A DNA stretch of 36,528 nt from Parcubacteria group bacterium GW2011_GWC1_36_108 (GTDB taxonomy: Bacteria > Patescibacteriota > Minisyncoccia > Moranbacterales > GWC2-37-73). This document shows, one piece after another, positions 1 to 36,528 of the stretch. The stretch is from positions 70,734-107,261 of the forward strand of contig LBRD01000003.1 of NCBI GenBank assembly GCA_000991245.1, read 5' to 3'. Below the pieces are notes generated by a model. That model saw nothing but the letters and a program-made list of their open reading frames with translations. It had not been told where the DNA came from and searched no databases. The position numbers and the translations under genes were made by a program. How positions within the stretch are numbered: position 1 is the first letter of the stretch; each line of letters starts with the position of its first letter.

Positions 1-382
1 TAGCAAAACTTGCATCGCAGCATTCATCTTCTAATGGCAAATTGTACGCGTTACCAATTACAAAATTCCTATTTTCATTTTTGTATAATTCATTTGCTCG
101 CTTAGTTAAGATTTTTGATGGTTCAACACCAATATATTTTCCATTGAAATCTTCCATCTTACTTGAGCATATGCCTTGTCCAGATCCTATTTCAACAACT
201 TTTGTTGGAGATATTTTATTAATCCAAGAAGCAAGTCTGGGATAAATTTCCTTATCTCTGGCCATATCTTTTTCATTTTCAACACTGCTTATCCATTCTT
301 GCGAAACAATTTCGTGTTCAAAGGGATTTTCCTCGAATTTATGCTGTTCAATTTTATTTTCCAATGAATTTTCAATAGACAT
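1..382 (-). CDS. SAM-dependent methyltransferase (partial, truncated by left window edge)
   Basis: Minus-strand translation from ATG at 380-382: MSIENSLENKIEQHKFEENPFEHEIVSQEWISS...KVVEIGSGQGICSSKMEDFNGKYIGVEPSK...NAYNLPLEDECCDASFA; motif I (VVEIGSGQG) and class I MTase layout. Open to the window edge, so absent from the ORF track. Confidence 0.75.
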   Translation of the reverse strand, partial: MSIENSLENKIEQHKFEENPFEHEIVSQEWISSVENEKDMARDKEIYPRLASWINKISPTKVVEIGSGQGICSSKMEDFNGKYIGVEPSKILTKRANELYKNENRNFVIGNAYNLPLEDECCDASFA

Positions 383-510
383 ATTGCTAATTTAAATTTA
401 TACAAAATATTAACTATTAAACAGCTTGCTATGCACCGGCATCCACTCTAGTATTTATTCTTAAAGCATACCCGATTTCCCCACATCTTTCAAATTTATT
501 CCAAAATATT

Positions 511-556
511 ATCGGCAAACACTATCACGCTATCGAGTGTGATAGTGTTTGCCGAT
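511..556. repeat. Perfect palindrome, 18-bp arms (ATCGGCAAACACTATCAC / GTGATAGTGTTTGCCGAT), downstream of the trpR-like gene
   Basis: Direct reading; arms 511-528 and 539-556, 10-nt loop. Confidence 0.9.
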
Positions 557-573
557 TCTGGTTTGCATTAATA

Positions 574-1119
574 TTATTGTTGAACATGCGAGTTTGCAAG
601 GATTAGGCGCTTTAGTTTTTTGTAGATTGCTGGTTTTTCTTTCGCCTTGTCTAGCTTATCGATAACAACTTGCATCTGAGCCCTTTGTTTTTTATTGGCA
701 TTTGCTACGATATTTTCTAACAAAATATCCGGCCAATAATAGGCAGGAAATTTCTTTTTAAGAGAACTCCAATTTTCAAAATCGATGTTTGCATTATCTT
801 GCTTTGTTATTTTTTCCTTGGTTCGTGCGATTGCCTTTTGATATCCTTCCCCTGAAATTTGCAGCCATTCATGCACTCGTGCAATAGTTGTTGCACTGAC
901 CTTTAAGGTTTCCTCAATGTCCTGATAGGTTAAATCTTTAACTAGCAGTTCAGCAATTTTGAGACGCTTGGCAATCATTTCAGATTCCCTATAAGAAAGT
1001 AGATCACGTAAAAGCTCCGCGGCTTCGTTAGGATCTTTAATTTCAGCAATTGCCAGACAAAGCTGGTATAAAATTTTGTCTATTTCTTTTTTGGATAATT
1101 TTGAATAATATTTCGCCAT
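574..1119 (-). CDS. TrpR-like repressor, YerC/YecD family, with C-terminal extension
   Basis: MAKYYSKLSKKEIDKILYQLCLAIAEIKDPNEAAELLRDLLSYRESEMIAKRLKIAELLVKDLTYQDIEETLKVSATTIARVHEWLQ: TrpR/YerC helix-turn-helix signature. Confidence 0.85.
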   Translation of the reverse strand: MAKYYSKLSKKEIDKILYQLCLAIAEIKDPNEAAELLRDLLSYRESEMIAKRLKIAELLVKDLTYQDIEETLKVSATTIARVHEWLQISGEGYQKAIARTKEKITKQDNANIDFENWSSLKKKFPAYYWPDILLENIVANANKKQRAQMQVVIDKLDKAKEKPAIYKKLKRLILANSHVQQ

Positions 1120-1157
1120 AGATTTTTTTATTTTTATAATTTTGTTATTTTATTTTT

Positions 1158-1199
1158 CGGCAAGCACTATCACACTCGATAGTATGATAGTGCTTGCTA
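1158..1199. promoter_or_regulatory. Second copy (inverted orientation) of the 44-bp palindrome, immediately upstream of the trpR-like start codon; operator candidate
   Basis: GCAAGCACTATCA (1160-1172) / TGATAGTGCTTGC (1185-1197); nearly identical to the reverse complement of 511-556. Confidence 0.6.
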
Positions 1200-1240
1200 T
1201 ATTTTTGTAGATCTTATTTTTTTATTAATTTTAATATGCA

Positions 1241-1268
1241 TTGACAAATGTTTCAAAATTGATATTGT
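1241..1268 (+). promoter_or_regulatory. Sigma-70-like promoter: TTGACA, 16 bp, TATTGT
   Basis: Consensus -35 at 1241-1246 and TATTGT at 1263-1268, upstream of a structured non-coding stretch. Confidence 0.5.
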
Positions 1269-1274
1269 ATTAAT

Positions 1275-1497
1275 GAGCAAATGAAACGGGGCCTGAGGCG
1301 TGTATGGGTTCGAATCCCTACCCTGACTGGTTTAGATTACCAAGGAATGTGTAGGATAGCTGGGAGACTATGAAATGTTGGCGCCAGCCTCCATGGAGTC
1401 GTCCTTGAAATACCAGCCTTTCTCGGTTCGTTCAAAGGTCTATTCTGGTTCATTGCTGTCAATAAGAGGTGTTCGGAAATCCGGACACCTCTTTAAG
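1275..1497 (+). ncRNA. Candidate ncRNA or rRNA-derived fragment: T-arm-like hairpin, then 23S rRNA domain V (L1-stalk)-like segment, then intrinsic terminator
   Basis: 1302-1321 GTATGGGTTCGAATCCCTAC; 1348-1445 GTGTAGGATAGCTGGGAGACTATGAAATGTTGGCGCCAGCCTCCATGGAGTCGTCCTTGAAATACCAGCC resembles the E. coli 23S L1-stalk region recalled from memory; promoter and terminator flank it. Confidence 0.55.
1466..1491. terminator. Intrinsic terminator GAGGTGTTCGG-AAAT-CCGGACACCTC + T-rich tail
   Basis: 11-bp stem with one G-U pair, followed by TTTAAGTTTTATTT; sits between the + ncRNA candidate and a convergent CDS. Confidence 0.8.
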
Positions 1498-1499
1498 TT

Positions 1500-1937
1500 T
1501 TATTTGCCGCATTTGCTTTCGGTTCTGCCTTGCCCAAGTGCCTCGTCGGCACTCTTAAAGCATACCAGGTTTTCGGGTTTGACGCGTTTGGCGTAGGAGC
1601 AGGTTGGGAGGTAAAATTTGTCGGAATTTTTGCTGCCGACATAGGCGCAGTTTGCAGTATTTGTGGTTGCGGCACCTTTGACGGCTATTTGAGGTGTTGT
1701 GGTAGTTTTAGTCGCTTCAGCGGCCTCTGAATTGCCCTGAATTACATTTTCTTGCCCTTCTCGTATATCGGAAGGCTTCTCAATTATAAGGGGCTTTTGC
1801 TGCCATTTTTGACCTTGCAGCATCCCAAATTCAAATGAAATAGCGCTAATTAGGCAAAAACCGATGAAAAGCACGATTTTAGTCTCATTTTTTAGAAAAA
1901 AGTCTTTAATTTTGGTTGACCCCGTTAGAAATTTCAC
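1500..1937 (-). CDS. Membrane-anchored protein with Ada-type metal-binding-like C-terminal domain
   Basis: TM helix IVLFIGFCLISAISFEFG, then CAYVGSKNSDKFYLPTCSYAKRVKPENLVCFKSADEALGQGRTESKCGK (Ada Zn-binding-like). Predicted start is GTG inside a repeat arm. Confidence 0.6.
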   Translation of the reverse strand: MKFLTGSTKIKDFFLKNETKIVLFIGFCLISAISFEFGMLQGQKWQQKPLIIEKPSDIREGQENVIQGNSEAAEATKTTTTPQIAVKGAATTNTANCAYVGSKNSDKFYLPTCSYAKRVKPENLVCFKSADEALGQGRTESKCGK

Positions 1938-2021
1938 AAGTATTGTATTTCTAGATATTATGAATTAAAAAATAAGGGCTAAATATTAATTAAAAGTATA
2001 ATTTTGAAATTTCTAACGGGG
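1920..2021. repeat. 102-bp palindrome-ended element A, flanked by TTGA direct repeats
   Basis: CCCCGTTAGAAATTTCA ... TGAAATTTCTAACGGGG; TTGA at 1916-1919 and 2022-2025. Confidence 0.8.
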
Positions 2022-2049
2022 TTGACATAATCATTAATTCTGTTAGAAT
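2022..2049 (+). promoter_or_regulatory. Promoter TTGACA, 16 bp, TAGAAT for rpmA leader
   Basis: TTGACA 2022-2027, TAGAAT 2044-2049; the -35 abuts the right end of element A. Confidence 0.6.
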
Positions 2050-2061
2050 AAATCCTGTAAC

Positions 2062-2124
2062 ACTGAGTGATGGCTTCAGTCAATTGTGCATCCGCGCTGG
2101 GTGCATATCGCCGCCAAGCGATAT
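2062..2124 (+). promoter_or_regulatory. Structured 5' leader of rpmA (three adjacent hairpins)
   Basis: ACTGA/TCAGT (2062-2080), GCATCC/GGGTGC (2088-2104), ATATCGC/GCGATAT (2105-2124). Confidence 0.4.
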
Positions 2125-2313
2125 CAAATGATTTACGATTATCACAATGTCCCCCGCTATTTGATTTTAACCCAAAATTATATTTATGGATATAGTATTG
2201 AGGTAAGTTTTTATTGAGCGGATATATTTTTTTAAAATTAATTTTGCCCTAGGAATTATTAACCTAACCAGTCCGATGACTGATTACTGATTACTGATGA
2301 CTAGTTACTCATT

Positions 2314-2775
2314 ATGGCGCATCGTAAGGCTGGTGGGTCTACCCAACTCGGACGAGATTCAATCTCGAAAAGACTTGGTGTTAAGATCTTTGGAAATCAA
2401 AAAGTAAAAACTGGAAACATCATCATCCGACAACGTGGAACTGCTTATCATGCAGGAAAAAATGTGATGCGTTGCAATGATGATACATTGATGGCTCTCG
2501 TTGATGGAATTGTAAAATTCACTTCAAAAAAAGTTCGTAACTTTACTGGAGTATTGGTAACTCGTCGTTACGTGGCAGTTGAAAAATCTGACACACCGAT
2601 TGAAATTAAACCAAGAAAGACTGGTGCTAAGAAAGCTGGAGCAAAACTTCGCGTTAATCTTAAGACCAACGAAGCCGGCAAGAAAAAAGGAGCTTGGAAA
2701 GTTGCAAGAAAACCAAATATGCGAAAGACTGTTAGAAAGCATTTGGTTGCAAGAATCGCTAAGAAAGCAAAATAG
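2314..2775 (+). CDS. rpmA: 50S ribosomal protein bL27 with long basic C-terminal extension
   Basis: [69 protein letters not shown] is canonical L27. Confidence 0.95.
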
Positions 2776-2831
2776 TAAAAACAGCTTATTAGGCATTAGC
2801 TTGTTAGCTTTTCAGAAACACAAGACTAAAA

Positions 2832-2857
2832 AAAGAAACCTCGAGAGAGGTTTCTTT
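2832..2857. terminator. Intrinsic terminator AAAGAAACCTC-GAGA-GAGGTTTCTTT
   Basis: Perfect 11-bp stem between convergent rpmA and the Nudix gene. Confidence 0.8.
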
Positions 2858-2867
2858 TGCTTTATCG

Positions 2868-3410
2868 TTATTTTATTTTAGAAAGTATATCATTTTTTCT
2901 AATAAGGAATCTATTAATACTTTGAGAGTCCCATATATTTGAATCATTTCTCATGGATTTTTCTATATCGTCAATATTCATCCACTTAACTTCTTGCACT
3001 TCTCCGTCATTAAAGGTCAAGTCTCTTAAATCACCTTTGAAATTATAATAATAACTATTGCCAATTTCCTTATTATTTTCGCCATCGTAAAAACTTTTTG
3101 CTCCAGTAATTATTTCTTCAAGCAGTATTTTCACACCAGCTTCTTCCCAAATTTCCTTAATAACGGTTTCCTCTATGGTTGAACCTGCCTCCACATGCCC
3201 ACCGAAACGCATTGACCACTTATTAGGATTCTGCTCTTTAAATTTTGATCTTAAATGTACGAGTAATTCAAGTTTATTATTCTTAATTCGATAAAAATAT
3301 GCCACAGCAACATTGTGCCACAAACCTTTTTCATGACAAACACTGCGAAGTTCTTTTTCTCCGGTCAGGTTGCCATTTTCATCAACAATGTCAAGATATT
3401 CCTCAGGCAT
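2868..3410 (-). CDS. Nudix hydrolase, IPP-isomerase-like subgroup
   Basis: Nudix-box-like GGHVEAGSTIEETVIKEIWEEAGV; EEYLDIVDENGNLTGEKELRSVCHEKGLWHNVAVAYFY. Confidence 0.85.
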   Translation of the reverse strand: MPEEYLDIVDENGNLTGEKELRSVCHEKGLWHNVAVAYFYRIKNNKLELLVHLRSKFKEQNPNKWSMRFGGHVEAGSTIEETVIKEIWEEAGVKILLEEIITGAKSFYDGENNKEIGNSYYYNFKGDLRDLTFNDGEVQEVKWMNIDDIEKSMRNDSNIWDSQSINRFLIRKNDILSKIK

Positions 3411-3459
3411 GTATTCTACTTTATGAACCTTACAAACCTTATAACTTTAAAAACTTGTT

Positions 3460-5103
3460 TTATTTCTTCCCTGCTTTTACTTTTGCGGCTTTTACGAATT
3501 CAAAGAAAAGTGGATGGGATTTGAGGGGGGAAGATTTGAATTCTGGGTGGAATTGGGCGCCGAGGAAAAATGGATGATCTGATTTGGAAAGTTCTGCGAT
3601 TTCCATCAATTTTCCATTTGGAGATTTTCCAGAAAAAATAAGACCGGCTTTTTCAATTTGTTTGATATATTTTGGGTTAACTTCCCAACGATGACGATGA
3701 CGTTCAGAAATTTTTGCTTTGCCATAAGCGCCGTATGCGGTTGTGCCTTTTTCTAAAACCGCATCATATGCGCCAAGACGCATTGTGGCTCCATAATTTC
3801 CATCTTCCAAATTCTTTTTCTGCTCAGGCATAATATCAATAACAGGATTTTTAGTATCGCGATTAACTTCAGTAGTGTGCGCATCATTCATACCGAGAAC
3901 ATTTCTGGCAAACTCAATAACTTGAAGTTGCATACCATAACAAATTCCAAAATACGGAATTTTATTTTCTCGACAATATTGAATAGCTTTTATTTTTCCT
4001 TCAATTCCGCGTCCACCGAATCCCCCCGGAACCAAAATTCCGTCATATTCGGAAAGATCTTCTATTTTTTCTGGATCTTTTTCAAAAACTTCAGAGTTTA
4101 TCCAGTCCATTTCAGTCTTCACTCCAGCCTTATATCCAGCATGTTTGATTGCTTCAATCACGCTGATATAAGCGTCAGACAAAACAAAATCGCCTGTACC
4201 AAAATATTTTCCTACAATTCCAATTTTAACTTTGCCATTAAGACCTTTTACGCGCTTGATTAAATCTTCCCATTGCTTCAAATCAGATTTTTTTGGTTTA
4301 AGTCTGAGTTTTTTGAGAATAATTTTGCTTAAATTATCACGTTCAAAATTGGTAATAACTTCGTATACACTTTTAGCATCAGGAGCACTTATCACGCATT
4401 CCTCTGGTACAGAACAGAAATTAGAAATCTTTTCTTTGCGCTTGGCATCCATCGGCATTTCGGAGCGCGCCACAATAATGTCTGGTTGAACGCCAGCAGC
4501 ATTTACTGTTCGTACAGCATGTTGAGTTGGCTTGGTTTTCATTTCACCCACCATATTAGGGCAAGGAACATAACTTACCATCACAGAAAGCACATCTTCC
4601 GGATGCTTTATTTTCATCATTCGGATGGCTTCCATAAACAAGATGTTTTCATATTCGCCGACGGTTCCACCAATTTCAATAAGAGTTATTTCAGATTTGT
4701 CCTTGTTTGACGCGTGCACGATGCGATCGATAACTTCCAAGGGAATGTGAGGCACAACCTGCACACATTTTCCGGCATATTCCAAATTGCGTTCACGATG
4801 AATCACTGATTCATACACGCGACCAGTTGTCATATAGTTATCACGAGAAAGAGTGATGTCCATAAAACGCTCATAATTTCCCATATCTTGATCGGTTTCA
4901 TCTCCATCATCCAGCACAAAAACTTCTCCGTGCTCAGTTGGGTTCATTGTTCCAGCATCAACATTCACATACGGATCAATCTTAAGTGCGGTTACTTTAT
5001 ATCCTCGGGCTTTCAAAATTGCACCGATTGAAGATGTTGTAATCCCCTTTCCCACACCGCTCATCACGCCTCCCATCACAAAGATGTATTTTCGATTTTC
5101 CAT
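3460..5103 (-). CDS. pyrG: CTP synthase
   Basis: MENRKYIFVMGGVMSGVGKGITTSSIGAILKARGYKVTALKIDPYVNVDAGTMNPTEHGEVFVLDDG; glutaminase GICYGMQL and QFHPEFKS. Confidence 0.98.
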   Translation of the reverse strand: MENRKYIFVMGGVMSGVGKGITTSSIGAILKARGYKVTALKIDPYVNVDAGTMNPTEHGEVFVLDDGDETDQDMGNYERFMDITLSRDNYMTTGRVYESVIHRERNLEYAGKCVQVVPHIPLEVIDRIVHASNKDKSEITLIEIGGTVGEYENILFMEAIRMMKIKHPEDVLSVMVSYVPCPNMVGEMKTKPTQHAVRTVNAAGVQPDIIVARSEMPMDAKRKEKISNFCSVPEECVISAPDAKSVYEVITNFERDNLSKIILKKLRLKPKKSDLKQWEDLIKRVKGLNGKVKIGIVGKYFGTGDFVLSDAYISVIEAIKHAGYKAGVKTEMDWINSEVFEKDPEKIEDLSEYDGILVPGGFGGRGIEGKIKAIQYCRENKIPYFGICYGMQLQVIEFARNVLGMNDAHTTEVNRDTKNPVIDIMPEQKKNLEDGNYGATMRLGAYDAVLEKGTTAYGAYGKAKISERHRHRWEVNPKYIKQIEKAGLIFSGKSPNGKLMEIAELSKSDHPFFLGAQFHPEFKSSPLKSHPLFFEFVKAAKVKAGKK

Positions 5104-5107
5104 AATA

Positions 5108-5215
5108 CCGATACGAATCTACGAATATTATGCGAATCTACAAATATACGAATGAAAAACATTTGCATATTTGCATCATTTGCATTAATTTGCGTATTTG
5201 TATTGTTAGTAATTT
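5108..5215. repeat. AT-rich spacer with inverted-repeat 'words' (ATACGAAT / TTTGCAT / ATTTGCGTATTTG) upstream of pyrG
   Basis: Direct reading; same lexicon as 15015-15125. Confidence 0.6.
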
Positions 5216-5311
5216 ATATGCAAAAAGTCGCTTAAATGCGACCCCCTGTTTTATTGCTAAAAAGTTCAACCTCTTATTTATTAGTATATACCTTTTTTTA
5301 AGCTTGTTCAA

Positions 5312-5413
5312 CCCCGTTAGAAAAATGACAAATCAACTTTTTGTTAATTTATAATCTTAAAAACTTAGACCATTATACTGTAAACTTTTATATTTTCATT
5401 TTTCTAAGCGGGG
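5312..5413. repeat. 102-bp palindrome-ended element B, flanked by TCAA direct repeats
   Basis: CCCCGTTAGAAAAATGA ... TCATTTTTCTAAGCGGGG; TCAA at 5308-5311 and 5414-5417. Confidence 0.8.
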
Positions 5414-5841
5414 TCAACCATTAGGATTATTTCTGCTTTTATCCCAAAATCAAGGCTGATAGTTACCTTTTTTTCTCCTAAATCCTTAATATGATCAGCG
5501 GCGATTGCCTTTTCTGGAATATCAAAACCAGCCTTCTTGATTTCTTTGTTTATATCCTTAGCGGTAATTGAGCCGAAAAGTTTTCCGTCTTTCGCGCGCG
5601 CTTTGAGAATAAATTTCTTGCCTTCAATGGCTGTGGCTAATTTTTGAACAGTTTGTTTTCCTAATGCTGCTTGGAGTTTCTTTTTATCTTCTTCTTGTTT
5701 AACACCAGCTAAACTTGACGGCGTTGCTACTGTCGCCAATTTGCGAGCCAAAAGAAAATTGCGAGCATAACCATCAGGAACATTTTTTATTTGTCCTTTT
5801 TTGCCAACATTTTTAACATCTTGTAGGAATATTACTTGCAT
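5404..5841 (-). CDS. rplI: 50S ribosomal protein bL9
   Basis: [36 protein letters not shown] is canonical L9; last codons and stop fall in the element B arm. Confidence 0.95.
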
Positions 5842-5868
5842 ATAAAGTAGTTCGTAAAGTTTTTAAAG

Positions 5869-5920
5869 TTTACCCCGTGAAATTGCTTCGCACCGGCAAA
5901 GCCGGATTTCACTGGGTAAA
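5869..5920. repeat. Nested palindrome TTTACCCcGTGAAAT ... ATTTCACtGGGTAAA with inner CCGGC-AAA-GCCGG
   Basis: Direct reading; flanked by direct repeats GTTCGTAAAGT (5850-5860, 5925-5935). Confidence 0.75.
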
Positions 5921-5987
5921 GAAGGTTCGTAAAGTATCTAGGACTCTGCAACTATTAAATTATAGTCATTCTTTTTAAAATAATCAA

Positions 5988-6088
5988 CCCCGTTAGAAAT
6001 TTTTAATTATTTTTTAATCCGTAATTATGCTTTATTTTTTAAAACTAGTAATTTATAGAAATATGCCTTGTAAAATTTCTAAGCGGGG
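5988..6088. repeat. 101-bp palindrome-ended element C, flanked by TCAA direct repeats
   Basis: CCCCGTTAGAAATTTT ... AAAATTTCTAAGCGGGG; TCAA at 5984-5987 and 6089-6092. Confidence 0.8.
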
Positions 6089-6097
6089 TCAACCCTT

Positions 6098-6790
6098 TTA
6101 AATAACACATTTTATTTGTTTTTTGTGGCGCATAAACATAAAAATAAACAGGGCTTGTGCGGCAAGAGTTTTCATCATTTCAACATCATCAAGTTTTTGG
6201 TTTGGTATTTCCTTTTTCATCACGATGTACGAAAAAATGTTATCAATAGCCTTGGGCGATGTTACTACAATAAAATCTTCCGATTCAAAGTAGTTTATTT
6301 CAACTTTACGATTTTTTAACGAAAACTCCAATTTATTTTTTGGAATACTTTTTATTTCTTTAAGCATAGAAAAATCTATTGCGGAAACAAACCGCAGTGC
6401 AAATTGTTTTGATTTTCCAAACAATTCAATAGCGTCCATAATTGATTCGTACAATTCACTTTCATTTTTGTGTGTCAGCTTGGAACTTTCAGGATATCCA
6501 AGAGCTATGTTTTCCAAAATATCAAGCTTGCGATTTATTTCTCCAATATACGAATAAGATTGTTGCAAATCTTTTTTCATTCGACTGGCTTGAATTTGAA
6601 TAGTGCCTTTTTCAGCAACATTCTTTTTCATCTTTCTATCCAAAAACAAATACATTGACATAGCGACGGAGCCAAGCAATAAAATCACAAATTCTTGAGT
6701 CTGAGTCACATCAAAAGTATAAAATCCCTTTCGCACGAAGGTTGGAACAAAAACTATAAAAGTAAATATGGTCAGGTATATCCAATACAT
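6098..6790 (-). CDS. Membrane protein of unknown function (two N-terminal TM helices, coiled coil, soluble C-terminal domain)
   Basis: Intact 230-aa ORF between co-directional genes; MYWIYLTIFTFIVFVPTF ... EFVILLLGSVAMSMYLFL. Confidence 0.7.
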   Translation of the reverse strand: MYWIYLTIFTFIVFVPTFVRKGFYTFDVTQTQEFVILLLGSVAMSMYLFLDRKMKKNVAEKGTIQIQASRMKKDLQQSYSYIGEINRKLDILENIALGYPESSKLTHKNESELYESIMDAIELFGKSKQFALRFVSAIDFSMLKEIKSIPKNKLEFSLKNRKVEINYFESEDFIVVTSPKAIDNIFSYIVMKKEIPNQKLDDVEMMKTLAAQALFIFMFMRHKKQIKCVI

Positions 6791-6884
6791 ATCCCTGTTG
6801 CCTATTAAAAGATGGTTAATTATTCTGGCATATTGATTGATTTATGTCAAACCAGTCAGAAATTTCAAAAATTTTTTCCCTATA

Positions 6885-6913
6885 AAAAATCCCGCCTTTT
6901 GAGCGGGATTTTT
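6885..6913. terminator. Intrinsic terminator AAAAATCCCGC...GCGGGATTTTT
   Basis: Perfect 11-bp stem directly after the galU stop. Confidence 0.9.
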
Positions 6914-7786
6914 CTAGATATTTTTGCAACCTTTGAGATACGCGCGAAGTTTATCTCCAATTTCCGGATGTTTTAGCCCCATATGAATGGTAGCTTTCAC
7001 GAAATTAAACTTATCTCCTGTATCAAGCCATTCTCCTTCGAGCACTCTTCCGTGCATCGGACGTTTGTTATTCAACATAATATCAAAAGCATCCGCCAAT
7101 CGTATTTCGCCAGACTTTCCATTTTCCATCGTAGCCAAAACATCAAAAACTTCTGGAGTAATGATATATTTCCCAACAGCCACCAAGTTTGATGGAGCAT
7201 CTTCTTGTTTTGGTTTTTCAACCATACCTTTAATCTCATAGGTGTTGTCGTCAATTTTAACTCCATCAATAACACCAAATGCGCTAACTTGTTCCATAGG
7301 AACCTCACTAAGTCCGATTACTGGATCCCCATATTTTTCAAAAGTATCCATCAATTGTTTTGATGCGGGTACTTCACTGTCATACAGACAATCACCAAAA
7401 ATAACCAAGGCTGGCTCACCATTAAGCAAATGTGCTGCTTGCAAGAGCGCGTGCCCATCTCCTAATGGTTTTGGTTGACGCACATATGAAAATTTTGCTA
7501 GTCCTGAAATCTTTTGCACGGTTTCTAGCAGTTCTTGTTTGTTTTTTTCCACCAATGTGTCTTCCAATTCATATGAAATGTCAAAATGATCTTCAATTGC
7601 ACGTTTACCTCGGCCAGTAACAAAAATAATTTCCTCGATTCCTGCAGCCACTGCTTCTTCAACAAGATATTGAATGACAGGCTTGTCTACAATCGGTAAC
7701 ATTTCTTTTGGTTGTGCTTTTGTAGCTGGCAGAAATCTTGTTCCAAATCCTGCTACTGGTAAAATTGCCTTTCTAATCTTTTGCAT
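6914..7786 (-). CDS. galU: UTP-glucose-1-phosphate uridylyltransferase
   Basis: MQKIRKAILPVAGFGTRFLPATKAQPKEMLPIVDKPVIQYLVEEAVAAGIEEIIFVTGRGKRAIEDHFD. Confidence 0.97.
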   Translation of the reverse strand: MQKIRKAILPVAGFGTRFLPATKAQPKEMLPIVDKPVIQYLVEEAVAAGIEEIIFVTGRGKRAIEDHFDISYELEDTLVEKNKQELLETVQKISGLAKFSYVRQPKPLGDGHALLQAAHLLNGEPALVIFGDCLYDSEVPASKQLMDTFEKYGDPVIGLSEVPMEQVSAFGVIDGVKIDDNTYEIKGMVEKPKQEDAPSNLVAVGKYIITPEVFDVLATMENGKSGEIRLADAFDIMLNNKRPMHGRVLEGEWLDTGDKFNFVKATIHMGLKHPEIGDKLRAYLKGCKNI

Positions 7787-7806
7787 GTTTTTTTATATGT
7801 AAATTT

Positions 7807-8634
7807 TTACTGTAAACGTTTTTTGCTGCGAATTTTCAATTCCTCGTTGAATTCTTTGATTGCTTCATCTAAAATCGGATGAAAATTTCTACTAATCCCC
7901 TTTTCTTTAACAATGATACTTGCTTCCAAAAGAGAATCTGGAGTTCCAGCATCAAGCCACTGCCCATCAAACAATGTAACTTCCAATTGTTTTTTCTTGA
8001 GATATGCTTTGTTAACATCTGTTATTTCAATTTCTCCGCGATCCGATGGCTTCATATTTTTGGCAATCTGAACGCAATTGTTGTCATATAAATAAAGTCC
8101 GGTCACGGCATAGTCACTAATCCATTCAACTGGTTTTTCTACGATTTCAACAGCTTTGTTGTTCTTGTTAAATTTCACAACACCAAATCTTTCTGGGTCT
8201 GATACTTTTTTGGCAAACACATGACCACCACTTCTAAATTCTTTTATTTGAGAAGCGAAATCATCTTCAAAGATGTTATCTCCCAAAATAAGAGCCACGT
8301 TGTCTTCTCCAATATGATTTTCGCCAAGCGTCAGTGCTTCAGCAAGTCCTCGCGGCGAGGACTGTACTTCAAATGTAATATGAATCCCATGTTTTTTCAA
8401 TAGCGATCCAAGTAGATTTAAAAATTGTCCAGAATGTTCTGGTGCCACAATAACCAAAATATCTTTAATGCCAGCTTTAATCAAAGTGTTAAGTGGATAA
8501 AAAATCATTTGCCTGTCATATACTGGCAAAAGTTGCTTGCTAGTTGTTGCTGTCATTGGAAAAAGCCTTGTCGCTGTTCCGCCAGCCAACACTATTCCTT
8601 TCATTTTGCGTTTTTTTACTTTTAAATCCCCCAT
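7807..8634 (-). CDS. rfbA: Glucose-1-phosphate thymidylyltransferase (start may be the internal MKGIVLAGG at about 8604)
   Basis: MKGIVLAGGTATRLFPMTATTSKQLLPVYDRQMIFYPL; ...GLYLYDN...DRGEIEITDVNKAYL. Confidence 0.93.
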   Translation of the reverse strand: MGDLKVKKRKMKGIVLAGGTATRLFPMTATTSKQLLPVYDRQMIFYPLNTLIKAGIKDILVIVAPEHSGQFLNLLGSLLKKHGIHITFEVQSSPRGLAEALTLGENHIGEDNVALILGDNIFEDDFASQIKEFRSGGHVFAKKVSDPERFGVVKFNKNNKAVEIVEKPVEWISDYAVTGLYLYDNNCVQIAKNMKPSDRGEIEITDVNKAYLKKKQLEVTLFDGQWLDAGTPDSLLEASIIVKEKGISRNFHPILDEAIKEFNEELKIRSKKRLQ

Positions 8635-8638
8635 AAAA

Positions 8639-8726
8639 TTAACTCATAACTTACAACCAACAACTTTCAACAAATATTCAAGAGGTGTTGGTAGTTGGTG
8701 GTTGTTAGTTGGTAGTTGATAGTTAT
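8639..8726. repeat. Spacer built of AAC-type words followed by GTT-type words (imperfect long hairpin)
   Basis: CAACCAACAACTTTCAACAA ... TTGGTAGTTGGTGGTTGTTAGTTGGTAGTTG. Confidence 0.6.
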
Positions 8727-9974
8727 TTAAACTTTTGGATATATTGGATAGCGTTTACAAAATTTCGTCACATCTTTTTTAATTTCAGCCAATGTTTTTT
8801 TATCATTATGCGCTGTAATGATAGCATCAATCCACTCAACAATCATTTTAATTTCCTTTTCTTTCATTCCACGCGACGTGATTGCTTGCACGCCAACTCG
8901 AATTCCACTTGGATCCATCGGGCTTCTTGGGTCATCTGGAATCATATTTTTATTGACTGTAATTCCGGCTTCATCAAGAGCATGCTCCGCTTCTTTCCCT
9001 GTAACTTCTTTGCTACCCATCACGTCAACAAGCACCATATGATAATCTGTGCCGCCAAACATAATTTTGTATCCACGTTTTGTTAGTTCTTTTTCTAAAA
9101 CTTTGGCGTTTTTGATCACTTGTTTGGCATACACTTTAAACGCAGGTTTGAGCGCTTCTCCAAAAGCCACAGCTTTGGCTGCAATGTTGTTCATATGCGG
9201 TCCACCTTGAAATCCAGGGAAAGCAGATTTATCGATTGCTTTGGCAAATTCAACTTTGCACATAATCATTCCTCCACGTGGACCACGCAGGGTCTTGTGT
9301 GTGGTGGTGGTCACAATGTCAAAAAATGGCACAGGATTATCAATTGCTTTTCCTGCAACAAGTCCCGCAATGTGCGCAATATCAAACATAGAAATTGCGC
9401 CAACTTTTTTTGCAATTGCCGCAAATTTTTTGTAATCAACCTGCCTTGTATATGCGGAAAACCCAGCTAGAATTAATTTTGGCTTATGCTTGATGGCCAT
9501 TTTTTCTAATTCTTTGTAATCAATCAGTCCATCCTTGCCTGTTTTATATCCAATAAAATTATATATTTGTGCAGAAAGTGTCAGAGGGTGTCCGTGTGTC
9601 AAATGTCCACCGTGAGAAAGATCCATCCCAAGCACAGTGTCTCCCGGTTTTAAAATTGCGTTATATGCAATCATATTGGCAGGTGCGCCTGAGTGAGGTT
9701 GGACGTTCACGTGCTCAGCGCCAAAAAGTTTTTTTGCACGCTCAATGGCTAATGTTTCAATAACATCAGTATATTGTTGCCCGCCATAATATCGCTTGCC
9801 TGGGTATCCTTCCGAATATTTGTTCGTAAAAACAGAGCCCAGTGCTTCAAGCACAGCTTTGGAAACATAATTTTCAGACGCAATCAATTCCATTCCCTCC
9901 TGCTGGCGCTTCATTTCGCCATTGATAGCATCAAAAACTTGCTTGTCTTGTTTTTTTATTATTTCAAAAGCCAT
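8727..9974 (-). CDS. glyA: Serine hydroxymethyltransferase
   Basis: EGMELIASENYVSKAVLEALGSVFTNKYSEGYPGKRYYGG; TTTTHKTLRGPRGGMI. Confidence 0.98.
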   Translation of the reverse strand: MAFEIIKKQDKQVFDAINGEMKRQQEGMELIASENYVSKAVLEALGSVFTNKYSEGYPGKRYYGGQQYTDVIETLAIERAKKLFGAEHVNVQPHSGAPANMIAYNAILKPGDTVLGMDLSHGGHLTHGHPLTLSAQIYNFIGYKTGKDGLIDYKELEKMAIKHKPKLILAGFSAYTRQVDYKKFAAIAKKVGAISMFDIAHIAGLVAGKAIDNPVPFFDIVTTTTHKTLRGPRGGMIMCKVEFAKAIDKSAFPGFQGGPHMNNIAAKAVAFGEALKPAFKVYAKQVIKNAKVLEKELTKRGYKIMFGGTDYHMVLVDVMGSKEVTGKEAEHALDEAGITVNKNMIPDDPRSPMDPSGIRVGVQAITSRGMKEKEIKMIVEWIDAIITAHNDKKTLAEIKKDVTKFCKRYPIYPKV

Positions 9975-9977
9975 ATC

Positions 9978-10106
9978 TGTTAATTTTCAATGATCAGTTT
10001 TCAATTTTCATTGAATTTTCAATGTTTAAATGTTTGAAAATTTGGTCATTGGTTATTAATTGAAAATTGTGAATTGTAAATTGAAAATTTGAAAAATTAA
10101 AAATGT
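9978..10106. repeat. Spacer of TTTTCAAT words followed by ATTGAAAA words (imperfect long hairpin)
   Basis: Direct reading of the intergenic region upstream of glyA. Confidence 0.6.
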
Positions 10107-10107
10107 T

Positions 10108-11037
10108 TTATTTTTTATTTTTTAGGTATTCTCGCAGTGCCAATTTGTAACTTCGCAGTGGATTTAATTTCGTGTTAATCAATGTTGAAACATATGGCCG
10201 AGCAGCAGGCCTGGGAAACTCATCTGAGCTCACAGGAACCACTTTAGTCTTAATCTTAGCCATCTTATATAATTCTACAACTGCTTCGTACCAAGTGCAA
10301 GGACCCTCATTGGTCACATGATAAATTCCAAAAGGTTTTTCAGCTTCAATAATCTCCTTGGTTTTTTTCGCCAAGTCTGGTGCGTATGTAAAAAGACTTG
10401 TTTCTTCATCTACTACTTTAACCTCTTTATTTTTTTTACCAGCTTCCAACATCACATCAAAAAAACTCTTTTTGGCGGTTTTTGAAGTTGCAGGTTTTCC
10501 AAAAAGTTTTGAGAGGCGGATGATATAATATTTTTCACCATTTTTCTCAACTGCATCTTCGCCCATCAATTTTGATTTTCCATAGTTTTGAATTGGCTGT
10601 GCGATTGCATTTTCATCAAATCCAACTTGAGGTGCAAAATTTTCATGAAGCGAACATGATCCACATGAACCACTGCAACCGCTTGGCTCTGGAATATCAG
10701 GATAACCAGAAAAAACATAGTCCGTAGAATATTGCACAAGTATCGCATCCAATTTTTTAGCAACTTTTGCAAGATATCCAGGAGCTTTGCCGTTTAGCAT
10801 TTTTGCCTTGGCAAACTCAGCCTTGTCTTTTTCACAAGCATCTACTGCGTTATATGCTGCAGCGTTCAAGATTATATTTGGCGAGAGTTTAGAAATTTTT
10901 TCTTTTACTTGATTTTCATCAGTGATGTCAATCTGAGCAAAATCCCAAGCCGTTACCTTGTAATCACTGTCTTTTTTAAAAACCTCAACCAACTCTTGTC
11001 CAAGCATTCCCTTGGCGCCTATTATTAAAACTTTCAT
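10108..11037 (-). CDS. rfbD: dTDP-4-dehydrorhamnose reductase with Cys-rich insertion
   Basis: MKVLIIGAKGMLGQELVEVF ... LNAAAYNAVDACE ... STDYVFSG ... YGKSKLMGE; insert GCSGSCGSCSLHENF. Confidence 0.9.
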   Translation of the reverse strand: MKVLIIGAKGMLGQELVEVFKKDSDYKVTAWDFAQIDITDENQVKEKISKLSPNIILNAAAYNAVDACEKDKAEFAKAKMLNGKAPGYLAKVAKKLDAILVQYSTDYVFSGYPDIPEPSGCSGSCGSCSLHENFAPQVGFDENAIAQPIQNYGKSKLMGEDAVEKNGEKYYIIRLSKLFGKPATSKTAKKSFFDVMLEAGKKNKEVKVVDEETSLFTYAPDLAKKTKEIIEAEKPFGIYHVTNEGPCTWYEAVVELYKMAKIKTKVVPVSSDEFPRPAARPYVSTLINTKLNPLRSYKLALREYLKNKK

Positions 11038-11105
11038 AAAGTTATAAAGTTCATAAAGTTATAAAGTTCATAAAGTCTAGCGGAACCTATAACTCTTGAA
11101 ATATG

Positions 11106-11789
11106 TTATGTGTTTATTATTTTCTCTATATACTCCTTTGCTCTTAGCTGTTGCTCAAAGGAATTCTCCAGTTCTAAGCTGATATAGTATGGCAAATATT
11201 GCCGATATTGTCCAATATAATCAAGTTCCTTAAGATTTTTCATGTAATGACGATCAAATCCAATAAAATAATTTTTTATATTAAATAAATTTTTATTGAC
11301 CCCAGATATATGACAACATCCTACGGTATATTTTTTTAATGTATCTATAATTTGAGCATATTCTGACCTTCTGCGGATTCTGGATGATTCAAGATGTGAA
11401 ACATCAAAACAGATTCCCGCACAGCTCTCAATAACCTCAATGGGAAGTATGCAAAAATGATTTTCAACGTATATTTTTGATAAATATTGTCGATATGTCA
11501 GCACTGAAACATGTTTAATGTGTACATTATATAATTGAGTCTTATATTTATTTTCAAAAAGATCCAACTCCCATTGTTCCATATCATCCCTTAGATGCAC
11601 GTGAGGAATTTCTAAATCCTCGATTTGTTCAAGCAACTCGTACAACTCTTTGCGCTGCTCAACTCTTAGAAATGTCGGAAAAAGCGCAATCTTCTTGATT
11701 CCGAATTTTTTCATTTCCTCCACCTTTCCTCGCCAATCAGACTTGGGCGTGGTAGTAAGTCCTAGCAAAATTTCATGCTTGCTCCCCAT
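11106..11789 (-). CDS. TIM-barrel (xylose isomerase-like / sugar phosphate isomerase-epimerase-like) protein, translationally coupled to rfbB
   Basis: 227-aa ORF; ...GIKKIALFPTFL...IPHVHLRDDM...CAGICFDVSHLESSR...CHISGVN; TAATG overlap with the rfbB stop. Confidence 0.5.
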   Translation of the reverse strand: MGSKHEILLGLTTTPKSDWRGKVEEMKKFGIKKIALFPTFLRVEQRKELYELLEQIEDLEIPHVHLRDDMEQWELDLFENKYKTQLYNVHIKHVSVLTYRQYLSKIYVENHFCILPIEVIESCAGICFDVSHLESSRIRRRSEYAQIIDTLKKYTVGCCHISGVNKNLFNIKNYFIGFDRHYMKNLKELDYIGQYRQYLPYYISLELENSFEQQLRAKEYIEKIINT

Positions 11790-12793
11790 TATTTTTTGTA
11801 TTGCTTTTGATAATATTTTTCATAATCTCCGCTTTTGATGTTTTTCCACCAAGACTCATTCGCTTGAAACCAAGCTACCGTTTTTTCGATACCCTGCTCA
11901 AAAGTTATCTGAGGCTCGAAGCCGAGTTCGTTTTTAATTTTATCAAAATTTATTGCATAACGCTTGTCGTGTCCTTTTCTATCTTCAACATATTCAATCC
12001 AACTTTCATCGCGACAAAGAAGTCCCAAAATAGTTTTAACAATTTCAATATTTGTTTTTTCTCCATTACCACCGACACAATAGGTTTCTCCAATCGTACC
12101 TTTGTGAATAATAGTATCAATTGCTCTGCAATGATCTTCAACGTGAAGCCAATCGCGAACTTGCAAGCCGTCACCATATACAGGAATTTTTTTACCTTCC
12201 ATTAAGTTTGTAATTACCAATGGAATTAATTTTTCTGGAAAATGATATGGGCCGTAATTATTGGAGCAATTTGAAATCGTGACTGGGAGATTATGAGTGT
12301 GAAAATATGCCCTCACTAAGTGATCTGAGCCTGCCTTGGAGGCGCTATATGGCGATCTGGGATCATAAGGCGTTACCTCTGAAAAAGGTGCGTCTTGAGG
12401 TCCTAGAGACCCAAAAACCTCATCTGTAGACACGTGGTGGAAGCGCAAATTCCCTGCCTTCTTGGCAGCTTCGAGCAAAGTGTGCGTTCCTATTACATTT
12501 GTACGTACAAACGCCGCTGAGTCCAAAATAGAGCGGTCTACGTGCGATTCTGCGGCAAAATGCACAATAATATCAACCTCCTTAGCCAATTTATCCACCA
12601 AATCGGCATCGCAAATATCCCCTTTCACAAACCTGTGACGAGGATTGCCTTCCAATTCCTTCAAATTTTCCAAATTTCCAGCGTAAGTCAGTGCATCCAA
12701 ATTAATAACTTCATAATCTGGATAAGTTTTTAAAATATAGTGAACAAAATTGCTGCCGATAAAACCGGCACCACCAGTAACTAATAGTTTCAT
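11789..12793 (-). CDS. rfbB: dTDP-glucose 4,6-dehydratase
   Basis: MKLLVTGGAGFIGSNFVHYILKTYPDYEVINLDALTYAGNLENL; YSASKAGSDHLVRAY. Confidence 0.97.
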   Translation of the reverse strand: MKLLVTGGAGFIGSNFVHYILKTYPDYEVINLDALTYAGNLENLKELEGNPRHRFVKGDICDADLVDKLAKEVDIIVHFAAESHVDRSILDSAAFVRTNVIGTHTLLEAAKKAGNLRFHHVSTDEVFGSLGPQDAPFSEVTPYDPRSPYSASKAGSDHLVRAYFHTHNLPVTISNCSNNYGPYHFPEKLIPLVITNLMEGKKIPVYGDGLQVRDWLHVEDHCRAIDTIIHKGTIGETYCVGGNGEKTNIEIVKTILGLLCRDESWIEYVEDRKGHDKRYAINFDKIKNELGFEPQITFEQGIEKTVAWFQANESWWKNIKSGDYEKYYQKQYKK

Positions 12794-12870
12794 GAATCAT
12801 GTAACATGTAACATGTAACAAAAATTCTAAATGCATTTTGTTATATGCTATATGTTTTATGTTATATGAC
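12794..12870. repeat. Spacer of GTAACATGTAACATG words followed by ATGTTATATG words
   Basis: Direct reading. Confidence 0.55.
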
Positions 12871-13416
12871 TTAAAATGGTGAATTAAATTCTGAGAACTT
12901 TTGTGCTTTTGCATCCTTGTCTGACAAAATCGGATTTTCTATCGGCCAAAATATTTTTAAATCTGGATCGTTCCACGCAATTGCACCTTCAGCAGAAGGC
13001 GTGTATTCATTATCGCACTTATATTGAAATTCAGTATCGTCAACTAATGTGCAAAATCCATGAGCAAAACCTTTTGGCACAAAAAGCATATAAAAATTAT
13101 TATCCGTAAGCTCAAAGCCTTCCCATTGTCCAAAAGTTTTTGAATCTTTACGCAAATCCACGATTACATCATAAACAGCGCCCTTGGTTACACGCACCAA
13201 TTTAGCCTGAGTGTAAGGCGGGAGTTGAAAATGAAGACCGCGCAAAACACCTTTGGTAACTGATTTAGAATGACAATCTAACACAAAATCAGCTTCAATT
13301 CCAAGATCTTTTAATCTTTTCTTTGAATATGATTCCATAAAAAATCCCCTTTCATCATCAAAAACTTTTGGCTTTATCAAATAAGCCCCTTCAAATTTTG
13401 TTTTTTCAATTTCCAT
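12871..13416 (-). CDS. rfbC: dTDP-4-dehydrorhamnose 3,5-epimerase
   Basis: EGAYLIKPKVFDDERGFFMESYSKKRLKDLG...VLRGLHFQLPPYTQAKLVRVTKGAVYDVIVDLR. Confidence 0.97.
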   Translation of the reverse strand: MEIEKTKFEGAYLIKPKVFDDERGFFMESYSKKRLKDLGIEADFVLDCHSKSVTKGVLRGLHFQLPPYTQAKLVRVTKGAVYDVIVDLRKDSKTFGQWEGFELTDNNFYMLFVPKGFAHGFCTLVDDTEFQYKCDNEYTPSAEGAIAWNDPDLKIFWPIENPILSDKDAKAQKFSEFNSPF

Positions 13417-13435
13417 AAGATAAGATTATCCCCTT

Positions 13436-13555
13436 GTCATTCCTGCGGAGGCAGGAATCCAGGATGTTGCAATACGATTATAAATATTATTATAGATATT
13501 ATTAGGATAACTGTTATGTGCTAAATCCTGGATTCCGGATCAAGTCCGGAATGAC
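13436..13555. repeat. Composite palindromic element: ATTCCT-N8-AGGAAT + CCAGGAT ... ATCCTGG + ATTCC-N11-GGAAT
   Basis: GTCATTCCTGCGGAGGCAGGAATCCAGGAT ... ATCCTGGATTCCGGATCAAGTCCGGAATGAC. Confidence 0.8.
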
Positions 13556-13591
13556 ATAGACTTTTAGCCTCTTAATCATAATATATTTTAA

Positions 13592-13635
13592 AGAAAAGAA
13601 AAAGGGCAGCCATTTGGCAACCCTTTTTCTTTTCT
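13592..13635. terminator. Intrinsic terminator AGAAAAGAAAAAGGG...CCCTTTTTCTTTTCT
   Basis: 15-bp arms with inner GCC/GGC; just after the DUF4012 stop. Confidence 0.85.
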
Positions 13636-13644
13636 GCTTGTAAA

Positions 13645-15012
13645 CTATTTTAAGTCACTAAGAACTAGGTCGCTATTCATAACCTTGGAAAATTCCTCTG
13701 TTGTTCCATCCTCCCTTATAAGATGAAAAACTATTGGCACATCATTGAGTCCTGCTTGTTTTTGAATCTTTAAATTATAATCATTCTTTAACTCTTGCGG
13801 CAAATTGTAATTTATTTCTACAGTCTTAGATGTTCCAATTGGCACTCGCACGATTGCTCCAAAATATTTCTTGCCAAATTCAGCGCCAAATCGTGTATCA
13901 TCAAAATTTTTCTGATCAATCAGCTGGGAATTTTCTGGAATGTATACTCGCAAATAATCACGATAATCTCGCGTCATCCAATCTTTCTGAGTAGCGGTAT
14001 GATTGTAAGTTATTTTCAAATACGCAACTGGGATTTCCTTGGAAAGATCAACTGTATGATCAATCGATCGTTTAACATAGTAATCACTCTTAAAAGCGCC
14101 GACATTAGCATCCACGATCATTAAATAATCCTTATCCCAATTTTGATCCATTACTCCTGCCCAATTAGCATTCTCAACTTCATTTTGTAACTTTTTATCC
14201 TTAAAGTTAAGTTGGATGTCTTTTTTATTCAAATCTTCCAAGAGAATTTTTCCAAGTTCAATTTTTTGTGAAACAGAAAAAGCAAAAACCCTATTTTCAA
14301 TTTCTTTAGCAAAATCAGCCATTACTAACTTTCTTTCGCCACGATCAATCCCCTGCTCCTCGAAAGCTTTTTCCACTTGATATTCCAATGACAAAATTGC
14401 ATTGTCACTATTATACGTTCCGGGATATCCTTCGATGGATATCGGACCTGTTATTTTCAAAATGGAAGATAAGACATTTGCAGTAATCCCAATCACACCA
14501 TCAAAATCTTCTTCTCCTCCACCCAGTTGATAAAATTCTTCAGCCTTTTTGGCGTTTATTGCAAAATCAGGAGAAAAATTGGAGTCGCGCAATTTCCAAA
14601 AATCAGCCACTCCCGTTTCTTCAAGTGGATATGGTGGAGTTATTATGTTGGGAATTTTTGCATCGAAATTAGAAAGGTCGTGCGTTTCCAAAGAAATAAT
14701 TTTTCCATTTTTCAATTTCACAATCCCAAATGCGCCGATAAAACCACCACCTGGGCGTATCTCCATATTGTTTTGAAACAGCACTAGCAATTTTTTTTCT
14801 TTGTCATCACTTTTAAGCAAAAAATCTCCAACTTTCGTCAGAGCCTGGTATTCTTTTTTTTGGGAATCATTTATTGGCAAAAAAGACAAAACATTTTCCA
14901 CGCTCGAAGCCACTCCCCTGTTTTGAGTATTCCAATAAAAAAACCAACCTAGCAAAAAAAGACCGGAGACACTCCAGAAAATAACCCAGAATTTTAAGGA
15001 GTATTTCTTCAT
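13645..15012 (-). CDS. DUF4012 family membrane-anchored protein
   Basis: LLKSDDKEKKLLVLFQNNMEIRPGGGFIGAFGIVKLKNGKI...; start likely MKKYSLKFW at 15012 rather than the longer ORF. Confidence 0.85.
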   Translation of the reverse strand: MKKYSLKFWVIFWSVSGLFLLGWFFYWNTQNRGVASSVENVLSFLPINDSQKKEYQALTKVGDFLLKSDDKEKKLLVLFQNNMEIRPGGGFIGAFGIVKLKNGKIISLETHDLSNFDAKIPNIITPPYPLEETGVADFWKLRDSNFSPDFAINAKKAEEFYQLGGGEEDFDGVIGITANVLSSILKITGPISIEGYPGTYNSDNAILSLEYQVEKAFEEQGIDRGERKLVMADFAKEIENRVFAFSVSQKIELGKILLEDLNKKDIQLNFKDKKLQNEVENANWAGVMDQNWDKDYLMIVDANVGAFKSDYYVKRSIDHTVDLSKEIPVAYLKITYNHTATQKDWMTRDYRDYLRVYIPENSQLIDQKNFDDTRFGAEFGKKYFGAIVRVPIGTSKTVEINYNLPQELKNDYNLKIQKQAGLNDVPIVFHLIREDGTTEEFSKVMNSDLVLSDLK

Positions 15013-15014
15013 AA

Positions 15015-15125
15015 AAATATAATACGAATTTGCGAATGAATGCGTATGATACAAATATGCAAATTAATTCGAATACAAATATTCGCATATTCGCGTATTA
15101 GCATAAAATTTGCGTCATTCGTATT
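15015..15125. repeat. AT-rich palindromic spacer (AATACGAATTTGCGAATGA ... TTTGCGTCATTCGTATT)
   Basis: Direct reading; related to 5108-5215. Confidence 0.65.
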
Positions 15126-15126
15126 T

Positions 15127-16200
15127 CTAGATTTTTCCTTTCAAAAGTTCGTTCAAGCGTTTTTTCAACTCTTCGGGAGTTGGTTCTCTCGTTTCGCTGG
15201 AAATCGAATCCTGTTCACTTTCTACTGATTGTGATGGTGCAGATTCTAATTCTATTGGCGCTTCATTTTGAATAAAGAATGAATCGTCAGCAATTGGAAG
15301 ATTGGCTGGCGCACTAGCTTCAACTTTGTGAGCAATTGGCATTTCAGGAAAATTAGGATATTTGTCCGGCTCAAGACTCTTGGTAATTTTTTTCATTTCT
15401 TGAAATTTTTTCTCATATTCCAAATTTCCAAACTCTTCTTTTTGTTCTTGTTCAAAATCAAATGTTTGCTCAGCTTGCTGGTTTTTATAAAGATTATTAA
15501 GCATTTCCAATTCTTCTTCAACGGGAATGTTTGGATTTTTTTTGAATTCAAAAAATGAACCCATTTTCAAAAACTCAGGTTTTTTGATTGAAAACTTTTT
15601 ACTTTCAAAAAGCAAATATTGCAAAAGCCCAGAAATTGAGAAGCCAGCAATAATACTGAATATAAAAAGCCAAAACCAATTTGAAATATAAACCCTAGTA
15701 ATCGGACCATCAACAATTCGTAAATCAACATCTTTCTTTATATTATAATAAAAAGCTGAAGTATCGAAAAGAGTGCGGGCAGTCTTGATTGCAAGTTGCT
15801 CAGAATCAGCTTTATGAGAGGTTGTGATTGCAATCTTAACAACAGAAGCATCAAAACCGGCTCGCTTTACTGTTAGCATTTCATTCCACTTATCTTTTCT
15901 TTTTTGCGGAGAAAGTCCTTTAGTAACATCTCGCATATCAGAATTGTTTTTTAGCATCCTTTCATAAAAAGCCAATGTTTTTGGAAGCTCTGAAATATTA
16001 CTAACAATCTGAGACTGCTGTTTGGCAGCAACCTGTGATTTGGCGCTTACTAAAATTGAAATTTCACTTTGATATGTTTTAAACAAATCAATCAAAAGCA
16101 AGAAAAAAACAGCGGAAAAGATTATTCCCACCACAACCACTCGCGATGACAAACCCACGCGATTGACTAATTTTTTTTCAATAAGTTTTTCCATTTCCAT
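15127..16200 (-). CDS. Wzz-like polysaccharide chain-length/co-polymerase protein
   Basis: Two TM helices flanking an extracytoplasmic region (VVVVGIIFSAVFFLLLIDLFKTYQSEISILVSAKS ... RVYISNWFWLFIFSIIAGF), in a sugar-nucleotide locus. Confidence 0.6.
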   Translation of the reverse strand: MEMEKLIEKKLVNRVGLSSRVVVVGIIFSAVFFLLLIDLFKTYQSEISILVSAKSQVAAKQQSQIVSNISELPKTLAFYERMLKNNSDMRDVTKGLSPQKRKDKWNEMLTVKRAGFDASVVKIAITTSHKADSEQLAIKTARTLFDTSAFYYNIKKDVDLRIVDGPITRVYISNWFWLFIFSIIAGFSISGLLQYLLFESKKFSIKKPEFLKMGSFFEFKKNPNIPVEEELEMLNNLYKNQQAEQTFDFEQEQKEEFGNLEYEKKFQEMKKITKSLEPDKYPNFPEMPIAHKVEASAPANLPIADDSFFIQNEAPIELESAPSQSVESEQDSISSETREPTPEELKKRLNELLKGKI

Positions 16201-16838
16201 ATATTTTTTTCTAAAATTATTTCCTTTTCAACAACTGCCTTGTTATTTAATACTGCTTTTTTCTCCAAATATTTTTGTGCGCGTTTTTTGGATCGATCGC
16301 TCATCACAGAAACTTCTTCGCTGCGACTGAGCAAATATGCCAAGCGGTCACGAAGATTCAAAACTGATTTTGCTTTGAAGAAAAAACCATTACTACCGAC
16401 AACCTTAACGTTCTCTTTTGCATCACTTACCAGTGGAGCAAGTCCATATCCCATCGCTTCCATCAAAGTATCTTGCGACAAAACTATTTCAGAGGGCTGC
16501 ACATAAAGATACGCAGATGAAAACAGTTGTTTGATTGTACTTTTCTTTCGAGCACAAAAGAAAATTATATTATCCCTTCTCTCGCTAATCGTTTTTAAAT
16601 ATTTCACATAATCTTCATCATCAACCTCATCTCCATTTGCTGCAATTGCCAACTTGAAATTGTTTGGTGTTTTTGCTGTGTCCTCCAGTTGCTTGAAAGC
16701 CTCAATCAAATAATGAGCACCTTCGCGCTTTGTTAAACTTCCAACAAACAATAAATATCTCTTGCTACGTAATCCCAGTTCAGAGATGTTATGCTTAGAT
16801 TTTATGGATTTTTCTTTCATAAAAGCTTTCTCTTTCAA
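16167..16838 (-). CDS. GT4-type glycosyltransferase, C-terminal domain only (N-terminal half missing)
   Basis: RYLLFVGSLTKREGAHYLIEAFKQL ... YVQPSEIVLSQDTLMEAMGYGLAPLVSD; 223 aa. Confidence 0.65.
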   Translation of the reverse strand: MKEKAFMKEKSIKSKHNISELGLRSKRYLLFVGSLTKREGAHYLIEAFKQLEDTAKTPNNFKLAIAANGDEVDDEDYVKYLKTISERRDNIIFFCARKKSTIKQLFSSAYLYVQPSEIVLSQDTLMEAMGYGLAPLVSDAKENVKVVGSNGFFFKAKSVLNLRDRLAYLLSRSEEVSVMSDRSKKRAQKYLEKKAVLNNKAVVEKEIILEKNIWKWKNLLKKN

Positions 16839-16882
16839 TTTAGTGGACTTGTTAGTTTATCAAATATTGTATATTTTGTCAA

Positions 16883-16913
16883 CCTGCCCGCAATGCTACG
16901 CATAGCGGGCAGG
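16883..16913. repeat. GC-rich near-perfect palindrome CCTGCCCGC-aATGCtacGCATa-GCGGGCAGG
   Basis: Direct reading. Confidence 0.85.
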
Positions 16914-16952
16914 CGGGGCCATATTCGGCTACAGATAGCTTTTTTGACAAAC

Positions 16953-17190
16953 AAAAAGACCACATATTCATTAGAATAGTGGCCGACATTGCTTTATACA
17001 TTCACCTTTTCTCTGCCATCAGAGCGAAAGGGTTGTTTTTTAGTTCGGGTTTGAAACCGTTTACTGCTCACTGCATATCACAGTGTGTTACCTGTTGTCT
17101 TTGCATATCACAAAGTCCAACACTCAAAGTGATCTATCGAAGCACTTTGGTTATTATGCGCATATCGCGTCATAATATTAAAACTGGGTG
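16953..17190 (-). ncRNA. Candidate structured ncRNA (or structured 3' RNA): tandem hairpins with repeated loop, ending in intrinsic terminator
   Basis: Minus strand: CACTG-TGATATG-CAGTG, CTTTG-TGATATG-CAAAG, CG-CGATATG-CG, CAAAGTG...CACTTTG, CTCTG-ATGG-CAGAG, then GGCCAC...GTGGTC-TTTTTGTTT terminator (16958-16984). Confidence 0.45.
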
Positions 17191-17222
17191 GGGTCTGGAC
17201 GGATGATATCTATCCAGACCCC
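17190..17222. terminator. Hairpin GGGGTCTGGA...TCCAGACCCC after the 17230 gene
   Basis: Perfect 10-bp stem. Confidence 0.7.
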
Positions 17223-17229
17223 GATCTTT

Positions 17230-18114
17230 CTACGGCAACTTTACTATTGAAAGCTTGCCTGTGCTTTCATAGTGTTTGATCAGATTAAGCGTCAGTATAG
17301 ACGCAGGATCAGTTTTGGCAATAAGTTTGCCATTGAAGTATTCCCGCATCGTGCGCCGAAGTGAATCTTCGGCTTTATCACGATTGGCCCGGACCTGCAA
17401 TTCATATGTCGCAGGTGTATCCATTGAGCTAACACCGTCTTCAACCATCAGAATTTGATACACTTTTCTGTTTAGCGTATCTTCATCTTGAAGGAAGACG
17501 ACATTGTGTCCACTCACTACCACATTCAGGGGGCTGCGATCAAACGCATTAACCCTGTTTGCTGTATTAATTGGAACATCATCGATTTTCACATCGATGT
17601 TGTCCACTTTGTCTTCAACCCGGTTAAGGGTTTTTTTGAGCAAAATAAAACATACTAAGCCCAAAACAACAATAACTACTGCAGCTATGACAAGATACAG
17701 AGCAATTGAATCGCTAAGTTCCTTGCCAACGGACCACATAACATTGCGAGATTTTTCAAACTCGCCACCTTTACCAGTAAGTTTATTGTCGAGGCTTTTT
17801 ACACCCTCGCCAATTTTTTTTATCTCACTGGTTTGTCCGTCGATTTTTTGCCCGAGAGCATCAACCGACTTTGCAGTTTCAGTGTCTTTCTTTATGATCT
17901 CAGCTTTGAGAGCTGCGATCTTTTTATTAACACGACCCATTCCCTTATTTACTGCTTTCTTGACATCGCCAAGAGTAAACGATGGCGACACTTCAGGATA
18001 AGCGACGGGAGTGTTAGGAGAAGGCATAACTTGCACCTCTTCCGGCACCGAGAACGCCTGCGCCATCGGCACAAGCAAAAAAATAAAAACGAAACTTACG
18101 AGAAACTTTTTCAT
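17230..18114 (-). CDS. Secreted/membrane protein: signal peptide, coiled coil, TM, C-terminal domain of unknown function
   Basis: MKKFLVSFVFIFLLVPMAQAFS; coiled coil; ALYLVIAAVVIVVLGLVCFILL; strong SD AAGGAGGG upstream of ATG at 18112-18114. Confidence 0.7.
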   Translation of the reverse strand: MKKFLVSFVFIFLLVPMAQAFSVPEEVQVMPSPNTPVAYPEVSPSFTLGDVKKAVNKGMGRVNKKIAALKAEIIKKDTETAKSVDALGQKIDGQTSEIKKIGEGVKSLDNKLTGKGGEFEKSRNVMWSVGKELSDSIALYLVIAAVVIVVLGLVCFILLKKTLNRVEDKVDNIDVKIDDVPINTANRVNAFDRSPLNVVVSGHNVVFLQDEDTLNRKVYQILMVEDGVSSMDTPATYELQVRANRDKAEDSLRRTMREYFNGKLIAKTDPASILTLNLIKHYESTGKLSIVKLP

Positions 18115-18150
18115 GGTGTCCCTCCTTAAGGGATGAAACAAAATTTTGGA

Positions 18151-18174
18151 AGCGGGTTTCTTGCGAAACCCGCT
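18151..18174. terminator. Hairpin AGCGGGTTTC-TTGC-GAAACCCGCT
   Basis: Perfect 10-bp stem between the 18180 and 17230 genes. Confidence 0.75.
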
Positions 18175-18179
18175 TTGGG

Positions 18180-19529
18180 TTATTGTTCAAATGCTACCGG
18201 AAATTTCTCCAAGTGTTTTTTGTTAGCAAAATCTGTTGCCACTTGAAGTCCGTATATCTGATTAAGACAACCTGCCTGCAAGTAATATACTCGCCGCATA
18301 ATTGCCGAAGCTTCGGTGCGATGCTTTTTGATGTCCTTGCCGAACTTGAGGTTCCGCTCAGCTATCTCAAAGTTTTTATTCGCATCGTTCAGGTACCGCT
18401 TGTCGCCCGTGCATACCGCAAGATCAATGTATTTCTCGCCAAGTGCAGCGCGCAGTTGAAGATTATTGAAGCAAAACTGAGTGCAAAGTGCAATCCGTCG
18501 CTTCAATTCATTAATCTGTGCCCAGATGTTACTTGGGTCACATGCGGCAGGTTGCGGTGCAGGCTCCGGTTTTACAACCGGAGGTGCAGGAGGAGGCGGT
18601 TGCGGAACAGGGGCTCTGTAAATATCAACGGGGCCGTTATTCATACAAAGTGCAATGAATACCGGACGCTCATCGACAGAACCAATGTTTGTGCCGATTT
18701 GGCCACCACCAGTTCCTGTCACACCTTTTATGCCAGAAGCTTGACCAGCAACTCCGCCAAGGCTTATTGAAAAGCCTCGTGTCACTGCGTCAAAATTCAG
18801 CTTGGTCATTATCGCAAAGCGACTTGACCCTGCTTCTTCCATACAAGCGGCTGCTGCCATTCCGAGGAATGATGCATCCGGCATGTTGGCATCGCCATTG
18901 ATGTGAATTTCAGCTAAAATCTCGTCCCCCCTATTAATTTCGAAGTGGGGCCAATAATTCATCACTGAAATCCAAGCTGGATTGCCGGAAATTCTCTCGC
19001 CTATCATCGAAATTTCTAGGTGAGTTTTCCAATTTCCTGGCCAAAGGTCCGAAAACAAAAACCCTCGCTTCATTCTCTCTACCTGTGCAGCTTTGAAATG
19101 TGAATACGCTGCTGAGTGATAGAGTTTCCATTCGCCACCAGGAATTGGTGTCGACGGATTAATGAAGCTTGTTCCGTACTGCAAATTCAGGAATGGTCTC
19201 GGTGTTTCAACAATTGCACTTGAATGTGCATCTTGTTGAGAATTACCTGAACCATTTACTTCCGATTTCGAATCAGAATTTGCATCTGACTTTCCACCAG
19301 TTCCACCGGTCGCATTGGAATTTCCGCCAACAGCAGTTTGTGTCTGCCATTCAGACTGAGTCATGGCTTGGCTTTGCGTATTAGTTGCAGTCGCAGCACC
19401 ACCGGTTGCACTTAGATTGTTTTTATTATCAATACCAATATCAACATTTTGAATTGGATCAGCAACCGCAAAGCCCGCGGTGAGCATAATACAACACATC
19501 ATTGCCAGAAACATCCTCGTCGTTTTCAT
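18180..19529 (-). CDS. Secreted protein of unknown function with N-terminal ATGGxATA/SQ-type module
   Basis: Signal peptide MKTTRMFLAMMCCIMLTAGFAVADP; NVDIGIDNKNNLSATGGAATATNTQSQAMTQ; SD AAAAGGAGA; 449 aa. Confidence 0.75.
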   Translation of the reverse strand: MKTTRMFLAMMCCIMLTAGFAVADPIQNVDIGIDNKNNLSATGGAATATNTQSQAMTQSEWQTQTAVGGNSNATGGTGGKSDANSDSKSEVNGSGNSQQDAHSSAIVETPRPFLNLQYGTSFINPSTPIPGGEWKLYHSAAYSHFKAAQVERMKRGFLFSDLWPGNWKTHLEISMIGERISGNPAWISVMNYWPHFEINRGDEILAEIHINGDANMPDASFLGMAAAACMEEAGSSRFAIMTKLNFDAVTRGFSISLGGVAGQASGIKGVTGTGGGQIGTNIGSVDERPVFIALCMNNGPVDIYRAPVPQPPPPAPPVVKPEPAPQPAACDPSNIWAQINELKRRIALCTQFCFNNLQLRAALGEKYIDLAVCTGDKRYLNDANKNFEIAERNLKFGKDIKKHRTEASAIMRRVYYLQAGCLNQIYGLQVATDFANKKHLEKFPVAFEQ

Positions 19530-19582
19530 GGTAAATCTCCTTTTTCGTGTTTTATTTTTTTGTGATAGATTATGAATCTAAA

Positions 19583-19740
19583 ACTATATGTAAAATCCTA
19601 TTTAATTGTCAAAACAACTGACATTTATATTTTAACGGACCTCATTTCTGGAATACTTCCCTAATGAGATGAGCTCCGATTCAAAAATAGATGCTTTTTC
19701 TAGAACTATACAGTCTAGCAGAAAATAGCACTTTTGTCAA
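19583..19740 (-). promoter_or_regulatory. Tandem promoters and structured leader for the 18180 gene
   Basis: Minus-strand TTGACA(19735-19740)-17-TAGACT(19712-19717); TTGACA(19607-19612)-18-TATAGT(19583-19588); stem-loop 19636-19678 between them. Confidence 0.55.
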
Positions 19741-19820
19741 GAGTTAAACTCTATATCGTCAAAATCCGCTTAAACAAGCGGATTTTGGAGGGTACTTTTT
19801 GTTTTTATTTTTCACACTCT

Positions 19821-19919
19821 GTCATTCCCGCGTAGGCGGGAATCCAGGTTCTATACACAAATCAATCTTTTATTATCGTCACAGAATTAAACCTGGATTC
19901 CCATTTTCATGGGAATGAC
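19821..19919. repeat. Composite palindromic element with two ATTCCC-N8-GGGAAT ends
   Basis: GTCATTCCCGCGTAGGCGGGAATCCAGGTT ... AACCTGGATTCCCATTTTCATGGGAATGAC. Confidence 0.85.
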
Positions 19920-19944
19920 AAAAGAAATTTTTGTTTTATGTTTA

Positions 19945-19983
19945 CCCCGTTAAATTTTGGTACTCCAAAATATTTAACTGGGG
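19945..19983. terminator. Hairpin CCCCGTTAAATTTTGG-TACT-CCAAAATATTTAACTGGGG after the sortase gene
   Basis: Direct reading; arms allow a bulge; may be a repeat-family member. Confidence 0.5.
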
Positions 19984-19999
19984 CTATATGCTATATGCT

Positions 20000-20857
20000 T
20001 TATGACTTTATAAGCTCAGCTTTAACAATCAGTCTTTTAAAGTTTGTGCCAAGTGGCCAACAAGTAGACAGAGTCAGCACTGGAGCATCAGGATTGGCGA
20101 ATATTTTTTCATCATCGGGCACAGTGACAAATTTTTCACTTATCTTGTATTTGTAAAAAATAGTCTTACCGTTTTGTTGAATGGTTTTTATATTAACAAT
20201 ATCCCCCACCTCCAAATCGTTAAGGTTTTTAAAGATATAATTGAAATCACCTTTAGCCCAAACATAGTTGCTAGAATGTCCTGAGATTATCACATTGCCT
20301 TTTTCTCCAGGGGCTGCTGATTTTGGAAAATGAGAAAGACCGCTTTCCAAATCTTTAAGCGATTGTTTTGCGTCTTCACTTTGTGACCAAATCATCGGAG
20401 CATCAACGGCAATTTTTTCAATCTTCACAAACACCAATGGTTTAGCATCCCCTGGTGCATCTGGATCATATCCATTAACAATTTCTTGCTTGTCAGAAAA
20501 TTTGTCGCTGTCGCTGTCAATATTGCTAGGATTAGTTCCGTGAATATATTCTTGATAGTTAAGCAAACCATCGCCATCAGAATCATTGTCGTACACATCC
20601 TTGCTAACAATATTATTTGCTTTTGCCCAAGCTGCAAAATCTGCCAAATTGATGCCATCAGCATTGGTTCTATTTATTAGATTTTCATCTTTTTGCAAAT
20701 CAATAACAGGCACTGGTTTCGACGTTGTTTTCACAACAGGTCTAAAATCAAGCAGGTTTACCACATAAAATCCCAATGCAAACAATGCCAAAAAAAGGAT
20801 GCTTAGCACAGCAACCTTTTTTAATTGAAATTTTGTTTTTTCAGATATATTAAACAT
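20000..20857 (-). CDS. Sortase with N-terminal TM anchor and Ca-binding (thrombospondin type 3/EF-hand-like) repeats
   Basis: DNDSDGDGLLNYQEYIHGTNPSNIDSDSDKFSDKQEIVNGYDPD; catalytic His in NVIISGHSS, Cys in LTLSTCWPLG, Arg in FKRLIVKAEL. Confidence 0.9.
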   Translation of the reverse strand: MFNISEKTKFQLKKVAVLSILFLALFALGFYVVNLLDFRPVVKTTSKPVPVIDLQKDENLINRTNADGINLADFAAWAKANNIVSKDVYDNDSDGDGLLNYQEYIHGTNPSNIDSDSDKFSDKQEIVNGYDPDAPGDAKPLVFVKIEKIAVDAPMIWSQSEDAKQSLKDLESGLSHFPKSAAPGEKGNVIISGHSSNYVWAKGDFNYIFKNLNDLEVGDIVNIKTIQQNGKTIFYKYKISEKFVTVPDDEKIFANPDAPVLTLSTCWPLGTNFKRLIVKAELIKS

Positions 20858-20884
20858 CGAAATATTTTTTAAATTTAATTTGTC

Positions 20885-21478
20885 TTATCTTAACTGTGTG
20901 GCATATTTTCTCACTGCAACAGTTGCTCCAGCGATAGAAAGTGCAACCAATGCGATCAATCCTGCTGAAGAACTTCCTGTTGCTGGTAATCGTTTTTTGA
21001 TGACAATATTTTTCTTAACATTGCTGTGATAAGTTTTATTATCATTTGTTACGTAAGTAACTTTCTTGTGATAATCATATTTATCATCATCGTCTTTATC
21101 ATCTTTTTTGTTATCTTCATCCTCACGATCATCCCCGTCGTCATCGCCATCAACATCAACACTGACATTAGAAGATTGGCTAACTGTAGCGCTTCCTCCT
21201 GTGGCTGATGCTGATTGAGTTTGGCTTTGACTTTGAGCCTGACTCTGTGATTGCGATTGAGAAGAAGATTGTGACAAGCCTGAGTCTTGCGATTGGCTCT
21301 GAGATTGTGATTGACTTTGAGACTGAGATTGAGAAGCAGTAGCGCTTCCACCAGTAGCAGTCACATCATTAGTGTTTTTAATACTAATGTTAACATCTGC
21401 CATAACAAAACCAGCTGGAAGCATTATTGCTGCCAATATCACAAGTGACATTACTACTGATTTTGTTATGGTTTTCAT
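20885..21478 (-). CDS. LPATG-anchored secreted protein: signal peptide, SQ-rich region, Asp-rich region, sorting signal
   Basis: (SQ)n; DVDGDDDGDDREDEDNKKDDKDDDDKYD; KKRLPATGSSSAGLIALVALSIAGATVAVRKYATQLR. Confidence 0.85.
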   Translation of the reverse strand: MKTITKSVVMSLVILAAIMLPAGFVMADVNISIKNTNDVTATGGSATASQSQSQSQSQSQSQSQDSGLSQSSSQSQSQSQAQSQSQTQSASATGGSATVSQSSNVSVDVDGDDDGDDREDEDNKKDDKDDDDKYDYHKKVTYVTNDNKTYHSNVKKNIVIKKRLPATGSSSAGLIALVALSIAGATVAVRKYATQLR

Positions 21479-21501
21479 ATGTTTGTGAAATAAAAGAAAA
21501 A

Positions 21502-21987
21502 TTAAGCAAGTTTAGCTGAATATTTTTTTGCTCCAAGAACCACGCCAGCCAAAGCAACCATCATAACTGCAATAAGTCCGGTTGAACCAGCACCAGTTGC
21601 TGGAAGTTTTCTAACAATTCTTTTTCCGTTTTTATCATAATGAACTTTGTTTTTGTCATTATCAATATCAACGCTAATTTTTGAAGATTGACTAACAGTA
21701 GACACTCCACCAGCAGCTGATGCTGATTGAGATTGGCTTTGTGATGCAGACTGGCTCTCTGATTGAGATTGCTGAGAACCTGAATTTTGAGATTGGCTCT
21801 GTGATTGAGACTGACTTTGTCCTTGAGACTGAGAAGCAGTAGCTGTTCCACCTGTAGCAGTCACGTCGTTAGTGTTTTTAATGTCGATTTCAACATCAGC
21901 CAATGCAAGACCTGTGACAAAGATTCCTGCCACAATTATTGATGTCACTGTCATTTTTTTTGCAATAGCAAAGCTTTTCTTGTTCAT
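21502..21987 (-). CDS. LPATG-anchored secreted protein, SQ-rich paralogue
   Basis: DVEIDIKNTNDVTATGGTATASQSQGQSQSQ...RKLPATGAGSTGLIAVMMVALAGVVLGAKKYSAKLA. Confidence 0.85.
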   Translation of the reverse strand: MNKKSFAIAKKMTVTSIIVAGIFVTGLALADVEIDIKNTNDVTATGGTATASQSQGQSQSQSQSQSQNSGSQQSQSESQSASQSQSQSASAAGGVSTVSQSSKISVDIDNDKNKVHYDKNGKRIVRKLPATGAGSTGLIAVMMVALAGVVLGAKKYSAKLA

Positions 21988-22108
21988 ACGTTTATAAATT
22001 TGATTAATTAATAACTTATTTACTGGGACTTATTAATCTAGCATAAAACTAATTTTCTGTCAATAGGGATAATATCAACAAGAAAAACGACCTTATTTTA
22101 TCATACAA

Positions 22109-22399
22109 TCAAAATGCATTAATATTTTCTTTTATAAAATATAGCAACGTAGCATTTTGGAGAATAAGCAGTGGAATTCCAACCAAGAAATACCACTTTT
22201 GAGTTTTGTGATGAAAAACAAACATCCCAGCATACACTCCAACACTGCCAAAAGCCGTTGCTATGAAAAATAACATTCCTTCTGAAATTCTTTCCGCTGA
22301 AGCTTTTTTTGATTTGCGTTTATCCAAAAACATAATAAAAAACGCCAGCGCATTCACTGCCAGAAAAAATATTAGCATAATTGCAAGTGCTTTATCCAT
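22109..22399 (-). CDS. DUF1294-like small membrane protein
   Basis: NALAFFIMFLDKRKSKKASAERISEGMLFFIATAFGSVGVYAGMFVFHHKTQKWYFLVGIPLLILQN. Confidence 0.8.
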   Translation of the reverse strand: MDKALAIMLIFFLAVNALAFFIMFLDKRKSKKASAERISEGMLFFIATAFGSVGVYAGMFVFHHKTQKWYFLVGIPLLILQNATLLYFIKENINAF

Positions 22400-22431
22400 A
22401 TACTAATCATACACTTTTAGTGAAAAAACAA

Positions 22432-22459
22432 AAGGGATTCATATAAATATGAACCCCTT
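22432..22459. terminator. Hairpin AAGGGATTCATAT-AA-ATATGAACCCCTT
   Basis: 13-bp arms, one mismatch, after the 22472 gene. Confidence 0.7.
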
Positions 22460-22471
22460 GCACAATTTTTC

Positions 22472-22708
22472 TCAATCATTTTCTTTAATGATTTTTTCAA
22501 CATCTTTTATTCCTGCCTCGGCATAGGCAGTGCAGGCCTCCTCAAATCTCCTTCCTTTGGCTGCACCAATCTTTATTGCAAACTCGCCGCCTTTTTTAAA
22601 AGCAAGAGCAAGACGCACCTGAAAGCCCTTTTGGCGTTTTGTCTTTGGTGGTTTTACTTTCTCCCCTGTTTCATCCCTCACATTGTGACGCTCAAAAACA
22701 TCCTTCAT
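22472..22708 (-). CDS. Small basic protein of unknown function
   Basis: 78-aa ORF with SD AGGGAGG and its own terminator. Confidence 0.6.
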   Translation of the reverse strand: MKDVFERHNVRDETGEKVKPPKTKRQKGFQVRLALAFKKGGEFAIKIGAAKGRRFEEACTAYAEAGIKDVEKIIKEND

Positions 22709-22746
22709 CTGCTACCTCCCTTGGTTGCCTAATTGGATTTAAAAAA

Positions 22747-23916
22747 CTACAATTCCACGGAAATTTTTATTTCCTTGCTGTCACGCTCAACAAGTAATTC
22801 TATTTTGTCCCCTTTTTTATATTGATTGATCAAGTTTGAAAGTGGGTTGTCCAAATTTATATTTTGATCATTTACAGCCAAAACAATATCATTGATTCTT
22901 AATCCTGCTTTTTCAGCCGGCGAAAGTGAAATTATTGCAAGACCCTGTTTGCCTGAAGGAGAAAAGATAAGTGCTCCACGATCACGATTCAAATTATGTG
23001 CGATGGCATATTCTTTCGTGATTGAAACATAATACACACCCAAAAATGGACGTTTTTCAAGTTCGCCGGAAAGTGCCAAGCTTAAAGCCTTTTGAGCTAT
23101 GTTAGAAGGAATTTGAAAATATTGATTCTGTCCATCAACAACAATAGCACCACTGATTCCAACCAAATCGCCGCTATAACCGATAACAGGTCCACCAATA
23201 TATCCTTTCTGATTGTTGAAATCACTTTCAAAAACACCTTCGAGTTTTTCAGACGAAGAAACTGTTTTTCCTGCCAAGTTATAAGTCTTGGCGAGGTTGC
23301 TAAGCAAACCAGAAGCATAACGATTTTGATATTCGCCGAAAGAATTTCCGATTGCTACCAATTTTTTCCCTGGATAAACCTTGCTTGAATCGCCAAAAGA
23401 AATCGCTGTCAGATTTGAAACATCAATCTTAAGAAATGCCAAATCAGAAAATTCATCAATCCCCAACAATTTAGCGTCATAATTAGCACCGTTAAAAAGA
23501 AGCACTTTATAAGTGGCATTTTTTTCAATGATTGCAGATCGATAAGTCGCAATCAAGCCATCACTGGTAACAATAATTCCCGTTCCGCTTTGATCGGTGT
23601 TTGTTGCTAGTTTTGTTATTACATCTTTTTGAGAGCCAAGCGAGATAATATTAACCACAGCGTTTGAGGCCTGTGATGCAACTTCATTGATGGAATCATC
23701 TTCCTTGATTGTCACTTGTTCCGTTTTATTTATAACCGTAACATTCTCAGCAGAATGTTTTAGAAAATTTATACCAGATAAATATTTATTTGTACGAATA
23801 AAAGGCAGCACTTGTTGATCAAAATACACGCCACCAATTCCACCAACACTAAAAATTATAAACAACACTGCGCTTATTTTTGCAACACTTTTTATTGCAT
23901 CTGATTTTTTACTCAT
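22747..23916 (-). CDS. HtrA/DegP-like protein lacking catalytic His and Ser (pseudoprotease) with C-terminal PDZ
   Basis: S1C fold, GTGIIVTSDGLIATYRSAIIE, DLAFLKID, GYIGGPVIG, PDZ GLAIISLSPAEKAGLRINDIVLAVNDQ. Confidence 0.8.
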   Translation of the reverse strand: MSKKSDAIKSVAKISAVLFIIFSVGGIGGVYFDQQVLPFIRTNKYLSGINFLKHSAENVTVINKTEQVTIKEDDSINEVASQASNAVVNIISLGSQKDVITKLATNTDQSGTGIIVTSDGLIATYRSAIIEKNATYKVLLFNGANYDAKLLGIDEFSDLAFLKIDVSNLTAISFGDSSKVYPGKKLVAIGNSFGEYQNRYASGLLSNLAKTYNLAGKTVSSSEKLEGVFESDFNNQKGYIGGPVIGYSGDLVGISGAIVVDGQNQYFQIPSNIAQKALSLALSGELEKRPFLGVYYVSITKEYAIAHNLNRDRGALIFSPSGKQGLAIISLSPAEKAGLRINDIVLAVNDQNINLDNPLSNLINQYKKGDKIELLVERDSKEIKISVEL

Positions 23917-24094
23917 TATATATATTTAGGACTTACGCATTTTCTCAACTATTTCTTATTTGGCACGCTTTTGGATGAATACTCAATATCCAAAAGCTCA
24001 AAGAGTCGCTGTCGCCAACAATTGGCCAAAAAAGAAATGTTTCGAAACGCGTAACTTCTGATATTTTTGCTTTTATTAAAAAATTTAAACATTT

Positions 24095-24922
24095 TTACAA
24101 GACAGGCAACCAACGCGTGCTGGAAAGAACTAGTGCCACCAATACTCCAAAGAAAAACATATTTGTGATAACGCGTTTTTTTGAGAGTGTGTTTAAAAAA
24201 TGACATTGAACAAGGTCCCAGAACACATAGTAGAAAATAAGACTAATAACGCCTGTTGTCAAGTATCCGAAAGGCCAGAAATTCAAAACCCAAACAATTT
24301 CAGCCATCACAAATCCCAAAACAAGGCTGTAGTTAAGCACATTTTTTTTATTATCATTAATAAGCCAGAAATATTGAAAGCTTACCAAAACGGTTATAGC
24401 CATCAGCATTGTCATTAAAATCCAAAGTGAAATGGCAAAGTTCAAATATATTCCATAAGCGGTAGCATTGAAAAGAAAAATTGTAGCTACGCTTCCTGCA
24501 GCGATTATTCCCCTGGCGGTTTGATCTTTTTCATAGCTGCGCAAGCGATACAATGCAATATGCAAAAAATAATATGCAAATGCACTGAGCAAAATAAGCA
24601 ATTGTTCCTGCTTGATGGATTGCACAAAATACAAAAGACCCAGCGTTGAAACAACGAGCAGCAGCGGGATTGGAGTCATACTGATTCGTTGAGAAACACG
24701 CTTGGTAATTTGATAAAAGTAAACAAACAGCAGCAAAAAAGCGAGAATTGCAAGCCAGATACCACCACCAGTGCCAGAAACATCAGCGAGTCTGGAGCTG
24801 ATTACGTCGCCAGCAATGAATTCCAAAATAAAGAAGAAGACCAAACTATACAAAAAGATATGAAAATGAAAAAACATATAATGAATTTGCGCCAAAAATT
24901 TAAAAGGGATTGCGGAGAGCAT
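24095..24922 (-). CDS. Polytopic membrane protein of unknown function
   Basis: 275 aa, many hydrophobic TM segments. Confidence 0.65.
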   Translation of the reverse strand: MLSAIPFKFLAQIHYMFFHFHIFLYSLVFFFILEFIAGDVISSRLADVSGTGGGIWLAILAFLLLFVYFYQITKRVSQRISMTPIPLLLVVSTLGLLYFVQSIKQEQLLILLSAFAYYFLHIALYRLRSYEKDQTARGIIAAGSVATIFLFNATAYGIYLNFAISLWILMTMLMAITVLVSFQYFWLINDNKKNVLNYSLVLGFVMAEIVWVLNFWPFGYLTTGVISLIFYYVFWDLVQCHFLNTLSKKRVITNMFFFGVLVALVLSSTRWLPVL

Positions 24923-24983
24923 CTCTTATTTTAAAGCATTTCATCTCCCCTATTGCTAATTTTTGCATTTTATGGCAAATATG

Positions 24984-25018
24984 TCAAAAAACAACACAAA
25001 TTATGTGTCGTTTTTTGA
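24984..25018. terminator. Intrinsic terminator TCAAAAAACAACACA-AATTA-TGTGTCGTTTTTTGA after clpB
   Basis: 15-bp arms with one mismatch. Confidence 0.8.
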
Positions 25019-25039
25019 GTTTTCCGTGTTAATTTCAAA

Positions 25040-27664
25040 CTATTTCCCAAAGATTATTTTATCCTTTTCAAGTTGAACTTTGACTGTGTCGCCATCCACG
25101 ATCTTTTTTTCGATTATTTCCAAAGCAAGTTCGTCGAGAATTTCGTTTTGGATGATGCGTTTGAGTGGACGCGCTCCGTAGACTGGATCGAAACCTTTTT
25201 GCGTCAAATATGCTTTGACATCATTGGAAACTTTCAATTTAATATTTTTTTCATCAAGTCGTTTTTGCACCAAAGCCAATTGCAGATTGGTAATTTGCAA
25301 AAGTATTTTTTTGTTGAGTGGATGAAAAATAATCAATTCATCAATTCTATTAAGAAACTCTGGTTTGAATTGTTCCCGCAGACTTGCTTGCACCTTGGCG
25401 CGCATCTCATTTTCGCTCACGGTGTCTTCCTTGCGCTCACTTTGAAAACCAAATGATTCCATTTTATAAATAATCTCGCTACCGACATTTGAAGTCATCA
25501 CGATAACCGTATTTTTAAAGTTAACGATGCGTCCCTTGGAGTCAGTCAATCGCCCATCGTCCAAAATTTGAAGCAGAATGTTAAAAACTTGCGGATGAGC
25601 TTTTTCAATTTCATCAAACAAAATAACACTATACGGCCGCTTGCGCACAATTTCCGTGAGCTGTCCGCCTTCGTCATATCCCACATAACCAGGGGGCGAA
25701 CCAATCATTTTCGCAGTTGAATGTGGTTCCATATATTCGCTCATATCCAAGCGCACCATTGATTTTGGATCATTAAACAAAAATTCAGCCAGCGTTTTTG
25801 CCAATTCAGTCTTGCCAACGCCTGTTGGACCAAGAAAAATAAATGAACCAATTGGACGATTCTCTTCTGAAATGCCAGCGCGCGACCTTCTGATGGCATT
25901 TGAGACTGCTTTAATCGCCTCATCTTGACCAATAACTCGCTCGGCCAATTCTTTTTCCATATAAGCAAGTTTTTCAAGTTCACTTTCCAACATCTTTGAA
26001 ACAGGAATTCCGGTCCAACGCGAAACAACTCTAGCAATTTCTTCTTCAGTAATTTCCTCTTTCAAGATAGAATTTTCTTTTTGAATTTTACTTAATTTAC
26101 GTTCCTCTTCCTTAACTTTCTTCTCTAAAAATGGAATTTTTCCATAACGAATCTCCGCAACCTTGTCCAGCTCGCCATTTCTTTCAGCGATTTCAGCTTC
26201 TGATTTAAGCTTATCAATATCTTTTTTGTGTTGACGAGTCGCAGTAATGAGATCTTTTTCTGTTTTCCATTGCAAAGTTAGACTGTTGGATTTTTCTTTG
26301 AGCTCCGCAAGCTGTTTGTTTATTTGCAAAATTTTTCCACGCGAATCCTTGGCTTTGTCTCGTTGGATCGCTTTCTTTTCAATTTCAAATTGACGAATTT
26401 TTCGCTGCATCTGATCAATTTCAATTGGCATTGAATCTATCTCCATTCGAAGTGCCGAAGCTGCTTCATCAATCAAATCAACAGCCTTATCCGGCAGAAA
26501 CCTGTCTGAAATATAGCGGGATGACAATTTTACTGCAGCAGAAAGAGCGCCATCTGTAATCTTAATGCCGTGATGTAATTCATATTTTTCTTTTATCCCT
26601 CGAAGTATTGCCAATGAATCCAATGCTGAAGGTTCAGAAACCAACACTGGTTGAAATCGTCTTTCAAGTGCTGCATCTTTTTCGATATATTTTTGATATT
26701 CCTTGGTGGTTGTGGCTCCGATAGTTTTTAATTTTCCACGAGCAAGCGCTGGCTTTAACATATTAGATGCGTCTAGTGAGCCTTCTGTTGCACCTGCGCC
26801 AACCAAGGTGTGCAATTCATCAATAAACATAATATATTTTCCATCCGCGTGCTCTGTTTCTTTCAAGATTGCTTTTAATCTGTCTTCAAATTCTCCACGA
26901 AATTTTGCACCAGCCAACATTGAACCAAGATCCAATGAAATCAATTCTTTGTCCTTAAGTGTCTCTGGAACATCGCCCGAAGCAATTCGTTGTGCAAGTC
27001 CTTCAGCAATAGCGGTTTTCCCTGTCCCCGCTTCTCCAATCAAAACAGGATTATTTTTTCTACGACGACTCAAGACCTGCATCACACGGCGAATTTCCTC
27101 ATCACGTCCAATCACAGGATCAAGCTTGTCTTGACGTGCAAGCTCGGTAAGGTTGATGGTATATTTTTCAATAACCTGAAACTTTCCTTCCGGTTCAGGA
27201 TTGTCCACTTTTTGCGCTCCACGAATTTGAGAAAGAATTTGCAAAACCATATCATAAAAAACTCCGTTGTCTTCAAGCATCTTTTTGGCAGGAGAATTGA
27301 TTGAAAGAAACGCCAACAGCAAATGCTCAGTGGAAACAAAATCATCGCCAATGTGTGCCATTTCTTTTTCTGCTTGTTCCAAAATTTGAACCAAGGCGGG
27401 CGTGATGAAAACTTGACCAAGCGCGCCAACTTCTGTTTTGGGATATTTTTTAACTTCTTGTGTTACTTCGTTTTTTATTTTTTCAATATCAACTCCTATT
27501 TTTTTGAAAATAACAGGAACAATTGATCCGCCTTGAGAAATCAGTGAAAACAGCAAATGAAAAATATCAATTTGTTGTTGCCCAAGAGAAAGTGCGTATT
27601 CTTGCGACTTCCTAAGCAGTTCCTGACTTTTTATTGTAAGCTTATTTATATCCATAATTATCAA
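25040..27664 (-). CDS. clpB: ATP-dependent chaperone ClpB (start probably MDINKL at 27655)
   Basis: Two AAA+ modules ([30 protein letters not shown]), Clp-N and middle coiled coil. Confidence 0.95.
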
Positions 27665-27761
27665 TGGTCAACAGACAAAATACAACAATCAACAATTCCG
27701 AAAGATTTACAAACAAATGCTTTACTTGCCATACATTGTATGTTGTATGTTGTATGTTGTT
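27657..27761. repeat. Spacer of ACAACA words followed by TGTATGTTGTATGTTGT words
   Basis: Direct reading. Confidence 0.55.
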
Positions 27762-29075
27762 TTATTGTTTACGTTCTTCCAGTTTTACTTGAATGTCCTT
27801 CGTTTCGCCTTTGTGCCAAACTTTTAATGTAACAACATCTCCTGCATTATATTTTAAAATCATATCGCCAAGTTGATTCTTCTGATCAATTTTCTGACCA
27901 TCGATTTCTAAAATTATATCATTTTCCACAATACCAGCTTTATCAGCAGGAGACCCAGGAATAACAGCCAGATCAGTCATTTTCGTTCCTCGCAGCACCA
28001 ACACTCCATAATTGAAAGGAAGTTGTGTTTCTTCTTGAACTGCTTGATCTATCATAACATATCTTACACCCAAATATGGAACTGAGATCTTGGTACCGTT
28101 TTTAACTTGATCAATTATTCTTTTGGCTTGATTGACCGGCAAAGCAAAACCAACATTTTGTGCTCCTTGAGCCACAGCGACATTGATTCCAATAACATTA
28201 CCATTTATATCCAAAAGTGGACCACCGGAATTACCAGGATTTATAGCAGCATCTGTCTGGATGATGTCGGTCAATCTTTCACTATCGCCAAAACCACTGC
28301 CAGCACTAAGATTTCTTTTTAATCCCGAAACTATTCCTCGACTAACAGAGTTAGAAAATTCTCCCAAAGAATTTCCGATAGCAACAACGGTTTGACCAAT
28401 CTTCAGCACATCAGAATCGCCCAATGTCGCTACTGGAAAATTATTACCTTCGATCTTAATCACTGCCACATCGCGCACAGGATCGCGTGCCAACACTTTT
28501 GCAACATATTCCTTGCCATCATTAGTAACGACAGTATAATCAGCCTGCTGATCCTCAAGCACGTGACGATTTGTCAAAATGTACCCATCTGATGTGATGA
28601 AAAATCCACTGCCGCCACCAATTGTCCTTTTTTGTGTTCCTTGATCTGTTTGGGTATCCCCATTGCTACCACCAAAAGGTTCACTGGAGAAAGGATCAAA
28701 GAATCCCCAGGGATCATTAAAGCTGTTAGCAGCATTGGGAATGTTTTTGGAAATAACAATATTGACCACTGCTGGAGAAACGTTTTCCACAACATCAATC
28801 ACAGCCGAATCCTCCACAATAACCTGTTGCCTGCTTACCTCAGGGTTTATTTTATGCAAATCAACTTTTGGAAAATATTGCCCTATTTTTTGACCAATTT
28901 TAAGAGAAAAAATATTCACTGCGCCTGCTGACATAAGACCAAAAACTGCTCCAAACAAAGATGCCAGAAGCATCGTCATCAAAACCAATCCTATCAGGGT
29001 GGTCTTAGTTAATTGACCATAAATCTTTTGTTGATCATCTTTTTTTTCAAATTTTTCATTTTGCATTTTTTCCAT
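27762..29075 (-). CDS. HtrA/DegP-type serine protease with PDZ domain, catalytic triad intact
   Basis: ILTNRHVLEDQQ, RDVAVIKIEG, TDAAINPGNSGGPLLD, PDZ SPADKAGIVENDIILEIDGQ. Confidence 0.95.
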   Translation of the reverse strand: MEKMQNEKFEKKDDQQKIYGQLTKTTLIGLVLMTMLLASLFGAVFGLMSAGAVNIFSLKIGQKIGQYFPKVDLHKINPEVSRQQVIVEDSAVIDVVENVSPAVVNIVISKNIPNAANSFNDPWGFFDPFSSEPFGGSNGDTQTDQGTQKRTIGGGSGFFITSDGYILTNRHVLEDQQADYTVVTNDGKEYVAKVLARDPVRDVAVIKIEGNNFPVATLGDSDVLKIGQTVVAIGNSLGEFSNSVSRGIVSGLKRNLSAGSGFGDSERLTDIIQTDAAINPGNSGGPLLDINGNVIGINVAVAQGAQNVGFALPVNQAKRIIDQVKNGTKISVPYLGVRYVMIDQAVQEETQLPFNYGVLVLRGTKMTDLAVIPGSPADKAGIVENDIILEIDGQKIDQKNQLGDMILKYNAGDVVTLKVWHKGETKDIQVKLEERKQ

Positions 29076-29155
29076 ATTGTTATTTCCAACTCAAATAAGC
29101 TTAATTATATCAAGATTTTTAAGTCTATTTAATTATATACAAGATAAAAAAAGTT

Positions 29156-29338
29156 TTATTCTTCTATAGAAATTGCATTCACAGGACAGCTATCAACTGT
29201 TTCTTGGCAATCACAATCCCCACACTGCTCAACAATAACGTGTGATTTTCCATTTTCCATTTTAAATGCTGTTGGGCACAATGATTCACAAGTTCCACAC
29301 CCAATGCACAAGTCTTCGTTTACTACTGGTTTTGTCAT
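29156..29338 (-). CDS. Ferredoxin, 4Fe-4S
   Basis: MTKPVVNEDLCIGCGTCESLCPTAFKMENGKSHVIVEQCGDCDCQETVDSCPVNAISIEE. Confidence 0.93.
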   Translation of the reverse strand: MTKPVVNEDLCIGCGTCESLCPTAFKMENGKSHVIVEQCGDCDCQETVDSCPVNAISIEE

Positions 29339-29345
29339 ATTATTT

Positions 29346-29396
29346 ACCCCGTTAAATTGTTTACCCAGTTGAATTTATTTATATTCAACAGGGCGG
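29346..29396. repeat. Palindromic repeat of the TTTACCCCGTTAAAT type (ACCCAGTTGAAT...ATTCAACAGGG)
   Basis: Direct reading. Confidence 0.6.
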
Positions 29397-29431
29397 CACA
29401 ATAATAACTAGGGTTATTTATTAATTATTAT

Positions 29432-30490
29432 TTAGAATAATATTGATGCGTCGCCCTGAATTTTTGCTCGCTGCTCTTTTTCAAAAATGCGCATATCCTC
29501 ATCTTCAAAATCAATGGAACCAGTTTCAGCATTCCAAGTAAAATCAGCCAATGGAACTGAAACTTTCATTTGTTTTTTCTTGTCTTCCAACCAATCAGCA
29601 AAAGTATTTTTTGCAACGAATATCTGTCTTAGTTGCAAAATATCTTCACTGTTTTCTTTTTTTCTATTTTCAATTTCCACAATGTGAAAACCTATGGAAC
29701 TTTCAACGATACTGTTTTTCACTGGCACATCTTTTCCAAATAAAATTTCTTGAAGCTCTGGCACAACTTGATCCTTTTTTGCCCAGCCAAGTTCCCCACC
29801 TTTCTCCCTGGATGGCCCCTCAGAGTAACTACGCACAACATCAACAAAATCTTTTCCGCTTTCAAGTTCTTTTTGAGCCTGAGAAATTTTATTCTTTGCT
29901 TTATTATTATCAGTGACTCCTTCAGCTGCGACATTTTGAGCCAAAGCTTCAGCATAAAGACTTGGCAGGACTACACGCTTTTTGAAATCATCCATAGTCC
30001 ATCCATAAGATTTCAGCAAGTCATTTTTCACATCATCTGCAGTTCCAAACTCATTCAATTTTTGTGTTACCACTTTCTCCACATCTTCATCAGTAATAGA
30101 AATTCCTGCATCTTTGGCTAAAATCTCAATAATTTCATCCTCAACCATCTTGTCGATAATTTCTCGCTCCTTAATTCTCAAACGTTTTTTCCCATCTTCA
30201 GTTGAAAAATCAATACGCAAACCTTCTTTTGCAAAATCTTGTGTTTGATAAAATTTTGTTATTGAGGCCATATTATCTTGAACATCATTTATATAAATGA
30301 TGCGACTCCAATTGATAATGACAGCAGGAAAAGGAACTGCTTTTGATATTGCAGCTGCAATTTTTGTGCCAATTTCAGTTCTTGTTCCATAGGCAAGAAT
30401 GCTTCCAATGCTCAAAACAATCATTACCAAAATTAGCAAGGCATATACCAAAGTCGACACCTTTATTCTTTTTTCGTTTTCTTTTTTCAT
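29432..30490 (-). CDS. SurA/PrsA-like parvulin peptidyl-prolyl isomerase
   Basis: N-terminal TM, SurA_N-like region, PpiC: SYSEGPSREKGGELGWAKKDQVVPELQEILFGKDVPVKNSIVESSIGFHIVEIENR. Confidence 0.9.
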   Translation of the reverse strand: MKKENEKRIKVSTLVYALLILVMIVLSIGSILAYGTRTEIGTKIAAAISKAVPFPAVIINWSRIIYINDVQDNMASITKFYQTQDFAKEGLRIDFSTEDGKKRLRIKEREIIDKMVEDEIIEILAKDAGISITDEDVEKVVTQKLNEFGTADDVKNDLLKSYGWTMDDFKKRVVLPSLYAEALAQNVAAEGVTDNNKAKNKISQAQKELESGKDFVDVVRSYSEGPSREKGGELGWAKKDQVVPELQEILFGKDVPVKNSIVESSIGFHIVEIENRKKENSEDILQLRQIFVAKNTFADWLEDKKKQMKVSVPLADFTWNAETGSIDFEDEDMRIFEKEQRAKIQGDASILF

Positions 30491-30492
30491 TT

Positions 30493-30640
30493 ACCCTGTT
30501 AAATAAGATTTGGATTTCCAAAAGAAAATCTTTCTTGCTTATTTAGATTAATTACTTAATTACAACACCCTATACAATGGATTATAATCCAAATCTTAAT
30601 TTTTAAAAATGATTATTTTTTAAAAATTATTTAACAGGGT
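30493..30640. repeat. 148-bp inverted-repeat element ACCCTGTTAAATAA ... TTATTTAACAGGGT with second nested arm pair TAAGATTTGGATT/AATCCAAATCTTA
   Basis: Direct reading. Confidence 0.8.
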
Positions 30641-30644
30641 GAAT

Positions 30645-31028
30645 TTAGTATTTAAAGAAAAAATTCCACCACTTAAGATAATTAGGATCAACTTTTTCAT
30701 CTTGGACAACCCCGCCTTGATCATCAATTTCTTGAACCTGCTTTTCAACTCGCTGCTTTACCACAACCACATTTTCATCAGGTTTTTGCAAATTTAATTT
30801 TTCTTTGGCTATTTTTTCTTGAAATTCAGGAGTTTCAAAATATGAAATACGTTCTCGCATAGCTTCATTTTCATTTTCAATGCGCTGAGCTTCCTGTTTT
30901 AATGTTTCAACTTCTTTTTCAATCGTTCTGCTGCGATAAGATTCTCGCACAGCACTGACGGATATAAAAACAGCAAGAACAATCCCAGCAATAAAAACAA
31001 ACACCACATATGAGAACTTTTTTTTCAT
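30645..31028 (-). CDS. FtsB/DivIC-like septum formation initiator
   Basis: MKKKFSYVVFVFIAGIVLAVFISVSAVRESYRSRTIEKEVETLKQEAQRIENENEAMRERISYFETPEFQEKIAKEKLNLQKPDENVVVV; upstream in-frame ORF part lies in a repeat. Confidence 0.8.
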   Translation of the reverse strand: MKKKFSYVVFVFIAGIVLAVFISVSAVRESYRSRTIEKEVETLKQEAQRIENENEAMRERISYFETPEFQEKIAKEKLNLQKPDENVVVVKQRVEKQVQEIDDQGGVVQDEKVDPNYLKWWNFFFKY

Positions 31029-31052
31029 AAAAATGATAGATTCTTTGTTCTC

Positions 31053-31153
31053 CCCCTCCTTAGATAAGGAGGGGCTAGGGGTGGTTGAAAAACTTAAAAT
31101 ACTCCGCTCAACCCCTTTGTCACTTCGTGACATTTCCCCTTATCTCAGGGGAA
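31053..31153. repeat. Complex palindromic repeat: CCCCTCCTTAgaTAAGGAGGGG, TGTCACttcGTGACA, TTTCCCCttatctcaGGGGAAA
   Basis: Direct reading. Confidence 0.75.
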
Positions 31154-31178
31154 AACAATATTGAAATTACATTTCTTC

Positions 31179-31292
31179 TTACTGCCCAATGAATAACGAA
31201 GACAACGAAAAACCAACCATCGAAATGATCGCCAAAACTGAAATAACTACCCAAATTGCATGTGCAAACCTTTTTCTTTTTTTATGACTCAT
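31179..31292 (-). CDS. 37-aa single-TM small protein
   Basis: MSHKKRKRFAHAIWVVISVLAIISMVGFSLSSLFIGQ*; basic N-terminus + one TM; below the ORF-track cutoff. Confidence 0.5.
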   Translation of the reverse strand: MSHKKRKRFAHAIWVVISVLAIISMVGFSLSSLFIGQ

Positions 31293-31334
31293 ATATTTAT
31301 TTTACCAAATTATTAGCAACAACACAACACGTTT

Positions 31335-33134
31335 TTAACGTTTGAGAACTGCGAGATAGGCTTCGGATGGGACTTGGACTTTTCCGATGTTGCGCATTTT
31401 CTTTTTCCCTTTCTTTTGCTTGTCGAGAAGCTTGTTTTTACGAGTCACATCGCCACCATAGAGTTTTGCAATCACGTCTTTGCGAAAGGGTCTAATTGTT
31501 TCACGCGCAATAATCTTGGCTCCAATTGAAGCTTGCACTGGAATCACAAAGTTTTGACGAGGAATAGCCTGGGCTAATTTTTCCACAATTCTTTTGCCTT
31601 CATTGTGAGCACGATCGCGAGGAACGATGCGACCAAGCGCTTCCACAATTTCGCCAGCCAAAAGAATGTCCAACTTAATCAAGTCTGATTTTCGATATCC
31701 AATAATATCATAGCTCATTGAGGCATAACCTGAGGAAACGCTTTTGAGATCATCGTGAAAATTCACAATAATATCCATCAGCGGAACTTCAAAGCTAAGC
31801 AAAATTCTTTCCAAATCAATATATTCAGTATTAAGATATGTGCTTCGCAGTGTGCCCATCAGTTCCATAATCGAACCCAAATAAACAGCCGGAGTGATGA
31901 TGTCCAATTTCACATACGGCTCAGAAATTTCTTCCAACTGCGAAGGGTCGGGCATTTGAGTGGCGCTGTATATTTTTTTGACAGCATCATCTCCACGCAA
32001 TTTTATTTCATATACCACACTTGGCGTGGTAATGGTTGGCGAAAAATCAAATTCCCTTTCCAAACGTTCGCGAATGATTTCCAAATGCAAGAGTCCCAAA
32101 AATCCACAACGAAATCCCTTTCCAAGAGCCAAGTTGCTTTCCGGTTCAAAAACAAAAGAAGCGTCATTGAGTTTCAATTTTTCCAAAGAATCGCGCATCG
32201 CATTATATGCATCGCCTTCAAGAGGATAAAGTCCTGCATATACCATCGGACGCACTTCTTTATATCCCTCAAGTGCTTGCACGTGAGTAGCATCACCTTC
32301 CACGGTAATCGTATCCCCCACACGACAAAACTCCACACTCTTAAGCCCTGTGGCGATATATCCAATGTCTCCCGCAGTCAGCATCTCTGTTGGCGAAAAT
32401 TCAGGCTTAAAATATCCAACTTCGATCACACCACTTTCTTTTTGCGTTGCCATCATTCGAATTTCATCATCGCGTTTGACGTGTCCGTCCACAATGCGCA
32501 CATATGCCAGCACACCTTTATAGGTGTCATATTTTGAATCGAAAATAAGAGCGCGCAGTGGTTTTTCACTATCCCCCCTCGGCGCTGGTATTTTTTCCAC
32601 AATTGCTTTTAAAATTCCATCAATACCGATTCCTGTTTTCCCAGAAGCTTCTAGAATTTCTTCTTCCTTGCAACCCAAAATATGGATGATTTCTTTTTTG
32701 GTTTTTTCCACATTGGCATTTGGCAAATCAACCTTGTTTACCACAGGGATAATCTCCAAATCTTGTTCAATGGCTAAATACAAATTTGAAAGTGTTTGTG
32801 CTTGCACACCTTTGGTAGCATCCACCAGCAGCACTGCGCCTTCCACGGCTGCCAATGAGCGCGACACTTCATAACCGAAATCCACGTGCCCCGGAGTGTC
32901 AATCAAATTCAAAACATAATCAACACCATCGTTTGAATAATTCATTCTGGCAGGTTGAAGCTTGATCGTGATTCCACGTTCTCTTTCTAAATCCATTTGA
33001 TCCAGCAACTGTTCTTTCATCCTGCGCATTTCCACGGTTTTTGTCACTTCTAAAAGACGGTCAGCCAAAGTCGACTTCCCGTGGTCAATGTGCGCGATTA
33101 TGGCAAAATTCCTAATTATTTGTTGATCTTTCAT
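31335..33134 (-). CDS. lepA: Elongation factor 4
   Basis: MKDQQIIRNFAIIAHIDHGKSTLADRLLEVTKTVEMRRMKEQLLDQMDLERERGITIKLQPARM; C-terminal KLYGGDVTRKNKLLDKQKKGKKKMRNIGKVQVPSEAYLAVLK. Confidence 0.97.
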   Translation of the reverse strand: MKDQQIIRNFAIIAHIDHGKSTLADRLLEVTKTVEMRRMKEQLLDQMDLERERGITIKLQPARMNYSNDGVDYVLNLIDTPGHVDFGYEVSRSLAAVEGAVLLVDATKGVQAQTLSNLYLAIEQDLEIIPVVNKVDLPNANVEKTKKEIIHILGCKEEEILEASGKTGIGIDGILKAIVEKIPAPRGDSEKPLRALIFDSKYDTYKGVLAYVRIVDGHVKRDDEIRMMATQKESGVIEVGYFKPEFSPTEMLTAGDIGYIATGLKSVEFCRVGDTITVEGDATHVQALEGYKEVRPMVYAGLYPLEGDAYNAMRDSLEKLKLNDASFVFEPESNLALGKGFRCGFLGLLHLEIIRERLEREFDFSPTITTPSVVYEIKLRGDDAVKKIYSATQMPDPSQLEEISEPYVKLDIITPAVYLGSIMELMGTLRSTYLNTEYIDLERILLSFEVPLMDIIVNFHDDLKSVSSGYASMSYDIIGYRKSDLIKLDILLAGEIVEALGRIVPRDRAHNEGKRIVEKLAQAIPRQNFVIPVQASIGAKIIARETIRPFRKDVIAKLYGGDVTRKNKLLDKQKKGKKKMRNIGKVQVPSEAYLAVLKR

Positions 33135-33945
33135 GTATATTTTTAATTGATTTTCTTGCATCACTCCTTCTTTTAGTATGCTTTAGATAAGGATACAACA
33201 CTTCTAGAATTTTTAAAAGGGATGATTTTTCACTCACCCTAACCCTCCAGAGATCTTTGTTATATTTATACCCCTTATTTTTATCATATATTTGACCACT
33301 ATAACCAATTTTTATTGGTTTTGGGCATTGAATATTGTTTCTTTTAAACCAATTATAAAACCAAAAAATAATATGCTTGTCATATGTGTCAATTTTGAAT
33401 CTAGCTCTATTATCATAAACACCAATGTTTGCCTCAGCATCAATATACCCAGCAGCAAAACTTGTCGAGTATTTTTCATTTTCATCTATCCAATCAGCAA
33501 CTACTAAAATTTTTGGCACTAAAAAATCAAAACTACCATTTAAAAAGCAATTAACAGAAAAAGCCTCGTTTTTACCTTTTGATATTGTAACCTTCCCATA
33601 TTTTCCAAATGTTCTTTTCAGTAAATTTGCTTGTGTGTCATTTGTTGTATTGCATCTTGCCACAATAACTTCTGAATGAGGGGCTGTTTTATAAACATTC
33701 AAATCACCAAGTCTAAAACCTATCATATAGGCTTTTTCCGTAAGATCTCCACTAAAATCTTTTTTCAAATAAGTGCTTTGGATTATTGATCTTGAAAGTG
33801 GTTCCATCCCATATTCCCTCATACGATTTAAAACAGTCTTAAAGCTACAACCGCAAATATCTCCAATTTTATACTTGGACTTTTTTTCTTTATAATAAAG
33901 TTTTTTTAATAACACTTTAGATATTGCTATTTTCTTTCTACTCAT
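33112..33945 (-). CDS. LAGLIDADG-type homing endonuclease with N-terminal HTH-like region, overlapping the lepA start
   Basis: Two motifs: AYMIGFRLGDLNV and SFAAGYIDAEANIGVY; 277 aa. Confidence 0.85.
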   Translation of the reverse strand: MSRKKIAISKVLLKKLYYKEKKSKYKIGDICGCSFKTVLNRMREYGMEPLSRSIIQSTYLKKDFSGDLTEKAYMIGFRLGDLNVYKTAPHSEVIVARCNTTNDTQANLLKRTFGKYGKVTISKGKNEAFSVNCFLNGSFDFLVPKILVVADWIDENEKYSTSFAAGYIDAEANIGVYDNRARFKIDTYDKHIIFWFYNWFKRNNIQCPKPIKIGYSGQIYDKNKGYKYNKDLWRVRVSEKSSLLKILEVLYPYLKHTKRRSDARKSIKNIHERSTNN

Positions 33946-34002
33946 ATTTAAATTATAACATATATTTCAAAATGTGCAATAATACAAATAAATTAGTATA
34001 GC

Positions 34003-34030
34003 AAAATCCTGTCCTTACGGACAGGATTTT
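34003..34030. terminator. Intrinsic terminator AAAATCCTGTCC-TTAC-GGACAGGATTTT
   Basis: Perfect 12-bp stem. Confidence 0.9.
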
Positions 34031-34085
34031 GAATTCAAAGGGTCAAAAATACAAAATTCAAAAGAAATACAAAAATGCAAAGTTT

Positions 34086-35975
34086 CTAAGTTTCAAACTT
34101 GCGGAGACGGAAGACGAAACGACGGCTGTCATACCAACGCTCGTCCGGCCTGGCATCGTAGTAGTCCAACTTCAACCTGCCGCCGTCACTATCCAAGCGG
34201 AAAACGCTCGGATCGCCATCGCGAAGAATTTGTTCCATAGCAATCAATGTCCACTCCTTAATTTTACTTTGCAATCTTAATTGCGGACCAACTTCTGCGG
34301 GGCAAAGTTCCAAGCCAAAATCTTGAGCTTTTTGATAAATTTCATCAGTTGTAGCACCATTTGAAAAACCAAGATCTTTAACAGTTAATTTTATTAAATC
34401 AGCATTTTCAGCATTTTTTGAAGTGACAAAATCAGAACTATTCATTAAAGCTTTAGCCCCGTCGTAAACATAGATATCTTGCTCTTTCATATCTTGTTCA
34501 AGTTGCTCCTTGGTTTTTCCTCCAATTTCTATTTGATATTTTTCTAACTTTCCTTCAGGAAAGGAGGTGTAGATATGTTCAATATTTTTTTGAAAAATCC
34601 CTTCAAAAAGTTCTCCGATATATGCCTTAGTATTTTCATTAATTTCTTCTTTTTTTGTCGCAATTTGACTTGGTTCACATTCAAAAACAATTGGTGCATC
34701 TTCTTTGGCGTTTCTTTGTTTTCGAAGGTGCTCAATGCGTGGATCTTTGTCATATCCAAAACCTTCAATTGTATTTTCAATTTCATATAGGAAAATCAAA
34801 TCTTCTTTGGTAAATTGTTCGCCTTTTTCTTGTTTCTTTGTTAATTTTGTGACCAATTTCATGTCTTGCGCTTTTTTGTCATACGTTTCTCCCCCAGGAA
34901 GGGTGTGATATTTTTCTTGAGCAATGTCCACCAGCTGTGGTTCAAGTTCTTGCCGGTGATTCACTCCGCGCACTTCGCCAAGACTGTCGCCTTCCATGCG
35001 AATTGCTACGCGCGGTTCAGAATATGTTCCATTTGATCCTTTAGAATAGTAAATATAAAAATCACCACCTTCGAGATGTTGTTTGGCACTTCCTGTGGCT
35101 GTGCACCAACCAGTTCCTTTGTCTTTAAGGTCATTTTCCAAAATTCGATAGTCTCCGCCTTGGTCATATTTTTTCCATTCTCCCTCAATCGTTTCACGAT
35201 TCAATCTTCCTGTCGTTTCTATGGTTGCAAAAGCATAGAGTTTTGCAAAATCTTTTACATTGATAAGTTTTTCGATTGTCTGTCGTTTTTCTTGGAGTTT
35301 TACTTTTTCTTCTTCTGTTTGATTTTCTTGCGGCTGGAATTCTTTTTCGTCAATTCCCTCATCAAGTTTTTTATACACCCAACCAAGTGCTTCATGATTT
35401 AGTTCTGGAAAAGGTGCGACCGTGTTTTTCCCACGCTTTGAATAGTCGATTCCTTCATCATTAAGCATTCCCATTTTTTCCAAACTTCTCATAACGAAAT
35501 ATCGAAACCACATCGGATGCTGGGAATCATTTTGTTTCAATTCATCCAGCCACGCGGAAAGTGTCTTTTTTTGAATTTCAGCTTTTTCTCTGACGAGTGG
35601 TTTGTATTTTTCAATGATTTCCTGAGTTGATCCAAGTTTTTGGACTTCAGCTTGTTGACCACGCTCAATTGCGATGCGTTTTTCAGATTCATAGAGTCCA
35701 TTTGCAATTCTTTCAAGTGTTTCTGGATTTTCTATGTTTAAGGTAAAGCGATTTAGAATTTTTTGTTTGAGAAGTTCAAAGCCACGATCATTGTCAACGA
35801 TTTTTTCAATTCGTTTCATATATGCATCAACACGATCCTGTTTGTTTTCAGGACCTCTTTCTCTTTCTTCTTTTGGAAGTTTTTTGTTCTCTCTGATATT
35901 TTTATCCACTGCACGCTCAACTGGTTGGCTACCAGCCAAATCTGGATATTTTTGTGGAAGAAAATGTTTTTCCAT
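34086..35975 (-). CDS. Large conserved-looking protein with WCTA motif, unknown function
   Basis: 629 aa; LKDKGTGWCTATGSAKQHLEGGDFYIYYSKG; C-terminus SDGGRLKLDYYDARPDERWYDSRRFVFRLRK. Confidence 0.7.
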   Translation of the reverse strand: MEKHFLPQKYPDLAGSQPVERAVDKNIRENKKLPKEERERGPENKQDRVDAYMKRIEKIVDNDRGFELLKQKILNRFTLNIENPETLERIANGLYESEKRIAIERGQQAEVQKLGSTQEIIEKYKPLVREKAEIQKKTLSAWLDELKQNDSQHPMWFRYFVMRSLEKMGMLNDEGIDYSKRGKNTVAPFPELNHEALGWVYKKLDEGIDEKEFQPQENQTEEEKVKLQEKRQTIEKLINVKDFAKLYAFATIETTGRLNRETIEGEWKKYDQGGDYRILENDLKDKGTGWCTATGSAKQHLEGGDFYIYYSKGSNGTYSEPRVAIRMEGDSLGEVRGVNHRQELEPQLVDIAQEKYHTLPGGETYDKKAQDMKLVTKLTKKQEKGEQFTKEDLIFLYEIENTIEGFGYDKDPRIEHLRKQRNAKEDAPIVFECEPSQIATKKEEINENTKAYIGELFEGIFQKNIEHIYTSFPEGKLEKYQIEIGGKTKEQLEQDMKEQDIYVYDGAKALMNSSDFVTSKNAENADLIKLTVKDLGFSNGATTDEIYQKAQDFGLELCPAEVGPQLRLQSKIKEWTLIAMEQILRDGDPSVFRLDSDGGRLKLDYYDARPDERWYDSRRFVFRLRKFET

Positions 35976-36030
35976 ATGATAAGATTATATCATAAAATAT
36001 CAATCTTTGAAAACAAAACTACAATTGGTT

Positions 36031-36363
36031 TTAAGCAAGAAAAAGCGGCTCCCACAAATATATTGTGGGAGCCGCGAGACAAGGAGATCGGCAGCGGGCG
36101 GACACGCCAGCAAAGATTTCGCCATAGGCGGCCACTCCATTAGGCGAAGCTTGCTGGGAAGACGGCCATACCCCGTACGCGACATCCATAATGCGCGCCG
36201 AAGGTATTCCATAATCATCATTATAAATTCTTACAACGAAATGAACTGGAGCTCCTTTTTCGTGCTGTATTTCAATTCCTATACTGTTAACCCTGAGGTC
36301 TGCAGCAGCTATTGCGGAAGCCATTGCAACAGCAGATATCGAACAACGAGTAAAAGTTAGCAT
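36031..36363 (-). CDS. Small protein of unknown function (110 aa); frame runs through an intrinsic terminator
   Basis: ATG 36361-36363 with SD GGAGGG (36371-36376) and strong promoter upstream. Confidence 0.5.
   Translation of the reverse strand: MLTFTRCSISAVAMASAIAAADLRVNSIGIEIQHEKGAPVHFVVRIYNDDYGIPSARIMDVAYGVWPSSQQASPNGVAAYGEIFAGVSARCRSPCLAAPTIYLWEPLFLA
36045..36075 (-). terminator. Intrinsic terminator GCGGCTCCCACAA...TTGTGGGAGCCGC, T-tract on the minus strand
   Basis: Perfect 13-bp stem, 5-nt loop, followed on minus strand by TTTTTCTT. Confidence 0.9.
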
Positions 36364-36407
36364 ACCGCAGCCCTCCTTTCATCAAATTTTTCCAAATAAC
36401 TATTACC

Positions 36408-36436
36408 ATTAAAGCAAGTGGTGTTGATTTTGTCAA
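36408..36436 (-). promoter_or_regulatory. Promoter TTGACA, 17 bp, TTTAAT for the 36031 ORF
   Basis: Minus-strand -35 at 36431-36436, -10 at 36408-36413. Confidence 0.75.
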
Positions 36437-36451
36437 CCCCGAGTCTACTCC

Positions 36452-36504
36452 AATGCAACATGAGCTTGAAATGAATACCCATTCTAACGCAAGATGAGCT
36501 TGAA
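36452..36504 (-). promoter_or_regulatory. Two 19-bp direct repeats upstream of the promoter (operator/activator site candidates)
   Basis: AATGCAACATGAGCTTGAA (36452-36470) and AACGCAAGATGAGCTTGAA (36486-36504), 17/19 identical, 34 bp apart. Confidence 0.55.
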
Positions 36505-36528
36505 GGGGCTAAATCTGCTAAGATATGG

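Follow-up and report, generated by a model that had tools for sequence, protein, structure and literature searches.

The window, as we call the whole 36,528-nucleotide stretch of DNA that was analysed, is predicted to encode at 1270-1497 a free-standing RNA of about 220 nt, in which a T-arm is followed by a complete copy of the L1-stalk domain of 23S rRNA. The same arrangement was located outside 23S in ten further genomes, and we have little doubt that these sequences represent a real structured RNA family, undescribed until now and patchily distributed in a phylum of tiny-genome bacteria. The best overall reading is that the family is new, is probably trans-acting, and carries a working L1-stalk domain; its function is one that we infer. 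If true, tiny-genome bacteria would have turned the tRNA-gripping arm of the ribosome into an RNA of its own, and phages would apparently have done so independently. The unit in the window is composed as follows:

1214-1505, no strand assigned: inserted unit (about 286 bp), bounded by TTATTT on either side, delimited by alignment to relatives without the unit
1241-1268, + strand: promoter TTGACA-16-TATTGT with TG before the -10 element, from a sequence scan (10/12 matches; equalled in 0/100 shuffles)
1276-1285, + strand: 5' arm of P1, a long-range closing helix (AGCAAATGAA), pairing with 1449-1457
1287-1291, + strand: possible acceptor-like 5' strand CGGGG, pairing with CCCTG at 1321-1325 (weak, p = 0.126)
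1302-1321, + strand: T-arm hairpin GTATGGGTTCGAATCCCTAC with the canonical T-loop TTCGAAT, from the sequence; T-loop common to 11/11 members
1341-1425, + strand: L1-stalk domain in full, equivalent to H76-H78 and including its closing helix, 86.3 bits with covariance model R1
1449-1457, + strand: 3' arm of P1 (TTCATTGCT), immediately 5' of the terminator
1464-1493, + strand: intrinsic terminator with a 13-bp stem, from a sequence scan

The sequence-only reading had described a promoter and a strong terminator bounding a T-arm-like hairpin and an L1-stalk-like segment, with no other rRNA around. All of this held: the two signals lie at 1241-1268 and 1464-1493 and the hairpin at 1302-1321, and the stalk was confirmed at 1347-1421, a stretch of 75 nt that is 86.7% identical to its E. 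coli 23S counterpart (E = 4e-16). Neither the rRNA models nor any other Rfam model matched the window at the gathering threshold, and the sole R1 match was the stalk at 1341-1425. The window's P1 (9 bp with one bulge) was equalled by 14.5% of shuffles and its stalk closing helix by 31%, so that neither is individually significant; the H78 stem contains two mismatches. The CCCTG at 1321-1325 corresponds to tRNA positions 66-70, and no CCA was present in the sequence after position 73. One copy of the unit was found in the host genome (assembly 1.05 Mb, 99% complete), where its neighbours are a TrpR-like gene and hypothetical genes; the gene for ribosomal protein L1, rplA, is present and normal on another contig.

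Further members were sought with covariance models in about 800 genomes of the phylum in all. From their size, and from the mention of CPR relatives in the sequence-only reading, these genomes would belong to the Candidate Phyla Radiation. Model R1 was built from eight stand-alone stalks (that of the window and those of phages), contained no T-arm, and was run over 380 genomes of the phylum. Almost all of its matches were 23S; besides the window, two of them, L290 and L299, turned out to lie elsewhere. Although the model had no T-arm, a T-loop precedes GGGAG in both by exactly 54 nt, the distance seen in the window. A search with model R2, which comprises T-arm and stalk and was built from three sequences, covered 384 genomes of the class plus 49 from a second class and added L376, L383, L384, L385, L386, L387, L391, and L409. 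The ten further non-23S members are thus L290/L367, L299/L369, and these eight; two of the ten came from the model without a T-arm and eight from the model that included one. All 11 members belong to different families, judged by family codes, and some 130 other matches checked for context were 23S. The resulting prevalence, about 1-3% of genomes, is a lower bound, since R2 was built from three sequences only.

A third model of T-arm and stalk, R3, was built without the window and recovered it at 87.8 bits (E = 6.6e-23) over 1301-1429. Real 23S stalks scored nearly as high as the family (71-85 bits), so the R3 score does not separate the two, and membership rests on context and on the T-arm. 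As to context, flanking 23S sequence (H75/H79 and beyond) was absent upstream and downstream in 11/11 members. Rfam 15 gave no match at gathering score to the RNA in the bacterial members, its tRNA matches there being neighbouring genes, and ARAGORN detected no tRNA or tmRNA in the window, L290, or L299.

The relatives in ten other families differ in sequence from the window RNA but preserve its fold. The T-loop is TTCRANT in all of them, at 52-56 nt from GGGAG, and the T-stem covaries in the ten members other than the window. Within the stalk, double changes were observed in 18 of the 24 pairs; 88.5% of cells were paired (63.9% when shuffled), and 75 cells carried double changes as compared to 24.5 when shuffled, with 0/500 shuffles as high. 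The covariation score was 0.716, against 0.218 in shuffles and no more than 0.21 in slid registers. With the window removed, the covariation of T-arm and stalk was still matched by 0/500 shuffles. The family also swaps a pair that is near-invariant in the ribosome. Of 245 distinct 23S stalks, 235 have U-A there and 2 to 3 have C-G, whereas 5/11 members have C-G. For the helix whose 23S forms are GGUGG/CCACC and GCUGG/CCAGC, the family has GGCGG/CCGCC, GACGG/CCGUC, and GAUGG/CCAUC as well.

Transcription signals and P1 were more variable. In the window and eight other members, scans placed a terminator after the stalk, that of L376 being far away (126 nt) and perhaps unrelated; in L387, inspection by eye shows a hairpin whose T-run is weak, and L367 has no clear terminator. 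Promoter-like sites better than nearly all shuffles lie upstream in six members. P1 is clear in four members (L369, L384, L386, and L409), where it stands well above shuffles; it is likely in L391 and weak in the window. In the members L412 (genome G199) and L413 (G139), the two arms of P1 have a CACAGA/TCTGTG core in common, and a pseudoknot with P1 would result from a 7-bp pairing of acceptor-like type (CCAGCAG/CTGCTGG and CTAGTGC/GCGCTGG). At tRNA-equivalent positions 69-72, YTGG is seen in most members. The earlier preference for a discrete RNA is supported by the ten genomes, in which the two parts lie outside 23S, covary strongly, and are mostly followed by a terminator, and also by the bare stalks of phages.

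One argument for selection on the window RNA had to be abandoned. The sequence-only reading had taken GCTGG/CCAGC and GACT/AGTC, compared with E. coli, as compensatory changes; both turn up routinely in the 23S of other bacteria. Many genuine 23S genes carry GCUGG/CCAGC, and all of the 120 genome matches with this pair were 23S. Variants so common in 23S are by themselves no sign of selection here. A 23S gene was not found in the host assembly, and the 23S of a same-genus genome (L024) served for comparison. The window stalk is identical to it at only 49/70 positions (about 70%) and is therefore not a recent copy of the 23S of the host lineage. Among the 120 loci compared, the closest 23S was gammaproteobacterial (66/75).

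That affinity would fit an origin as the degraded remains of a 23S and a tRNA gene, possibly taken up from a different bacterium, as would the two broken H78 pairs and the resemblance of the T-arm to the 3' part of tRNA-Ser with one base missing. Debris would not, however, be expected to combine a T-arm and a stalk at an equal distance, away from 23S and with compensated changes, in ten other families, nor to end at the boundaries of the stalk domain between a promoter and a terminator. The decayed remnant that had first been offered as an alternative is disfavoured by this recurrence, and we regard it as very improbable.

The history of the locus was reconstructed from relatives, whose loci were located with the neighbouring TrpR-like gene as anchor; four were collinear. 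Window positions 461-1219 and 1506-1913 align at 82% and 85% identity (82-86% over the flanks) to adjacent stretches of L067 (genome G004) that lie 9 nt apart, so that 1220-1505 is replaced by 9 nt in that genome. The unit is likewise absent at L068, L069, and L070 (genomes G003, G018, and G014), and R3 found no match in the four syntenic loci. TTATTT at 1214-1219 and 1500-1505 may be a 6-bp target duplication, or may be chance in AT-rich sequence. Judged from these alignments, insertion of a 286-bp cassette of promoter, RNA, and terminator is the simpler reading. BLAST of the unit found no copy in five same-genus genomes and, in 57 relatives and the 380 genomes of the phylum, nothing beyond itself except 23S or tRNA. 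The RNA is thus dispensable, given a close relative without the unit at the site and no BLAST copy in the five same-genus genomes. On both sides of the TrpR-like gene, at 514-552 and 1159-1197, lies a 38-bp palindromic repeat (GCAAGCACTATCACAC..TGATAGTGCTTGC), kept at the same places in L067; it is possibly a bidirectional terminator or a REP-like element.

A precise insertion of 286 bp opposite four empty sites, possibly with a 6-bp duplication, is also what a small selfish or mobile RNA gene would leave, SINE-like or moron-like, that spreads or persists by means of its ribosome-derived parts. The patchy distribution of the family and the bare stalks in phages agree with such an element. We nevertheless hold it to be improbable: the host genome has a single copy, no terminal repeats were seen at the unit, the neighbours of the members are not shared, and the fold is strongly conserved across many families.

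Viral contigs were searched by pattern scans, and stalks without other 23S were found in about six unrelated phage contexts (L089/L090/L091, L106/L108, L104/L110, L109, L238/L239, and L092, the last with its stalk at the contig end). Each phage record has one strong stalk copy, and no T-arm accompanies the phage stalks. The Rfam LSU_rRNA_bacteria model exceeded its cut-off only at the stalk in L104 and L106. The closing helices differ yet pair (AGGTTG/CAACCT, AGGTAG/CTACCT, AGAGCA/TGCTCT, and CAAGTG/CACTTG), most of them well above shuffles. Across the eight stand-alone stalks, window included, 84.4% of cells were paired, and double changes were seen in 40 cells versus 14.6 (0/500 shuffles as high). 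In L104 (4705-4811) and L110 (370-476) the stalk lies within a tRNA array, with a tRNA-Arg gene 40-60 nt after it; L238 and L239, from one phage group, have an identical stalk in place and a different small gene after each.

Several viral candidates were rejected. The L034 match for GCTGG/CCAGC, L111-L117, L241, L243, L244, and L479 were chance matches or ordinary tRNA genes; in L094-L103, a T-arm followed by GTAGGATAG consisted of tRNA pairs; L242 looks like a chance hairpin; and matches among INPHARED cultured phages look like contaminating 23S. In bacterial 23S itself, a long insertion appears to break the gene 10-40 nt past the L1 stalk at L037, L039, L040, L049, L051, and L058; these insertions, in several genomes of the phylum, are perhaps introns.

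What the RNA might do is suggested by its surroundings and by known systems. The neighbours of the members are unrelated housekeeping genes that differ from member to member, which makes action in trans most likely. L1 binds H76-H78 of 23S, and mRNA leaders resembling rRNA are known partners of ribosomal proteins. The mRNA operators through which uL1 regulates its own synthesis, in the rplK-rplA leader, likewise mimic the 23S site of L1 outside the ribosome and capture the protein (PMC10931766). Unlike them, the family is not beside rplA or rplK; its stalk head is complete where theirs is a minimal site, and a terminator comes after it, so that it would appear to be trans-acting. No R1-like L1 operator was found near rplA in the host. 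By analogy with these operators, the stalk would most likely bind L1 outside the ribosome and buffer or redirect free L1; we lean towards L1 binding, with some reserve, and a role as L1 decoy or regulator is plausible. Perhaps the RNA also binds a tRNA elbow. The phage stalks would act likewise on host L1, or else affect the following gene in cis.

The T-arm may dock on the elbow-binding face of the stalk, or may mimic or recruit tRNA. The paired T-loops of the L1 stalk stack on the tRNA elbow (PMC4810234, PMC5309774), and docking by the T-arm is something that we propose tentatively. A different emphasis would make the elbow grip the main function: the RNA would capture its own T-arm or tRNAs that are deacylated, and would serve to sense tRNA or would contain an internal E-site-like contact, with L1 incidental. 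The fixed spacing between T-loop and stalk suits such a grip, as does the use of paired T-loops to bind elbows by the L1 stalk, RNase P, and T-boxes alike (PMC4810234). So does the state of the stacking positions: the G2112-A2169 pair of E. coli stacks on the elbow (PMC5309774), and its equivalents are G and A in most members, and A and G in L367 and L384, where both bases changed together. Several members, however, have a UUCG-like or shortened H78 loop, the phage stalks do without a T-arm, and the acceptor-like helix is marginal across the set (17/500 shuffles as high), as a result of which a tRNA acceptor stem was rejected. We therefore think it unlikely that the grip is primary and L1 incidental, and prefer L1 binding. 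The two could be joined in an extra-ribosomal particle, a free version of the ribosomal E-site grip complete in itself, in which an L1-bound stalk clasps the elbow-like T-arm lying at a fixed distance in one and the same RNA. The particle would sense or control deacylated tRNA or free L1, and phages would carry stripped-down versions that take over the same protein; this would be a rather speculative construction. The RNA also makes the sensing by RNA of L1 levels or of deacylated tRNA outside the ribosome directly testable.

Other comparisons set the family apart. It shares sequence and fold with the L1 stalk of 23S (H76-H78) but has no other 23S, has its own transcription unit in the window, and has a T-arm in front. 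tmRNA and other RNAs with tRNA-like domains also contain a canonical T-arm in a non-tRNA molecule; unlike tmRNA, the family has no encoded CCA end or significant acceptor stem, and an L1 stalk follows the T-arm. T-box riboswitches and RNase P RNA grip elbows with paired T-loops outside the ribosome (PMC4810234), but the architecture of the family is different and has no Rfam match. GOLLD and ROOL, large non-coding RNAs tied to phages and reportedly to tRNA genes (PMC12286853), are unrelated to the phage stalks by Rfam. No paper on a free L1-stalk RNA was found in the literature searched, and neither Rfam 15 nor those papers yielded a trans-acting RNA gene that recurs from family to family and combines a whole mobile ribosome domain with a tRNA mimic.

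Elsewhere in the window, an ORF at 33112-33945 on the - strand, adjoining lepA, has by eye the look of a LAGLIDADG homing endonuclease (MIGFRLGDLNV..., AAGYIDAEANIGV); it had no match in Pfam or NCBIfam. Two adjacent genes at 20885-21987 encode proteins with long Ser-Gln repeats and, by eye, a C-terminal LPATG-like motif, and a gene that appears sortase-like by eye lies beside them at 20000-20857.
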